DNA of 62,132 bases. Origin: an uncultured Christensenella sp. Lineage in GTDB: Bacteria > Bacillota > Clostridia > Christensenellales > UBA1750. The notes beneath the pieces were generated by a model. The model was not told the DNA's origin and did no database searches. It saw only the letters and a program-made list of their open reading frames with translations. Location of the stretch: the NCBI GenBank assembly GCA_948468595.1, contig CAOKIU010000007.1, positions 1 to 62,132 of the forward strand. The letters are read 5' to 3'. A program made the translations under genes and the position numbers. Each line of letters begins with the position of its first letter. The first letter of the stretch is position 1. Below are positions 1 to 62,132 of this stretch, piece after piece.

Positions 1-103
1 GTACGGCAGATGCCACACTTCCTACCCACATTTTATTTGAAACATCATGGGGGTTTAAAACACTCATCGCTTCTTTATATAATCTTTCCCATTCTTTGTC
101 CAT
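1..103 (-). CDS. N-terminal fragment of a cytidine deaminase-like protein
   Basis: Only the first 34 codons lie in the window; the gene runs off the left edge. The ATG at 103 follows a strong ribosome site (AAGGAGGG at 111-118) at normal spacing and a near-consensus promoter upstream. The peptide begins MDKEWERLYKEAMSVLNP and continues to VGSVASAV. This resembles the N-terminus of short bacterial cytidine deaminase family proteins, where a WxxLYxEA helix and NPRxxS stretch precede the G(S/G)VAAA strand. The zinc-binding HxE and PCxxC motifs would lie outside the window, so the function rests on N-terminal similarity recalled from the family. The region is AT-rich compared with the dcw cluster. 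Confidence 0.45.
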   Translation of the reverse strand, partial: MDKEWERLYKEAMSVLNPHDVSNKMWVGSVASAV

Positions 104-142
104 CGTTGCACCCTCCTTAATAAATACCGATTGATAGACTTG

Positions 143-171
143 ATTATAAAATATTTGCCCGTTGCTTGCAA
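143..171 (-). promoter_or_regulatory. SigA-type promoter for the deaminase-like gene
   Basis: Read on the minus strand, TTGCAA (166-171) is followed by a 17-base spacer and a perfect TATAAT (143-148), about 40 bases before the ATG at 103. It directs transcription away from mraZ. Confidence 0.7.
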
Positions 172-381
172 TGTATAATTTATAAGCCCGTTTCTAACGG
201 ATACACAATTCCGAAAAGGGAGTATTTTTATATACCCTGTGTACGATAGAAGGCCCAACGAAAAAACAGCACTCAAGATGCAAGGCATGGAGGAAGCAAA
301 GATCCTTAGAGTATTTGTTTTCGAACAATTAGTAGTTTTTTGTCATAAATTTCCTGCGAAAAAATTAGGCGACATTTTGTT
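172..381. other. AT-rich divergent spacer before the dcw cluster
   Basis: Together with its flanks this gap separates the minus-strand deaminase-like gene from mraZ. It is AT-rich and I see no credible coding sequence. The mraZ promoter must lie here or just downstream, but no -35/-10 pair with consensus spacing stands out. A TTGTCA at 340-345 lacks a good -10 partner. Confidence 0.4.
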
Positions 382-403
382 TTGAGGAGGAAAACGCTTC
401 CTG

Positions 404-480
404 GTGGAGAATATATAGTGTCAAGTGGCGCGTTGTGGCAAACAGTGGGTCACACGCCCTGGAAAGTGGCAGAAAGATGG
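404..480 (+). promoter_or_regulatory. MraZ operator: GTGG direct repeats phased at 10 bp
   Basis: GTGG occurs at 425, 435, 445 and 466, with a variant GATGG at 476 and another GTGGA at 405. The 425/435/445 copies are exactly 10 bases apart, and 466/476 continue the phase within one base. MraZ proteins autorepress the dcw operon by binding direct repeats of a TGGGN/GTGG-like core separated by about five bases, so this array immediately before mraZ is very likely its operator. Its presence argues against starting mraZ translation at the in-frame TTG at 382. Confidence 0.75.
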
Positions 481-501
481 ACGGAAGGGAGGGATGCGTC
501 G

Positions 502-897
502 ATGGCGGACCGCTACTCAGGATACTATGAACACAGCCTTGACCCCAAGGGCCGCATCACCATTCCCTCCAAGTTCCGCGACCAGCTGGGAAAGACCATC
601 GCCATGATGCGGGGCAAGGGCGGCTGCATCGAGCTCTACTCGCTCACCGAGTGGAACGCCGTCTATGAAAAATTCGAGAAGATCGACGAAAACGACGAGG
701 AAGCCTACAACCGCATGCGCAAGCTGCTGGCCACCAGCGTGGACGACAACGAGATGGACAAGCAGGGAAGACTGCTCATGCCCACGTCCATGCGCCAGTT
801 CGCCAAGCTGGAAAAGGACGTCGTCGTCTCGGGCGCGGGCCGCCATGTGGAGGTTTGGAACCGCGATGATTTCTTCCGCTTTATTGAGGAGAGTTAG
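502..897 (+). CDS. mraZ: Transcriptional regulator MraZ
   Basis: First gene of the dcw cluster. MraZ is an AbrB-fold DNA-binding protein that oligomerises into a ring and represses its own operon. The 131-residue product (the usual length is about 140-150) has the two tandem half-repeats typical of the family: YEHSLDPKGRITIPSKFR near residues 8-25 and a second DKQGRLLMP stretch near residue 85. The ATG at 502 is chosen because GGAAGGGAGGG lies just upstream, family members start a few residues before this motif, and the in-frame extension to 382 would translate through the GTGG operator. rsmH follows immediately, its ATG directly after the stop codon, so the two are probably translationally coupled. 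Confidence 0.93.
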   Translation: MADRYSGYYEHSLDPKGRITIPSKFRDQLGKTIAMMRGKGGCIELYSLTEWNAVYEKFEKIDENDEEAYNRMRKLLATSVDDNEMDKQGRLLMPTSMRQFAKLEKDVVVSGAGRHVEVWNRDDFFRFIEES

Positions 898-1824
898 ATG
901 GAATTCAAGCACATACCCGTGATGCTGGAGGCGTGCATGGATCTAATGCAGGTGGACGGCAGGGCGGAGGGCGTCTTTGTGGACGGCACGCTGGGCGGCG
1001 GCGGACATACGGGCGAGATCCTGCGCCGCACGCGCGGCAGGGTTGTGGGCATTGACCGCGACTGGGAGGCGCTTGGGGCCGCGGGGGAGAGGCTGAAGGA
1101 ATTTGGGGACCGTTTTTTGCCCATCCACGGCAACTACGCGGATGTGGAAACCCTCCTAGACGGCGCGGGCATCGATAAAGTGGACGGAATGCTGATGGAT
1201 TTGGGCGTTTCCTCCTATCAACTGGACAACCCCTTACGGGGATTTTCCTTTCACCAGGACGCGCCGTTGGACATGCGCATGGATCAGGAGGCGGAGCTCA
1301 CCGCCGAAAAGGTGCTCAACACCTATCCTTTGGAGGAGCTGATCCGCATCATCTCGCAGTACGGCGAGGAGAAGTGGGCCGTGCGCATCGCCAAGTTCAT
1401 CGTCGAGTCAAGGCCGCTGCACACCACCATGGATTTGGTGCGCGTCATCGACGCGGCGGTGCCCGCCGCGGAGCGGCGCAAGGTTTCCCACCCCGCCAGG
1501 CGGACCTTTCAGGCGATTCGCATTGAGGTAAACTCCGAGCTCTCGCTGCTGGAGCCGGCGCTGGAGGCGGCGGTGTGCCGTTTGAAGCCCGGCGCGCGCC
1601 TGGTGGTCATCACCTTTCACTCCCTGGAGGACCGCATTGTCAAGCGCGCGTTTTTGAGAATGCAGAATCCCTGCACCTGCCCGCCCAAGGCGCCTGTCTG
1701 CATTTGCGGCAAGAAGCCGCTGGGGCGCGTGATTACCCGCAAGCCCGTGCTGCCCACGCCGCAGGAATGCCAGGACAACCAGCGCGCGCACAGCGCCAAG
1801 GTGCGCGCCTTTGAAAGGGCATAG
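898..1824 (+). CDS. rsmH: 16S rRNA m4C1402 methyltransferase RsmH (MraW)
   Basis: SAM-dependent enzyme that N4-methylates C1402 in the decoding centre of 16S rRNA. The 308-residue length is standard. It shows the N-terminal HIPVMLEACMDL stretch, the SAM-binding VDGTLGGGGHTGEIL motif at about residues 28-42, the MDLGVSSYQLDNPLRGFSF block at about 100-118, and the C-terminal ITFHSLEDRIVK signature near residue 240. A Cys-rich CTCPP...CICGKKP segment near residue 262 is usual in this family. The gene is the conserved second member of the dcw operon and abuts the mraZ stop. Confidence 0.96.
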   Translation: MEFKHIPVMLEACMDLMQVDGRAEGVFVDGTLGGGGHTGEILRRTRGRVVGIDRDWEALGAAGERLKEFGDRFLPIHGNYADVETLLDGAGIDKVDGMLMDLGVSSYQLDNPLRGFSFHQDAPLDMRMDQEAELTAEKVLNTYPLEELIRIISQYGEEKWAVRIAKFIVESRPLHTTMDLVRVIDAAVPAAERRKVSHPARRTFQAIRIEVNSELSLLEPALEAAVCRLKPGARLVVITFHSLEDRIVKRAFLRMQNPCTCPPKAPVCICGKKPLGRVITRKPVLPTPQECQDNQRAHSAKVRAFERA

Positions 1825-1890
1825 AGAATATCCCGCCGGTGCGGGGAAACAAAACCGAAACATCATCGTTAGAGTAAGGAGGGCGCCGCG

Positions 1891-2583
1891 ATGCCGGTAC
1901 GCAAACGTACCCTTGGGTTGGATGATAGCTACTATGTCAGCGGGACCGCGGTGCGCCGCAAGGCGGAGCCTCGTTGGGAAGAACCCGCGACCAGGCGCGT
2001 GTCAAGCAACCGGGAGGAACTCTTGTCCTCCCGCGTAGAGCAGTCTTACCGGCGCAGGACCCCTGCGCGCGGCGCCGGGCCGCAGCGCGACCTGCGCAGC
2101 CAGCAGGAGCGCCGCCGCGCCGATCCGACGCGGGCGCACTATGCGCCGGAGCCGGAGACCCATCGCCTCACGCATGAGGAGGTCAACCGCCGCACCTACG
2201 AACAGCACGCCCGCCGGCGCGAGGAAGAGGCGCGCAGAAGGCGCGCGCTCGCGGCGCAGGAGCGCGCGGACGCGGAAAAGGAGGCCGTGCGCCGGCGGCA
2301 GCACCGCGTGCAGATGATGTTCGCCATTTTGGGCATCTTCGTGGTGGTGCTCATCGCCGGGGGCATCTTCTCCCTGCTGATGCGCTACATTCAAATCGAA
2401 CAAATGATCGTAACCCAGCGCAAGCTGACCGCGGAAATTGAGGATCAGCAAAAGCGGCTGGAAGAACTGCATGTGGAGATCAACATGCGGGGAAACATCA
2501 GCCAAATCCAGGACTATGCGCGGGAAAACCTGAATATGGATTATGCACAGAAGGATAAGACGCGCGTGATCGCTCTGCCATAG
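1891..2583 (+). CDS. ftsL: FtsL-type septum formation protein with long basic tail
   Basis: Bitopic division protein expected to form the FtsL-DivIC/FtsB-FtsQ complex that activates FtsW and the divisome PBP. The 230-residue chain has about 145 cytoplasmic residues very rich in Arg, Glu and Ala with coiled-coil character, one membrane helix at about 147-168 (FAILGIFVVVLIAGGIFSLL), then a short extracytoplasmic coiled coil ending in the SQIQDYARENLNM motif typical of FtsL/DivIC. Typical FtsL proteins have about 100-120 residues, so the cytoplasmic tail is unusually long. The ATG at 1891 follows TAAGGAGGG. The call relies on position between rsmH and the PBP plus topology, because sequence conservation is low in this family. 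Confidence 0.82.
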   Translation: MPVRKRTLGLDDSYYVSGTAVRRKAEPRWEEPATRRVSSNREELLSSRVEQSYRRRTPARGAGPQRDLRSQQERRRADPTRAHYAPEPETHRLTHEEVNRRTYEQHARRREEEARRRRALAAQERADAEKEAVRRRQHRVQMMFAILGIFVVVLIAGGIFSLLMRYIQIEQMIVTQRKLTAEIEDQQKRLEELHVEINMRGNISQIQDYARENLNMDYAQKDKTRVIALP

Positions 2584-2656
2584 CGCGTGACCCGTTGAAT
2601 TCGCCCATCAACAAATAGAAAGAGGTGCGAGCATCCCGTCGAAAGGAGAACGATCC

Positions 2657-4801
2657 ATGCCCAATAATCCCCCCTCTGACAAGACAAAGAACCGCATCGG
2701 CTGGCTTTTTTGTCTTGTTATTGTTTGTTTTGCGATCATGGTGGGGCGTCTCTTTTACATTCAGATCATCGATGGGAGCAATTTGCAAAGCCGCGCTCTC
2801 TCCCAATGGACCCGCTCTTTCACCGTTACGGCCAAGCGCGGGGAAATTGTGGACCGCAACGGCAAGGTGCTGGCGCAATCGGCCAGCGCGGTGACCATCT
2901 CCGCCACGCCGGGCCAGGTCATGGGCCTGGACACCGAGGATGCCGAGACCAAGAAGGAGCGCATCCGCATGACGGCCCAGAAGCTGGCCGAGGTGCTGGA
3001 GATGGACTACCAGACGGTCTATGACAAGATCACCGACACCACCAAGAGCAATGTGCGCCTGGCGCGCCAGGTGAAGCTGGAGGTGGGCGACAGCATCCGC
3101 GCGGCAAAGCTTACGGGCATATCGGTGACGGAGGATACGGTAAGGGCGTATCCCATGGGCGCGTTTTTGACGCAGGTACTGGGCTTTTGCACGGTATCGG
3201 GCGAGGGACAGGAGGGGCTTGAAAAGAGCCTGGATAAGTATTTAAAGGGGACGGACGGCCGCATCGTCTCGGAAATTGACGCGCGCAACCGCAAGATGGA
3301 GACGGGCGAAGAGGAGTACATCGTCCCGGAAAACGGGTATACGGTCAAGCTGACGGTGGACTACGTCATCCAGGCCATCATGGAGAAGGTGGCGCAGCGG
3401 GCGCTGGAGGAGAACGGCGCCAAGGCCGTGCAGTGCGTGATGATGAACGTCAAGACCGGGGAGATCCTGGGCATGGTCAACAAGCCGGACTTTGACCTAA
3501 ACAACCCGCCAAGAGGCGACCTGACCCAGCTTTCCGCGCTGATGCGCAACTCCTGCGTGCAGGACGCCTACGAGCCGGGGTCCACCTTCAAGATCCTGAC
3601 CACCGCCCTGGCGCTGGAAAACGGCGTGACGAGCGTGAGCGACAACTTCTACTGTAAGGGATACGAGATCGTGGATGGAGACAAGATCTCCTGCTGGCGG
3701 TCCGGCAATCCGCATGGGGCGGAGACGCTGGTGGAGGGCGTGGCCAATTCCTGCAACCCGGTGTTCATCAATCTGGCCCTGCGCATGGGCATTGACACCT
3801 TCTACGACGGGCTGCACAGCTTTGGCATCGGCAAGGAAGTGCCCATCGACATGCCCGGCGCGACCAGCGGCCAGATGATCGCCTATAAATATGTAAAGAA
3901 CGTGGACATCGCCCGCGTGGGCTTTGGCCAGAGCGTCTCGGTCTCCCCGGTGCAGCTGCTCACCGCGGCGGCCGCTGCGGTCAACGGCGGGGAGCTGCTC
4001 AAGCCGCACATCGTGGGCGAGATCTTGACCGACAGCGGAGAGCTTGTCGAGAGCTTTGGCAAGGAGGTCGTGGGCACGCCCATCTCCGCCCAAACGTCTG
4101 AAACCGTGCGCAGTTTGCTGGAGAACGCCGTGGAAAACGGCGGCGGCCGCAACGCCTACATTCCCGGCTATCGCATCGGCGGCAAGACGGGCACCGCGCA
4201 AAAATACATCAACGGCAAGGTTTCCAGGGACGTGCACATTTGCTCCTTTATGGGCTTTGCGCCGATGGACGATCCGGAGATCGGCCTGCTGTTCATCGTG
4301 GATGAACCCAGCGTGCGGCCGGACTACGGCTCCACCGTTGCCGCGCCCTTTGCCCGCCAGGTGCTGGAGGAAACGCTGAAGTATTTGGGCGTGCAGCCGG
4401 AATATGAGGACGGCGAAGAAGAGATCGTGGGCAAAAACGTGGAGGTGCCCTCCGTGACGGGCTACACGATTGCCGACGCCAGCAGCGCCATGACGGAGGC
4501 CAAGCTGCGCGTGATGGTGGACGGCATTGGCGACACCATCACCGACCAATTGCCCGCGGCGGGCGCGCAGGTGCCCGAGGGATCGCTGGTGGTGCTCTAT
4601 ACCGAATACGTCGAGCCGCAGGATGATGGACTGGTGGACGTTCCCGACCTTACGGGCATGTCGCTGGTGCCGGCAAACCGCGCGCTGCGCGCCGTTGGGC
4701 TGAGCATGAAGATCGACGGCAGCGGCATATGCACCGGGCAGAATCCCAAGGCGGGGGAGCGCGTGCCGGCGGGAACCATCGTAAAAGTGACCTTTGATTA
4801 G
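2657..4801 (+). CDS. Divisome class B penicillin-binding protein with PASTA domains
   Basis: Septal peptidoglycan transpeptidase of the FtsI/PBP2B/SpoVD group, 714 residues. A signal-anchor helix (about 14-36) leads to the PBP dimerisation domain. The transpeptidase domain carries all catalytic motifs: STFK at 309-312, SCN at 365-367 and KTG at 510-512. Two C-terminal PASTA repeats (about 594-652 and 659-714) resemble Bacillus PBP2B more than single-PASTA SpoVD, but the divisome and sporulation roles cannot be separated from sequence alone. The ATG at 2657 follows GAAAGGAG. It should work with the SEDS polymerase FtsW encoded at 8796. Confidence 0.92.
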   Translation: MPNNPPSDKTKNRIGWLFCLVIVCFAIMVGRLFYIQIIDGSNLQSRALSQWTRSFTVTAKRGEIVDRNGKVLAQSASAVTISATPGQVMGLDTEDAETKKERIRMTAQKLAEVLEMDYQTVYDKITDTTKSNVRLARQVKLEVGDSIRAAKLTGISVTEDTVRAYPMGAFLTQVLGFCTVSGEGQEGLEKSLDKYLKGTDGRIVSEIDARNRKMETGEEEYIVPENGYTVKLTVDYVIQAIMEKVAQRALEENGAKAVQCVMMNVKTGEILGMVNKPDFDLNNPPRGDLTQLSALMRNSCVQDAYEPGSTFKILTTALALENGVTSVSDNFYCKGYEIVDGDKISCWRSGNPHGAETLVEGVANSCNPVFINLALRMGIDTFYDGLHSFGIGKEVPIDMPGATSGQMIAYKYVKNVDIARVGFGQSVSVSPVQLLTAAAAAVNGGELLKPHIVGEILTDSGELVESFGKEVVGTPISAQTSETVRSLLENAVENGGGRNAYIPGYRIGGKTGTAQKYINGKVSRDVHICSFMGFAPMDDPEIGLLFIVDEPSVRPDYGSTVAAPFARQVLEETLKYLGVQPEYEDGEEEIVGKNVEVPSVTGYTIADASSAMTEAKLRVMVDGIGDTITDQLPAAGAQVPEGSLVVLYTEYVEPQDDGLVDVPDLTGMSLVPANRALRAVGLSMKIDGSGICTGQNPKAGERVPAGTIVKVTFD

Positions 4802-4833
4802 AGAGGATCTCACATAAAAGGAGTGGACAGCAC

Positions 4834-6276
4834 TTGAAACTGACGTTATTGGCCAGTAGCCTCCCCGATGGGGCGGAGGTTCTTCAGGAAGCGGAGGTCA
4901 CGGGCCTTGCCTGCGACTCCCGAAAGGTAAAAAAAGGGGATTTATACTTCTGCCTGCCGGGCCTGCGCGTAGACGGGCACAGCTTTGCCCAGCAGGTGGC
5001 GGACGCGGGAGCGGCCGCGCTGGTGGTTGAGCGCAAGCTGGACGTTGAGATACCGCAGGTGGTGGTAAGCGACGCGCGGGCAGCCATGTCCTACATGGCG
5101 CAGTGCTTCTACGGCTACCCGGCCAAGGACATGCGCGGGGTGGGCATCACCGGCACCAAGGGAAAGACCACGACCTCCTTCCTGGTGCGCGCCATTGCGC
5201 GGCAGGCGGGATACAAGGTGGGGCTGATGGGGACGGTCTGCACCTATATCGGCGAGCAGGAGGAGCCCGCGAACCTGACCACGCCCGACCCCATCGACGT
5301 ACAGGCGCTGCTGAGCAGGATGCGGGACGCGGGGTGCGACTTCTACGTCATGGAGGTCTCGGCGCATGCGCTGGACCTGAGAAAACTGGTGGGAATGAAG
5401 TTCGACCAGGGAGTATTTACCAATTTTTCGCAGGATCATCTGGACTATTTCGGGTCGATGGAGACGTATCGCAAGGCAAAGGCGAAGTATTTTGATCCGT
5501 TCTACATCCAACATGCGGTGGTCAATGCCGACGACGAGGCGAGCAAGGCGATGCTGGGCCGCGTGGGAGCGACCACCTTTGGCGTGTCCATGCCGGCGGA
5601 CGCCTATGCAAACGAAATCGAGATTCACGAAAGCGGCGTGAGTTACCTGCTCAACTGGCGGGACACGCGCTTGGAGCTGCATTTGCAGATCTCAGGGATT
5701 TTTAACGTCTACAACAGCATGGCCGCCGCGGTGGCGTGCTTGGAAATGGGCATGAAGCCGGAGGACGTCAAGGCGGGGCTGGAGGGCGTTAAGGTGGTGC
5801 CCGGCCGCATCGAGCCGCTGCCCACGCACACGCCCTACCGCGTGATTTTGGACTACGCCCACAGCCCGGCCTCGCTGGAGAGCATCCTCAAGACCATAAG
5901 GGAGTTTACCAAGGGAAGGCTGATCTGCGTCTTTGGCTGCGGAGGCGGCAGAGACAAGGCAAAGCGCCCCATCATGGGGGAGATCAGCGGAAGATTGGCG
6001 GATTTTTCGGTGCTGACCAGCGACAATCCCAGGATGGAGGACCCCATGGAGATCCTTCGCGCCGTGGAGGAGGGCATACGCCCAACAGGTGGAGAATATG
6101 TTGTCATTGAAAATCGGCGCGAGGCGATTCGCTATGCCATGCAGATGGGGGAGCCGGGAGACGTGATCGTGCTGGCGGGCAAGGGACACGAGACCTACCA
6201 GGACGTGGGAGGCCAGAAGCATCCCTTTGACGAGAAGGTGGTCGTGCGCGAGCTGCTCAAAGAGATGGAGGAGTAA
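4834..6276 (+). CDS. murE: UDP-MurNAc-tripeptide synthetase MurE (meso-DAP adding)
   Basis: Cytoplasmic ATP-dependent ligase that adds the third stem-peptide residue to UDP-MurNAc-L-Ala-D-Glu. The 480-residue protein has the P-loop GTKGKTT at 107-113, the TTPDP motif near 149-153 and DNPR at 397-400. The Arg of DNPR is the known marker for meso-diaminopimelate rather than lysine, which agrees with DAP dehydrogenase encoded at 51194. The start is a TTG at 4834 preceded by AAAAGGAG with 10-base spacing; no better ATG is available. Unlike most clostridial dcw clusters, no murF follows. Confidence 0.94.
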   Translation: MKLTLLASSLPDGAEVLQEAEVTGLACDSRKVKKGDLYFCLPGLRVDGHSFAQQVADAGAAALVVERKLDVEIPQVVVSDARAAMSYMAQCFYGYPAKDMRGVGITGTKGKTTTSFLVRAIARQAGYKVGLMGTVCTYIGEQEEPANLTTPDPIDVQALLSRMRDAGCDFYVMEVSAHALDLRKLVGMKFDQGVFTNFSQDHLDYFGSMETYRKAKAKYFDPFYIQHAVVNADDEASKAMLGRVGATTFGVSMPADAYANEIEIHESGVSYLLNWRDTRLELHLQISGIFNVYNSMAAAVACLEMGMKPEDVKAGLEGVKVVPGRIEPLPTHTPYRVILDYAHSPASLESILKTIREFTKGRLICVFGCGGGRDKAKRPIMGEISGRLADFSVLTSDNPRMEDPMEILRAVEEGIRPTGGEYVVIENRREAIRYAMQMGEPGDVIVLAGKGHETYQDVGGQKHPFDEKVVVRELLKEMEE

Positions 6277-6282
6277 CGCCAA

Positions 6283-6332
6283 GGCCCACCCCTCCGCCGC
6301 CCAAGGCGGCACCTCCCCTCCAAAGGGGAGGC
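6283..6332. repeat. Intergenic double-hairpin repeat element
   Basis: The 102-base gap between murE and mraY contains two adjacent inverted repeats: GCCGCC/GGCGGC (6296-6310) and CTCCCCT/AGGGGAG (6313-6330), flanked by further C/T-rich sequence. The sequence style closely resembles short interspersed palindromic elements abundant between genes of gut Clostridia. I see no second copy in this window, so its repeat status is inferred. It lacks a U-run and would not act as a standard terminator. Confidence 0.5.
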
Positions 6333-6378
6333 AGGAAACGAGGAAGAGTTCTCAATAACACATAAAGGATGAGGATTT

Positions 6379-7368
6379 ATGCAGAGGATGCTCTTTGCCC
6401 TACTGATCGCCTTTGCGGCGGTGCTGGCGATGGGACCGTTCGTCATTCCGATGCTGCGCCGGCTCAACTTCGGCGCGGTGGAGCGCAATTACGGCCTGGA
6501 ATCGCACAACAAAAAGACGGGTACGCCCATCATGGGCGGCATCATGATGATGCTCTCGCTGGGCGCTGTGGCCGTCATCTTTGCGCCCGAGGCGACGCGC
6601 TGGACGCTGATGCTGCCGGTGGTGCTCTTTACCCTGGGCTTTAGCTTGATCGGGTTTTTGGATGATTTCATCAAGGCTGTGCTCAAGAGGTCGGACGGAC
6701 TATCGGTTTGGCAGAAGATCGTCTTACAGGTGGCCCTATCGCTGGGGGCGGCGCTATTTTTGTACTACAGTCCGTTCGTAGGGCCGGTGATTTACGTGCC
6801 CTTTACCAGCGTGCAGTGGGACTTGGGATGGTGGTATGTGCCGATGGCGATGTTTGTCATCATTGCGACCACCAATTCGCTCAACCTCATGGACGGGGTG
6901 GACGGCCTGCTCTCGTCGGTGACGACGGTGGTGATGCTCACGCTGGGGCTGATCGGGCTATTTACCCAGAGCGCGGGCATGGACGTGGAGGCCGCGTCTA
7001 ATATGATGGTGCTGTGCATGGCGACCGCGGGCGCCTGCATGGGCTTTTTGCGGTTCAACACGTATCCGGCGCGCATCTTTATGGGGGATACGGGGTCCTT
7101 TGCGCTGGGCGGGGCGTATGTGATGGCCTCGCTCGTGCTGCGCCAGCCGCTGCTCATTCTCATCATGGGTGTGATGTACGTGCTGGAGAGCCTTTCCGAC
7201 ATCATACAGATCGCGTCCTACAAGATCCGCCACAAGCGCGTGTTCCGCATGGCGCCGCTGCACCACCACTTTGAGTTGGGGGGCATGCCGGAGACGAGGA
7301 TCGTGGCGATGTTCACCCTGGTTACGGCGGTGATGTGCGTAGTGGCGCTGCTGTCGCTGACGATATAA
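6379..7368 (+). CDS. mraY: Phospho-MurNAc-pentapeptide transferase MraY
   Basis: Integral membrane enzyme that transfers phospho-MurNAc-pentapeptide to undecaprenyl phosphate, giving lipid I. The 329-residue protein has about ten membrane helices and the family motifs: GTPIMGG near residue 51, FLDDFIK with the Asp pair near 94, NSLNLMDGVDGL near 165, FMGDTGS near 233 and the HHHFELGG loop near 295. The ATG at 6379 is the family-typical start; its ribosome site (AAGGATGAGG) is moderate. It lies in the dcw operon directly before murD. Confidence 0.96.
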   Translation: MQRMLFALLIAFAAVLAMGPFVIPMLRRLNFGAVERNYGLESHNKKTGTPIMGGIMMMLSLGAVAVIFAPEATRWTLMLPVVLFTLGFSLIGFLDDFIKAVLKRSDGLSVWQKIVLQVALSLGAALFLYYSPFVGPVIYVPFTSVQWDLGWWYVPMAMFVIIATTNSLNLMDGVDGLLSSVTTVVMLTLGLIGLFTQSAGMDVEAASNMMVLCMATAGACMGFLRFNTYPARIFMGDTGSFALGGAYVMASLVLRQPLLILIMGVMYVLESLSDIIQIASYKIRHKRVFRMAPLHHHFELGGMPETRIVAMFTLVTAVMCVVALLSLTI

Positions 7369-7384
7369 CGGACAAGAGAAAGAA

Positions 7385-8758
7385 ATGCGGGGAAACAACA
7401 TGGGTTATGAGGGGAAAAAGATCTTGGTGTGCGGCATGGCGCGCTCGGGCGTGGCGGCGGCACAGTGCTTATACGAATGCGGCGCGCGCGTGACCATCTC
7501 CGACGGAAAAACGGAGGAACAGCTGGGCGAGGCGCTGCGACCGCTGGAGGAAATGGACATTCGCCGCTGCTTGGGCAAGGACGCGATTCCGCAGGACCTT
7601 GCGGGCTATGATTTGGCGGTGACCAGCCCCGGCATTCCGCTTGGCGCGCCCATCCTTGCGGCGGCGAAGGCGGCGGGCGTGCCGGTAATCGGGGAGCTGG
7701 AGGCGGGAGCGCGCATTTCGCGCGCGCCCCTTTACGCCATAACCGGCACCAACGGCAAGACCACCACCACCACGCTGATTGGCGAAATCTTCAAGAACAT
7801 GGGGAAGCGGGCCTTCGTGGTGGGCAACATCGGCACGCCCATCACCACCTGCGCGCTGGAGGCGAAGGAAGAGGATGCGATGGTGGCGGAGGTCTCCTCG
7901 TTCCAGCTGGAGACCATTGAGACCTTCCACCCGCGGGTTGCGGTGATGTGCAACATCACGGAGGACCACTTGAACCGCCACGGGACCATGGAAGAATACA
8001 TCCGCGTCAAGGAGCGTATTTTTGAGAACATGGGGCAGGACGATTGGGCGGTGCTCAATTTGGATGATCCCATTGTGCGCGACATGGCGCGGCGCGTCTC
8101 CTGCCGGGTGGCGCACTTCTCCCGCAGGCAGGAGGTGGCCACGGGCGCCTACGTCGAGGGCGGAGAGGTGATCTTTGCGCTGGATGGGAAGAAGAAAAAA
8201 ATCGTGCGTGCGGACGAGATCCGCATTCCCGGCGCGCACAACCTGGAAAACGCCCTGGCGGCAACGGCGCTGGCATTGCTGGCGGGCGTGCCGGCGGCGG
8301 TGGTGCGGCACACGCTCAAGACCTTTGCGGGCGTGGAGCACCGCATTGAGACGGTGCGCACGGTGGACGGCGTGACCTACATCAACGACTCAAAGGGCAC
8401 GAATGTGGACGCCTCCATTCAGGCGGTGCGCACGATGAATCGAGGGACGGTGCTGCTGGCCGGCGGATACGACAAGCACACGGACTTCGCGCCCTTTGCG
8501 CGGGAGATCAAGAAAAGCCGCATCCACACGGTGGTGGTGCTAGGGGACACGATGGAACAGATCGCCGAGGCGCTTGCCGCCGAGGGATTTGAGGGAATCG
8601 TGCGGGCAGAGGGCTTCGAGGAGGCGGTGCTCAAGGCGAGGTCCCTTGCCAAAGAGGGAGAGAACGTGCTCCTTTCTCCCGCGTGCGCATCCTTTGACAT
8701 GTTCAAGGACTACGAGGAGCGCGGCAGGGTGTTTAAGCAAATCGTAAACGCGCTGTAG
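7385..8758 (+). CDS. murD: UDP-MurNAc-L-Ala:D-Glu ligase MurD
   Basis: Cytoplasmic Mur ligase that adds D-glutamate to UDP-MurNAc-L-alanine. The 457-residue length is normal. It has an N-terminal Rossmann-like GMARSGVAAA motif, the ATP-binding GTNGKTTTT near residues 119-127, the EVSSFQLE motif near 172, a NITEDHLNRHG block near 192 and NDSKGTN near 335. The start is either the ATG at 7385 (purine-rich AAGAGAAAG upstream) or the in-frame ATG at 7400 (GGGGA upstream), which would remove five residues; the sequence does not decide. Confidence 0.95.
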   Translation: MRGNNMGYEGKKILVCGMARSGVAAAQCLYECGARVTISDGKTEEQLGEALRPLEEMDIRRCLGKDAIPQDLAGYDLAVTSPGIPLGAPILAAAKAAGVPVIGELEAGARISRAPLYAITGTNGKTTTTTLIGEIFKNMGKRAFVVGNIGTPITTCALEAKEEDAMVAEVSSFQLETIETFHPRVAVMCNITEDHLNRHGTMEEYIRVKERIFENMGQDDWAVLNLDDPIVRDMARRVSCRVAHFSRRQEVATGAYVEGGEVIFALDGKKKKIVRADEIRIPGAHNLENALAATALALLAGVPAAVVRHTLKTFAGVEHRIETVRTVDGVTYINDSKGTNVDASIQAVRTMNRGTVLLAGGYDKHTDFAPFAREIKKSRIHTVVVLGDTMEQIAEALAAEGFEGIVRAEGFEEAVLKARSLAKEGENVLLSPACASFDMFKDYEERGRVFKQIVNAL

Positions 8759-8795
8759 GAAGGAAATGGGCGGCGGAAAGAGGAGGGTGGAGAGC

Positions 8796-10166
8796 ATGAG
8801 CGATTTTGTGGACAGAGAAGTGCGCAAGCGCGACACGCAGCGCAGGCGGCAGATGGAGCGGCGCCGCTCCCACATCAATGATCCGGCGCCCAAGAAGTGG
8901 ACGCTGGTCAATATGTGGGTCTTTGGCAAGCATCTGCCGCTGGACTGGGGCGTGGTGATCTGCACGGTGATTTTGACGCTGATCGGATCGCTGATGGTGC
9001 TCTCGGCCTCGTCCTACACGATGGGTGTGACGGGCAGCGGCAACGCCATGAGCGAGTTCATGACCCAGGTGCAGGGCATGGTGCTGGGCGGCGCGGGCTT
9101 CCTGCTGATGGCGAGCCTGGATTACCGCTGGCTGAACCAGCGGTGGATCGTCATGGCGCTGTGCGGCGCTTCCTTTGTCATGCTCTTCCTGGTCAAGGGC
9201 TTGCCAACCTTGGCCAAGGTGGCGCCCTTTGTCAACAGCGGCGCGCTGTTCATCCGCTCGCCCTACCTCAACGATGCATACCGGTGGCTGCACATCGGCC
9301 CTCCGGGCAAGACGCTGCTCTCCATTCAGCCTTCCGAGATCCTCAAGGTGGCCATTGTCATCTACCTTGCGTACTACATGAACCTCAAACAGGGTTCCAT
9401 GCACCTGTTTTGGCGGAACAACTTTGGATGCCTGATGGTGGTGGGCGTGATGGTGCTGCTGCTCCTGTGGCAGCCCAACCTTTCCACCGCGTGCCTGATC
9501 GCGTTTGTGACGCTGTTTATGCTGGTGGCGGGTGGGATGCGCCTGAGCACGCTATCCCTGCTGCTGGTCATGGCCCTGGCCGCGTTTTACGTGCTGGCCA
9601 GGTATTTGATCGACGACCGGTGGATTCGCATCACCTCCTTTCTTAATCCCTGGGACGAATCGGTGAGCCAGGGCTCCGGCTACCAGCTCATCCAGAGCTA
9701 TTACGCGCTGGGCAACGGCGGGTGGTTCGGCACGGGACTGGGGCTCTCTAAGCAGAAACACCTGTTCTTGCCTTACGCCTATTCCGACTTCATTTTCGCC
9801 GTTGTGGGGGAGGAGCTGGGCTTTTTCGGGTGCGTGGGCATCCTGTCGGTCTTCCTCTCCCTGATCTTCTTCGGCCTGCGCATCGCCATCAACGCGGTGG
9901 ACCGGTTTGGGACCTATCTTGCGCTGGGCACAACGTCGCTGATCGCCTTGCAGGTGATCATAAACGTGCTGGTGGTCACGGGCTTTGCACCCACGACGGG
10001 CATCCCGCTGCCCTTTTTCACCTCCGGCGGCACGACCATGGCCATTTTCCTATCCACAATGGGATTGCTGGTCTCCGTCTCCCGGCGCCCGGCGGCCATC
10101 AAGGAAAGGCTGGCCCCGCCCGCGCTGCGGCGGCTGCGGGAGAGACTGCGCGGGGCGGAAGCGTAA
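8796..10166 (+). CDS. ftsW: SEDS peptidoglycan polymerase FtsW
   Basis: Lipid II polymerising glycosyltransferase of the divisome, about 456 residues with around ten membrane helices. A strongly basic cytoplasmic N-terminus (about residues 1-40, many Arg/Lys) precedes the first helix. Family features include the QPSEILKVA segment, the GSGYQLIQSYYALGNGGWFGTGLG loop region, and the C-terminal PTTGIPLPFFTSGGT signature. The ATG at 8796 follows GAGGAGGG at good spacing and is preferred to the ATG at 8766, whose GGAAGGA lies too close. murG, which often follows ftsW in Firmicutes, is missing here; murA comes next. Confidence 0.94.
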   Translation: MSDFVDREVRKRDTQRRRQMERRRSHINDPAPKKWTLVNMWVFGKHLPLDWGVVICTVILTLIGSLMVLSASSYTMGVTGSGNAMSEFMTQVQGMVLGGAGFLLMASLDYRWLNQRWIVMALCGASFVMLFLVKGLPTLAKVAPFVNSGALFIRSPYLNDAYRWLHIGPPGKTLLSIQPSEILKVAIVIYLAYYMNLKQGSMHLFWRNNFGCLMVVGVMVLLLLWQPNLSTACLIAFVTLFMLVAGGMRLSTLSLLLVMALAAFYVLARYLIDDRWIRITSFLNPWDESVSQGSGYQLIQSYYALGNGGWFGTGLGLSKQKHLFLPYAYSDFIFAVVGEELGFFGCVGILSVFLSLIFFGLRIAINAVDRFGTYLALGTTSLIALQVIINVLVVTGFAPTTGIPLPFFTSGGTTMAIFLSTMGLLVSVSRRPAAIKERLAPPALRRLRERLRGAEA

Positions 10167-10193
10167 TTTATTCGGGGATATGCACCTCTGCGG

Positions 10194-10227
10194 CCCCTCC
10201 TACATATTCTGCCAGGGACAGGAGGGG
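10194..10227 (+). promoter_or_regulatory. Inverted repeat covering the murA ribosome binding site
   Basis: CCCCTCC at 10194-10200 is perfectly complementary to GGAGGGG at 10221-10227, which is the Shine-Dalgarno of murA (ATG at 10233). The 20-base loop would leave the ribosome site buried in a seven-pair GC helix. The 66-base ftsW-murA gap holds little else. Confidence 0.5.
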
Positions 10228-10232
10228 TTGTA

Positions 10233-11492
10233 ATGGAGGCGTATTCCATTTTTGGAGGAAAGCCGCTCAGCGGCGAGGCCAGCGCCTTTGGGGCCAAGAA
10301 CGCGGTGCTCCCGTTGCTGGCTGCGAGCGTACTGCTCAAGGAACCTGTGCGCTTGACCGGATGTCCCGACCTTGCGGATGTGCGCAACATGCTCAAGCTG
10401 CTAGAGAGCCTGGGTTGCCGCACCGCGCGGGAGGGAATGGATTTGACCATAGAGGCGGGCGGCGCGCAGGAGCACGTGATGCCAGAGTCGCTCTCCAAGC
10501 AAATGCGCTCGTCGATCTTCATGCTGGGGCCGGTGCTCTCCCGGTTCGGAAGGGCGGATTTCACTTACCCCGGCGGGTGCGAGATCGGGCTGAGGCCCAT
10601 TGATTTGCACTTGCAGGGCCTGCGCGCCCTGGGCGCGCAGATTGAAGAGAAGCACGGGCACATCATCTGCCAGGGAAAGCTCCGCGGCGCCGCCATACAT
10701 ATGGATTACCCTTCGGTGGGCGCAACGGAAAACGTGATGATGGCCGCGGTCTGCGCAAGCGGAGATACGGTGATCCATAACGCGGCGCGCGAGCCGGAGA
10801 TTGTGGATCTGGCCAACTTCCTAAACACCTGTGGCGCCAAGGTTCGCGGCGCGGGAACGGGAACCATCATCATCCAGGGCGGCGCAAAGCTGCACGGATG
10901 CAGCTACGCCCCCTTGACCGACCGCATCTGCGCGGGTACACTGCTGGTAGCGGGGGCGGCCACCAAGGGCGACGTGTACGTGCGCGATGCCAGGGCGCAG
11001 GATATGCAGGCGCTGCTGGCGAAGCTAAAGGAAGCGGGATGCGGCATCACCGTCTATTCCGAGGGCATCCGCGTGCGCATGAGCCGCCGGCTCAAGGCGG
11101 TGCGCAGGCTGGAAACGGCGCCCTTCCCCGGCTTTCCCACCGACATGCAGGCCCAAATGATGGCGCTGCTGACCCTGGCAAAGGGAACCTCGGTGGTGGC
11201 GGAGAACGTGTTTGAAAACCGCATGTCGCACGCGGCGGAGCTGACGCGCATGGGCGCGGATATCCAGGTGAGCGGCCGCATCGCGGTGGTGCGCGGGGTG
11301 GAGATGCTCACCGGCGCCAGAGTCACCACCCGGGACCTGCGCGCGGGCGCGGCGCTATGCGTGGCGGCCCTGGCAGCCCAAGGGGAGAGCGTCATTGAGA
11401 ACATCTCCCTAATCGACCGGGGACACGATCACCTGGAGAGGACGCTTTCCGCCCTGGGCGGGCAGATTAAGCGGATTGAATTGAACGAATGA
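10233..11492 (+). CDS. murA: UDP-GlcNAc 1-carboxyvinyltransferase MurA
   Basis: First committed enzyme of peptidoglycan synthesis: transfers enolpyruvate from PEP to UDP-GlcNAc, and is the target of fosfomycin. The 419 residues form the usual two-domain inverted alpha/beta barrel. Lys22-Asn23 of the substrate site are present, and the catalytic cysteine is Cys116 in YPGGCEIGLRPIDLHL, so the fosfomycin-reactive form is expected. Its place between ftsW and ftsQ matches clostridial dcw clusters. The ATG at 10233 is preceded by GGAGGGG, which can be hidden in a hairpin. Many Firmicutes have two MurA paralogues; which one this is cannot be told. Confidence 0.95.
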   Translation: MEAYSIFGGKPLSGEASAFGAKNAVLPLLAASVLLKEPVRLTGCPDLADVRNMLKLLESLGCRTAREGMDLTIEAGGAQEHVMPESLSKQMRSSIFMLGPVLSRFGRADFTYPGGCEIGLRPIDLHLQGLRALGAQIEEKHGHIICQGKLRGAAIHMDYPSVGATENVMMAAVCASGDTVIHNAAREPEIVDLANFLNTCGAKVRGAGTGTIIIQGGAKLHGCSYAPLTDRICAGTLLVAGAATKGDVYVRDARAQDMQALLAKLKEAGCGITVYSEGIRVRMSRRLKAVRRLETAPFPGFPTDMQAQMMALLTLAKGTSVVAENVFENRMSHAAELTRMGADIQVSGRIAVVRGVEMLTGARVTTRDLRAGAALCVAALAAQGESVIENISLIDRGHDHLERTLSALGGQIKRIELNE

Positions 11493-11513
11493 GGGAATAA
11501 GGAGGAGTGGAGC

Positions 11514-12395
11514 GTGCGCGCACGGATCTATCTTGTGCTGTTTTTGCTGTTGGTGGTGATCGCGGGCAGCGCGTATGCCTGCGGCGAGGCCATGCGCGTG
11601 CGCGAGGTCGTGGTGCTGGGATGCGAGGTGAAGGACCCCGCGGTGGTTGCGGACCTGGCCAGCATTGCCAACGAGGAGAGCATCTTCAAAATCAAATTCA
11701 AAGAGGTGCGCCGCAAGATCAACGCGGACCCCTACTTTGAGGTGCAGTCCATCCGCTATGTCTTTCCCGACAAGCTGCGCATCAGCGTCAACGAGCGCAG
11801 GGCGAGCGCGGTGATCAACCACCTTGGCAGCATCATCGTGGTGGATGAGACGGGGTACATCCTGGAGGTGCTGGGGCGTCTGGACAACCTGACCCTCCCC
11901 GTCATCAGCGGTCTGCGCCTAACGGATGGATATGAGGTGGGGCAGAAGGTGACCTCCTCCCAGGAGAACCAGCTGGACGCCCTGTACGCGATTCTGGCCC
12001 AGCTGCGCGCACAGAATGCCACCCAGCTGATTTCGGAGATCAACCTGGACGCGATTTCCGACCTGTGGATGACCACGGTCAGCGGCTATGAGGTGCGCCT
12101 GGGAAATTTTGAGAACATGGAGAACAAGGTCCGCTGGCTGCGCGCCGTGGAGCCCATCCTCGTCTCCGAGGGATACCAGGGCGGCATCATCACCGTTTCC
12201 ACCGGCAAGAACGCCTCCTTTCTCCCGGCAGAAGGGGGCGGCGCACAGCCCATCGATCCCATGGCTCCCGGCGTTGGCTCCGAGCCCGGCAGCCAGGAGC
12301 CTACGGATACTCCGCCCCCGCAGGATACGCCCGCGCCGGACGCGACCCCCGCGCCTTCGGACAGCCCCGAGCCCACCGATGCGCCGCAGGCGTGA
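11514..12395 (+). CDS. ftsQ: Cell division protein FtsQ/DivIB
   Basis: Bitopic divisome protein, 293 residues. A single N-terminal membrane helix (about 5-22) is followed by a POTRA domain (about residues 25-95, with VREVVVLG and the FPDKLRISVNERRA strand) and the FtsQ beta domain. The last 50 or so residues are a Pro/Thr/Asp/Ala-rich low-complexity tail containing repeated PTDTPPPQ and APSDSPEP units, probably a disordered extracytoplasmic extension. The start is GTG at 11514 behind a strong AAGGAGGAG. It closes the first dcw transcription unit; the next gene has its own promoter. Confidence 0.88.
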   Translation: MRARIYLVLFLLLVVIAGSAYACGEAMRVREVVVLGCEVKDPAVVADLASIANEESIFKIKFKEVRRKINADPYFEVQSIRYVFPDKLRISVNERRASAVINHLGSIIVVDETGYILEVLGRLDNLTLPVISGLRLTDGYEVGQKVTSSQENQLDALYAILAQLRAQNATQLISEINLDAISDLWMTTVSGYEVRLGNFENMENKVRWLRAVEPILVSEGYQGGIITVSTGKNASFLPAEGGGAQPIDPMAPGVGSEPGSQEPTDTPPPQDTPAPDATPAPSDSPEPTDAPQA

Positions 12396-12490
12396 CGAGC
12401 GCGCAAGGGCAAACAAGGGCCGGGCAGAGAAGTGGAAGGATTTCCCGAAAATACATGGATATTGTTTCCAAATCGTAAAGACTTAAAAAT

Positions 12491-12531
12491 TGCGCCGCAA
12501 AATTCCCTGGAAAGCGCGGCGCAGACCTTTT
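12491..12531 (+). terminator. Possible weak terminator after ftsQ
   Basis: A perfect eight-base inverted repeat, TGCGCCGC (12491-12498) and GCGGCGCA (12516-12523), is followed after four bases by a short TTTT. The weak U-run and 17-base loop suggest partial termination or attenuation before the ftsA promoter. Confidence 0.4.
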
Positions 12532-12556
12532 CAATCAACCAATTTTGAAGTATAAT
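12528..12556 (+). promoter_or_regulatory. SigA-type promoter for ftsA-ftsZ
   Basis: TTTTCA (12528-12533), a 17-base spacer and a perfect TATAAT (12551-12556) lie 65 bases before the ftsA start. This would let ftsA and ftsZ be expressed independently of the upstream dcw genes. Confidence 0.65.
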
Positions 12557-12620
12557 AGAGAAATAGAATGGGTAAGTTGTGCAGACAATAAGCCTGCACG
12601 GGTTGGGAGGTAGTACACAC

Positions 12621-13802
12621 GTGAAGAGTATGGCCGCTGCCATTGAATTTGGAACCTCCAAAATCGTGACGCTGGTGGGAGAGGGGAACGGCGTGGGTCC
12701 GGCGCAGCTGCTGGGCTTCGGCGTGGTACCCTATGACGGCTATTGCGAAGGGCACTGGAACGCCTCGGACGAGGAAGTGGAGCAGGCCGTCATGAAATCC
12801 GTGCGCGAGGCGGAGCTTTCCTCGGGCAGGGAGATTAAGGAAATCTATGTCGGCGTGCCCGGCGACTTCATACATTTGGAACAAAACGAGGTTGCGCTGG
12901 ACCTGGAAAACGAGCGCCGCATCACGCCTGAGGACGTGGATGATGTGATGAACCTGGCGCTGGACTACAAAAACCAAGGGGAAGGCGTGATCATCCACCG
13001 CAGCCCCGCCTGGTTTACGGTGGACGAGCGCCGCACCATGGAGCCGGCGGGCCTGAAGGGCCGCTCCATCCGCTGCATGGCCAGCTTTGTGGTGGCCGAC
13101 GCCACCTTCCTGGAGGACATGCAGGCGCGCATGGAGCAGCAGGATATTCACATCAACGGCTACCTGGCCCCGGCCCTGGGGGAGGCGCTCCTGCTCATCC
13201 CGCCCGAGGAGCGCGACAAGGTGGCGGTGCTGGTGGACGTGGGATACCTTTCCACCGAGGTCATGTTCGTGCAGGGCGACGCGCTCATCAGCCACAAGGT
13301 GCTGCCCCTGGGCGGCGGGCATCTGGCCGCGGACCTGGCGCTGGACCTGGATGTGACGATGGACATGGCGGAAGAGCTCAAGCGCAAGTACACCTTCGGC
13401 ATTGGCCAAGACCAGCTCTCCGTGCAGGACCCGGACGGTCAAACCGTCTCCTTCCCGCGGGAGACGGTGCTGGCGATTATCGAGCCGCGCGTGGCCGAGC
13501 TTTCCGACATGGTGCACGACGCCATTGAGGAGCACGCGGACAAGCTGTCCCCGCGATCGGCCTTCTACATCACCGGCGGCGGACTCATCCTGATGCGCGG
13601 GGGCCGGGAGACCATCTCCTCGGTGGTGGAGCGGACCTTCCGCTCGCCGACGCCGCCCGCGGTCAAGCTCAACTCACCGGTCTATTCCTCGGCCATTGGG
13701 CTGCTGGAGCTGGTCTATGAATCGGTGAGCCAAATGGAAACCAAACCCCAGGAGGGCGGCGGCAAGATCGGGGGGTTCATCAAGGCGTTCTTTACCAAGT
13801 AA
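12621..13802 (+). CDS. ftsA: Actin-like cell division protein FtsA
   Basis: Membrane-tethering partner of FtsZ. The roughly 393-residue protein has the actin/Hsp70 ATPase fold: phosphate-1 motif IEFGTSKIV near residue 7, a VLVDVGYLSTEV phosphate-2 region near 205 and an adenosine motif ITGGGLILMRG near 315. The C-terminal end (GKIGGFIKAFFTK) is a short amphipathic helix, the hallmark FtsA membrane anchor. Its immediate neighbour is ftsZ. The GTG at 12621 follows GGGAGG at 10 bases; an ATG at 12630 is the alternative. The sequence diverges noticeably from well-studied FtsA, as is common in Clostridia. Confidence 0.88.
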   Translation: MKSMAAAIEFGTSKIVTLVGEGNGVGPAQLLGFGVVPYDGYCEGHWNASDEEVEQAVMKSVREAELSSGREIKEIYVGVPGDFIHLEQNEVALDLENERRITPEDVDDVMNLALDYKNQGEGVIIHRSPAWFTVDERRTMEPAGLKGRSIRCMASFVVADATFLEDMQARMEQQDIHINGYLAPALGEALLLIPPEERDKVAVLVDVGYLSTEVMFVQGDALISHKVLPLGGGHLAADLALDLDVTMDMAEELKRKYTFGIGQDQLSVQDPDGQTVSFPRETVLAIIEPRVAELSDMVHDAIEEHADKLSPRSAFYITGGGLILMRGGRETISSVVERTFRSPTPPAVKLNSPVYSSAIGLLELVYESVSQMETKPQEGGGKIGGFIKAFFTK

Positions 13803-13841
13803 GCGAAACCATTTTATGTTGAACGGATAGGGGGATTTTCA

Positions 13842-15179
13842 GTGCTGGAATTCGAACAGGAAGTCGTGGCTGGAGCGAGCATCAAGGTCGTGGGCTGCGG
13901 CGGCGCGGGCAATAACGCCGTAAACCGCATGGTGGAATACGGCCTGCGCGGCGTGGAATTTGTTTCCATCAACACCGACCGCCAGGCGCTTGCGCAGTCT
14001 AAGGCGGAAAATAAGATCCAGATCGGCGAAAAGCTGACCAAGGGCCTGGGCGCGGGCGCGAAGCCCGAAATCGGCAAGGCTGCGGCCGACGAGAGCAAGG
14101 ATGAGATTTCCAAGATGCTCAAGGGCAGCGACCTGGTCTTCATTACCGCCGGCATGGGCGGCGGAACCGGCACGGGCGCGGCCCCCGTGGTGGCGCAGAT
14201 CGCCCGCGAGATGGGCATCCTCACCATTGGCGTTGTGACCAAACCCTTCCTGTTTGAGGGCCGCCAGAGAATGCTCAACGCGGAAAAGGGCATCATGGAG
14301 CTCAAGGCGCAGGTGGATACGCTGGTGGTCATCCCCAACGACAAGCTGTTGCAGATCGTGGGCAAGAACACCTCCCTGCCCGACGCCTTCCGCATGGCGG
14401 ACGACGTGCTGCGCCAAGGCATCCAGGGCATTTCCGATCTGATCGCCGTGCCGGCGCTGATCAACCTGGACTTTGCCGATGTCAAGACCATTATGCAGTC
14501 CCGCGGAATGGCGCACATGGGCATCGGCCTTGGCAAGGGCGAAAACCGCATGGTGGAGGCCGCCAAGCAGGCGATCTCCAGCCCGCTGCTGGAGACCAGC
14601 ATCGACGGGGCCAAGGCGGTGCTCATCAACATCACCGGCGGAAACGCCATCGGCATCCTGGAGGTCAACGAGGCGGCCTCGCTCATCGCGCAGGCGGCCG
14701 ATCCCGAGGCCAATATCATCTTTGGCGCGGGCATTGACGAGACCTTTGACGACGAGGTGCGCATCACCGTCATTGCGACCGGCTTTGAGGGCGCGGAGTA
14801 CAACGTGCCCAAGACCCCGGCACAGACCGCCGCCGCCACAAGGCCCGCGCAGTCCCCGCAGAACGACGGCGTGACCGAGCGCATCCCCATGTGGGTGCGC
14901 GATGAGCGCAGCGCCCAGCAGCCCCGGGCTAACCGCCTGCGCGATCTCAGCCAGCAGGAGCAGGACGCGGCGCCCGCCGCCCCGGCAGAGCCCCGCTACG
15001 AAGAGAGCGAGCCGGCCTCCGCGTTCGACGATTATCAGACGCCCCAGCCGGTGCGCCCGATGCGCGGCCAGCGCGTCTTTGGCGAGGAGGAGGACATCCC
15101 CGATGCGCCCGCCCAGCCCGCGCGCCGCGGCTACAACAACGACGTCCCCGCTTTCCTGCGCCGCACCCCCAAGAAATAA
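13842..15179 (+). CDS. ftsZ: Tubulin-like division GTPase FtsZ
   Basis: Forms the cytokinetic Z-ring. The 445-residue protein has the [11 protein letters not shown] nucleotide-binding segment near residue 20, the tubulin signature [11 protein letters not shown] near 107-117 and the synergy T7-loop [11 protein letters not shown] near 210. A Pro/Ala/Gln-rich linker of about 110 residues leads to the conserved C-terminal peptide DVPAFLRR, which binds FtsA and SepF. The start is GTG at 13842 behind ATAGGGGGA. A strong terminator follows, so ftsZ ends the unit. Confidence 0.97.
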
Positions 15180-15195
15180 GCGCTTTGCGCCTCAT

Positions 15196-15228
15196 CCCTC
15201 GCGCGTTTGACGCGCGGGGGATTTTTTT
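15196..15228 (+). terminator. Rho-independent terminator after ftsZ
   Basis: A GC-rich stem built from CCCTCGCGCG and CGCGCGGGGG around a five-base loop is followed directly by seven T residues. Confidence 0.9.
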
Positions 15229-15238
15229 GCGTCAGACG

Positions 15239-15290
15239 TTGACAAGATTGTCAATGCTTGGTATACTGATTGCGGTGGACAAATTGTTAA
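15239..15290 (+). promoter_or_regulatory. blaI-M56 promoter with BlaI-type operator
   Basis: TTGACA (15239-15244), a 17-base spacer and TATACT (15262-15267) form a strong SigA promoter. The -35 is embedded in a perfect 16-base dyad, TTGACAA-GA-TTGTCAA (15239-15254). A weaker related dyad, TGGACAA-A-TTGTTAA, lies downstream around 15276-15290, near the ribosome site. BlaI/MecI repressors bind such ACA/TGT dyads as dimers, so autorepression is expected. Confidence 0.75.
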
Positions 15291-15302
15291 TGGAGGCGCG
15301 CC

Positions 15303-15677
15303 ATGGAAGAGAGACGGTCGGTAACAGACAGCGAGTGGAAGATCATGGAGCTGCTGTGGCAAGAGGAGAGCATGACCATGCCCCAGATCACCAAGGCGCT
15401 CGCCCGGGAGACGGGATGGAGCAAGTACACGGTGATCTCCCTGCTCAAGCGCATGTGCCAAAAGGGCAGCGCGGCGGTGATTCCGGGCACCAGCCCAATG
15501 GCGTATCGCGCCCTGATCCCGCGGGGCGAGGCGGTGCTCTCGGAGACGCGGCAGGTGGTGCGCAAGGTGTTCGGCGGGCGGAGCGCGCTGCTCATCAGCC
15601 AATTGGTGGAGCAGAACGACCTGACGGATGAGGAGATCGACGATTTGATGCACCTGTTGGAAGAGCACCGAAAGTAA
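15303..15677 (+). CDS. BlaI/MecI-family winged-helix repressor
   Basis: Dimeric transcription repressor, 124 residues. The N-terminal winged helix shows the family pattern VTDSEWKIMELLW (about residues 7-19), a recognition helix in GWSKYTVISLLKRM (about 38-51), and an acidic C-terminal dimerisation helix. In BlaI/MecI systems the repressor is inactivated by proteolysis after signalling through the M56 membrane protease encoded next door; here the protease gene begins 12 bases after this stop. A perfect dyad in the promoter supports autoregulation. No beta-lactamase or PBP target gene is adjacent, so its regulon is unknown. Confidence 0.9.
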   Translation: MEERRSVTDSEWKIMELLWQEESMTMPQITKALARETGWSKYTVISLLKRMCQKGSAAVIPGTSPMAYRALIPRGEAVLSETRQVVRKVFGGRSALLISQLVEQNDLTDEEIDDLMHLLEEHRK

Positions 15678-15689
15678 AGGGGAACGGCG

Positions 15690-17999
15690 ATGAAGACAAT
15701 ACTGACGATGAGCCTTGCGGGCAGCCTGCTGCTCGTGCTGGTGATGGCGGTGCGCCTGGCGCTGGGCAACCGCCTGCACCCGCGCGTGCTGTACATGCTG
15801 TGGCTGCCGGTGGCGCTGAGCTTGCTGCTGCCCGTGCGGGCGCCCAGCGCGGTGAGCGTGTGGAACGCGCCCGCTGCGCGCCGCATCGACCGGGAGATCA
15901 CCCAGCGCATCGCAGTGGTGCGGCAGGTCCCCTCACAGCCGGCCGGCGCGCCCGTCGCCCCTGCGCATCAACCATCACAGGCGCAGGGCGCGGCGACGCC
16001 CGCGGAAAAAGAGGCGGCCGCGCCCCGGAAAACGGGATGGAGGATCAATGCCTGGGACGCCGCGTGCATGGCTTGGGGAGTGGGCGCGGCTGGGGTGGCG
16101 GTCTACATCCTGGCGGTGAACCTGCGCTTTGCCGCGCGGGTGAGGAGATCGCGCGTGCCCGTGGACCTGCCCCGCGCGCTGGGGCGCAGGCTGGGACGGG
16201 TGCGGGTGTGCTGCTCGCGCGCGGTGCCCTCGCCCTGCCTGGTGGGGCTGATCAGGCCGTGGATCGTCGTGACGCCCGCCGCGTTGGAGAGCAGGGAGCG
16301 CCTGGAGCATGTGCTGGTGCACGAGCTCTCCCACTGGCGGCAGGGAGACCAGGCGTTTGCGCTCCTGCGCTTTGCGGCGCTGATCGTGCATTGGTTCAAT
16401 CCCCTGGTGTGGATTGCCGCCGCCATGAGCAAGACGGATGGAGAAAACGCCTGCGATGCGCTGGCCATCCGCACCCTGGGCGAGGACAAGCGCATGGACT
16501 ACGGCAAGACCTTGCTATCCTTTTTGCGGGCAAGACCCGCGGCTGCGAGCCTGATGAGCGCCACCACCGCGATGACTCAGGGCCGCAAACAGATCAGAAG
16601 GAGGATTACTTTGATTGCGAAGAGACGGAAATACACCGGACTGCTGGCGGCGCTCGTCGTCGCGGCCGTGCTGACGGGATGCGCCGTGACCATCACCGGC
16701 GCCAAGCCCGAAGAGACGCCGGAGGCGCTGCTGCCCAGCGCCTCGCCCACGGGCAGCGCGCAGCCCACCCAAGCGCCGGAAGACGCGGCGGAACCGGATT
16801 GGTATCCGGAAAAGGTCCGCGCGCGGATGGAGGAATACGAGGCGTCGCTTGACGGCAAGGTGGGCGCCTTTGAGGACATGACCGCGGAGGAGGCGCTGTC
16901 CGCCCTGCCCGAGCTGGAGGCTGACTTCCTGTGCTTCGGCCGGAAAAACGCGGCGGGAGACGCATACATAGTGGCCTACCTGCGGCCGCGCCCCATGAGC
17001 CAGCCCATCGCGGAGACGCACACGAGAACGGCGGAGATCTATTCGGACACGCGGTATTTGCAGATTGAGGAGTACGGACTGGACGAGAACGGGGAATTTG
17101 TGACGCTGAGAACCTATGAGCTCAGCGGCGAGGTGGCCCTGAGCCAACTGGAAGACCACTACTTCCTCATCGTGCTCTCCCACCAGGATGAAATCATGAT
17201 CGATGCGCTGGATCAAAACCTGATGGCGCGCATGCGCTTTGGTCAGACCTTGGGCCTGACGGCCAAGCGGCCCGAGCAGGCGCCCTATCTGGCGCTGGAA
17301 TGCTTCCTCAACGACGCCTCCATCGCGGCGACGGGATACCATGAGCCGGTGCCCTACTACATGCCGCTGGAGGGCGATCTGTGGCAGAATATGCAGCTGC
17401 GCTTGAGCGCGGCGCAGGTGCAAAAGATCGATAAGAATCAGAATTGGGAGAAATTCTGGCGCGGAATCGTGCGGACGGGAATCGTGCTGTACCTCAGCGA
17501 AGAGGAGAGCTACGTACTGTGTACGGACAGGTTGTTGGTCCAAGAGGGACAGGATATGACCGGCGTGATTGAGGATGAAGAGCTGGTGAAGCTGCTGCAC
17601 GATACCATCCGCGACAGAACGGGCATGGACCCGACGGGATTTTCTCTCCGTTGGTTTGGCAAGGGGCTGTCCCAGGCCACGCTGGAGTTCCCCGACTACA
17701 TGGCCGATGGCGTTGTTGTTCGCACCCAGACGTTGCAGGACGTGGATGCGCTGGCCGACTTGTGCGCGCTGTTCCTAGAGAAGAGCCGCCCGATGAACGG
17801 TGGATCGGCTTGCCCGTTCGGGGCGCGGCTGGAGGCCACGCGGTTGGACGGCAAGAAGATGACGCTGCACTTTGCCTCGGACTCTTGCGATACCTTTTTC
17901 AAGGATGGGATTTATTACGAGTATTCCGGAAGCCAAGAGGACCTCTTCAAGCTTTTCCCGGAATGCGCCCCGCGTTCGGCGGAGGAACCTGCGCAATAG
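15690..17999 (+). CDS. M56-family (BlaR1/MecR1-like) membrane metalloprotease sensor
   Basis: Predicted signal-transducing zinc protease, 769 residues. Several N-terminal membrane helices surround the catalytic motif HELSH at 211-215, with the ENACD segment near 252-256 supplying the third ligand region. After a basic stretch comes another hydrophobic segment ending VLTGC near residue 331, which looks like an internal lipobox, then a Thr/Pro/Ser-rich linker and a roughly 400-residue extracytoplasmic domain. That domain lacks a recognisable penicillin-binding SxxK...KTG set, so the ligand is probably not a beta-lactam bound in the BlaR1 way. It is co-transcribed with the BlaI-like repressor. 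Confidence 0.82.
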   Translation: MKTILTMSLAGSLLLVLVMAVRLALGNRLHPRVLYMLWLPVALSLLLPVRAPSAVSVWNAPAARRIDREITQRIAVVRQVPSQPAGAPVAPAHQPSQAQGAATPAEKEAAAPRKTGWRINAWDAACMAWGVGAAGVAVYILAVNLRFAARVRRSRVPVDLPRALGRRLGRVRVCCSRAVPSPCLVGLIRPWIVVTPAALESRERLEHVLVHELSHWRQGDQAFALLRFAALIVHWFNPLVWIAAAMSKTDGENACDALAIRTLGEDKRMDYGKTLLSFLRARPAAASLMSATTAMTQGRKQIRRRITLIAKRRKYTGLLAALVVAAVLTGCAVTITGAKPEETPEALLPSASPTGSAQPTQAPEDAAEPDWYPEKVRARMEEYEASLDGKVGAFEDMTAEEALSALPELEADFLCFGRKNAAGDAYIVAYLRPRPMSQPIAETHTRTAEIYSDTRYLQIEEYGLDENGEFVTLRTYELSGEVALSQLEDHYFLIVLSHQDEIMIDALDQNLMARMRFGQTLGLTAKRPEQAPYLALECFLNDASIAATGYHEPVPYYMPLEGDLWQNMQLRLSAAQVQKIDKNQNWEKFWRGIVRTGIVLYLSEEESYVLCTDRLLVQEGQDMTGVIEDEELVKLLHDTIRDRTGMDPTGFSLRWFGKGLSQATLEFPDYMADGVVVRTQTLQDVDALADLCALFLEKSRPMNGGSACPFGARLEATRLDGKKMTLHFASDSCDTFFKDGIYYEYSGSQEDLFKLFPECAPRSAEEPAQ

Positions 18000-18057
18000 G
18001 CGTTGCGCGCGGCAAAAGAAGGGACCGCCGGAGGGTAAGGCTTCATAAAGGAGTTAA

Positions 18058-18094
18058 GGGCAAGGCAGGCCGCAACGGTCTGTCTTGCCCTTTT
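18058..18094 (+). terminator. Terminator after the M56 sensor gene
   Basis: GGGCAAG (18058-18064) pairs with CTTGCCC (18084-18090), with further pairing inside, and is followed by TTTTAT. It ends the blaI-M56 unit. Confidence 0.8.
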
Positions 18095-18173
18095 ATACTG
18101 TGTAACCCACTATGGCGCTTTCGGGGAAAGTGCCCGTGGGGGAGAGCAATAAGCTGGAATTTGTTAAGCGCTT

Positions 18174-18749
18174 TTATTTGCGGCAATACCGCATAAAAAT
18201 CCTCTCATTAAAACCTTTTTGCTTACCGTGTTTTTCTGGAATACGCTTAAATTCCTCAAACCCGATACTCATATAACATTTAATGGCGTCATTATTTATA
18301 TCAGTAACATCGAGCACAAAATCTCGATAATTTGTTAGAGACATACTTTCTTTAAGCATAGTTGCGGCAATGCCTTGCCTGCGGTATTTTTTTCGCACTG
18401 TTACAAATTCTATATATCCGGCTGTAACGGGAAACGCAAGTTGTCTTTCAAATTCTTCTTTCAAAACGAGCGTGCCAATAATCCCATTAAAGAATCCAAA
18501 ATATTTCTTTAAAGATGCTTTTTCCACTCTTGCGGCTCTGCCATTGCAATCGGAAATTGCCATCACTCCCGCAATATTTCCTTTTATATCTGCCACATAA
18601 AATCGTTCCATATTTAATCCCGGTTCGATAGCATTTGCCACTTTTTGATGATCTTTGCATAACATGGAAAAGTCTTTTTCAAAACCTTCCGCAATACATA
18701 AAGCTATATCATAACGGTCTGCTTCTTTCGCTTTCCTTATATGTACCAT
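18174..18749 (-). CDS. GNAT-family N-acetyltransferase
   Basis: A 191-residue acyl-CoA-dependent acetyltransferase of unknown substrate. The GNAT core is visible: beta-strand IAGVMAISD, then the acetyl-CoA pyrophosphate loop VRKKYRRQGIAATMLKE (Q/RxxGxA pattern) near residue 130, and the C-terminal DVTDINNDAIKCYMSIGFEEF motif with the typical N-x-x-A-x-x-x-Y element. The start at 18749 follows GGAGGAT on the minus strand. The gene is clearly AT-rich compared with both neighbours and runs against the local transcription direction, consistent with recent acquisition. A good minus-strand promoter precedes it. Confidence 0.85.
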   Translation of the reverse strand: MVHIRKAKEADRYDIALCIAEGFEKDFSMLCKDHQKVANAIEPGLNMERFYVADIKGNIAGVMAISDCNGRAARVEKASLKKYFGFFNGIIGTLVLKEEFERQLAFPVTAGYIEFVTVRKKYRRQGIAATMLKESMSLTNYRDFVLDVTDINNDAIKCYMSIGFEEFKRIPEKHGKQKGFNERIFMRYCRK

Positions 18750-18810
18750 TTTCGTATATCCTCCATAATTAAAAAATTTGCTGATCGAATTTCGAAATGT
18801 CGATGGGTTC

Positions 18811-18839
18811 ATTATAAAGCACCGCCCGCTGAAAAGCAA
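18811..18839 (-). promoter_or_regulatory. Promoter for the acetyltransferase gene
   Basis: On the minus strand, TTGCTT (18834-18839), a 17-base spacer and a perfect TATAAT (18811-18816). An inverted repeat CCCGCTG/CAGCGGG (about 18825-18854) overlaps the -35 and could be an operator. Confidence 0.6.
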
Positions 18840-19143
18840 CTTCTTTCCAGCGGGTGATGGCTTCTTTACAGGAGGCGCCCCGAGGGCAGCCCCTCCTTGT
18901 GCCATGGAGGCGGGCGCAGGGAAACGGGAGATTTTTCAGCGCTCTGTGGATTTTTTTCGACGCAAGACATAAAAAACAATGGAATATGTCTGGAAAAGGA
19001 CATCGCTTGCATAAGCATTTGGCAGGCGATGGCCTTTTGTGCGTTTTGGGTGACAAAGACTGCGCGCCCGATCAACAAAAAACGCAGGGCGGTGAAGGTA
19101 TATTGTGATACGTAATCGCGGTGAGCAGAGGGGGGATGCGGCG
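18840..19143. other. Intergenic region upstream of spoIIGA
   Basis: No credible gene is seen. A possible -10 TATATT lies at 19099-19104 without a clear -35 at 17 bases. Two sequences resemble Spo0A boxes (TGNCGAA) with one mismatch: TGACAAA at 19051-19057 and TTCGACG (complementary CGTCGAA) at 18956-18962. In Bacillus the spoIIG promoter is activated by Spo0A~P through such boxes, so this is the expected place, but these matches are weak. Confidence 0.35.
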
Positions 19144-19899
19144 TTGACGGTGAGCATCGAATGGTTCGTGGCGCAGAATCTATCCATGAACGCGCTGATT
19201 CTATTCATGGCGGCGCGCCTGTCTGGGCTGTGCAGCGGCAAGGGGCGCGTGCTGCTGGCCGCCGCGCTGGGCTGCGGGTACGCGATCTGCGCCTATCTGC
19301 CCTGGGGACGGCCGCTGCTGGGCATGGCGCCGCGCACCTTGATTTGCATGGGCATGACGCTGGTCTTGTGCGCGGGCAGGCGGCTGGTCGACTGGAAGCG
19401 CACGCTGCGGGCCTTTGCCTTTGTCTGGGTCTCCACGCTTTTGCTGGGCGGCACGGGCGCGGGGGTGATGTACATGCTGGGCGCTGCGGGCTACGGCCCC
19501 GTGGCGGCGGCGGTTACGGCGGCGGTGGGCTGCGCGCTCATGGTCCTGCTCGCCTGCCAGAGGAACCGCCGGGCGCCACAGAACACCGCCACGCTCACCG
19601 TGGTCTCCGGCAGCCGGCACGTGAGCCTGTCAGCGGTGGTGGATACGGGGAACGTGCTGGTGGAGCCGGTGAGCAACCTGCCGGTGATCGTGGTGGAGCG
19701 GGCGGCGCTGCGCGGGATGGAGGCGGGGCGGCCGCTGCGCGCGGTGCCCTTTACCTCGGTGGGCGGCAGCGGGGTGCTGGACGCCTTTGCGGCGGACGTG
19801 GTGCGCGTGGGCAGCCGCGAGGTGGAGGCCTATATCGCGGTATATGACGGCGTGCTGTGCATGGATGGGCGCGCATTGATTCCAGGGAGGTGCGTGTGA
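19144..19899 (+). CDS. spoIIGA: Sporulation sigma-E processing peptidase SpoIIGA
   Basis: Membrane aspartic protease in the mother-cell septum that removes the pro-sequence of SigE after a SpoIIR signal from the forespore. The roughly 251-residue protein has five hydrophobic helices in its first 130 residues and a C-terminal protease domain with the single catalytic motif VVDTGN, consistent with a dimeric pepsin-like enzyme. It is a little shorter than the roughly 300-residue Bacillus protein. A TTG at 19144 behind GAGGGGGG is preferred; a GTG further upstream at 19105 would add 13 basic residues. Its substrate gene sigE starts one base after the stop codon. Confidence 0.92.
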
Positions 19900-19900
19900 A

Positions 19901-20602
19901 GTGAATTGTTTTAAGAAACTGTGGGAAAAACTGCTGCGCTTGCTCTCGGGCGGGCGGCTGGACTACATCGGAGGCGGCCAGACGCTGCCGCCCCCCTTTA
20001 CCAAGGAAGAGGAGGAACGGGTTATGCAGGCGCTCAGAGACGGGGACGAAAGCGTGAGGGAAGGGTTGATCGAACACAATCTGCGCCTGGTGGTGTACAT
20101 TGCCCGCAAGTTCGAGAACACCGGCGTGGGGGTGGAGGACCTCATCTCCATCGGCACCATCGGGCTGATCAAGGCGGTGGGCACCTTTGACGCGCACAAG
20201 AAGATCAAGCTGGCAACCTATGCCTCGCGGTGCATCGAGAACGAGATCCTCATGTACCTTAGGCGGCACAGCCGCACGCGCATGGAGGTCTCCTTTGAGG
20301 AACCGCTCAACGTGGACTGGGACGGGAATGAGCTGCTGCTCTCCGACATCATGGGCACGGACCCGGACCTGGTGGGCCGGGAGCTGGAGATGGAGACCGA
20401 CCGCAACCTGCTCTTTGACGCCATCTCCCGCCTGAGCCCCCGCGAGCAGCGCATCATGCAGATGCGCTTTGGCCTGGGCGGCGCGGCGGAGAAGACCCAG
20501 CGCGAGGTGGCGGATGAGCTAGGCATCTCCCAATCCTATATTTCCAGGCTGGAAAAGCGCATCATCAAGCGGCTGCGCGGGGAAATGAGTGCAAAAATGT
20601 AG
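19901..20602 (+). CDS. sigE: RNA polymerase sporulation sigma factor SigE
   Basis: Early mother-cell sigma factor made as an inactive precursor. The 233-residue sequence has an N-terminal amphipathic pro-region with hydrophobic Leu residues ending near [11 protein letters not shown], the place cleaved by SpoIIGA, then region 2 ([50 protein letters not shown]) and region 4 with [18 protein letters not shown]. These blocks are almost identical to Bacillus SigE. The start is GTG at 19901 after GGGAGG. The order spoIIGA-sigE-sigG downstream of ftsZ is a conserved Firmicute arrangement. Confidence 0.97.
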
Positions 20603-20631
20603 CGGATGTATAGATTTTGTTTTCATACGCC

Positions 20632-20660
20632 GCATAAAAAAATGTCCGCGAGACAAAATA
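20632..20660 (+). promoter_or_regulatory. Candidate SigF/SigG-type promoter for sigG
   Basis: GCATA (20632-20636) and CAAAATA (20654-20660) are separated by 17 bases, close to the SigG-type pattern gHATR-N17/18-CATnnTA with one mismatch in the -10. A forespore-specific promoter is expected here, because sigG must be transcribed in the forespore and not with sigE. Confidence 0.45.
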
Positions 20661-20737
20661 GAAGTGCTAGATGGCAATCGCCGCACAAAATGAAAACGGC
20701 TGGCCATTAACGATCAAGCGAGGCGGAGGGAAACCGA

Positions 20738-21511
20738 ATGGCACTGAATAAAGTGGATATTTGCGGCGTGGATACAGCAAAACTGCCGGTACTGACCAAC
20801 GCACAGATGAAGGTCCTGTTTGAGCGCATTGCCGCGGGAGACGAATCGGCCCGCGACGAATTTGTGGGCGGCAACCTGCGCCTGGTGCTGTCGGTGGTGC
20901 AGCGCTTCGCCGGCAGAGGCGAGATGATGGACGACCTTTTCCAGGTGGGGTGCATCGGCCTGATGAAATCCATCGACAACTTTGACACCACGCTGGGCGT
21001 TCGCTTTTCCACCTACGCCGTGCCCATGATCATCGGCGAGATCCGGCGCTACCTGCGCGACAACAACGCCATCCGCGTCAGCCGCTCCCTGCGCGACATT
21101 GCCTACAAGGCCATGCAGGCGCGCGAGAAGCTGGGCATCGACCTTGGACGGGAGCCCACGGTGGCCGAAATTGCCAAGGCGCTGGAGCTCAAGGAAGAGG
21201 ATGTGGTGATGGCCTTGGACGCCATTCAGGAGCCGATGTCGCTCAACGAGCCCATCTACCACGACAATGGCGACGCGCTCTACGTCATGGACCAGATCCG
21301 CGACGACCACAACGGCGAGGAGGAATGGGCCCAGAACATCGCCCTAAAGGGCGCGATGGAGCGCCTGGGCGACCGGGAGCGCATGATCGTGCAGATGCGC
21401 TTTTTCGGCGGACGCACGCAGATGGAGGTGGCCGAGGAGATCGGCATCTCACAGGCGCAGGTCTCCCGCTTGGAAAAGACGGCGCTGGCCCACATGAGAA
21501 AATATGTTTGA
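20738..21511 (+). CDS. sigG: RNA polymerase sporulation sigma factor SigG
   Basis: Late forespore sigma factor, 257 residues. The N-terminal NKVDICGVDTAKLPVL motif is diagnostic for SigG. Region 2 (NLRLVLSVVQRF, DDLFQVGCIGLMKSIDNF, FSTYAVPMIIGEIRRYLRDNN), region 3 and the region 4 helix-turn-helix (GISQAQVSRLEK) are intact. The 135-base gap after sigE, with a candidate forespore promoter, fits separate temporal control. The ATG at 20738 is the family start. Confidence 0.97.
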   Translation: MALNKVDICGVDTAKLPVLTNAQMKVLFERIAAGDESARDEFVGGNLRLVLSVVQRFAGRGEMMDDLFQVGCIGLMKSIDNFDTTLGVRFSTYAVPMIIGEIRRYLRDNNAIRVSRSLRDIAYKAMQAREKLGIDLGREPTVAEIAKALELKEEDVVMALDAIQEPMSLNEPIYHDNGDALYVMDQIRDDHNGEEEWAQNIALKGAMERLGDRERMIVQMRFFGGRTQMEVAEEIGISQAQVSRLEKTALAHMRKYV

Positions 21512-21535
21512 TAAAACGCGAATCATCCCCATTTT

Positions 21536-21572
21536 GCCCGCATACGAATTGGATGCGGGCATTCCGTTTTTT
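21536..21572 (+). terminator. Probable terminator after sigG
   Basis: GCCCGCAT (21536-21543) pairs with ATGCGGGC (21553-21560) over a nine-base loop; six T residues follow after a six-base gap. Confidence 0.5.
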
Positions 21573-21607
21573 ATGGGCAAAGGGCTGGCTGAGGGGAGAG
21601 ATGTGCG

Positions 21608-21874
21608 GTGACGTATTCACAGCTCAAGCAAAAAGAGGTCATCAATACCTGCGACGGCGCGAAGCTGGGCAATGTGTGCGACTTGGACCTATCCCAGGAC
21701 GGGCGCATTCTGGCGCTGATCGTGCCGGAGCCCTTCTCCATTGCGGGGATGTTTAAAAACGATGGAATCCCCATCGCGTGGAGTTCGGTGGTGATGATGG
21801 GCGAGGATGTGATCCTGGTCAGCCTGCCACAGGGCACCGTGCGCCCGCGGGAGAGCGAGTGCAAGAAGAGTTGA
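21608..21874 (+). CDS. YlmC/YmxH-family sporulation-associated PRC-barrel protein
   Basis: Small 88-residue protein with one PRC-barrel-like domain: LKQKEVINTCDGAKLGNVCDLDLS at the N-terminus, then alternating beta strands ending in a short polar tail. YlmC/YmxH proteins occur next to sigG or ylm genes across spore-forming Firmicutes; their biochemical role is not established. The start is GTG at 21608, nine bases after GAGGGGAGA. A strong terminator follows at 21899, making this the end of the sporulation cassette. Confidence 0.82.
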   Translation: MTYSQLKQKEVINTCDGAKLGNVCDLDLSQDGRILALIVPEPFSIAGMFKNDGIPIAWSSVVMMGEDVILVSLPQGTVRPRESECKKS

Positions 21875-21898
21875 GCATGGACAAGGGAGAGGATCGTG

Positions 21899-21931
21899 AG
21901 GGGCGGCCGCTTAGCGCGGCGCCCCTTTTTT
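21899..21931 (+). terminator. Terminator after the YlmC/YmxH gene
   Basis: A GC-rich stem starting GGGGCG and closing with GCCCC is followed by six T residues at 21926-21931. Confidence 0.85.
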
Positions 21932-22024
21932 GTGAGACAGCTAAGCGGCGAGGGCGAAATTCGCACATTGCGCCCCCATTTTTCACGCTAACTTAAAAAA
22001 GTTAACAAAGTTGGCACAAAAGGG

Positions 22025-22053
22025 TTTACGGTGGAAGAAAAAAAGGATATAAT
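22025..22053 (+). promoter_or_regulatory. SigA-type promoter for nrdR and the phoP/phoR genes
   Basis: TTTACG (22025-22030), a 17-base spacer and a perfect TATAAT (22048-22053). The leader of about 70 bases contains a small hairpin (CTGC/GCAG around 22104-22115). No other promoter is obvious before the response regulator. Confidence 0.6.
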
Positions 22054-22132
22054 AGTATGAGGCAGGGACTGGCCATCGCCGTCTTATGTCGCGAAAAATG
22101 GAGAGCTGCCCGCGCAGCAAGGGGTAAGTTTC

Positions 22133-22594
22133 ATGAAGTGCATGTATTGCAACGCGACGGAGAGCCGCGTAATCGACTCCCGGCCAACGGATGAAGGATT
22201 GGCAATCCGCCGGCGCAGGGAGTGCGTCAATTGCGGCCGCCGGTTCACAACCTATGAAAAAATCGAGAACGTACAGGTGATGGTCGTCAAAAAGGACGGC
22301 TCCAGAGAGGCGTTTGACGCGGACAAGATCCGCCGCGGCCTGATCAAGGCCTGCGAAAAGCGCCCCGTGGGCGCGACCGAGGTGGATGCCCTGGTGCGCG
22401 ACGTGGAGCAGCAGATTTTCAACTCCCTGGACCAGGAGATCTCCTCCTCGCGCATTGGGGAGATGGTCATGGAGCGCCTGCGCACGCTGGACGAGGTGGC
22501 CTATGTGCGCTTTGCCTCGGTCTACCGCTCCTTCTGCGACATCAACACCTTTATGGAAGAGCTCAAGAGCTTGCTGGGGAAACCCGGCGCCTGA
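22133..22594 (+). CDS. nrdR: Ribonucleotide reductase repressor NrdR
   Basis: ATP/dATP-sensing repressor of ribonucleotide reductase genes, 153 residues. The zinc ribbon uses Cys3, Cys6, Cys31 and Cys34, followed by an ATP-cone domain (about residues 46-136) starting VVKKDGSREAFDADKIRRGL. Its likely target in this window is the nrdD-nrdG operon, whose promoter spacer holds an NrdR box. It is followed within 48 bases by the phosphate-type response regulator and may share its transcript. Confidence 0.96.
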   Translation: MKCMYCNATESRVIDSRPTDEGLAIRRRRECVNCGRRFTTYEKIENVQVMVVKKDGSREAFDADKIRRGLIKACEKRPVGATEVDALVRDVEQQIFNSLDQEISSSRIGEMVMERLRTLDEVAYVRFASVYRSFCDINTFMEELKSLLGKPGA

Positions 22595-22641
22595 CAAACA
22601 AAAAAGCATTTTTGTGACATCATATAAGGAGGTTATCCGAC

Positions 22642-23340
22642 ATGCCCAGTGACACCATCTTGGCAGTGGATGACGAGGTCCACATTCTTGAATTGATTTC
22701 GTTCAACTTGAAAGCGGCGGGATACCATGTGGTAACGGCGCTCACGGGCGAGGAAGCCCTCAAGCGCTGTGAGGTGGAGCGGCCTTCCCTTGTGTTGTTG
22801 GACATTATGCTCCCCGGTATCGACGGCCTGGAGGTCTGCCGCAGACTCAAGGGCGACCGCATGACCAGCAACATTCCCATCATCATGCTCACCGCCAGAG
22901 GGGACGAGGTGGACAAGATCCTGGGCCTGGAGCTTGGCGCGGACGACTACATCACCAAGCCCTTCTCCGTAAGAGAGCTGGCCGCGCGCGTCAAGTCCCT
23001 GCTGCGCCGGGTCGCGCCCCAGCAGGAGAGTGAGCCGCAGACCCTGCGCTCGGGCGATATTATGATCGACATTACCAATTATGAGGCGTTCAAGGGCGGC
23101 GAGAAGCTCTCGCTGACGCTCAAGGAATTTGAATTGCTCAAGGTGCTGGTGCTCAGCCGCGGCAAGGTGCTCACCCGCGACTTCCTCTTGGACCGCATCT
23201 GGGGCTATGAATACTACGGCGAGACGCGCACGGTGGACGTTCACATCCGGCATCTGCGCCAGAAGCTGGGTGAGGAGCCCTACATCGAGACCGTGAGAGG
23301 CGTGGGCTATCGCTTTGTGGATCGGGAGCAAGAGGCGTGA
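22642..23340 (+). CDS. PhoP/PhoB-type response regulator
   Basis: OmpR-family regulator, 232 residues. The receiver domain (1-120) has the acidic pair in VDDE, the phospho-accepting Asp near 53 in LVLLDIMLPG, a conserved Thr in MLTARG and Lys in ITKPFS. The winged-helix output domain (about 135-230) ends with the canonical VDVHIRHLRQKLG and TVRGVGYRF motifs. The ATG at 22642 follows TAAGGAGG. It overlaps the kinase gene by four bases. Proximity to pst-like genes and phoU points to phosphate-starvation control. Confidence 0.9.
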   Translation: MPSDTILAVDDEVHILELISFNLKAAGYHVVTALTGEEALKRCEVERPSLVLLDIMLPGIDGLEVCRRLKGDRMTSNIPIIMLTARGDEVDKILGLELGADDYITKPFSVRELAARVKSLLRRVAPQQESEPQTLRSGDIMIDITNYEAFKGGEKLSLTLKEFELLKVLVLSRGKVLTRDFLLDRIWGYEYYGETRTVDVHIRHLRQKLGEEPYIETVRGVGYRFVDREQEA

Positions 23341-25046
23341 AATCCATGCACCGGCGGATCGTAACCGCCGCCTCGCTATTCGTCATGGCGGTCGTTGCGG
23401 TCACGTCCTTCTTTTCCATGCGCATCACCATACAGGAGGAACAGGGCGCGATTCGGGAGCAATTGCTCAAGGCGGCGCGCTATGGAGCCAAGACCGCCTC
23501 TAGCCCCAAGGAGCTGGATCGGATCGCGGGCCTGATGGGCGTGCGGGTCACGCGCATGGCGGAAAACGGAGAAATTCTCCATGATACCAGCGGTCAGGTG
23601 GGGTATTACTTGGACCAGCCTGACGTTATTGCCGCGCTCTCCACCGGGACGGGGGAAGAGGTTTCCTTCGTGGGCAAGCTCGCGCAAATGCAGGTTGCGG
23701 TCTCGGTGCGCGAGGATGACGGCAACATTCTGCGCCTGACGAAGAACCAGGTGGTCTTCCGGCACGGGGATTGGGGCCTGTTCGCCGCGCTGATGATGCT
23801 TGTGCTCATCGTCTGCGTCTACCTCTCCTTTGATATGGCGGGGAAGGTCGTTCGGCCTATCAACCGGATTTCCACCGCGGCACAGGCCATTATCGACGGC
23901 AACTACAACGTGAACCTGCGCGTGGAAGGATATGCGGAGCTCAATCAACTGCTGCGCACTCTGCGGTCCATGGACGCGCGCTTGCAGGACACCGTAGAAA
24001 AACTACAGCACAAGAGCGCGGAGCTGGAGTCCATCATCGAGCACATGCTCAACGGCCTCATCGCCGTGGACGGCCAGCTGCATGTGGTGCAGATGAACAA
24101 CGCGGCCAAGCGCATGCTGGGCGTGAGCGGCAGCGTGGAGGGCAAGCACGTGCTGGAAGCCACGGGAAATGCGCGGCTGGAGGCAGGGCTTACCGAGGCC
24201 ATGGAGCATGACGAGCTCTACACGGTGGAGCTGCCCGTCCGCGCCGCACCGCGCCACCGCCTCATCCGCCTCTACATTTCGGCGCTGGAGCACGAGGATG
24301 AGAACATCGGCGCGGTCGCGCTGATGGAGGACGTCACCGAGCTGCGCAACCTCGAACAGATGCGCACGGACTTTGCCGCCAACGTCACCCACGAGCTCAA
24401 GACGCCGCTGACGTCGATACGCGGCTTTGTGGAGACGTTGCAGGCCGGCGCCATTGAGGACCCCATGATGGCCAAGCGGTTCCTGGACATCATCTCCATG
24501 GAGACCGACCGTCTTTCCCGGCTGATCAACGACGTGCTCTCCTTATCGTCCATGGAGAACGGGCGCGTGCGCGTGCCCACCGAGCGGCTGAGCCTGGGCA
24601 AGCGCGCGGGGGATGTGTGCCTGATGCTGGAAAACAGCGCCAAGCTCAAGAACATCGCCTTGACCTGCGACGAGGGCGCCGATACCTACGTTAAGGCCAA
24701 CGAGGACCACGTCAAGCAGCTGCTCATCAATTTGATCGACAACGCCATTAAATACACGCTGGAGGGCGGGTCGGTCAAGGTATGGGTGCAGCGGGATGGA
24801 TCGAATGTGGAGTTGCACGTGCGGGATACGGGCATCGGCATCGCGCAGGAGCACATTCCGCGCCTGTTTGAGCGGTTTTACCGCGTGGATAAGGGCCGCA
24901 GCCGCAACATGGGCGGCACGGGGCTGGGGCTTGCCATTGTCAAGCACATCGTCATGGACATGGGCGGGCTCATTCAAGTACAGTCGGAGCTCAACGTGGG
25001 CACGGAATTCACCGTCACCCTGCCCTATGCGGACAAACAGGATTGA
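23337..25046 (+). CDS. PhoR-type sensor histidine kinase
   Basis: Membrane kinase partner of the upstream regulator, 569 residues. Two membrane helices (about 8-28 and 147-165) bracket a roughly 115-residue extracytoplasmic domain, then HAMP (about 166-218), a PAS domain (about 230-330), HisKA with the phosphorylated His near 352 in VTHELKTPLTS, and HATPase with N box LIDNAIKY, G1 DTGIGIA and G2 GGTGLGLAIVK. The order matches PhoR of Gram-positive bacteria. The start is GTG at 23337 in a GTGA overlap with the regulator's stop codon, implying coupled translation; an ATG lies three codons later. Confidence 0.92.
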   Translation: MKSMHRRIVTAASLFVMAVVAVTSFFSMRITIQEEQGAIREQLLKAARYGAKTASSPKELDRIAGLMGVRVTRMAENGEILHDTSGQVGYYLDQPDVIAALSTGTGEEVSFVGKLAQMQVAVSVREDDGNILRLTKNQVVFRHGDWGLFAALMMLVLIVCVYLSFDMAGKVVRPINRISTAAQAIIDGNYNVNLRVEGYAELNQLLRTLRSMDARLQDTVEKLQHKSAELESIIEHMLNGLIAVDGQLHVVQMNNAAKRMLGVSGSVEGKHVLEATGNARLEAGLTEAMEHDELYTVELPVRAAPRHRLIRLYISALEHEDENIGAVALMEDVTELRNLEQMRTDFAANVTHELKTPLTSIRGFVETLQAGAIEDPMMAKRFLDIISMETDRLSRLINDVLSLSSMENGRVRVPTERLSLGKRAGDVCLMLENSAKLKNIALTCDEGADTYVKANEDHVKQLLINLIDNAIKYTLEGGSVKVWVQRDGSNVELHVRDTGIGIAQEHIPRLFERFYRVDKGRSRNMGGTGLGLAIVKHIVMDMGGLIQVQSELNVGTEFTVTLPYADKQD

Positions 25047-25062
25047 TTTTACGCCAATTTTT

Positions 25063-25093
25063 GAGCGGTTTCGCTATGCGGACCGCTCTTTTT
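25063..25093 (+). terminator. Terminator after the phoR-type kinase gene
   Basis: GAGCGGT (25063-25069) pairs with ACCGCTC (25082-25088) and five T residues follow, separating the two-component operon from the pst-like genes. Confidence 0.8.
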
Positions 25094-25233
25094 CTGTCTG
25101 TTGCGTGTTGTGGACCGATTTAGCCCACTTTTAACCTTTGCCGGGTTGCTCTCACCCCGCGCTTTCTATAAAATTGAATACGGAAGAATAAGTAGTTGTT
25201 CGGACGAAGCGGGAAATGGATTGCGGAGGGTGC

Positions 25234-26043
25234 ATGAAGAAACCTGCGGAAAATCTGATGCGCCTGGGCGCATGGATTGGCGGCGCGCTGACCGTTCTGC
25301 TGGTGGGCAGCGGGGTGGTGTTCGCCCTGGGCCTTATGCTGATGGAGGGTGCGGAGGCAGGCAGCGCGGCGAGTATGTGGCGCCTGCTGCCCAAGGGGCT
25401 GACCATGGCGGGCTTTTCGCTCTCCACCGCCCTGGCCGCGGTGGCGCTCTCCTTCCCCATGGCCTGGGCGCTGGCCGCGCTGATCTCCTATATGATGCGC
25501 CCGCGCGCCATGATGCGGATGCGCAGTGCGATCTCCGGCCTGTCCGCCATCCCGGCGGTGGTCTTTGGCTACCTGAGTCTGAACTACTTCGTGCCGGTGA
25601 TTGGGTCCCCGTGGTGGGGCGTGACGGCGACGTTAATGCTCATGAGCCTGATGCGGCAGACGCTGGAAATCATCCAGGTCAATCAGCGGCACTACCCGGC
25701 CGTGGAGGCCGCGCAGGCGATGGGAATGTATATGTATGAGACCATTTTACACGTCGTGCTGCCGCGGGCGCGGAACGGGTATTTGAGCGTGGCGCTGAAG
25801 ATGCTGGCGCGCTGTATGGCGGAAGGGGTGGCGATTCTGCTGGTGCTCTCGGCCTATGGCAGCGGCGAGGACACCTTGCCCACGGCGCTGATGAAGGCGG
25901 TGGGCGTCACCGGCGAGGTGGGCAGCACGCGGTTCATCCTGCTGCTGGCTCTGCTGCTGTTGCTGCTGGTGCTGCTGACCAACGCGGTGATCTCCGCCTG
26001 CTTGGAAGGAGGACGGCATGGAAAGAAGAAAGGCGCTCAATAG
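25234..26043 (+). CDS. pstC: PstC-like phosphate ABC transporter permease
   Basis: Inner-membrane permease half, about 269 residues and six hydrophobic segments. It carries the AIPAVVFGYLSLNYF stretch typical of PstC/PstA and the EAA loop EAAQAMGMYMYETILHVVLP near 180 that docks to the ATPase. The ATG at 25234 follows GCGGAGGG; an upstream in-frame ATG at 25216 would include the ribosome site in the coding region. The gene follows a terminator and has a TATAAA at about 25167, but no clear PhoP boxes. No pstS binding-protein gene precedes it, which is unusual. Confidence 0.85.
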   Translation: MKKPAENLMRLGAWIGGALTVLLVGSGVVFALGLMLMEGAEAGSAASMWRLLPKGLTMAGFSLSTALAAVALSFPMAWALAALISYMMRPRAMMRMRSAISGLSAIPAVVFGYLSLNYFVPVIGSPWWGVTATLMLMSLMRQTLEIIQVNQRHYPAVEAAQAMGMYMYETILHVVLPRARNGYLSVALKMLARCMAEGVAILLVLSAYGSGEDTLPTALMKAVGVTGEVGSTRFILLLALLLLLLVLLTNAVISACLEGGRHGKKKGAQ

Positions 26044-26812
26044 CGTGTTCATCGGCGCGGTGCTGCTGCTCTCGGCGCTGGCGCTGCTGACGCTGTTGAT
26101 TCCGCTGTTTCACCTTGCGGCGGACGCGCTGACGGCGCTGTTGCGCTCCTGGGGCGTGCTGCCGGGCATCGGCGCGGTGTTCCTCAAGACGTTGCAATTG
26201 GTGTTGATGGTGCTGTTGATGGTGCTGCCGGTGGCGCTGCTGATCACGCTGTGGATGTTTGAATGCGTCAAGGGCGCGACGCTGGTGCGCCTTCAGCGGT
26301 TTATGAGCGGCTTTTCCCGCATTCCGGCGGTGCTCCTGGGGCTGGTGGGCAACTGGCTGATCAGCGGCAGCGACTCAATGCATGAAAGCCTTGTGACCAT
26401 GGCGCTGCTGCTGGCGGTGATGTTCCTGCCGTTCATGGTTTCCAACATGGATACGGCCCTGCGCGCCGTGCCGGAGAAGTACCTCACGGCTGGGGAAGCG
26501 CTGAGCGGGCAGCGCATGGCGATTCTGCGCGTGGTGCTGCTGCCGCAGGCCATGCCCAGCATGGCGCGCGCGACGCTGCGCTTGGTGGAGCGCATCCTGT
26601 GCGAGGCCACAGCCCTGCTGGTGCTCATGGGCGCGGTCATGCCCAACCAGGTGTTGGCCACCGAGCTGTTCCGCCTGGCCTGGCTGGGGCGCAAGGACGC
26701 GGCGGTGCTGGCCTTTGCCCTGGCGGCGACGATGATCCTGATCCGCCTGAGGACGTCGCGCAGGTGGCGCAGCGAAGGGGAGGATAGCAATTGTCGATAC
26801 AACTGGTGGTAG
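26018..26812 (+). CDS. pstA: PstA-like phosphate ABC transporter permease
   Basis: Second permease subunit, 264 residues, overlapping pstC by 26 bases. Six hydrophobic helices are visible, with the GFSRIPAVLLGLVGNWLI segment and an EAA-type loop AGEALSGQRMAILRVVLLPQA near 160. Its basic C-terminus reaches into the pstB start. Paired with the PstC-like subunit it should form the transmembrane channel. Like its neighbours it is compact compared with Escherichia coli PstA (about 296 residues). Confidence 0.83.
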   Translation: MERRKALNSVFIGAVLLLSALALLTLLIPLFHLAADALTALLRSWGVLPGIGAVFLKTLQLVLMVLLMVLPVALLITLWMFECVKGATLVRLQRFMSGFSRIPAVLLGLVGNWLISGSDSMHESLVTMALLLAVMFLPFMVSNMDTALRAVPEKYLTAGEALSGQRMAILRVVLLPQAMPSMARATLRLVERILCEATALLVLMGAVMPNQVLATELFRLAWLGRKDAAVLAFALAATMILIRLRTSRRWRSEGEDSNCRYNWW

Positions 26813-27537
26813 AAGATCTCAATGCGTCCTTTGACGACAAGGTGGTGCTCCACGACGTGGCGGTGACCGCTGAAAAGGGGCATGTGCTCGCCCTGATGGG
26901 CAAGACGGGCTGCGGCAAGTCCACCTTTCTGCGCGTGATCAACCGCATGGCCGAACAGCGCGGGGCCGTGGTCAGCGGGCGCATCATGTTGGACAATAAC
27001 TCCATCTTCATGCAGGAGCCCAACGAGATCCGGCGCAAGGTGGGCATGGTCTTTACAGAGCCCGTGCTCTTTGCGGGCACGATCCTGCGCAACATCACCG
27101 CCGGACTGCGCTTGCAGGGGATCACCGGCAAGCAGGCGCTGGAAGAGCGCGCGGAGGAGACGCTCCGGCGCATGGAGATCTACGGCGAATTCCGCGACCT
27201 GCTCTATACCGACGCGGCGCTGCTGACCCGCGCCCAGGCGCAGCTCATCTGCATCGCCCGCGCGCTGGCGCTCCGGCCCGGTCTGCTGCTGTTGGACGAG
27301 CCCACGCGCCTGCTGGACGCGATGACCAGCAGCAAGATCGAGGACATTCTCTTTAACCTCAGAGAGGATTGCACCATGGTCATGGCCGTCCACTCCCCCC
27401 AGATGGCGGGGCGCATCGCCGAGGAGACGGCGATGATGGAAGATGGCACGATTCTGGAGTGGGGGCGCACCAGCGACCTGTTTTACCACCCTAAGCACCG
27501 GCATACCGAGCAGTTCATTAGCTCGAAATTCGCTTAA
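26791..27537 (+). CDS. pstB: PstB-like ABC ATPase with degenerate signature and Q-loop
   Basis: Nucleotide-binding subunit, 248 residues. Walker A GKTGCGKS (37-44), Walker B LLLLDE (165-170) and the switch His201 are intact, and the C-terminal FYHPKHRHTEQFISSKFA closely follows PstB. However, the LSGGQ signature is LTRAQ at 145-149, the Q-loop Gln is Thr89 (GMVFTEP) and the usual SALDP D-loop reads RLLDA. These positions normally complete the ATP site across the dimer, so hydrolysis may be slow or altered. The start is TTG at 26791 after GGGGAGG, overlapping pstA. The assignment is firm from context; transport competence is uncertain. Confidence 0.82.
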   Translation: MSIQLVVEDLNASFDDKVVLHDVAVTAEKGHVLALMGKTGCGKSTFLRVINRMAEQRGAVVSGRIMLDNNSIFMQEPNEIRRKVGMVFTEPVLFAGTILRNITAGLRLQGITGKQALEERAEETLRRMEIYGEFRDLLYTDAALLTRAQAQLICIARALALRPGLLLLDEPTRLLDAMTSSKIEDILFNLREDCTMVMAVHSPQMAGRIAEETAMMEDGTILEWGRTSDLFYHPKHRHTEQFISSKFA

Positions 27538-27557
27538 GAAATGCGATAGGAGAGACT

Positions 27558-28214
27558 ATGCGAAGCATTTACGATCAGGAGATGCGCGACATTCAGCGCG
27601 ACAGCATCCACATGTGCAACCTGGCGGCCGAGACGCTTCAGGACGCGATGGACGCGGTGCGCCGCCGGGATTTCACGGTGGTGGACCGCGTGCTGGAGCA
27701 GGATCAGCACATCCGCTCCATGCGCATGGCCATCAACGAGCGCGTCATGCGCATGATCGCCACCCAGCACCCTGTGGCCGTGGACTTGCGCAAGCTGTTT
27801 TACCTCGTGCATACGGCGGATGAGATGGAGCGCATCGGCTATCAAGCGGCGGCCATTGGGCGCGCCATTATGCGCACGGAGTCCGGCAAGGTGCTGCTGG
27901 TGGAGGACATCTACCGCATGAGCGAGCGCGCGGCGACCATGTTTGAGAAGATGCTCACCAGCGCCTTGGGTCAGGATGCGGAAAGCGTGAAACGGGTGCT
28001 GGAAATGGACGACGAGGTGGACGTGCTCTACGAGCAGATCTATCGGGAGTGCATTGCCCGGCAGGCGGACCTGCAATCGCAGGACAGCGACGTGATGACC
28101 GCCGTGAGCGTGGCGCAGTACATCGAGCATGTGGGGGACCACATCGTCAACTGGGGCCGTTGGTGGCTGTATTTTAGCAGCGAGCAGGAGCAGGAGAACG
28201 ACATCATCGTCTGA
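27558..28214 (+). CDS. phoU: Phosphate signalling protein PhoU
   Basis: Cytoplasmic helical-bundle protein that links the Pst transporter to PhoR and suppresses the Pho response when phosphate is plentiful. The 218 residues form two three-helix repeats, each containing the metal-binding E/DxxxD-type pattern, for example the HTADEMERIGYQAAAIGR helix near 95 and the YIEHVGDHIVNWGR helix near 192. It is the last gene of the pst-like operon, 20 bases after pstB, and is followed by a strong terminator. Confidence 0.94.
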   Translation: MRSIYDQEMRDIQRDSIHMCNLAAETLQDAMDAVRRRDFTVVDRVLEQDQHIRSMRMAINERVMRMIATQHPVAVDLRKLFYLVHTADEMERIGYQAAAIGRAIMRTESGKVLLVEDIYRMSERAATMFEKMLTSALGQDAESVKRVLEMDDEVDVLYEQIYRECIARQADLQSQDSDVMTAVSVAQYIEHVGDHIVNWGRWWLYFSSEQEQENDIIV

Positions 28215-28221
28215 CAAAGCC

Positions 28222-28252
28222 GGGGAGAGGCCGCAGGGCCCCTCCCCTTTTT
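28222..28252 (+). terminator. Terminator after phoU
   Basis: A GGGGAGAGGCC arm pairs with the GGCCCCTCCCC arm and is followed by five T residues. Confidence 0.88.
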
Positions 28253-28275
28253 GCTGCCGCGCAGGCCGCGAATTT

Positions 28276-28347
28276 TTGACATTCAGGACGCTGTTTTTGA
28301 CAATTTGCGCCAGGGAGGTTGACAAATCGCCCCGCCACCTTTAGATT
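28276..28347 (+). promoter_or_regulatory. marR promoter region with three TTGACA repeats
   Basis: TTGACA occurs at 28276, 28297 and 28319, spaced 21 and 22 bases. Only the third has a -10 at 17 bases (TAGATT, 28342-28347). The first two may be operator half-sites or abandoned promoters. Confidence 0.5.
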
Positions 28348-28394
28348 ATAAACTATTAGATGGTGAATTAGTCGTGCGTAAAGGAGAGCAAGAG

Positions 28395-28868
28395 ATGAAC
28401 GACGGCCAGATGGAATTTGAGATGGAGTTTGCGCGGGTCATACGCATGTATTACTGCCGGATGCAGGCGCAGCTGGCGGAGGTGGGCCTGTTCCGCGGCC
28501 AGCCGCCCATTTTGGGGTTGCTGCACAAGCACGATGGCATGAGCCAAAAGGAGATGGCGCGCGCGCTCAACCTTTCGCCCGCGACCATGACCGTGACCCT
28601 AAAGCGCATGGAAAAGGCGGGCCTGATCGTGCGCGAAATGGACGAGCACGACCAGCGCATCCTGCGCGTGCATCTTTCGGCGCAGGGCAAGCAGATGTGC
28701 CAAAAGGGCGAAAAGCAGGTCAACCAAGTGACCTCGGAGCTGTTGGAAGGCTTTACCGAGGAGGAGCAGGAGCGCCTGAAGGAATACCTGCGCCGCATCG
28801 CCCACAACATGGAGCGCGTCGTGCGCGAGGCGGATATGGAAATGACGGATGGGGAAGCGCGCGGTTAA
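28395..28868 (+). CDS. MarR-family transcriptional regulator
   Basis: About 157 residues with the MarR winged-helix fold: an N-terminal dimerisation helix, then LGLLHKHDGMSQKEMARALNLSPATMTVTLKRMEKAGLI (helix-turn-helix, about 43-81) and the wing REMDEHDQRILRVHLSAQG with its conserved D-x-R core. The ATG at 28395 is chosen because AAAGGAG lies directly upstream; a GTG at 28374 is less likely. No transporter or enzyme target lies next to it: tilS follows with its own promoter. The ligand and regulon are unknown. Confidence 0.88.
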   Translation: MNDGQMEFEMEFARVIRMYYCRMQAQLAEVGLFRGQPPILGLLHKHDGMSQKEMARALNLSPATMTVTLKRMEKAGLIVREMDEHDQRILRVHLSAQGKQMCQKGEKQVNQVTSELLEGFTEEEQERLKEYLRRIAHNMERVVREADMEMTDGEARG

Positions 28869-28895
28869 AAAGTTCTGAACAATGCCCCACAGGGC

Positions 28896-28924
28896 TTGAA
28901 ATCTCGGCGTTTCCCCATTACAAT
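28896..28924 (+). promoter_or_regulatory. SigA-type promoter for tilS-hpt-ftsH
   Basis: TTGAAA (28896-28901), a 17-base spacer and TACAAT (28919-28924), 36 bases before the tilS start. Confidence 0.7.
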
Positions 28925-28959
28925 AGTATACTGACTGAATCTTCAAGGAGGACGGAGCG

Positions 28960-30255
28960 TTGCGGGAGCATGTGGCGGAGCGCGTAGGCGGACGCAGCGT
29001 GCTGTGCGCGGTGTCGGGCGGCGCGGATTCCGTGGCGCTGCTGCACCTGCTGGCAGCCTGCGGCGTTCCGCTTGTCGCCGCGCATGTGGAGCATGGCATC
29101 CGCGGGGCGCGTTCGCGCGCGGACTGCGCCTTTGTGGAGGCGCTGTGCGCAAAATGGGGAATCCCCCTGACCGTGGGCCGCCTGGACGTGCCGGCCGAAG
29201 CCGCGGCCAGGCGCCGGGGGATTGAGGAGACCGCCCGGGAAATGCGCTATGCGTTCCTGGAGGAGAGGCGCGCCGCTCTGGGCCTGGACGTTGTGGCCAC
29301 GGCGCATCATCTCAACGACCAGGCGGAAACGCTGCTGCTGCACCTGGTGCGGGGCACGTCGCCCCAGGGGCTGGCTGGCATCAAGGAGGAAAGCGGAACC
29401 CTCATCCGACCGCTGCTGCCCTTCCCGCGCGCCGCGATTGAGGAATACGTGCGAGACCATGGCCTTGCGTACGTCGAGGATGAGACCAATGCGGATACCC
29501 GACTGACCCGCAACTACATCCGGCATGAGATCCTGCCCCGCATGGAGGCTCTCAACCCCCGCGCCGTGGAGGCGTTGGGCCGCCTGAGCGGATTGGCCCG
29601 CGCGCAGAACGACTTCATCATGGGCGAGGCCCGCCGCGTGCTGCAAGAGCGCATGCGTGGTGATGCGCTAGCGGATGTGAGCGATTTGCATCCCGGGCTG
29701 CGCGGCGCGGTGCTGCACGAATACCTGTCGCGCCAAGGCGTGACGGATGCGGACTGCGGCGATGTGACTAGATTGGAAGAGCTGCTCTGCATGGGCGTTG
29801 GCCGCAGGGTAAGTTTAGGTAAAGAATTGTTTGAACGTGACACAAAGGGCCTAAGAAGGGTTATAATGAAGCAAACGGACGGCCTGTACCCCCTTAAGAT
29901 GGGGGAGAACAGGACGCCGCTGGGGCGTTTTGACCTGGAAGCCGGGCCGGTCCCTGATGACCTGGACTTGGGGCGAAACGCGCAGGTATTGGACGCGGAT
30001 GCGGTGAAAGAACCGCTGTGCGTCAGATCTCGGCGGGAGGGCGACCGCGTGCGCCTTCTGGGCGGGGGAACGCGCAAACTCTCCGACGTGATGACGGATA
30101 AAAAGGTGCCGCGCGCCTTGCGGGACCGCGTTCCGCTCGTGACGGCAGGGGAGGAAATCGTTTGGATTGCGGGCATCGCGCCGTGCAGTCCCTGCCGCAT
30201 CGGGCCGGGGAGCACGCGCGCATGGATCATAAAATATAGATTACCGGAGGAATGA
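28960..30255 (+). CDS. tilS: tRNA(Ile)-lysidine synthetase TilS
   Basis: Essential ATP-dependent enzyme that converts C34 of tRNA-Ile(CAU) to lysidine so it reads AUA. The 431-residue protein has the PP-loop SGGADS at 19-24, the HVEHGIRG and TAHHLNDQAETLLLHLVRG motifs, and LIRPLLPFPR near 150. A C-terminal TilS domain includes the GDRVRLLGGGTRKLSDVMTDKKVPR block. The start is TTG at 28960 after AAGGAGG. The order tilS-hpt-ftsH is conserved across Firmicutes. Confidence 0.95.
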   Translation: MREHVAERVGGRSVLCAVSGGADSVALLHLLAACGVPLVAAHVEHGIRGARSRADCAFVEALCAKWGIPLTVGRLDVPAEAAARRRGIEETAREMRYAFLEERRAALGLDVVATAHHLNDQAETLLLHLVRGTSPQGLAGIKEESGTLIRPLLPFPRAAIEEYVRDHGLAYVEDETNADTRLTRNYIRHEILPRMEALNPRAVEALGRLSGLARAQNDFIMGEARRVLQERMRGDALADVSDLHPGLRGAVLHEYLSRQGVTDADCGDVTRLEELLCMGVGRRVSLGKELFERDTKGLRRVIMKQTDGLYPLKMGENRTPLGRFDLEAGPVPDDLDLGRNAQVLDADAVKEPLCVRSRREGDRVRLLGGGTRKLSDVMTDKKVPRALRDRVPLVTAGEEIVWIAGIAPCSPCRIGPGSTRAWIIKYRLPEE

Positions 30256-30259
30256 GCAT

Positions 30260-30805
30260 ATGGAGTATGCAAAGGACGAAATTGAGCGCGTGCTGGTGAG
30301 CAACGAGGAGATTCAGCAGCGGCTGGACTGCCTGGCCGAGCGCATCAACGCGGACTACGCGGGCAAGGACCTGCTGGTGGTATGCATTTTAAAGGGCGCG
30401 GTGGCGGTCTTTGCCGATGTGCTGCGCCGCATCCGCATCCCCTGCGCCATTGACTTTATGGCCATTTCCAGCTATGGCAGCTCCACCAAGTCCTCGGGCG
30501 TGGTCAGGATTCTCAAGGACCTGGACCACGGCATCGAAGGCAAGCATGTGCTCATCGTGGAGGACATTGTGGACAGCGGCATGTCCATGAGCTATTTACT
30601 GGATAATCTCAAGACGCGCAATCCCGCGTCGGTGCGCATTTTGACGCTGCTGGATAAACCGGAGCGCCGCAGAGTGGAGCTGAAGGCGGATTACATCGGC
30701 TTTACCATTCCGGATGAATTCGTGGTGGGCTACGGTCTGGACTATGCCGAGCGCTACCGCAATCTGCCCGACGTGTGCGTGCTCAGCCCCAAGATGTACA
30801 GCTAA
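30260..30805 (+). CDS. hpt: Hypoxanthine phosphoribosyltransferase
   Basis: Purine salvage enzyme that makes IMP or GMP from hypoxanthine or guanine and PRPP. The 181-residue protein shows the LLVVCILKGAVAVFADVLRRI core, the FMAISSYGSSTKSSG flexible loop, and the PRPP-binding motif VLIVEDIVDSGMSMSYL near 95-111. The C-terminal DEFVVGYGLDYAERYRNLPDVCVL block is typical. It begins five bases after tilS ends, with GGAGGAATG upstream, so the two are co-transcribed. Confidence 0.96.
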   Translation: MEYAKDEIERVLVSNEEIQQRLDCLAERINADYAGKDLLVVCILKGAVAVFADVLRRIRIPCAIDFMAISSYGSSTKSSGVVRILKDLDHGIEGKHVLIVEDIVDSGMSMSYLLDNLKTRNPASVRILTLLDKPERRRVELKADYIGFTIPDEFVVGYGLDYAERYRNLPDVCVLSPKMYS

Positions 30806-30841
30806 TCTGTAAAAACCCACAGAAGGGAGGCGTTCTTTTCG

Positions 30842-32782
30842 TTGCAAAAAAAGAGCTTTATGCGAGGGCCCGGCCTTTGGCTATTGCTGTTGCTGCTGGT
30901 GGTGGTGATGGCGCAGATGCTGATGTGGCCCGCCAAGACCGAGAGCAAGGAGATCAGCTACAGCCAATTCCTCCAATTGGTTAAGGAGGAAAAGATCTCC
31001 AACCTCATGGTGTCGGAATACAATGCCTACGGCCTATACAAGGATACCAACATCGCCGAGTCGAGCTTCCCCACCAAGTATGATTTCACGTTGCAGATTC
31101 CCAACGACGTGACCACCTTCCACAACGACCTAAAGCAGGTCATCGCCAGCAAGACGGGCAAGGACTTAAGTCAGGTCACGGCCCTGGACTATGGCTTTAC
31201 CCTGAAGAACGAGCCGGTGCCCCAGCCCGCCTGGTGGGTGGAATGGATCCCCTTTGTGGTGCTGGGCGTGATCATCGTGGCGTTTTGGATGTTCTTCATG
31301 CGCCAGCAGATGGGCGGAAACAACAAGGTGATGAACTTTGGCAAGGCCAAGGCCCGCGTGGTGACGGACGATAAGAACCGCGTCACCTTTGCCCAGGTGG
31401 CGGGCGCGGATGAAGAGAAGGAGGAAATGCGCGAGATCGTGGAGTTTTTAAAGCACTCCGACCGCTTCTTGCAGCTGGGCGCGCGCATTCCCAAGGGCGT
31501 TCTGCTCATCGGCCCTCCCGGCACCGGCAAGACGCTGCTGGCCAAGGCCGTGGCGGGTGAGGCGGGCGTGCCCTTCTTCTCCATCTCGGGCTCCGACTTT
31601 GTGGAGATGTTTGTGGGCGTGGGCGCCTCCCGCGTGCGCGACCTGTTTGAGCAGGCCAAGCGCAACGCGCCGGCCATCGTCTTTATCGACGAGATCGACG
31701 CGGTGGGCCGCCAGCGCGGCGCGGGCCTGGGCGGCGGTCACGACGAGCGCGAGCAGACCCTGAACCAGCTGTTGGTGGAAATGGACGGCTTTACCGCCAA
31801 TCAGGGCGTCATCGTCCTGGCGGCCACCAACCGGCCGGATATTTTGGACCACGCGCTGCTGCGTCCCGGGCGGTTTGACCGCCAGGTGACGGTCAACTAC
31901 CCCGACGTCAAGGGCCGCGAGGAGATCCTCAAGGTGCACGCCAAGGGCAAGCCGTTGGCCGGGGACGTGTCGCTATCGACCCTGGCCAAGCGCACGCCCT
32001 ACATGACGGGCGCGGACCTGGAAAACGTGATGAACGAGGCGGCGATTTTGGCCGCGCGCAAGAACGCCAAGGTGATCTCCATGGCGGAACTGGAGGAGGC
32101 CATCACGCGCGTGCAGGTGGGACCGGAGAAAAAGTCCCGCGTCATCACCGAAAAGGACAAGGAACTGGTGGCCTACCACGAGGCGGGGCACGCCGTTCTG
32201 GCCTACGTGCTGCCTGGGTGCGACCCGGTGCATGAGGTTTCCATCATTCCCCGCGGCGGGGCGGGCGGATACACCATGACCATGCCCGACGAGGAGAAGC
32301 ACTACGTCTCCGGCGCGCGCATCCGCGATCAGATCGTGGAGCTGCTGGGCGGACACGTGGCCGAGAAGATCGCCCTGGGCGATGTCTCCACCGGCTCCAC
32401 CTCCGACCTTTCCCGCGCCAACGACCTGGCGCGCAAGATGATCACCGAGTACGGCATGAACGACGAGATCGGGCCGCTGTACTTGGGCGGGGATCAGGAG
32501 GTGTTCGTGGGCCGCGATTTTGGCCATGCGCGCAATTACTCCGAGGAGCTGGCGGCCAGGGTTGACGAGCAGATGGCCAAGATCCTGCACAACGCGCTGG
32601 ATCGCGCCACCAACCTGCTCAATGAAAACCGCGCAAAGCTCAACCGCATTGCCGCGGAGCTGATCAACCGTGAAAAGCTGGATAAGGACGAGTTCGACAT
32701 TCTGATGAACGGGGGCGAGTTGCCGCCGCTTGGCGGAGACAGCGCGCCGGCGAATCCCATTGAAGAGCTTCTCAACGCCTGA
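30842..32782 (+). CDS. ftsH: ATP-dependent membrane zinc metalloprotease FtsH
   Basis: Hexameric AAA+ protease that degrades misfolded membrane proteins and selected regulators. The 646 residues have two membrane helices (about 11-29 and 135-153) around a periplasm-facing domain, then the AAA module with Walker A GPPGTGKT (224-231), Walker B VFIDEID, the second region of homology [20 protein letters not shown], and the zinc motif HEAGH (446-450) with the downstream Asp near 520. The start is TTG at 30842 after GGGAGG. A strong terminator closes the unit. Confidence 0.97.
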
Positions 32783-32795
32783 CCGAGCAAGAAAA

Positions 32796-32827
32796 CCCCC
32801 TCGCGCAAAACCGCGCGAGGGGGTTTT
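32796..32827 (+). terminator. Terminator after ftsH
   Basis: CCCCCTCGCGC (32796-32806) pairs perfectly with GCGCGAGGGGG (32813-32823) and TTTT follows. Confidence 0.92.
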
Positions 32828-32882
32828 GACGGCATGCGCAATGAGGCGAACGCTGCGTTAAACTTTCGCCGGAAAGAAGGAA

Positions 32883-32903
32883 ATTTGCCGGTTTGCGGCA
32901 AAT
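32883..32903. promoter_or_regulatory. Perfect dyad upstream of the PHP phosphoesterase gene
   Basis: ATTTGCCG (32883-32890) and CGGCAAAT (32896-32903) form an eight-base perfect inverted repeat with a five-base centre, ending 34 bases before the start codon. It could be an operator or an mRNA hairpin; no promoter is clear in the short gap. Confidence 0.4.
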
Positions 32904-32937
32904 AGTAAACCAATTGAGGTTTTGCGGAGGAATCGCT

Positions 32938-33804
32938 ATGCTGGATCTGCATATCCATACAACGGCCTCGGACGGAACGTATACGCCCACCCAGGTCGTC
33001 AGAATGGCGAAGGAGAAGGGGTTCACCCTCGTGGCGATCACCGATCACGACACGATGGACGGCGTCGCGGAGGCCATGGAGGCGGGAAAACAATATAACG
33101 TGGAGGTGATCCCCGGCGTGGAGATCAGCTCCGGCGTCTCTTTGGAGGTGCACATGCTGGGCTACGGCATGTCGCCGCAACACCCCGTCATCAAGGCGAT
33201 GCTGGAGGATATGCGCCTGGCGCGTGTGGAGCGGATGTACCGCATCATTGACAACTTAAAGGCGCTGGGCATCCCCATCACCGCGCAAGAGGTGGAGGCG
33301 CTGGCGGACGGGGCCATCGGCCGGCCGCACATCGCCCGCGTGCTGGTGGCTCACGGCGTGGCGCCGGACGTGCGCACCGCGTTTCGGGAATACATTGGGT
33401 TGGGCGCCAAGGCGTATGCCGAGCGGCGTAAAATGACCTCCGAGGAGGTTATTGGCAACATCCGCGCGGCGGGCGGCGTGCCGGTGCTGGCGCACGGCGG
33501 CCTGTTAAGGCTCACGGAGGTGGAGCTGAGCGCGTGGATTGACGCCATGTGCAAGGCGGGGCTGATGGGCCTGGAGTGCTATCACAACGCGCATACGCCG
33601 GAGATAGAGCGGTTTTTGCGCCGGGCTGCCAAGGAGCGCGGACTGCTGGTGACGGGGGGCAGCGACTTTCACGGCGAGACGCGCAAGGATGTGGACCTGG
33701 GCACCGGCTTAAACCGCTGGGACGACCGGCAGGCCTGCCGCGGGCGCTTTCTCAAAGCCGTGCGGGAAGCGCGGAAGAAGGCCGCCGGCGAGGAAACGAA
33801 ATAG
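32938..33804 (+). CDS. PHP-domain phosphoesterase
   Basis: A 288-residue metal-dependent phosphoesterase. The polymerase-and-histidinol-phosphatase motifs are present: DLHIHTTASDG at residues 3-13, ITDHDTMDG near 31, an EVIPGVEISSG strand near 55, HGG near 180 and the SDFHG motif near 241. Related short PHP proteins (the YciV/TrpH group) hydrolyse 3',5'-nucleoside bisphosphates or trim RNA 5' ends; which applies here is not known. The ATG at 32938 follows GCGGAGG and gives the usual N-terminus. It stands alone between ftsH and a promoter. Confidence 0.88.
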   Translation: MLDLHIHTTASDGTYTPTQVVRMAKEKGFTLVAITDHDTMDGVAEAMEAGKQYNVEVIPGVEISSGVSLEVHMLGYGMSPQHPVIKAMLEDMRLARVERMYRIIDNLKALGIPITAQEVEALADGAIGRPHIARVLVAHGVAPDVRTAFREYIGLGAKAYAERRKMTSEEVIGNIRAAGGVPVLAHGGLLRLTEVELSAWIDAMCKAGLMGLECYHNAHTPEIERFLRRAAKERGLLVTGGSDFHGETRKDVDLGTGLNRWDDRQACRGRFLKAVREARKKAAGEETK

Positions 33805-33899
33805 AGGTTCTGCTCGTGTTGAATAGGAACGCCCTTTGGGGAGCTCGCCGCGGCCTTCGCGTAAAAAAATAGCCAAGAGAGCCGGCGCACGGCGAGAAT

Positions 33900-33929
33900 T
33901 TGCATATGGGCGGCAAAATGTGCTATAAT
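33900..33929 (+). promoter_or_regulatory. Promoter upstream of the YoaR-like/maf/mre operon
   Basis: TTGCAT (33900-33905), an 18-base spacer and a perfect TATAAT (33924-33929), 62 bases before the next start codon. The genes from 33992 to 41644 are tightly spaced and could share this promoter. Confidence 0.65.
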
Positions 33930-33991
33930 GAAGCATTGCGATAGGATGGGCGCGTGCGCCTAATTTTCGTGGTATTGGAGCGTAGGAAAAT

Positions 33992-35830
33992 ATGACGCAG
34001 AATAGACCTCCCCATGAGGGAGACGGCAGGGAGGATCGGCCCGCACAGGATAGGCGGGAGATACGGGACCGGCCCTTGGGCGAAACGCGGCGGCCGCCCT
34101 CCGGCGCGGGTGGGGACCGCCCGGCCCAGCGCCGCGCACCCTCCCACCCGGCACAGGGCGGTACGGCGCGCCATGCCGGGGAACGGCAGGGATACGCTGC
34201 GGGTCAGGGCGGCCAGGCAAGCCCCCGGCGCGGACAGCAGGAGCGCCCTGCCCAGCGGCCCTCCCAGGGGCAGCGCAGCGGTGCGCCCGCGCGCCGGCCC
34301 GTGGAGGAGGTGCGCTACCAGCCCCGCCAGGCAAGGCCCGGGCAGCGGCAGGAGCGCATTGATCCCAACATGCGCGACCCGGACCAGGAATACGCCTTCC
34401 AGACCAAGCAGATGATGCGCCAGCGGCAGCGCCGCATGCGCCGCGTCGTCTGCATTGCCGCACTGCTGCTGGTGGTGCTGGCGGTCTTTGCCGTAAAGCT
34501 GGCCGTGGACCTTGGCGGCGGCGCGAACACGTTTTACGAGGGCGTCTCGGTGGACGGCCTGAAGCTCAACGGCTATACCAAGGAAGAGGCCAAGGGCAAG
34601 ATCGAGGTGCTCAACGCCGAGCGGATCGCGGGGATGACGGTCAAGCTCACCTATGCCGACCGCGAATGGTCGATTTCGCCCGATCAAATGGGCGTGGAGC
34701 TCAACATCGACGAGATATTGGACCAGGCGTGGGAGCTGGGCCGCACGGGCAACATCTTTGCCAGGCAAAAGGAGATCGGCCGGCTCAAAAAAGAGGAGGA
34801 AAAGCTCGTCACCGCGCTGCACTACGACGAGGAAAAGCTGCGTGCCAAGCTGGGCGAAGTCAAGACAGCGGTGGACCTGGCGGCGACCAATGCGACGGTA
34901 TCCTTTGATCCCTCCAAGGAGGAGAAGTTCAAAATCACCCAGGAGAGCAACGGCCGCAGCGTGAATCTGGAAGCGCTGGTAACCCAGGTCAAGACCCAGC
35001 TGGACAACGGATTTACAACGCCAGTGGAAATCAAGCCCGATATTGTGGCGCCGACGGTGCTGGCGGCGGATCTTGAACAGGCCACCAAGCGCATCGTGCG
35101 CACCACAACGGACCTGGGCTCCTCTTCGGAGGCGCGCATTCACAACGTCAAGACCGCGCTGAACTTTTTCAACGGCATGATCGTGCAGCCCGGCCAAGAG
35201 ATTTCCTTCAACGCAACAACCGGCCCCAGGGGCCTGGAGCAAGGGTATCAAAACGCGGGCGTGATTCAGGATGATGAGATTGTGGACGGCCCGGGCGGCG
35301 GCGTCTGCCAGGTCTCCACGACGCTGTATCAAGCGGTGGTCAAGGCGAACCTTGAGATCGTCCGCTCCAACAAGCACAGCCTGCCCGTCTCCTATGTGGA
35401 CGTGGGAACGGACGCGGCGGTGGCCTACGACTACAAGGACCTGATCTTCAAAAACAACACCGAGTATCCGATCTTTATCGAGGGCAAGGTCTCCGGCAAG
35501 ACCGTGGCGGTTTCGATTTACGGCCTGCCGCTGCCCGAGGGCATGACCGTGGACATCATCACCGAGGTCTACGAAACCATCAAGCCCGCCGAGCCCAAAA
35601 CCGTTCTGGATACGGCGGGGGAGTTCGTCACCTACACGGACGAAACCAAGGTCAAAAAGAAGGCGCGCGACGGCGTGAAGGTCAAATCCTTCCGCGTGGT
35701 CAAGCAGGGCGGCGAGGAGGTCTCCCGTCAGCTGCTGCGCGACGACTACTACAAGGAAGTGCAGGGGGAGATCTATCAGGGCGTCACCCCGCGCGAGGGC
35801 GGCGCGCCCACGCCGCCCAGTGAGGAGTAA
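33992..35830 (+). CDS. VanW/YoaR-family cell wall protein
   Basis: Membrane-anchored wall-associated protein, 612 residues. The first 140 residues are a disordered cytoplasmic tail rich in Arg, Gln, Pro and Gly. One membrane helix (about 150-172) is followed by peptidoglycan-binding-4-type repeats starting YEGVSVDGLKLNGYTKEEAKGKI near 183, then a VanW domain (about 390-520) containing ISFNATTGPRG, GPGGGVCQVSTTLY and HSLPVSYVDVG. The C-terminal 80 residues resemble a G5-type extension. YoaR/VanW proteins are widespread in Clostridia; their biochemical function is not settled. It precedes the maf-mre genes, consistent with a role at the envelope. Confidence 0.85.
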   Translation: MTQNRPPHEGDGREDRPAQDRREIRDRPLGETRRPPSGAGGDRPAQRRAPSHPAQGGTARHAGERQGYAAGQGGQASPRRGQQERPAQRPSQGQRSGAPARRPVEEVRYQPRQARPGQRQERIDPNMRDPDQEYAFQTKQMMRQRQRRMRRVVCIAALLLVVLAVFAVKLAVDLGGGANTFYEGVSVDGLKLNGYTKEEAKGKIEVLNAERIAGMTVKLTYADREWSISPDQMGVELNIDEILDQAWELGRTGNIFARQKEIGRLKKEEEKLVTALHYDEEKLRAKLGEVKTAVDLAATNATVSFDPSKEEKFKITQESNGRSVNLEALVTQVKTQLDNGFTTPVEIKPDIVAPTVLAADLEQATKRIVRTTTDLGSSSEARIHNVKTALNFFNGMIVQPGQEISFNATTGPRGLEQGYQNAGVIQDDEIVDGPGGGVCQVSTTLYQAVVKANLEIVRSNKHSLPVSYVDVGTDAAVAYDYKDLIFKNNTEYPIFIEGKVSGKTVAVSIYGLPLPEGMTVDIITEVYETIKPAEPKTVLDTAGEFVTYTDETKVKKKARDGVKVKSFRVVKQGGEEVSRQLLRDDYYKEVQGEIYQGVTPREGGAPTPPSEE

Positions 35831-35836
35831 AAGAGC

Positions 35837-36091
35837 ATGAAGGCAAAGAGCGAACCCCTAATCCTTTTGCTGATGGTGCTGGTGGGCGCGGTGGTGGGCA
35901 GCCTGATTTGGTCGCTGGTCACGCCCTACCTGCCGGAAATCTTCGCAAAGTCGATCACGGTGGGAACCACGGCCGCGCCCGTGACACTGGACCTGGGCGT
36001 GGTGACCTTTACGCTGGGGTTGATCCTAAAGGTCAACATCGGCGCCATGCTGGGCATGGTGACGGCGTTTCTGATCTACCGAAAGATGTGA
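35837..36091 (+). CDS. DUF4321 small membrane protein
   Basis: 84 residues with two hydrophobic segments (about 8-28 and 54-80) separated by a short loop containing TPYLPEIF. Small proteins of this type (DUF4321) are found directly before maf and mreB in many Clostridia, as here, but their function is unknown. The start codon follows the previous stop by six bases, and the next gene begins two bases after this stop, so it is part of the operon. Confidence 0.75.
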   Translation: MKAKSEPLILLLMVLVGAVVGSLIWSLVTPYLPEIFAKSITVGTTAAPVTLDLGVVTFTLGLILKVNIGAMLGMVTAFLIYRKM

Positions 36092-36093
36092 AC

Positions 36094-36675
36094 ATGGAAA
36101 AGATTTATTTGGCCTCCCAGTCCCCGCGGCGCGCGGCCTTGCTAAACCAAATGGGCGTGCCCCATGCGGTGCTCAGCGTTGAGGTGGATGAGGACATTGC
36201 GGGCGAGCCGGAGGACTGCGTGCGCGCGCTGGCCAGGAGAAAGGCCGCCGCGGGCGCGGAACAGGTTGAGCGCGGCTGGGTGCTCGCGGCGGATACCCTG
36301 GTGTTTCTGGACGGCGAAAGGCTTGGAAAGCCCGCGAGCGCGCAGCAGGCCGCTCAGATGCTGGCAAGGCTTTCGGGCCGCACGCACCAGGTGCTCACGG
36401 GCATGTGCCTGCGCAACGCCGCGACCGGGGAGGAGTTGACCCGGGTGGATGGCGCGCGCATCACCTTTGGAGAGATCGCCCCTGAGGAGATCGCGGAATA
36501 TGTGCGCGGCGGCGAGCCCATGGACAAGGCGGGCGCATACGGCATTCAAGGCCGAGGCGGCGCGTTTGTCAAGGAAATCGCGGGGGATTATTACGCGACG
36601 GTGGGGCTATCCGTCTTTGGCCTAAGAGAGCTGCTGGCGCGCGCGCAGCTGCGCTGGAATGCGGAGAGAAAATGA
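36094..36675 (+). CDS. maf: Maf-family nucleotide pyrophosphatase
   Basis: House-cleaning nucleoside triphosphate pyrophosphatase that removes non-canonical or excess pyrimidine nucleotides. The 193 residues begin with the signature IYLASQSPRRAALLNQMG (residues 4-21), contain the VLAADTLVFLDGERLGKP block with the catalytic Asp near 70, and end with DKAGAYGIQGRGGAFVKEIAGDYYATVGLS. The ATG at 36094, two bases after the DUF4321 stop, gives the family-standard start; the open frame extends further upstream only by overlapping DUF4321. Its location before mreB is conserved. Confidence 0.94.
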   Translation: MEKIYLASQSPRRAALLNQMGVPHAVLSVEVDEDIAGEPEDCVRALARRKAAAGAEQVERGWVLAADTLVFLDGERLGKPASAQQAAQMLARLSGRTHQVLTGMCLRNAATGEELTRVDGARITFGEIAPEEIAEYVRGGEPMDKAGAYGIQGRGGAFVKEIAGDYYATVGLSVFGLRELLARAQLRWNAERK

Positions 36676-36701
36676 ATTTTCATTGAGGGGGAAACCCAAT
36701 C

Positions 36702-37739
<1,038 letters not shown>

Positions 37740-37774
37740 GCCGGCGCGGTCTGGAAAGGTAGAGGATAGAGAAC

Positions 37775-38626
37775 ATGCGATTTTCCCAAGGGCTTATGAG
37801 GCACAAGATCGCGCTGATCGTTTGCGGCGCGGTGCTGTGCCTTTTGGTGGCGCTGTTCGGGCTTTCGGTGACGGGAATTTACAAAATTCCCCTGCTGGAA
37901 AACGCGGTGGGGGCCGTGGTCACGCCCATCCAAAACTTTGTGACCGATACCTATACCTCCGTGCGTTCCGGAATTGAGAAGCGGTCCACCATCGCCGAGC
38001 TCAACGAGGAGATCGCAGCGCTGACCGAGCGCAACCGGCAGTTGGAGGCGACCGTATCCCAGATGAGCGAATTGCAGCGGGAGAACGAGCGCCTGCTGGG
38101 CCTGCTGGGGGTGACGGAAACCTCGCCCGAGGTCCGCTATATCGCCGCGTCCGTCAGCGCAAAGGAGCCGGGCGGCTGGTTTTCGACCTTTACCCTGGAC
38201 AAGGGCGCGCGCGACGGTGTAAAGAAGAACGATCCTGTGCTCAACGACTCCGGCTTGATTGGCCGCGTGATGGAGGTCAGCGACCGCAACAGCGTGGTCA
38301 TCACCATCATCGACTCTCGCTCGGCGGTGGCCGGCATGGTGGAGCGCACGCGCGACAACGGTATTTGCCACGGGTCGCTCTACGTCAACGACAACGACGA
38401 GATGATGCGCATGAACTACCTGCCCTCGGGCACCGAGCTCAACACCGGGGACCGCGTCATCACCTCCGGCCTGGACAATATCTATCCCAAGGGCCTGCTC
38501 ATCGGCACGGTCCGTTCCATCTCGCGCGATACGGGTGGGGAGGATCACTATGTGCTGCTGACCACAGCGGCGGATTTTGCGCACATTGAGGATGTGCTGA
38601 TCATGAGCATGCAGGAGGGCGAGTAG
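37775..38626 (+). CDS. mreC: Rod shape-determining protein MreC
   Basis: Bitopic scaffold that couples MreB to the elongation PBP and RodA. The 283 residues have a membrane helix (about 11-31), a coiled coil (about 65-110, IAELNEEIAALTERNRQLEATV), and the two beta-barrel MreC core containing the GARDGVKKNDPVLNDSGLIGRV and GDRVITSGLDNIYPKGLLIG motifs. It lies 35 bases after mreB and is fused to mreD by an immediately adjacent start codon. Confidence 0.94.
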   Translation: MRFSQGLMRHKIALIVCGAVLCLLVALFGLSVTGIYKIPLLENAVGAVVTPIQNFVTDTYTSVRSGIEKRSTIAELNEEIAALTERNRQLEATVSQMSELQRENERLLGLLGVTETSPEVRYIAASVSAKEPGGWFSTFTLDKGARDGVKKNDPVLNDSGLIGRVMEVSDRNSVVITIIDSRSAVAGMVERTRDNGICHGSLYVNDNDEMMRMNYLPSGTELNTGDRVITSGLDNIYPKGLLIGTVRSISRDTGGEDHYVLLTTAADFAHIEDVLIMSMQEGE

Positions 38627-39142
38627 ATGCGCGTTGTGGTGGATGTTCTTCTGCTTCTGCCCGCGCTGCTCTACCAGAACACGCTGGCGGCGCACTTTCA
38701 GGTGCGCGGGGTGGGGCTGGACCTGATTGCGGCGCTGTTGGCCACGATGAGCCTTGTGCAGGGATGGCTCTACGGCGCAGTGGGCGGGCTCGTGTGCGGG
38801 CTGATCATGGACGGTGTTTTTGGTTTGACGGGTTATCATGCCCTGGGATACATGATGCTGGGCATGGTCGTTGGCCTTGCGGGGGAGAAATTTCGCCTGG
38901 ATAACTGGATCGGGCCGGCGCTGGCGCTGTTTGTTGCCTATCTCCTCAAAGAGATGATTCCCATCGTGTATCTTTATTTTGCAAGCGCGCAGGTGGGTTG
39001 GGCCTATGCGCTGCTCAAAACCGTGCTCAGCGGGGCGCTTTGCGCAGCGGTCTTTTTGCCGGTGCATTGGGCCATGCGCAGAATTCATCGCTGGGACGTT
39101 GTCAGCGCGCCCATTTTTCACTTTCATGGCAGAAAATGGTAG
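38627..39142 (+). CDS. mreD: Rod shape-determining protein MreD
   Basis: Polytopic membrane protein of the elongasome, 171 residues with five or six hydrophobic helices. A conserved GLVCGLIMDGVFG segment near 58-70 and a GYHALGYMMLGMVVGL helix fit MreD. Sequence identity is always low in this family, so the call rests on topology and its position between mreC and the elongation PBP. The ATG directly follows the mreC stop codon. Confidence 0.88.
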   Translation: MRVVVDVLLLLPALLYQNTLAAHFQVRGVGLDLIAALLATMSLVQGWLYGAVGGLVCGLIMDGVFGLTGYHALGYMMLGMVVGLAGEKFRLDNWIGPALALFVAYLLKEMIPIVYLYFASAQVGWAYALLKTVLSGALCAAVFLPVHWAMRRIHRWDVVSAPIFHFHGRKW

Positions 39143-39157
39143 GGTGGTGAGCGAACG

Positions 39158-41644
39158 GTGCTGGGTGGCTTTGGCAATAAAAACAATGAGAAAAAGGGCT
39201 TTGGCCTGAGATATATCACCATTGTGGTGGTGGTCGTGGTGCTCTTTGCGGCGGTGATCCTGCAACTGGCGAATTTGCAGCTGCGCGACGGGCAGCAGTA
39301 TTACGATACGGCTGAGAGCCGCAAGATGAAGACCTATGCCTTAAAGGGCGAGCGCGGCATGATCCTTGACCGCAACGGCATCCCTCTGGCCTATGACGAG
39401 GTCAGCTACAACGTGATGTTCTACCGCGACCCCTCGCGCAATTCCCAAAAGCAGGTGCAGGAATACACGCAAATTCTGCTGCGCGTGATGGAAATTGTGG
39501 AGAGCAACGGCGGCAAGACGGTCTCCAACTTCTACTTAAAGCGCGATGCGGAGGGCAAGGAGGTCCTGGATTTCCTCACGGAAAACGAGGAGACCTATGC
39601 CAAGCGCGAAAAGACCTGGCGCGAGAATCTGTACATCACCAAGGTGGCGCAGGAGGACATCTTTGCCACCCTGTGCAAACGGTACGGCATAGAGGATCTG
39701 GACTACGAGACGCAGTACAAGGTGCTCTCCATCTGGCAGGAGTTGCAGATGTACGCCTATTTGTCCAAGCCCGTAGCCATTGCCTATGACGTGAACATGA
39801 ACACCGTGGCGCAGATTGAGGCGGCCAGCATCGACCTTACCGGCGCCTCGGTGGAGCAGACCACCAAGCGCGTATATCCCCGCGGCACCCTTGCGGCGCA
39901 CATCCTGGGCTATACGGGCGCCATCACCGAGGAGAACCTGACGGAGTACGTCAAAAAGGGCTACGCGGCTGACGACCGCGTGGGCGTTTACGGCATAGAG
40001 CGGTCGATGGAGGATCAGCTCTCGGGCAACGTATCCTACCGGCAGGGCAGCCGCGAAGTGGAGGTGGACGCCAACGGCGCGGTCATGCGTGTGCTGAGCT
40101 ACAAGGCGCCCATGAACGGCAACAACGTGGTGCTCACCATCGACCTGGAATTGCAGCAGATCCTGGAGGAATCGCTGGCCTACAACATCGAGGAGGCGCG
40201 CAAGATCCAGATGGAGGCGCTGACCAACGCCACGGACAAGGCGCTGGAAAAGTACCAGCAGCAGATCGACAACCGGGATGGGGAGCCGCTGCGCCTGGCC
40301 TCAACGGGCGCGGCGGTGGTGCTGGACGTGCATACGGGCGAGACCCTGGCCATGGCCAGCTACCCCTCCTTTGACCCCAACGACTTCATCCGGGGCATGA
40401 GCACGGAGGAGTACGATGAAAAGTACAACATCAGCACTTCGCCCCTGTTCAATCGCGCCATTTCCTCCAAGGCGACCCCGGGATCGATCTTTAAGATGGT
40501 CACGGCGCTGGCGGGCTTGGAGGAAGGCGCGGTGACCGTGGAGGAGAAGATCGACGACCTTGGGCCGTTCAACAAGTACGACAACACCTCCTACGCGCCC
40601 AAATGCTGGACCAAGTACCCCAGCAAGCACCAGGGGCAAAACGTGGACCTGGCGCTGACCAACTCCTGCAACTACTATTTTTATACGGTCTCGGACCGGC
40701 TGGGGATTGAAAACCTGTACAAGTGGTCCTCGCTGCTGGGCCTGACCTCCAAGACGGGCATCGAGCTTTCCGGCGAGACGACGGGCGTTGTGGGCAACCA
40801 GGGCGTGCTCTACGACGCTTCCCGCGGCATCACCGCCCAGCAATCCTCCAAGTCCAACTACGTCGCCCGCACGATCATCAAGACCCTGCGCGATACGGGC
40901 GAGGCGCTGGGCAGAAACTTTGAGGAGGAGCGGCTGGAGCGCGTGACGCAGCAGCTGATGAACCTGGTGCTGGAATACGACTCGACCGAGATGATCGAGC
41001 ACATCAGGCAGGTGCTCATGTCCGAGCTGGGCCTATCCAGTGAGGAGATCTCCCGCCGGTACCTGCTCAACACCCTCAACAGCTATTTGCGAGAGATCCG
41101 CTGGACGCCCACCGAGACCATCATGACGGGCATTGGCCAGTCCATCACCGAAATCACGCCCGTGGCTGTGGCCCGCTATATTGCCGCCATTGCCAACGGC
41201 GGCGACGTGCTGGAGGTGCAGCTGGTGGACAAGGTGCTCTCCACGGACGGCGCGACCATCACCGAAAAGCAGCCGGGCGTCACCTCGCATTTGGACGGCG
41301 TGGAGGACTCGCTGGAGGTCATCCGCCGAGGCATGCGCGGCGTTATCTCCGCCGAGGACGGCGGTACCGCGGCGGATTACTTCCGCGATTACCCCTATAC
41401 CAACCAAATCGGCGCCAAGACCGGCACCGCGCAGGTCAACTTGATTGACATCGAAAACAACGCCTGGTTCGTGGCCTTTGCGCCCTATGACGATCCGGAA
41501 ATCGCGGTCGTGGTCTTTATCGCAAACGGTTACAAGGGCGCCGTTGCGTCCCTTACCTCAAAGGACGTCATCGCCAATTACATGGAGCGAAAAAACAACC
41601 CGGAGATCGACGCTGTTCCCGCGCAGGACAGCCTGATGCCGTAA
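39158..41644 (+). CDS. Elongation-type class B penicillin-binding protein (PBP2/MrdA-like)
   Basis: Transpeptidase expected to cross-link new peptidoglycan for the Mre complex, 828 residues. One N-terminal membrane helix (about 19-41), a long pedestal domain, and the transpeptidase motifs SIFK (443-446), SCN (503-505) and KTG (754-756). A predominantly charged helical insertion of about 90 residues (about 562-650) lies between the SCN and KTG motifs. The start is GTG at 39158 after AGGGTGGTGAG. A rodA gene is not adjacent. A strong bidirectional terminator follows. Confidence 0.9.
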   Translation: MLGGFGNKNNEKKGFGLRYITIVVVVVVLFAAVILQLANLQLRDGQQYYDTAESRKMKTYALKGERGMILDRNGIPLAYDEVSYNVMFYRDPSRNSQKQVQEYTQILLRVMEIVESNGGKTVSNFYLKRDAEGKEVLDFLTENEETYAKREKTWRENLYITKVAQEDIFATLCKRYGIEDLDYETQYKVLSIWQELQMYAYLSKPVAIAYDVNMNTVAQIEAASIDLTGASVEQTTKRVYPRGTLAAHILGYTGAITEENLTEYVKKGYAADDRVGVYGIERSMEDQLSGNVSYRQGSREVEVDANGAVMRVLSYKAPMNGNNVVLTIDLELQQILEESLAYNIEEARKIQMEALTNATDKALEKYQQQIDNRDGEPLRLASTGAAVVLDVHTGETLAMASYPSFDPNDFIRGMSTEEYDEKYNISTSPLFNRAISSKATPGSIFKMVTALAGLEEGAVTVEEKIDDLGPFNKYDNTSYAPKCWTKYPSKHQGQNVDLALTNSCNYYFYTVSDRLGIENLYKWSSLLGLTSKTGIELSGETTGVVGNQGVLYDASRGITAQQSSKSNYVARTIIKTLRDTGEALGRNFEEERLERVTQQLMNLVLEYDSTEMIEHIRQVLMSELGLSSEEISRRYLLNTLNSYLREIRWTPTETIMTGIGQSITEITPVAVARYIAAIANGGDVLEVQLVDKVLSTDGATITEKQPGVTSHLDGVEDSLEVIRRGMRGVISAEDGGTAADYFRDYPYTNQIGAKTGTAQVNLIDIENNAWFVAFAPYDDPEIAVVVFIANGYKGAVASLTSKDVIANYMERKNNPEIDAVPAQDSLMP

Positions 41645-41651
41645 AGAGAGA

Positions 41652-41700
41652 CAAAAACCGGCCCCACGCCCGCATTGCCGCGGGCGTGGGGCCGGTTTGT
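41652..41700. terminator. Strong bidirectional terminator
   Basis: AAACCGGCCCCACGCCCGC and its complementary GCGGGCGTGGGGCCGGTTT form a near-perfect long hairpin. A-rich sequence on the left and T-rich on the right let it serve the PBP gene (plus) and the convergent epimerase gene (minus). Confidence 0.9.
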
Positions 41701-41720
41701 ATTCGACTGGTGAGGTGGTC

Positions 41721-42722
41721 TTACGGATGGAAACGGCGGTCGGCCTCGATGATCGCATCGATGGCGCGATCCCACTCCTGATCGATGATCTTGAGCTCGG
41801 GATGGGCGTTGAAATGGTCCACGGAGCGCCGGACGCCTTCGCAGAAGGGCACGGTGCACACAAAATCCGGAACCAAGCGCTTGATCTTGGTGTTGTCGAA
41901 GATGGCGCTGGTGGACTTATCCCCCAGAAGGTCGCCCTCCTCGGCCGGGATGAAGCGCGCGATTTGCTGCGCGGTGCAGTGAACGAGCTTGGGCTCCACC
42001 CCAACGGCAGCGCCGATGGCGATGGCGATCTCATCCCAGGTGAGCACCTCGTCAGAGGTGATGTGGTAGGCCTCGCCGATGGCCTGGCGGCGGCCCATCA
42101 GCCCCACAAAGCCCTTGGCAAAGTCGCTGTTGTGCGTCATGGTCCACAGGCTCGTGCCATCGCCATGGACCACGATTTCCTTGCCGTCCAGCATGCGCTG
42201 CACAAGCGACCAGGGATATCTCCAGCTGCCCATGGCAAAGGGGATTTGCGTGTCGCCATAGGTCAGCGACGGCCGAACGATGGTCACGGGGAAGCCGGTC
42301 TTGCGGTATTGGTTCAGGGCGGTCTCCTCGCACATCCGCTTGTCGCGGCCGTATTGCCAGTAGCGGTTGTTGAGCGAGCAGGACTCCGTGATGATGGGGC
42401 TGCGCAGCGGCCGCTCGTAGGCCGCGCAGGAGGAGATCAGAATGTACTGACCGCACTTGCCGTCAAACAGCTCGATGTCCCGCATGACGCGCTCCGGCTT
42501 AAAGGCGATCCAATCCACCACCACGTCGTAGTGTTGGTCGCCCAGCGCCTTGCGCACCGCGGCGTCGTCCTGAATGTCCGCGCTGATCACCTTCGCCCCG
42601 TCGGGCACGCTGCGCGCGTGCTGTCCGCGATTGAGCAGCGTCAGATCCCAACCCCGCTTAAGCGCCAGAGCCGAAACCGCGGTGGAGATCAAGCCCGTGC
42701 CGCCGATGAATAGAGCCTTCAT
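41721..42722 (-). CDS. NAD-dependent epimerase/dehydratase (extended SDR)
   Basis: About 333 residues with an N-terminal Rossmann motif FIGGTGLIS near residue 5, an ADIQD segment near 46, an ISSCAAYE strand near 93, and the catalytic YGRDK (YxxxK pattern) near 125. It belongs to the extended short-chain dehydrogenase group that acts on nucleotide sugars or related substrates; the exact substrate cannot be inferred. The ATG at 42722 is preferred over the GTG at 42734, which sits right against the GGGAG ribosome site. It is a single-gene unit with its own promoter, divergent from the XRE regulator. Confidence 0.83.
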   Translation of the reverse strand: MKALFIGGTGLISTAVSALALKRGWDLTLLNRGQHARSVPDGAKVISADIQDDAAVRKALGDQHYDVVVDWIAFKPERVMRDIELFDGKCGQYILISSCAAYERPLRSPIITESCSLNNRYWQYGRDKRMCEETALNQYRKTGFPVTIVRPSLTYGDTQIPFAMGSWRYPWSLVQRMLDGKEIVVHGDGTSLWTMTHNSDFAKGFVGLMGRRQAIGEAYHITSDEVLTWDEIAIAIGAAVGVEPKLVHCTAQQIARFIPAEEGDLLGDKSTSAIFDNTKIKRLVPDFVCTVPFCEGVRRSVDHFNAHPELKIIDQEWDRAIDAIIEADRRFHP

Positions 42723-42760
42723 GGTTGAACACACTCCCTTATATATATCGTTTACTTCTT

Positions 42761-42790
42761 ATTATACGCGCAGATGCGGCTTCACTGCAA
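42761..42790 (-). promoter_or_regulatory. Promoter for the epimerase gene
   Basis: On the minus strand, TTGCAG (42785-42790), an 18-base spacer and a perfect TATAAT (42761-42766). Confidence 0.65.
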
Positions 42791-42835
42791 GACTACCATA
42801 GGGTGACATTTGCGTTTTCTCCGGCAATTTTCCCC

Positions 42836-42903
42836 GCAACCAACAAAAGCAACCGCAAAGTTGCGCTAAGTTGGTTGCGGGCAACCCCGGTTGCCGGTAC
42901 AAT
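42836..42903 (+). promoter_or_regulatory. XRE gene promoter with overlapping GTTGC/GCAAC dyads
   Basis: TTGCGG (42875-42880), a 17-base spacer and TACAAT (42898-42903) form the promoter. It is covered by inverted repeats: GCAAC/GTTGC (42849-42864), GGTTGC-GG-GCAACC (42873-42886) and CAACCCCGGTTG (42883-42894), with another GCAACC at 42836. This density of one half-site type suggests cooperative operator binding, probably by the adjacent regulator. Confidence 0.6.
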
Positions 42904-42935
42904 GAGCGCATCACGATGAAAGGGGACGGACGCAA

Positions 42936-43607
42936 ATGACGCTTGGAGAGCAGATCAAACACAATCGGGAGGGAAGAAACCTCTCCCAAGAGGAGCTTGC
43001 CGAACGAATCGGCGTCAGCCGGCAGGCCGTATCCAAATGGGAGAGCGATCGGGCCGTCCCCACGGGGACGAACAGGAGGACGCTGTGCCAGGTGCTCGAC
43101 CTGGACTTGCCGGAGCCAGACGCGCCTAAGGTTGCACGGCGAGGGAGGCTGCTGTGCATCGCCGGTTGGGGCGCGGCAGCCATCCTGCTCGCCGCCCTCC
43201 TTTGGAGAGGCGTTTGGTTCCACAGGGTGATCCAAATGCCTGCGGCGGCGGATGCCTCACTATTGAGCATTCACTTCTACGACGAAAAACAGGACGAGGT
43301 CTTCCCAGAGGCGTTGTGGTACAACGCGGCGCAGATGGAGAGCATCTTGATCCAATGGACGGGATGCACGCCGGAGGCCGTCAAGATGTTCTATACGCCA
43401 TCGGGGACGGAAACGATGGAAAAAACGGAATTGTTGGCCATCAAGGCCCCTGCCGATGGGGAGATGGCGTTGCTCCTGTCCGCACGGCCCTTAAAGAAGG
43501 AGGCCCTGAGCGGACACGTGTATTTTGAATTGGATTTCGGCGGCGGTCATGTCGTGTCCACCGACGACCTCTACAACGTCTTCTACAACCCGGATGCGCC
43601 GGAGTAA
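42936..43607 (+). CDS. Membrane-anchored XRE-family regulator
   Basis: 223 residues. The N-terminal Cro/C1 helix-turn-helix (LGEQIKHNREGRNLSQEELAERIGVSRQAVSKWES, residues 3-37) is followed by a basic segment, a single membrane helix (about 72-91) and an extracytoplasmic domain of about 130 residues with no family I recognise. This layout, a DNA-binding domain linked to an outside domain, suggests a one-component membrane sensor that controls its own promoter and possibly the divergent epimerase. The ATG at 42936 follows AAAGGGG. Confidence 0.85.
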   Translation: MTLGEQIKHNREGRNLSQEELAERIGVSRQAVSKWESDRAVPTGTNRRTLCQVLDLDLPEPDAPKVARRGRLLCIAGWGAAAILLAALLWRGVWFHRVIQMPAAADASLLSIHFYDEKQDEVFPEALWYNAAQMESILIQWTGCTPEAVKMFYTPSGTETMEKTELLAIKAPADGEMALLLSARPLKKEALSGHVYFELDFGGGHVVSTDDLYNVFYNPDAPE

Positions 43608-43617
43608 GCGATCCCTA

Positions 43618-43654
43618 AAAAGGCGTTCGGAAGTGTATCTTCCGAACGCCTTTG
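43618..43654. terminator. Bidirectional terminator between the XRE gene and nrdG
   Basis: AAAGGCGTTCGGAAG and CTTCCGAACGCCTTT form a perfect 15-base-pair hairpin around a five-base loop, placed between two convergent genes. Confidence 0.9.
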
Positions 43655-43657
43655 AAT

Positions 43658-44167
43658 TTACTGGGGATTGTCCCAATCCAGAACCACGGCCGATCCGCTT
43701 TTGAGCGAGGCGGGCACGTCGAGAATGCGCTGGTTGGAGGAGCCGCGGAACGCAAGGGCCAAAGAGCGATGGCTCTGTTCAAACGGTCCGTCCACGAGGA
43801 CATCCAGGCTCTCTAGCAGCGGCTGCGCTTGCGGCTGGTCCAGGAGCTGCTCGAAGGTATAGCCCGTATAGGCCATCACGTGAAGCCCCAGCGCCTTGAC
43901 GCCCCGGGCGATTTCGGCCATGGCCTCCGGCTGGGCAAAGGGCTCGCCGCCCGAGAGCGTGACGCCAGAGAGCAGGGGGTTTTCCTTCACCCGCTGAAGC
44001 ACCCAATCTGTATCCGCTTCCCGGCCGCCCTCAGGGTCGTGCGTGCCCGGATTGTGGCAGTTGGGACAGTCGAACGGGCAACCCTGGGCAAACACCGTCA
44101 GGCGGATACCAGGGCCGTCCACGATGGAATCATTCACGAGGCTGGCGAGGCGAAACTTCATGCTCAT
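43658..44167 (-). CDS. nrdG: Anaerobic ribonucleotide reductase activase NrdG
   Basis: Radical-SAM enzyme that installs the glycyl radical on NrdD. The 169-residue protein carries the [4Fe-4S] motif CPFDCPNC (CxxxCxxC) near 30-37, preceded by IVDGPGIRLTVFAQG and followed by the SAM-binding LSGGEPF motif near 71. Its start overlaps the end of nrdD by four bases, so they are translated together. It matches the length and layout of the NrdG family. Confidence 0.95.
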   Translation of the reverse strand: MSMKFRLASLVNDSIVDGPGIRLTVFAQGCPFDCPNCHNPGTHDPEGGREADTDWVLQRVKENPLLSGVTLSGGEPFAQPEAMAEIARGVKALGLHVMAYTGYTFEQLLDQPQAQPLLESLDVLVDGPFEQSHRSLALAFRGSSNQRILDVPASLKSGSAVVLDWDNPQ

Positions 44168-46491
44168 TCCTCCCCAACGCTGTGCTTGACACGGTCGCGC
44201 TCCTCTGCGCGCTTGGCGTTGTTGAACTGATCCAGCGTGCCCACCAGGTATCCGGTGATGCGGCGGATGCGCTCAAAGGGACGGGAGGGGTCCTCCGGCC
44301 GGCCGCACTTGGGGCATGCGTCGTCGATGATGCCGTTGAAGCCGCAGACAGGGTCGCGGTCCACGGGATGGTTGACGGAGCCGTAGCCGATGCCCGCGTC
44401 GTGCATGCAGCGGATGACCTGCTCAAAGGCGTCCAGGTTCTTGGTGGGGTCGCCGTCCAGCTCGACATAGGTGATGTGGCCCGCGTTGGTCAGCGCGTGG
44501 TACGGCGCCTCCAGGCGAATCTTCTGGAACGCGGAGATGGGGAAGTACACCGGAATGTGGAAGCTGTTGGTATAGTACTCGCGGTCGGTCACGCCCGGAA
44601 TGCTCCCATAGCGCTCGCGGTCCATCTTGACAAAGCGACCGGAAAGACCCTCGGCCGGCGTGGCCAACAGGGTGTAATTCAGGTGCGTGCGCTGCGATTC
44701 GGCGTCCATGCGTGCGCGCATGTGCCCCACGATGTCCAGGCCCAGGTTCTGCGCCCGCTCGCTCTGGCCGTGGTGCTCGCCGATGAGCGCCTTGAGGCAC
44801 TCGGCCAGGCCGATGAAGCCGACGGAGAAGGTGCCGTGCTTGAGCACCTCACGGATGGGCTCGTCAACGGCGAGCTTTTCCGAATCGATCCACACGCCCT
44901 CGCCCATCAGGAAGGGGAAGTTGCGCATGGTCTTGTTTGCGATCATCTCAAAGCGCTCGTTGAGCTGGTCGATGACCAGATCCAACTTGCGGTCCAGGTC
45001 CTCAAAGAAGGCGTCGATATCGCCCTTGGCCTTGATGGCCAGGCGCGGCAGGTTGATGGAGGTAAAGCTGATGTTGCCGCGGCCGTTGCTGATCTGCCGG
45101 TCGGGATCGTAGACGTTGCCGATGACGCGCGTGCGGCAGCCCATGTAGGCAATCTGCGTCTCCGGGCGCGCGGGATCAAAGTATTGCAGGTTAAACGGCG
45201 CGTCCTGGAAGGAGAAATTGGGGAACAGGCGCTTGGCGCTGACGCGGCAGGCGAGCTTGAACAGGTCGTAATTGGGCTCGCCGGGGTTGTAGTTGACGCC
45301 ATCCTTGACGCGGAAGATCTGGATGGGGAAGATGGGCGTCTCGCCGTTGCCCAGGCCCGCCTCGGTGGCCAGGAGCATGTTGCGCATCACCATGCGGCCC
45401 TCGGGAGAGGTATCCATGCCGTAGTTGACGGAGGAGAAGGGAATCTGCGCGCCCGCCCGGGAGTGCATGGTGTTCAGGTTGTGGATGAGTGCCTCCATCG
45501 CCTGGTAGGTGGCGCGGTCGGTCTCCTTCTCCGCATGCGCCAGAGAGAACTCCTGCGCCTTTTTGAGCACGTCCGCGTCAAGGCCCTGGGCGGAGAGCAC
45601 CTCGTATTCCCGCTTCAAATAGGAAGCGCTTTCCGACAGGGAGAGGGTCAGCCCCTCCTGCTTTAGCTGGTCCACGGTGGCGCGCATCAGCGCCTCGTAG
45701 TCCCGACCGTCGCTGACAAACAGATCCAGCGCGCGCGCCATGTTATCGCGGTAGCGCTTTAAAAAGGTCTTCTTAACGCCCGGAGCCAGGCCGTAATCAA
45801 AGTTGACGATGGACTGGCCGCCGTGCTGGTCGTTCTGGTTGCTCTGCACCGCGATGCAGGCCAGCGCCGAATAGCTGGCGATGTCGTTGGGCTCGCGCAG
45901 CGTGCCGTGACCGGTGCAAAAGCCGCCCTCGAACAGCTTGAGCAGGTCGATCTGGCAGCAGGTGGTCGTCAGGGTCAAAAAGTCCATATCGTGGATGTGG
46001 ATGTCTCCTTCGCGGTGCGCCTGCGCGTGCTCGGGCTTGAGGACGTACATATCGTTGAACTGCTTGGCGCCCTCGGAGCCATAGCGCAGCATCATGCCCA
46101 TGGCGGTATCGCCGTTGATGTTGGCGTTCTCGCGCTTGATATCGGAGTCGCGGGCAGCCTTGTAGGTGATGTCCTCATAGATCTTCATCAGGCGGGTCTG
46201 CATGTCCCTGGCGCGGGTGCGCTCCGCCCGATAGAGAATATAGGCCTTGGCCGTGCGAACATATCCGTTTTCGATCAGGACGCTTTCCACCAGGTCCTGA
46301 ATCTGCTCCACAGTGGGCTTGCCGCCCAGGGTGGCTTCCGCCCGATCCGCCACCTGCTGCGCGATGCCGTTGCAGGTCTTATCGTCCTTGGTCTGGCGCG
46401 TGGCCTCAAACGCCTTGCGCACAGCCTGGGCAATCTTTTCCTGCTCAAAGGGCATCTCCCGCCCGTCTCTTTTGATAATGCTTTCGATCAT
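44164..46491 (-). CDS. nrdD: Anaerobic class III ribonucleoside-triphosphate reductase NrdD
   Basis: Glycyl-radical enzyme that makes dNTPs without oxygen. The roughly 775-residue protein begins with an ATP-cone (IESIIKRDGREMPFEQEKIAQAV), continues with the ten-stranded barrel, and ends with the radical motif RRITGYLVGTLDQFN, whose Gly is the radical site. The C-terminal zinc site region has three cysteines (VCGFNG...CPKCG) rather than the four of T4 NrdD. The ATG at 46491 starts directly at the ATP-cone; an ATG eight codons further upstream is possible. Transcription is probably NrdR-controlled. Confidence 0.95.
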   Translation of the reverse strand: MIESIIKRDGREMPFEQEKIAQAVRKAFEATRQTKDDKTCNGIAQQVADRAEATLGGKPTVEQIQDLVESVLIENGYVRTAKAYILYRAERTRARDMQTRLMKIYEDITYKAARDSDIKRENANINGDTAMGMMLRYGSEGAKQFNDMYVLKPEHAQAHREGDIHIHDMDFLTLTTTCCQIDLLKLFEGGFCTGHGTLREPNDIASYSALACIAVQSNQNDQHGGQSIVNFDYGLAPGVKKTFLKRYRDNMARALDLFVSDGRDYEALMRATVDQLKQEGLTLSLSESASYLKREYEVLSAQGLDADVLKKAQEFSLAHAEKETDRATYQAMEALIHNLNTMHSRAGAQIPFSSVNYGMDTSPEGRMVMRNMLLATEAGLGNGETPIFPIQIFRVKDGVNYNPGEPNYDLFKLACRVSAKRLFPNFSFQDAPFNLQYFDPARPETQIAYMGCRTRVIGNVYDPDRQISNGRGNISFTSINLPRLAIKAKGDIDAFFEDLDRKLDLVIDQLNERFEMIANKTMRNFPFLMGEGVWIDSEKLAVDEPIREVLKHGTFSVGFIGLAECLKALIGEHHGQSERAQNLGLDIVGHMRARMDAESQRTHLNYTLLATPAEGLSGRFVKMDRERYGSIPGVTDREYYTNSFHIPVYFPISAFQKIRLEAPYHALTNAGHITYVELDGDPTKNLDAFEQVIRCMHDAGIGYGSVNHPVDRDPVCGFNGIIDDACPKCGRPEDPSRPFERIRRITGYLVGTLDQFNNAKRAEERDRVKHSVGEE

Positions 46492-46521
46492 TGAGCCATC
46501 CCGTCCTTTCATGCAAGGGCT

Positions 46522-46550
46522 ATTATAATACACCATATATTGTATGTCAA
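46522..46550 (-). promoter_or_regulatory. nrdDG promoter with NrdR box in the spacer
   Basis: On the minus strand, a perfect TTGACA (46545-46550), a 17-base spacer and a perfect TATAAT (46522-46527). Positions 46530-46545 read ACACCATATATTGTAT, an excellent match to the NrdR box acaCwAtATaTwGtgt, lying almost entirely between -35 and -10. A weaker partner-like site begins near 46563. NrdR encoded at 22133 should block polymerase here. Confidence 0.85.
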
Positions 46551-46829
46551 GGTCGTTTCAAGCACAATCTGTATGACTTTCCGGCTATTTTTGTGCGGAT
46601 GTCGAACGGGAAATTTTTATGCCGAAATAAGGAAATCGGGGGCGAAGATATGCAGCATACACCCAAGGGCACAGGTGAGGTCTGTGGCGGATATGCGGCA
46701 GAAAAACGCGCGCCGGGCGGGGTGCGGCGCGCTTGCGGCGAGCGCGGTCTGTTTGTATACCCATCCGCTTTCACGTATATGCATGCCGCTATGCAATGCG
46801 GAAAAAGCTACCAAAAGGCGCAAAAGGGC
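46551..46829. other. Intergenic region between nrdD and typA
   Basis: No credible protein is seen; the short open frames here lack ribosome sites and family resemblance. A GC-rich hairpin, GCGCGCCG (46708-46715) and CGGCGCGC (46725-46732), is followed on the minus strand by five T residues (AAAAA at 46702-46706), so it looks like a second minus-strand terminator about 100 bases beyond that of typA. Confidence 0.5.
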
Positions 46830-46870
46830 AAAAAAGGCGCGCCGGATTCTCGTTTAAGAAAATCCGGCGC
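46830..46870 (-). terminator. Terminator after typA
   Basis: On the minus strand, GCGCCGGATT pairs with AATCCGGCGC (46839-46848 with 46861-46870), and a T-rich run (plus-strand A's at 46830-46835) follows. Confidence 0.85.
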
Positions 46871-46893
46871 GATCGGTATGCGAGGGATCTAGG

Positions 46894-48717
46894 TCACTTG
46901 CGGGCGGCGCGATAGCGCTGGGTGCTGTCCAAAATCTTTTTGCGCATGCGGATGTTCTTGGGGGTGATCTCCACCAATTCGTCATCGTCGATGAAGTCCA
47001 GCGCGCGCTCCAGCGTGATGGGGCGCACGGGGCGCAGGCGCATGGCGTCCTCCGCGCCCGCGGCGTTGCGAATGGAGGTCAGGTGCTTGGCCTTGCAAAC
47101 GTTGAGCTCAATATCGCCCGGGCGGGTGTTGGCGCCTACCAGCATGCCGGAATAGACCTTGTCGCCGGGGACGACGAACATTTCGCCGCGGTCCTGGGCA
47201 TAGAACAGGCCGTAGGTGAGGGCCTCGCCCGTCTCAAAGGCCACAAGGGAGCCGAAGTTGCGGGTGGGAATCTCGCCCTTGTAGGGCTCATAGCCCTCAA
47301 AGACGGTGGACATGATGCCCTCGCCCCGCGTATCGGTGAGGAATTCGGAGCGATAGCCGAACAGGCCCCTGGCCGGCACGACGAACTCCAGGCGCACGCG
47401 GCCGCGGCCCGACATGTTTTCCATCACGCCCTTGCGGCGGCCGATCTTCTCGATGACGGCGCCCGCGTATTCCTCGGGCACGTCCACGACCATGCGCTCC
47501 ATGGGCTCACACTTGACGCCGTCGATTTCCTTGTAGAGAACCTCGGGCTTGGAGACCTGGAACTCGTAGCCCTGGCGGCGCATGTTCTCGATCAGCACGG
47601 TCAGGTGCAGCTCGCCGCGGCCGGAAACGCGGAAGGAATCGGTGGTGGCGCCGTCCTCCACGCGCAGGGAGACATCCGTCTGCAACTCCTTCATCAGCCG
47701 CGCGCGCAGGTGGCGGGAGGTGACGAACTTGCCCTCGCGGCCCGCGAAGGGGGAGTCGTTGACCGAAAAGGTGACCACCACCGTGGGCTCGGAAACCTTG
47801 ACAAAGGGCAGCGGCTCCACGCAGCCAGGCGGGCACATGGTATCGCCGATGTTGATATCCGGCATGCCCGAAACGGCCACGATCTCGCCCACCGTGGCGC
47901 TCTCGCACTCGACGCGGTTGAGGCCTTGGAAGGAATAGAGCGTGTTGATGCGCTCGGGCGCGCGGCCCTGGGCTTCCGCGCCGTAAGTGGCGCGCATGGC
48001 CATCATGCCCTTCTTGATGCAGCCGCGCTCCACGCGGCCGATGCCGATGCGGCCCACATAGTCATTGTAGTCGATGGTGGAGACCAATAGCTGCAAAGGG
48101 CCGTCCGGATCGCCCTGGGGGCAGGGCACGTAGCGGAGGATCGCCTCAAACAGCGGCGTGAGGTCCTTGCCCGGCTCGTCCATGCTGGTCGAGCAGACGC
48201 CCTTTCTGGCCGATGCGAAGAGGAAGGGGCAGTCCAGCTGTTCCTCCGAGGCGTCCAGGTCGATCATCAGGTCGATGCATTCGTCCACCACCTCCGCCGG
48301 CCGGGCGTCGGGGCGGTCGATCTTGTTGATGCAGACAATGGCGCGGTGGCCCAGCTCCAGCGCCTTGCGCAGCACAAAGCGCGTCTGCGGCATGGGGCCC
48401 TCAAAGGCATCCACCAGCAGGATCACGCCGTCCACCATCTTCAAAACGCGCTCCACCTCGCCGCCGAAATCCGCGTGGCCGGGCGTGTCGATGATGTTGA
48501 TATGTACGCCGCCATATTGCACGGCGGTGTTCTTGGCAAGGATGGTGATGCCGCGCTCCCGCTCAATATCGCCGGAATCCATCACGCGCTCGGCCACCTG
48601 CTGGTTTTCGCGGAACACGCCGGATTGGCGCAGAAGCTGATCCACCAGCGTGGTCTTGCCATGATCGACATGGGCGATGATGGCAATGTTGCGAATGTCT
48701 TCTCTCTTTATCATCAT
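46894..48717 (-). CDS. typA: Ribosome-associated GTPase TypA/BipA
   Basis: Translational GTPase of the EF-G family that helps 50S assembly and stress adaptation. The roughly 607-residue protein has G1 AHVDHGKTTLVDQLL near 15, switch motif RGITILAKNTAV near 57, G3 DTPGHADFGGEVERVL near 79 and G4 NKIDRPDARP near 129, followed by the EF-G-like domains and the BipA-specific C-terminal domain (GRDG-type region, then KAKHLTSIRNAAGAEDAM). The ATG at 48717 follows AAAGGAGA; upstream codons in the same frame extend into the leader. A TATAAT-like -10 lies at 48798-48803 without a good -35. Confidence 0.95.
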   Translation of the reverse strand: MMIKREDIRNIAIIAHVDHGKTTLVDQLLRQSGVFRENQQVAERVMDSGDIERERGITILAKNTAVQYGGVHINIIDTPGHADFGGEVERVLKMVDGVILLVDAFEGPMPQTRFVLRKALELGHRAIVCINKIDRPDARPAEVVDECIDLMIDLDASEEQLDCPFLFASARKGVCSTSMDEPGKDLTPLFEAILRYVPCPQGDPDGPLQLLVSTIDYNDYVGRIGIGRVERGCIKKGMMAMRATYGAEAQGRAPERINTLYSFQGLNRVECESATVGEIVAVSGMPDINIGDTMCPPGCVEPLPFVKVSEPTVVVTFSVNDSPFAGREGKFVTSRHLRARLMKELQTDVSLRVEDGATTDSFRVSGRGELHLTVLIENMRRQGYEFQVSKPEVLYKEIDGVKCEPMERMVVDVPEEYAGAVIEKIGRRKGVMENMSGRGRVRLEFVVPARGLFGYRSEFLTDTRGEGIMSTVFEGYEPYKGEIPTRNFGSLVAFETGEALTYGLFYAQDRGEMFVVPGDKVYSGMLVGANTRPGDIELNVCKAKHLTSIRNAAGAEDAMRLRPVRPITLERALDFIDDDELVEITPKNIRMRKKILDSTQRYRAARK

Positions 48718-48819
48718 TGGCTGTCTCCTTTGTCTTGGGTCAGTGGCGGGAGCGCCCAGCGTGGGACCGCTCGCCCCTGACAAGGTCAGATCCCTCTATT
48801 ATAATATAGGGAACGATTT

Positions 48820-50424
48820 TTAGCCGCGCTCGGCTGTATCGCCCAAGCGCAGACCCTCGTTGTTTTCCAGCGCCCAGGAAATGGACCACTCGCTCTCAAA
48901 GAGGAGCACGTCGCGGTCCCTGATGTCCTTGGCGATCATGGCGGTGGAGGGCAGGCGCAGGCGGTTCAGCTCCCGAGGGGTCTGAAGCACCCAGCGCACC
49001 GCGGTGAAGGAGAGGGGCGTGACGCGCACCTCAACGCCGTATTCATTCTTTAAGCGGTATTGCAGCACTTCGAACTGGAGCTGCCCCACCACGCCCACGA
49101 TGACCTCCTCGCCGATGCCGTCCGCCCGGCGGAAGGTTTGCACCGCGCCCTCGGTGGCGAGCTGGTCCACGCCCTTTAAGAACTGCTTGCGCTTGAGCGA
49201 ATCCAGGGTGGAGACCCTGGCAAAGTGCTCCGGCGCGAAGAGCGGGATGCCCGCGTACTGCACCTTTTTGCCGGTATAGAGCGTGTCGCCCAGGGCGTAG
49301 ATGCCGGGATCGAACAGGCCGATGATGTCCCCGGCCCAGGCCTCCTCCACGCTCTCCCGGGCGTCCGCCATGAACGCCTGCGGCTGCGCAAGCTTGATGT
49401 CCTTGCCGGTTATGGCCTGTTTGACCGTCATGCCCTTGGTGAACTTTCCCGAGCAGATGCGCAAAAACGCGATGCGGTCGCGGTGGGCGGGGTTCATGTT
49501 GGCCTGAATCTTGAAGATAAAGCCGGAGAAATCCGGAGATTCCGGGGAAATGTCCTCGCCGGCCACGTCCGGCCTGGGCATGGGCGGAACGGAATACTCC
49601 AGGAAGGCGGCAAGGAAGGATTCCACGCCGAAGTTGTTCATGGCGGAACCGAAGAACATGGGCGTGAGCTGCCCGGCGCGCACCTTTTCAAGGTCGAAAT
49701 TGTCTCCCGCCACGTCCAGCAGCTCGATGTCCTCCATCAGCTTTTCGCGGTAGCTCTCCTCCAGGACCGATTCGATCTCCTCGCCCGCAAAGGGCACAAA
49801 GCGCGCCTTGGCCTGAACCGTGCCGTGCCGGCCGCCCTCAAAGACCTCGACCTGGCCGCTGTTGCGGTGGTAGACGCCCTGAAAGTCGCCCATGGTGCCG
49901 ATGGGCCAGGTGACGGGGCAGGCGTTGATGCCCAGCACCTTCTCAATCTCCTCCATCAGCTCAAAGGGGTCTCTTGCGGCGCGGTCCATCTTGTTGACGA
50001 AGGTGAAAATGGGGATGGAGCGCATCCGGCAGACGTGGAAGAGCTTGATGGTCTGCGCCTCCACGCCCTTGGCGGCGTCAATGAGCATCACGGCGCAGTC
50101 CGCCGCCACCAGCGTGCGGTAGGTGTCCTCGGAAAAGTCCTGGTGGCCGGGGGTATCCAGGATGTTGATGTGAAATCCGTCGTATTCAAACTGCATGACC
50201 GAGGAGGTGACCGAGATGCCGCGCTGCTTTTCAATCTCCATCCAGTCGGAGGTGGCATGGCGCTCCGCTTTGCGCGCCTTGACCGAGCCCGCCTGGTGAA
50301 TGGCGCCGCCGTAGAGCAAAAGCTTTTCGGTCAGCGTCGTCTTGCCCGCGTCCGGGTGCGAGATGATGGCGAATGTTCGCCTGCGCTGGATTTCCCGCTG
50401 GGTGTTGGCTGCGCTTTGCTGCAT
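48820..50424 (-). CDS. prfC: Peptide chain release factor 3
   Basis: GTPase that recycles RF1/RF2 from the ribosome after termination. The 534 residues start with IQRRRTFAIISHPDAGKTTLTEKLL (G1, residues 12-36), followed by the RF3-specific GSVKARKAERHATSDWMEIEKQRGISVTSS switch, DTPGHQDFSEDTYRTL (G3) and FVNKMDRAARDP (G4). Domain 2 and the C-terminal RF3 domain with VVGQLQFEVLQYRLKNEYGV are intact. The ATG at 50424 has GAGAGGGG upstream on the minus strand. Confidence 0.95.
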   Translation of the reverse strand: MQQSAANTQREIQRRRTFAIISHPDAGKTTLTEKLLLYGGAIHQAGSVKARKAERHATSDWMEIEKQRGISVTSSVMQFEYDGFHINILDTPGHQDFSEDTYRTLVAADCAVMLIDAAKGVEAQTIKLFHVCRMRSIPIFTFVNKMDRAARDPFELMEEIEKVLGINACPVTWPIGTMGDFQGVYHRNSGQVEVFEGGRHGTVQAKARFVPFAGEEIESVLEESYREKLMEDIELLDVAGDNFDLEKVRAGQLTPMFFGSAMNNFGVESFLAAFLEYSVPPMPRPDVAGEDISPESPDFSGFIFKIQANMNPAHRDRIAFLRICSGKFTKGMTVKQAITGKDIKLAQPQAFMADARESVEEAWAGDIIGLFDPGIYALGDTLYTGKKVQYAGIPLFAPEHFARVSTLDSLKRKQFLKGVDQLATEGAVQTFRRADGIGEEVIVGVVGQLQFEVLQYRLKNEYGVEVRVTPLSFTAVRWVLQTPRELNRLRLPSTAMIAKDIRDRDVLLFESEWSISWALENNEGLRLGDTAERG

Positions 50425-50535
50425 GGAATTCCCCTCTCAAATCATCCGTAGTCAATCGATTTTAACGCCGGGAATTTTTGCCCGACAACTTATTATAATA
50501 CACAATGTCCCCGGCCTTCATCCTGCTTATTATCG

Positions 50536-51060
50536 TTAAAAATTCGAAATTTCAGGCAAGGATTGCAGGAATTGCTCCACATCGCGGCGCGTGACGAGCA
50601 CCCGGGCCTTCTTTGCAAAGCGCGCGACGCGCGCCTTGGTTCCGTCGCGGCCGGTATCGTAGTCCTGGGTATAGCCGAACATCGCCCGCAGCACCTTGAA
50701 ACTCGGGCGGTAAAGGGATTTTTCCAGGCCCAGCCGCTGCTTTAACCACCTTTTGACGATGCGGTAGCGGCGCACGCGCGTGGGCGGGTCCATTAGCACG
50801 ATCGTGTCCGCGCGGGCCATGCCCGCTAGGAATCGCTCCCGGCCCGTATCTTCCAGGATGAAATGCGGCTGGTTTAGCGCCGCCTCAAAGAGGGCGGCGA
50901 TCTCCTCCTCCGGCCGCTTGCGGTCGCCCATGGGAGTTGTTGGGTCCTTCTCGTAAACCACTTCGTCCAGATGCGTGCAAGGCACGCCCGTTCGTTGGGA
51001 TATGCGCCGCGCCAGCGTGCTCTTGCCGCTGCCCACGGCGCCCACGATGTACAGCTTCAT
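50536..51060 (-). CDS. Small P-loop kinase (FlaR/adenylate-kinase-like)
   Basis: 174 residues beginning with the Walker A motif VGAVGSGKST at 6-15, then THLDEVVYEKDP near 29 and an ILEDTGRERFLAGMARADTIVLMDPP segment near 68-93, and an Arg-rich RRYRIVKRWLKQRLG lid-like helix. This pattern matches the group annotated as adenylate kinase-like or DNA topology modulation protein FlaR, whose physiological substrate is unclear. It is transcribed from the minus strand upstream of prfC, which has its own leader. Confidence 0.78.
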   Translation of the reverse strand: MKLYIVGAVGSGKSTLARRISQRTGVPCTHLDEVVYEKDPTTPMGDRKRPEEEIAALFEAALNQPHFILEDTGRERFLAGMARADTIVLMDPPTRVRRYRIVKRWLKQRLGLEKSLYRPSFKVLRAMFGYTQDYDTGRDGTKARVARFAKKARVLVTRRDVEQFLQSLPEISNF

Positions 51061-51136
51061 GAAGGGTTCGCCCCCTTTTTATTTTGTCCGGTATGCGCGC
51101 CGCTATTTTAACACACGGTTAACCGCGCATCAACCC

Positions 51137-51165
51137 TTTTCGCACGGCCCGCGGTGTGCTATAAT
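51137..51165 (+). promoter_or_regulatory. Promoter for DAP dehydrogenase
   Basis: A perfect TATAAT (51160-51165) with a weak TTTTCG (51137-51142) at 17-base spacing, 28 bases before the start codon. Confidence 0.5.
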
Positions 51166-51193
51166 ACCAAAAAAGATTTGGGGAGGTAAAGAC

Positions 51194-52183
51194 ATGAAGA
51201 AGATACGCATCGGCATCGTGGGGTACGGCAACCTGGGCAAGGGCGTGGAGCTGGCGCTCCGGCAGAATCCCGATATGGAACTGGTCTGCGTTCTGACCCG
51301 GCGCGACCCCGCGCGCCTGAACTTGGCGACTCCCGGCGTCCGGGTGCTGCGCATGGAGGACGCGCCCGCCATGACCCAGGAGGTCGACGTGATGATCCTA
51401 TGCGGCGGCAGCGCCACGGACCTGCCCGAGCAGGGACCGCAGATGGCGCGGCTGTTCAACACCGTCGATTCCTTCGATACCCACGCCAAGATTCCGCAGT
51501 ACTTTGCCGCCGTGGACGCGGCCGCGCGGGAGGCAGGGCGCCTGAGCGTCATTTCGGTGGGCTGGGACCCGGGCCTGTTTTCGCTCTACCGGCTCTTGGG
51601 CGGGGCGGTTCTGCCCGAGGGGCGGGACTACACCTTCTGGGGCCGCGGCGTATCGCAGGGGCATAGCGACGCCATCCGCCGCATCGACGGCGTCAAGGAC
51701 GCCAAGCAGTACACCGTGCCCGTGCCGGAAGCGGTGGAAGCGGTACGCGCGGGCGAAATGCCCGAGCTGACCACGCGGCAGAAGCACACGCGCGAGTGCT
51801 TTGTGGTGCTGAAGGAGGGCGCGGACGCGGCGCGCGTGGAGCGCGAGATCAAGGAGATGCCCAATTACTTCGCCGATTACGATACCACTGTGCACTTTGT
51901 CTCCCAGGAGGAGCTGGACCGCGACCATGCGGGTCTGCCCCACGGCGGATTCGTCATCCGCAGCGGCAGAACGGGCGAGGGCGGACGCAACGGCCAGGTG
52001 ATGGAGTGCGCGCTCAAGCTCGATTCCAACCCGGAGTTCACCTCCAGCGTGCTGGTGGCCTGCGCCAGAGCCGTGTACAAGCTCGCCCTGGAGAACGCGA
52101 CCGGCGCCAGGACCATTTTGGACATCCCGCCCGTCTATCTTTCCCCGCTGACGGGCGCGCAGCTGCGCGAAACGCTGCTGTAG
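51194..52183 (+). CDS. ddh: meso-Diaminopimelate D-dehydrogenase
   Basis: NADPH-dependent enzyme that converts tetrahydrodipicolinate, ammonia and NADPH directly to meso-DAP, bypassing the acylated branches of lysine synthesis. The 329 residues begin with the Rossmann motif IRIGIVGYGNLGKGVELAL, and contain CGGSATDLPEQGP, VDSFDTHAKIP, the SVGWDPGLFSLYRLLG block and FWGRGVSQGHSDAIRRIDGV, all characteristic of Ddh. The ATG at 51194 follows GGGGAGG. It supplies DAP for the MurE encoded at 4834 and for the lysine pathway. Confidence 0.95.
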   Translation: MKKIRIGIVGYGNLGKGVELALRQNPDMELVCVLTRRDPARLNLATPGVRVLRMEDAPAMTQEVDVMILCGGSATDLPEQGPQMARLFNTVDSFDTHAKIPQYFAAVDAAAREAGRLSVISVGWDPGLFSLYRLLGGAVLPEGRDYTFWGRGVSQGHSDAIRRIDGVKDAKQYTVPVPEAVEAVRAGEMPELTTRQKHTRECFVVLKEGADAARVEREIKEMPNYFADYDTTVHFVSQEELDRDHAGLPHGGFVIRSGRTGEGGRNGQVMECALKLDSNPEFTSSVLVACARAVYKLALENATGARTILDIPPVYLSPLTGAQLRETLL

Positions 52184-52214
52184 AGCACCCCCTCCTTTGG
52201 CAGGGAGAAAAAGC

Positions 52215-52249
52215 GAACCCCGCAGGCGCCCTTTACGCCTGCGGGGTTC
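52215..52249. terminator. Bidirectional terminator between ddh and icd
   Basis: GAACCCCGCAGGCG and CGCCTGCGGGGTTC form a perfect 14-base-pair stem with a seven-base loop. An A-run before it (T-run on the minus strand) and ATTCTGTTT after it allow use by both convergent genes. Confidence 0.85.
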
Positions 52250-52331
52250 ATTCTGTTTGCGATGGATCGGCCCCTCTATCCCAACATGGGGTTGCCGCGG
52301 AAGAAAGGCGAGGATGATGAAGCCCGCGCCC

Positions 52332-53525
52332 TTACAGTCGCTGCGCGATGGCCGCGAGGAACTGGCGGCAGTTGACCGCCTGCTTTTCCCCCGCGTACAT
52401 GGCGGCCAGGTCGCCCGTCATCACGCCGGATTCGATGGTGTCGATGGTCGCCTTTTCCAGCTTGTCGGCAAAGGCGGAAAGGTCCGCAAGGCCGTCCAGC
52501 TCGCCGCGCTTGCGCAGCGCGCCCGTCCAGGCAAAGATGGTGGCCACGGGGTTGGTGCCCGTCTCCTCGCCCTTTAAATAGCGGTAGTAGTGGCGTGTCA
52601 CAGTCCCGTGGGCTGCCTCGTATTCATAATAGCCCTTGGGCGAAACCAGAACGCTGGTCATCATGGACAGCGAGCCGAAGGCCGTTGCCACCATGTCGCT
52701 CATGACGTCGCCATCGTAGTTTTTCAGCGCCCAAATGAAGCCGCCCTTGGAGCGGATGACGCGCGCTACGGCATCGTCGATGAGGGTGTAGAAGTACTCG
52801 ATGCCCAGGGCCTCGAACTTCTCCTTGTATTCCGTCTCGTAGATCTCGGCGAAAATATCCTTGAAATTGTGGTCGTAGACCTTGGAAATGGTGTCCTTGG
52901 TGGAGAACCACAGGTCCTGCTTGGTGTCCAGCGCGTAGGCAAAGCACGCCCGCGCAAAGGAAGAGATGGAGGCATCCACGTTGTGTTGGCCCTGCACAAT
53001 GCCGGGGCCTTCGAACGCATGCACCAGTTCGCGCGTCTGCGTCCCGTCCTGGGCGGTGTAGACCAGCTCCACCTTGCCGGCGCCGGGGATCTTGACCTCC
53101 GTATTTTTGTACACGTCGCCATAGGCGTGGCGGGCGATGGTGATGGGCGCCTTCCAGGTGCGCACGGAGGGCTCCACGCCGCGCACGGTGATGGGCGCGC
53201 GGAACACCGTGCCGTCCAGCAGGGCGCGGATGGTGGCGTTGGGCGACTTCCACATCTTGGTTAGGTTGTATTCCTCAACGCGCTGCGCGTTGGGCGTGAT
53301 GGTGGCGCACTTCACCGCCACGCCGTATTTCTCCGTGGCCTTGGCGGCGTCGATGGTCACCTGGTCCCCTGTTTTTTCGCGCTGGGGAAGGCCCAGGTCG
53401 TAGTATTCGGTCTTAAGGTCGATGTACGGCTCCAGCAGCGTTTCCTTGATCCACTTCCAGATCACGCGCGTCATTTCGTCGCCGTCCATTTCCACAAGCG
53501 GTGTCTTCATGGCGATTTTCTGCAT
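52332..53525 (-). CDS. icd: NADP-dependent isocitrate dehydrogenase
   Basis: Converts isocitrate to 2-oxoglutarate, here probably for glutamate synthesis in an anaerobe. The 397 residues resemble the eukaryote-like homodimeric IDH group rather than Escherichia coli Icd: [22 protein letters not shown] near the N-terminus, [20 protein letters not shown] near 92 and the [17 protein letters not shown] and [12 protein letters not shown] blocks. The ATG at 53525 follows GGGAGGG on the minus strand. Its leader contains a terminator-like hairpin. Confidence 0.94.
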
Positions 53526-53562
53526 CGTCTATCCCTCCCTGATTCTCTATGTTCTGTAAAAA

Positions 53563-53580
53563 GGCCCGTCAGCACGGCCC
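53563..53580 (-). terminator. Terminator-like hairpin in the icd leader
   Basis: On the minus strand, GGGCCGT-GCTG-ACGGGCC forms six of seven pairs and is followed directly by TTTTT (plus-strand A's at 53558-53562). It lies between the icd promoter and the icd start codon, suggesting attenuation. Confidence 0.5.
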
Positions 53581-53605
53581 GAATGCGCGAATTTTGCGCT
53601 CCTTT

Positions 53606-53634
53606 ATCATACCCTATTGTGAATAAAAATGCAA
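53606..53634 (-). promoter_or_regulatory. Promoter for icd
   Basis: On the minus strand, TTGCAT (53629-53634), a 17-base spacer and TATGAT (53606-53611), about 80 bases before the icd start codon. Confidence 0.65.
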
Positions 53635-53709
53635 GATTAATGCTGAGAAGATTCATTTGTTTCGAAACTTTGAATTTTCCAGGATTCTGCCCACAAGGGC
53701 GTGGATTCA

Positions 53710-53718
53710 TGTTAGAAT
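53710..53718 (+). promoter_or_regulatory. Extended -10 element before the RelA-like gene
   Basis: TGTTAGAAT is an extended -10 (TG-n-TAGAAT) with no clear -35. Transcription from here would start near 53725, so the in-frame ATG at 53717 would not be used and the ATG at 53753 is favoured. Confidence 0.45.
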
Positions 53719-53752
53719 GAAGACAACTTCAAGGCATCGGAGAACGATAAAG

Positions 53753-55096
53753 ATGGAAAGACTGCCCGTTTTCGAGCTCATTGACAAGACCGTTCAGATT
53801 CTCAACGACAACCGGAAGATGCTGGAGACCTATGCCGACGTGCTGCAAGGGTACTTTCAAAGCGCCTTGCGCGCGCATGCGGAGAGCCTGGTCAACATCT
53901 CCACGCGCGTCAAGGGGGAGAGCAGCCTGCGCGAAAAGATCCTGCGCAAGAACCTCTACAAGCGGTATGCCTATCCCGAGGGCATCATCCAGAACCTCTC
54001 GGACCTAATCGGCGTGCGCATTCAGTGCCGGTTCCTGGAGGAGGAGCAGCTGCTCTACGACTGCCTGCGCAGCGCCTTTACCCAGGAGTGCGCGGACGGC
54101 CTGTTCTGCGCGCCCGAGCAGCCCAATGTCCGCCTGGACATGCGCTCCGCCCAGCCCCAGCAGCAGAGCAATGGCTACGCCATCTACCGCATCGACGGCC
54201 TGTGCGGCACCATTGGTCAATCCGTGCGCTTTGAGTTGCAGATCAAGGCGCTGGTGCACGTTTTCTGGGCTGAGGTGGAGCACGAGATCATCTACAAGAA
54301 CAACAGCTATATCCTCATGGACGCCTTTATGAAGCAGATGCTCTCCTCGGCCTATGACAACCTGCGCTCGGTGGACCGGCAGCTCTACCTCATCTACAAC
54401 CAGATTCAGCACCAGAGCGAGCCGGAGGACAGCTACTTGAAGGAAGCCTCGGTGCGCGCGCTGTTCGCCAAGTCCATCTCCGACCTGTTCTTTCACAAGA
54501 TGCACAAGTCGCTGGGCTTTACCCTGAACTTCAAGCGCTCCTGCGATATCCTCAGCCGCTACATCCTGGCCCGGCAGGACCCCATCACCCGCCAGCCCGC
54601 GCAGAGCTTGATGGACATCTTCCAGCGCATCAACCGCATTGCCATGGCGGACATCGACTTTGAGGCGCCGCTGCTCTTAGACGAGCCCTTCCGCGGCACC
54701 GAGCCCTTCCTCAACATCCTGGCCGACCACCTGACGGAGCAGATGAACGCGGACTACGATTGGAACCTCTTTTTCCGCATGCTCTTTACCCTGGAGCCAG
54801 GCAATAATTTGGAGGACTTTTCCAACCTGCTCTACATGGTGCGCGACAGGTTTTGCGCGCCGGATATCTACGCGCCGCTGGGAAAGTTCTGGACGGATGA
54901 AGAGGTGGAGTACTTCAAGCAGTGGCTGCTGGTGCCGCTGGCGCATCAGCTGGTGGCGGACGGCACCATCCAGATCATCTACGAGGAGACGTTCGACACC
55001 ATTGACGCGCGGCTGCGCAGCATTGTCAAGGACACCGTGGCGGCGCTGGAGGCGGGCAACTTTGAACTGACGCGCTACACGCTTTGGAAGCCGTAG
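53753..55096 (+). CDS. RelA/SpoT-domain nucleotidyltransferase-like protein
   Basis: 447 residues. The N-terminal half has the (p)ppGpp synthetase fold: RVKGESSLREKILRK near 52 (R-x-K...S...K substrate loop), LSDLIGVRIQCRFLEE near 82 with the conserved Asp, and FELQIKALVHVFWAEVEHEIIYKN near 160 with the E-x-Q and EH...YK elements. The usual NGYRSLH stretch is replaced by SNGYAIYRI. The C-terminal 230 or so residues are mostly helical and match no domain I know; there is no HD hydrolase, TGS or ACT domain. It is probably a small-alarmone-synthetase relative, but activity is unproven. The ATG at 53753 has GGAG 10 bases upstream. Confidence 0.75.
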   Translation: MERLPVFELIDKTVQILNDNRKMLETYADVLQGYFQSALRAHAESLVNISTRVKGESSLREKILRKNLYKRYAYPEGIIQNLSDLIGVRIQCRFLEEEQLLYDCLRSAFTQECADGLFCAPEQPNVRLDMRSAQPQQQSNGYAIYRIDGLCGTIGQSVRFELQIKALVHVFWAEVEHEIIYKNNSYILMDAFMKQMLSSAYDNLRSVDRQLYLIYNQIQHQSEPEDSYLKEASVRALFAKSISDLFFHKMHKSLGFTLNFKRSCDILSRYILARQDPITRQPAQSLMDIFQRINRIAMADIDFEAPLLLDEPFRGTEPFLNILADHLTEQMNADYDWNLFFRMLFTLEPGNNLEDFSNLLYMVRDRFCAPDIYAPLGKFWTDEEVEYFKQWLLVPLAHQLVADGTIQIIYEETFDTIDARLRSIVKDTVAALEAGNFELTRYTLWKP

Positions 55097-55276
55097 CGCG
55101 ATTCTCCCTTTAGCGCGCGGCCGCATTTCCGATCGTTGTCCCTGCGCAGAAAACGTGAATGGAGAATGGCCCCATTGCGGCAGGATCGTCAAGCGAATTG
55201 GCCAGGACGGGGGGCGCGGCGTCCTCTTTGGCGGCGTCTTTCTCTTTTTCCCGTTTCTTGCGGTCCAATTGCATGG
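55097..55276. other. Spacer between the RelA-like gene and the T-box promoter
   Basis: No gene is recognised. A short GGACG/CGTCC inverted repeat around 55207-55226 followed by a T-rich stretch could act as a weak terminator for the RelA-like gene. Confidence 0.3.
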
Positions 55277-55305
55277 TTGACGCGCCGGGGACGGCGTGGT
55301 ATAAT
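55277..55305 (+). promoter_or_regulatory. Promoter for the T-box leader
   Basis: TTGACG (55277-55282), a 17-base spacer and a perfect TATAAT (55300-55305); RNA would start near 55312. Confidence 0.75.
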
Positions 55306-55311
55306 ACCCAA

Positions 55312-55579
55312 TAATATTCCTGTGGATGCGGGAGGAGTACGGAACAAGGGCGCGGTAAAGAGAGGCGGTTCGCCGGCTGAAAGGCCGCCTGGTTTGCCCG
55401 GTTTCGGAAGGTCGCCCGCGGAGGGGCGCGCGCGAAGGCTTCTTGGACTGAGAGGGCTGGTAGTGCGCGGCGGGAGCGCCCGTTAGCGCGCGCATGAGGC
55501 AAAAGGGAGGCGTCCCTTTTGCGAAAAAAGGTGGTACCACGGTGCGCCCGTCCTTTGTGTGAGGATGGGCGCATTTTTT
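55312..55579 (+). promoter_or_regulatory. T-box riboswitch leader, predicted valine specifier (GUC)
   Basis: This tRNA-sensing leader has the main T-box parts. The stem I 5' strand contains the loop-E AGTA at 55336-55339. CGGAAC (from 55340) pairs with GTTTCG (55401-55406), and GCGGG pairs with CCCGC below the specifier loop. The 3' side of that loop reads GAAG-GTC-G (55407-55414), placing GTC (valine) at the specifier position. An AGAGAG and GGCTGAAAGG region forms the distal part. The T-box sequence AAGGTGGTACCACGG is at 55528-55542; its UGGU would pair with the ACCA end of tRNA-Val. A terminator follows. valS lies downstream. Confidence 0.85.
55543..55579 (+). terminator. T-box terminator hairpin
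   Basis: TGCGCCC (55543-55549) plus TCCT pair with AGGA plus GGGCGCA (55567-55573), followed by six T residues. It is mutually exclusive with the antiterminator formed by the T-box sequence. Confidence 0.85.
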
Positions 55580-55605
55580 ATGCGGGGAAAGGAGGCGGTG
55601 CGGCC

Positions 55606-55773
55606 ATGATGAGCAGGCTGATGAGCATGAACCCGGCGGGAATCGCCCTGCTGCTGGCCGGCGTAGCGGTCATGCTGCTGGGGAAGGTCATTCCGGAGCG
55701 CTTTCGGGTGCCCGGCAAGCTCGCGGCGCTGGCGCTGGCGGTCGTGGGCGCCACGCTCTGCTTTTTGCATTGA
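55606..55773 (+). CDS. Small two-helix membrane protein of unknown function
   Basis: 55 residues, nearly all in two hydrophobic segments (about 10-24 and 36-53) joined by a basic loop (GKVIPERFRVPGK). It has no family I recognise. The ATG at 55606 has GGAGG at 55591-55595; the in-frame extension to 55519 is rejected because it runs through the T-box terminator. As the first gene after the valine T-box it should be induced when tRNA-Val is uncharged. A link to valine or branched-chain amino acid handling is only an inference. Confidence 0.6.
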   Translation: MMSRLMSMNPAGIALLLAGVAVMLLGKVIPERFRVPGKLAALALAVVGATLCFLH

Positions 55774-55854
55774 ACTCCCTTTTCGGGCTTGTGTCCCCAT
55801 GGGGAAGTGACGGGATAAACTTACGCTGTAGATCGCGGTGTTGGAGGAGCTTTC

Positions 55855-56202
55855 ATGCACAGATTTGACGAGGGTTTCTGGAGTGCGTTGGATGCCCTGG
55901 TTAGCAAATCAGAAATCATCATAGACAGACCGGCCGGAACGGCGCATCCTAAATACCCGGATTTCATTTATAGAGTCGATTATGGGTACTTGAAAGATAC
56001 GGCGTCAATGGATGGTGCGGGAATAGATGTGTGGGTTGGAACAAATGGGAAAACGATAGACGCCATTATGTGTATCGTTGATTTGATGAAAAGGGATTCT
56101 GAGATAAAAATACTGATCGGCTGCACGAAAGAAGAAAAGGACATGATATACGAAACACACAATGCGACACCGTACATGAAGGGAATTTTGATTCATCGAT
56201 AA
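55855..56202 (+). CDS. Inorganic pyrophosphatase-like protein
   Basis: 115 residues with a compact family I-type inorganic pyrophosphatase-like pattern: SEIIIDRPAGTAHPKYPDF near 20, YRVDYGYLKDT with the conserved YGYL near 42, and DGAGIDVWVG near 53. It is shorter than classical family I enzymes (about 175 residues) and may lack some metal ligands, so catalysis is uncertain. Its base composition is clearly more AT-rich than its neighbours and it sits between the T-box and valS, which suggests insertion. A TTGGAGGAG ribosome site precedes the ATG. Confidence 0.65.
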   Translation: MHRFDEGFWSALDALVSKSEIIIDRPAGTAHPKYPDFIYRVDYGYLKDTASMDGAGIDVWVGTNGKTIDAIMCIVDLMKRDSEIKILIGCTKEEKDMIYETHNATPYMKGILIHR

Positions 56203-56356
56203 ATCCCGGTTTATAGAGCGGCTAAGGGATGGCAGATCATGGGATTTGCGTAAGAATATGCTCTATAAAAGTAATTTTGTGCGCGGGGAACACTTCTCCG
56301 AAGCATGAGAGAGTAAATGAACGATGCCAAGGCGTCGATTATGGAGGGAACAAAGG

Positions 56357-59002
<2,646 letters not shown>

Positions 59003-59011
59003 CGAAGATCA

Positions 59012-59053
59012 AGAGCGGCCGCCCGCCGGGATGCTTCCGGCAGGCGGCCGCTT
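59012..59053 (+). terminator. Terminator after valS
   Basis: A long GC-rich hairpin (AGCGGCCGCC...GGCGGCCGCT with inner CCGG/CCGG pairing) is followed by a short TTT. Confidence 0.7.
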
Positions 59054-59090
59054 TGCCCAAAACCCATATGGAGGAAGAGCAGGAGGGCAT

Positions 59091-59423
59091 ATGAAAAAAT
59101 TTATTGTGCGCGCATCGGCTTTGGTTTGCATTCTGTGCCTGGCGGGATGTTCGTTCGGGGCAGATGCATCCGATATTCCCGACATCAAAGAGCTGGGCGG
59201 CCTTGTTACGGAAAAGGGATATACGCAAGAGGAGGTTCTGGAGGATTTGTCCGGACAGAGCCATGACAGTTTGCGCAGCGCGTGGGGCGAGCCGGACGGC
59301 ATGCTGTCCGGTTTTTGGGGCGACATATGGCGTTTGAGCGAGGAAAGCAACTGGCAAATGATCGTCTATTACGACGGAAATGGATGTGTGGAGAACATCA
59401 AAATCGTAGAAAGGCATGGTTAA
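59091..59423 (+). CDS. Small lipoprotein of unknown function
   Basis: 110 residues. The signal peptide MKKFIVRASALVCILC ends in a lipobox LAGC, with the lipidated Cys at 20. The mature part (LVTEKGYTQEEVLEDLSGQSHDSLRSAWGEP, then short strands ending in IKIVERHG) resembles small BLIP/SmpA-like folds in composition, but I cannot assign a family with confidence. The ATG at 59091 follows AGGAGGG. It is a free-standing gene after the valS terminator. Confidence 0.75.
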   Translation: MKKFIVRASALVCILCLAGCSFGADASDIPDIKELGGLVTEKGYTQEEVLEDLSGQSHDSLRSAWGEPDGMLSGFWGDIWRLSEESNWQMIVYYDGNGCVENIKIVERHG

Positions 59424-59502
59424 CCCCCTTTTTGGAATCGTGTATCCATTGGGAAATGACTTGTGAACCAGTTCAAAATAGGAATGGATGGAGGAAGCGA
59501 AG

Positions 59503-59898
59503 ATGTGGGTATGCCCTAAATGCGGTAGAGAATTCGAAAGGACAAACCAAGGTCATTACTGCGGGAAAGCGCCCAAAACAGGGTTAGAATATATAGATGC
59601 ACAACCCATAGAAACGCACCCCCACTTAACGGAAATGATGATGCTAATACGAAACAGCGTTCCAAATGCAAATGAACGCATATTATGGAGTATGCCGCAT
59701 TTTGAGAAGGAAGGAAAATCCATCTCCTTTTCCGCTTGTAAAAAGCACGTCAGTTTTTATGTAGGGGTTGAAGCCATTGAAAAGTTTGCATCGGAGTTAA
59801 ACGGATTTGTCACGAAGAAAAACGCGATTTATTTTCCGTATGACAAGGCGTTGCCGGCAGAATTGATACAAAATATTGTAAAATGGTGCTTAGGTTGA
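59503..59898 (+). CDS. DUF1801-like protein with N-terminal zinc ribbon
   Basis: 131 residues. A short zinc-ribbon-like start (MWVCPKCGREFERTNQGHYC) precedes a domain of the DUF1801/YdhG type: the LTEMMMLIRNSVPNANERILWSMPHF helix-strand and the KKHVSFYVGVEAIEKF strand are recognisable. Members of this group include frataxin-like iron chaperones, but the role of this subset is unknown. It is AT-rich compared with neighbouring genes. The ATG at 59503 follows GGAGGA. Confidence 0.7.
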   Translation: MWVCPKCGREFERTNQGHYCGKAPKTGLEYIDAQPIETHPHLTEMMMLIRNSVPNANERILWSMPHFEKEGKSISFSACKKHVSFYVGVEAIEKFASELNGFVTKKNAIYFPYDKALPAELIQNIVKWCLG

Positions 59899-60038
59899 TG
59901 GGATGACTTTCGGTCTATCGATCGGGAAAACAACTCCGGAAACACAAAGATGGATTGATCATTTGCGTATTGCAATTGTGGGGTCAATTGTTTAAACTAG
60001 ATTGCGTAACAAGTGAAGCGGGCGGAGGAAATGCATCG

Positions 60039-61325
60039 GTGAATTACGACGAAGCGGTCGCGTATATCCATGGGAAATACGGCAAGGGCGTCAAGTCCGG
60101 GCTGGACAATATGAACAAGCTGCTCAAGCGCCTGGGGGACCCGCACGAGGGGCTGAACTACATCCATGTGGCGGGGACCAACGGAAAGGGCTCCACCTGT
60201 GCTTTTTTGGACAGCGCTCTGCGGCGCGCGGGATACAAGGTGGGGCTGTACACCTCGCCCTATCTGATGCGCTACAACGAGAGGATGCGCGTCAACGGCA
60301 AGGAAATCCCGGATGCAACCGTGGCGCGGCTGACGGCGCGAATCGCCGAACAGGTGCGCCAAATGGAGGAGAGCGGGGAAGGGTTTCCCACTGTTTTTGA
60401 GATCGGCACGGCGCTGATGTTCCTGTGGTTCGCCGAAGAAAAGGTGGATTGGGCGGTGGTGGAGGTGGGCCTGGGCGGGCGACTGGACCCCACCAACGTG
60501 CTCACGCCGCGGGTCAGCGTCATCACGCGCATCGGGCTGGATCACACCCGCGTGCTGGGGGATACCGTCCAGCAGATTGCGGCGGAAAAGGGCGGCATCA
60601 TCAAGGCGGGCGTGCCCGTGGTGGTGCAGGCGCAGGACGCATGCGTGCGTCCGGTGATCGAGGCGATTTGCCGCAAAATGCGCGCGCCGCTGCACGATTG
60701 CGGGGAGCTGGCGCTCAAGGACGTGCGCGTGCAGGCGCGCGGCGCCACCTTTGCGGTGAACCTGCCCGCTTGGGGGGAGCGGGAATACTTTATCGCGTTG
60801 TGCGGCGCGCATCAGGTGGATAACGCGGTCACGGCGCTGGCGGCCCTTGCGGCCCTGCCGGAGGATTGCGCCATCCCCCCCGACGCGGCGAAGGCCGGCC
60901 TTGCGGACGCCCGCTGGCCGGGGCGGCTGGAGTGGATCGGCAATGTGCTCCTGGACGGCGCGCACAACCCGCAGGGCGCGCGCACGGTGGAGGGGTATGT
61001 GCGCAGCTGCCTTGCGGGCAGGCGCGTAACCGTCGTAACCGGCGTGATGGCGGACAAGGACGTCCAGGGCGTTGTGGAAAAACTCGCATCCATCGCGGAC
61101 GAGGTGCTGTGCGTGGAGCCTGAGCACATGGCAAGGGCCGAGCGCGCGGAGGAATTGGCCGCGCGCTTCCGTGAGAGCACGGCGGTCCCCGTTCGCGCGT
61201 GCGGCAGCGCGTTGGAGGCCCTTGCGGCGGCGGAAAAAAGCGCGGGGGAGGATGGCGTAATTCTGGTGTGCGGCTCGTTATATCTTGTGGGAGAGGTTCG
61301 CAAGCTCCTTGTGGAGAGAAAATAG
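60039..61325 (+). CDS. folC: Folylpolyglutamate/dihydrofolate synthase FolC
   Basis: Mur-ligase-fold enzyme that adds glutamate to dihydropteroate and to folates. The 428 residues contain the P-loop VAGTNGKGSTCAFLD near 43-57, SPYLMRYNERMRVNGKEI near 73, WAVVEVGLGGRLDPTNVL near 141 with the omega-loop-like region, and the C-terminal LDGAHNPQGAR motif near 305. The start is GTG at 60039 behind GGAGGA; codons further upstream in the same frame do not resemble the family. It is followed 21 bases later by a glycosyltransferase gene. Confidence 0.93.
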   Translation: MNYDEAVAYIHGKYGKGVKSGLDNMNKLLKRLGDPHEGLNYIHVAGTNGKGSTCAFLDSALRRAGYKVGLYTSPYLMRYNERMRVNGKEIPDATVARLTARIAEQVRQMEESGEGFPTVFEIGTALMFLWFAEEKVDWAVVEVGLGGRLDPTNVLTPRVSVITRIGLDHTRVLGDTVQQIAAEKGGIIKAGVPVVVQAQDACVRPVIEAICRKMRAPLHDCGELALKDVRVQARGATFAVNLPAWGEREYFIALCGAHQVDNAVTALAALAALPEDCAIPPDAAKAGLADARWPGRLEWIGNVLLDGAHNPQGARTVEGYVRSCLAGRRVTVVTGVMADKDVQGVVEKLASIADEVLCVEPEHMARAERAEELAARFRESTAVPVRACGSALEALAAAEKSAGEDGVILVCGSLYLVGEVRKLLVERK

Positions 61326-61346
61326 AAAGGGAGGCGTTGAGAGCGG

Positions 61347-62083
61347 ATGCGCATACTATTTTTATCGGTGACGGCGGGACAGGGCCATAACCAGACCGCA
61401 AAGGGCATCATGCAGCGGATGAGCGAGAGAGGACACACCTGCAAGCTGCTGGACACGTTTGACTACATCGAGCCCGTGTTTGGCGAAGCGGTGGACAAGG
61501 GCTACCGCATGACGGTAGCGCATACGCCCAAGGTATTTGGCAAGGCGTTTACCATGATGGAGAAGGCGGAACAGAACATTCCGCTGACCGTCAAGATGAA
61601 CCAAAAGCTCTCCGACTACTTGAGCAAGGAGCTGTTTGACGTCTACGATAGCTTTCAACCCAATGTGGTGGTCAGCTCGCACTCCTGCGCCGCGCAGATC
61701 TCTTCCTCGGTCTACAGCATGGGCGTATGCGCCGCGCCGCGCATCGGCATTGTCACGGACTATACCCTGCATCCCTATTGGAAGGGCGCGAACCTCGACG
61801 CGCTGGTCACGCCCTCGGAGCAGCTGACCTACTACATCGTTCAGGCGGGCATGCCCGAGCGCATCATCCGGCCCATCGGCATCCCCATCAACCCCAAGTT
61901 CAATCGCGCGATCGATAAGAGCGAGGCGCGGGCGCAGGCGGGCATCCCGGACCTTCCCACGGTGCTGATCATGGGCGGCAGCATGGGGCATGGCGACGTC
62001 ATTACGACCATCGAGCGCCTGGACCGCCTGCCCATTGACTTTCAAATGGTGGTGGTCTGCGGCTCCAATGAAAAGCTGAAGAA
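61347..62083 (+). CDS. Monogalactosyldiacylglycerol synthase/UgtP-type glycosyltransferase, 3' truncated
   Basis: About 245 residues of a GT-B glycosyltransferase. The N-terminus ILFLSVTAGQGHNQTAKGI matches the MGDG synthase/UgtP group (the GxGHxxxA motif), followed by FQPNVVVSSHSCAAQ, GIVTDYTLHPYWKG and the IGIPINPKF interdomain stretch; the C-terminal domain begins at PTVLIMGGSMG. UgtP-type enzymes make glucolipids and lipoteichoic acid anchors. The reading frame continues to a TAG at 62103, but everything after 62083 is sequencing adapter, so the true C-terminal domain is missing and the apparent stop is artificial. Confidence 0.88.
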
Positions 62084-62132
62084 AGATCGGAAGAGCGTCG
62101 TGTAGGGAAAGAGTGTCTACAAGGGTGTAGAT
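62084..62132. other. Illumina adapter contamination at the contig end
   Basis: Starting with AGATCGGAAGAGCGTCGTGT at 62084 and continuing to 62116, the sequence is identical to the start of the Illumina TruSeq adapter. The remaining 16 bases end in a second adapter-like GTGTAGAT. This is not organismal DNA. Confidence 0.93.

Follow-up and report, generated by a model that had tools for sequence, protein, structure and literature searches.

Within the window, by which we mean the whole stretch of 62,132 nucleotides that was analyzed, the genes for a two-component system are followed on the forward strand by genes for a Pst-like complex and PhoU. We mark this complex and its parts with an asterisk (pst*, PstC*, PstA*, and PstB*), and the features of the locus are the following.

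22642..23340, + strand: response regulator of the OmpR family (PhoB/YycF-like), from profile scores and identity across genera
23337..25046, + strand: histidine kinase of the PnpS/PhoR type (NF046044 PnpS, 407 bits, above the cut-off of 400)
25063..25088, + strand: hairpin with T run resembling an intrinsic terminator, 3' of the kinase gene, from a consensus scan in which chance matches are common
25120..25136, + strand: Pho-box-like operator TTAGCC-N5-TTAACC, upstream of pstC*
25146..25174, + strand: putative core promoter read from the sequence (-35 TTGCTC, 17 nt, -10 TAAAAT)
25234..26043, + strand: PstC*, a PstC-like permease (TIGR02138, 44 bits, cut-off 196)
26018..26812, + strand: PstA*, a PstA-like permease (TIGR00974, 63 bits, cut-off 193)
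26791..27537, + strand: PstB*, open reading frame for a PstB-type ATPase of 248 aa
27558..28214, + strand: PhoU (TIGR02135, 133 bits, above the cut-off of 130.25; two PF01895 stretches)

The kinase contains HAMP, PAS, HisKA, and HATPase domains, and its H, N, G1, F, and G2 boxes are intact. The response regulator scores 250 bits with TIGR02154 PhoB (cut-off 296) and 249 bits with NF040534 YycF/WalR (cut-off 340) and is, therefore, below both cut-offs and equally close to both families. The terminator-like hairpin is a candidate for splitting the kinase gene and the pst* operon into two transcription units.

The PstB* open reading frame begins with a TTG start codon and has GGAGG 5' of this start. 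Alignment with both E. coli PstB and the genome's own canonical PstB revealed that LTRAQ stands at the position of the LSGGQ signature, that Thr89 occupies the Q-loop position that is normally Gln, and that the D-loop stretch is RLLD instead of SALD with the D-loop Asp itself retained. Walker A (GKTGCGKST), Walker B (LLLLDEP), and the VHS that carries the switch His are retained, and the C-terminus resembles that of PstB; the alignment thus confirms how the earlier note had read these motifs. The top family match is TIGR00972 PstB with a score of 237.8 bits, which is below the curated equivalog cut-off of 343.2 bits. An AlphaFold model of PstB* has a mean pLDDT of 91.6, and the nearest fold to this model is E. 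coli PstB in the solved PstSCAB structures (TM 0.89–0.92). Phylogenetic analysis placed PstB* and the PstBs on one side of the outgroup ABC ATPases, as expected for descent from PstB; the PstB* sequences form a single clade (support 100/100), the sister of which among canonical PstBs is unplaced in a tree with long branches. A minus-strand ORF of 403 aa overlapping pstB* was set aside in favor of pstB* because the plus strand yields full-length PstB homology.

Among the 11 genomes that we sampled from the family, the same pstB* gene was identified in nine species from three genera (the window's genus, referred to as g1, and two others, g2 and g3). None of the nine orthologs retains LSGGQ, the variants at this position being LTRAQ, LTRGQ, LTRSQ, LPMPQ, LTTAQ, and LPLPA, and none retains the Q-loop Gln, which is replaced by Thr in g1 and by Pro or Ser in g2 and g3. 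The D-loop stretch begins with Arg in all nine. The Walker Lys, the Walker B Asp, and the catalytic Glu (equivalent to E179 of E. coli PstB) are invariant throughout, and a Gln equivalent to E. coli Q160 is likewise present in 9/9. The switch His is kept in all five sequences from the window's genus and is Asn in all four copies from g2 and g3, and the A-loop aromatic residue is not conserved among PstB* sequences. As a control, LSGGQQQRLCIA (the LSGGQ signature) is kept in 28 of 28 canonical PstBs from the same order, 7 of which are from the same family. The earlier note had suggested looking for canonical motifs at this locus in close relatives as a sign of sequencing error or decay; nine related species carry the lesions instead, and sequencing or assembly error is ruled out as their source by their presence in nine separately assembled genomes.

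Uncorrected pN/pS values for PstB* between the window and genomes G006 and G009 are 0.20 and 0.25, and those for canonical PstB in the same pairs are 0.20 and 0.18; for PstB*, the comparison with G007, which is more distant and for which synonymous sites approach saturation, gives 0.37. PhoU of the pst* locus has a pN/pS of about 0.2, like canonical PstB, and the pst* reading frames are open in nine species. PstB* is thus under purifying selection with a constraint about that of the working PstB in the same genomes, and pN/pS together with the open frames rules out that pst* is a pseudogene.

The lesions are not confined to the ATPase. Neither permease reaches the equivalog level of its family. 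The closest structural match of PstC* is E. coli PstC. PstC* could also start at 25216, and its relatives begin at the equivalent of MKK. The equivalent of PstA R170 is absent from all nine PstA* sequences, the equivalent of PstA R220 is kept in seven of nine, and that of PstC R237 is kept in 9/9; the Glu at E. coli PstC position 241 and the cytoplasmic EAA-type coupling loops are also kept. Compared with 22 canonical PstC and 32 canonical PstA sequences, loops that are predicted from the usual topology to be extracellular are shortened in all nine species: PstA* lacks residues at E. coli positions 62–69 and around 235–240 (two such loops), and PstC* lacks those at positions 45–55, 165–171, and around 259–261. 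PstA* also evolves faster than canonical PstA, with pN/pS values of 0.52 and 0.73 versus 0.29 and 0.31 in the G006 and G009 pairs. No pstS is present in the pst* cluster, and the sole TIGR02136 match in the genome sits in a canonical operon on another contig (C2). Judged from these sequences, the whole pst* complex is degenerate rather than PstB* alone.

The exact consensus of the operator, TTWNCC-N5-TTAACC, is found upstream of pstC* in seven of the nine genomes including those in which the regulator is unlinked, and TTGY follows the operator after 9 nt in eight of nine. Such recurrence of a box about 100 bp before pstC* across genomes is not due to chance. Genome-wide, the pattern occurs 0–5 times per genome, about as often as a reversed control and with no enrichment; no regulon can, therefore, be called from it, and the putative link between the regulator and the operator is one of position and conservation.

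In the window's genus the gene order is nrdR, response regulator, kinase, pstC*, pstA*, pstB*, phoU, marR, tilS, and hpt. In g2 and g3, nrdR, the regulator gene, and the kinase gene are together, and pst*-phoU is at another site. The MarR-family gene (28374–28868), which lies directly 3' of phoU, is conserved in all five genomes of the window's genus. A search of the genome for a second, canonical pstSCAB, as the earlier note had proposed, identified a complete pstS-C-A-B-phoU cluster with its own response regulator and kinase on contig C2. Canonical PstB is present in most genomes that have pst*; in G007 (L040), the genome of which is 93% complete, pst* is present but canonical PstB and PstS were not found. 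A Na/Pi cotransporter is encoded in G007. In the outgroup G011, the orthologous regulator and kinase are followed at this position by a canonical pstSCAB-phoU. The simplest history would be that a pst operon degenerated in place and that uptake passed to another pst locus.

An alternative is that the cluster is a decaying relic, an old pst operon beside a regulator and kinase that lost its function once a second pst had been gained and is drifting towards loss. The fast evolution of PstA* and PstC* relative to canonical PstA and the loss of pstS are what such drift would produce. However, frames that are open in nine species, canonical-like constraint on PstB* and PhoU, invariant Walker Lys, Asp, and Glu, and an operator and promoter that are conserved even at relocated operons largely refute this alternative, which we regard as highly improbable.

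The variant appears to be narrowly distributed. In the 297 genomes of the order, no further sequence resembling PstA* scored above 103 bits, and samples of 391 genomes from the class and 398 from the phylum contained no match beyond an E value of 1e-29 except in the window's own genome. Across the roughly 1,000 genomes sampled, pst* seems to be confined to a subset of one family.

Slow turnover remains within the reach of ABC proteins with degenerate sites, and the complex might still transport phosphate or another solute, either through a slow, unusual cycle or through pairing of PstB* with canonical PstB so that one consensus site is formed. The catalytic Glu of all nine PstB* sequences, the retained permease residues and coupling loops, and the availability of canonical PstB in most pst* genomes are consistent with this possibility. 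In E. coli, mutants of PstA R220 and PstC R237/E240 are blocked in transport while signaling remains (PMC5775613), and the retention of the R220 and R237 equivalents, which E. coli needs for transport, would speak against a loss of transport. On the other hand, the cluster has no binding protein and its outer loops are trimmed, the signature and Q-loop are lost together with the switch His in two genera, and G007 appears to have no canonical partner. On balance, continued transport seems unlikely.

We consider it probable, without great confidence, that pstC*A*B*-phoU is instead a Pst transporter without transport that has been retained as a signaling module. PstC* and PstA* would anchor PstB* at the membrane, and PstB*, with Walker A and Walker B intact, probably still binds ATP; since each of the two sites in a homodimer has an altered signature, Q-loop, and D-loop, it would not be expected to form a normal ATP-sandwich dimer. 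The absence of PstS and the trimmed extracellular loops suggest that external phosphate does not drive the module. PstC*A*B* would present PhoU to the adjacent PnpS/PhoR-type kinase. A complex that has no signature at both sites and no PstS should stay open, and we, therefore, favor a transport-incompetent scaffold or brake. In E. coli, the pstB Q160K mutant, which is predicted to be inward-open, signals phosphate sufficiency, and the E179Q mutant, which is predicted to be closed, signals starvation, neither of them transporting phosphate (PMC5775613). By analogy with the mutant in the signature region, the most likely output of the pst* complex would be a kinase held in the phosphatase state; as the Q160 equivalent is retained in PstB*, the analogy holds for the region rather than for the residue itself. 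Because the operon bears a Pho-box-like operator, its likely role would be that of an inducible brake that feeds back on the response regulator, with uptake being carried out by the separate canonical pstSCAB. The suggestion in the earlier note of a sensor rather than a pump fits a locus in which PhoU and the kinase score above their cut-offs and PstC, PstA, and PstS are also degenerate or lost; its further suggestion that phosphate status is the signal fares less well since, without PstS, pst* has no route known from E. coli by which to read external phosphate.

The PstSCAB-PhoU-PhoR/PhoB system of E. coli (PDB 9k3s, 9k3x, and 9k3y) shares with the pst* locus the gene order pstC-A-B-phoU beside a PhoB/PhoR-type pair, and PstB* and PstC* are structurally closest to its PstB and PstC. 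It differs in that the pst* complex lacks PstS, has a changed signature, Q-loop, and D-loop in PstB*, has lost R170 and outer loops in PstA*, and is encoded in a genome with a separate canonical system. The E. coli Q160K and E179Q complexes resemble it as nontransporting Pst complexes with a signal set by conformation, but they are laboratory point mutants (PMC5775613), whereas the several pst* lesions arose naturally and have become fixed in nine species with the equivalents of Q160 and E179 intact. S. pneumoniae also has two pst-phoU loci with divided roles (Pst1/PhoU1 and Pst2/PhoU2), a PnpRS-type pair upstream of one of them, and a 6-5-6 Pho box about 90 bp before the first gene of pst1; unlike pst*, which lacks PstS and key ATPase motifs, both systems have been described as transporting phosphate, and pstS1 is part of the pst1 operon (PMC4913102). 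The tandem PstB1 and PstB2 of Enterococcus faecalis are likewise divergent PstB paralogs with different roles; however, Walker A, LSGGQ, and the H-loop are intact in both, and they share one pst operon (PMC12096839). In the open-licence papers that we searched, we found no account of a Pst locus that lacks both PstS and the signature.

It has long been asked whether PhoU and PhoR learn of phosphate from the transport flux of the Pst complex or from its conformation, and this question has so far been approached with laboratory mutants. In the gut Clostridia lineage studied here, nature has apparently split signaling from transport: nine species have fixed a Pst complex without PstS and without the signature, and most of them encode a working Pst complex as well. 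The two Pst complexes of one genome offer a direct comparison of whether signaling needs hydrolysis or transport.

The response regulator of the pst* locus is 99–100% identical within the genus and 95% identical in two other genera, with synonymous sites well diverged and pN/pS values of 0.01–0.06. It is 100% identical over 232 aa to that of another species, with which the adjacent kinase shares 81% identity. It may be a core regulator. The regulator and pst* are found in the same nine genomes, though unlinked in g2 and g3, and in the two family genomes without pst* a close regulator is absent, the best matches being about 51% identical; this co-occurrence is within one clade and is, therefore, not independent evidence. 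A near-invariant core regulator is also what would be expected if PstB* were an energy or nucleotide sensor, the ATP occupancy of its Walker site being relayed by PhoU to the kinase, with the two-component system then tracking cell energy and not external phosphate. The nucleotide-holding elements are the only invariant catalytic motifs of PstB*, and the extracellular input parts are lost, as such a sensor would allow; the variable A-loop aromatic is at odds with it, and we consider a sensor of this type quite unlikely. A broader form of the same idea, in which the whole ABC importer has become a nucleotide-gated signaling unit, PstB* reads ATP without hydrolysis and sets the core regulator via PhoU, and the targets may include cell-wall precursor synthesis (from a triple site before ddh) and not phosphate scavenging, is decidedly unlikely.

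Boxes similar to the pst* operator were also observed at other genes. A TTAACC-N5-(A/T)TAACC box lies immediately 5' of the gene for an NptA-type Na/Pi cotransporter in both g2 genomes (G001/L172 and G002/L173), and no such box was seen upstream of its g1 homologs. A related but different box, TTAAC(C/G)-N5-TTTACA followed by CTGAAA, is found in the canonical pstS promoters of three g1 genomes (L116, L117, and L118). One-mismatch matches to the operator number four in the window, where 0.44 are expected. At 51108–51135, a triple tandem half-site, TTAACA-N5-TTAACC-N5-TCAACC, lies upstream of a TATAAT -10 element and of a gene for diaminopimelate dehydrogenase (51194–52183; PF16654); the ddh gene was not found in the stretches examined from two relatives. 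The half-site and period of this triple site are those of the pst* operator.
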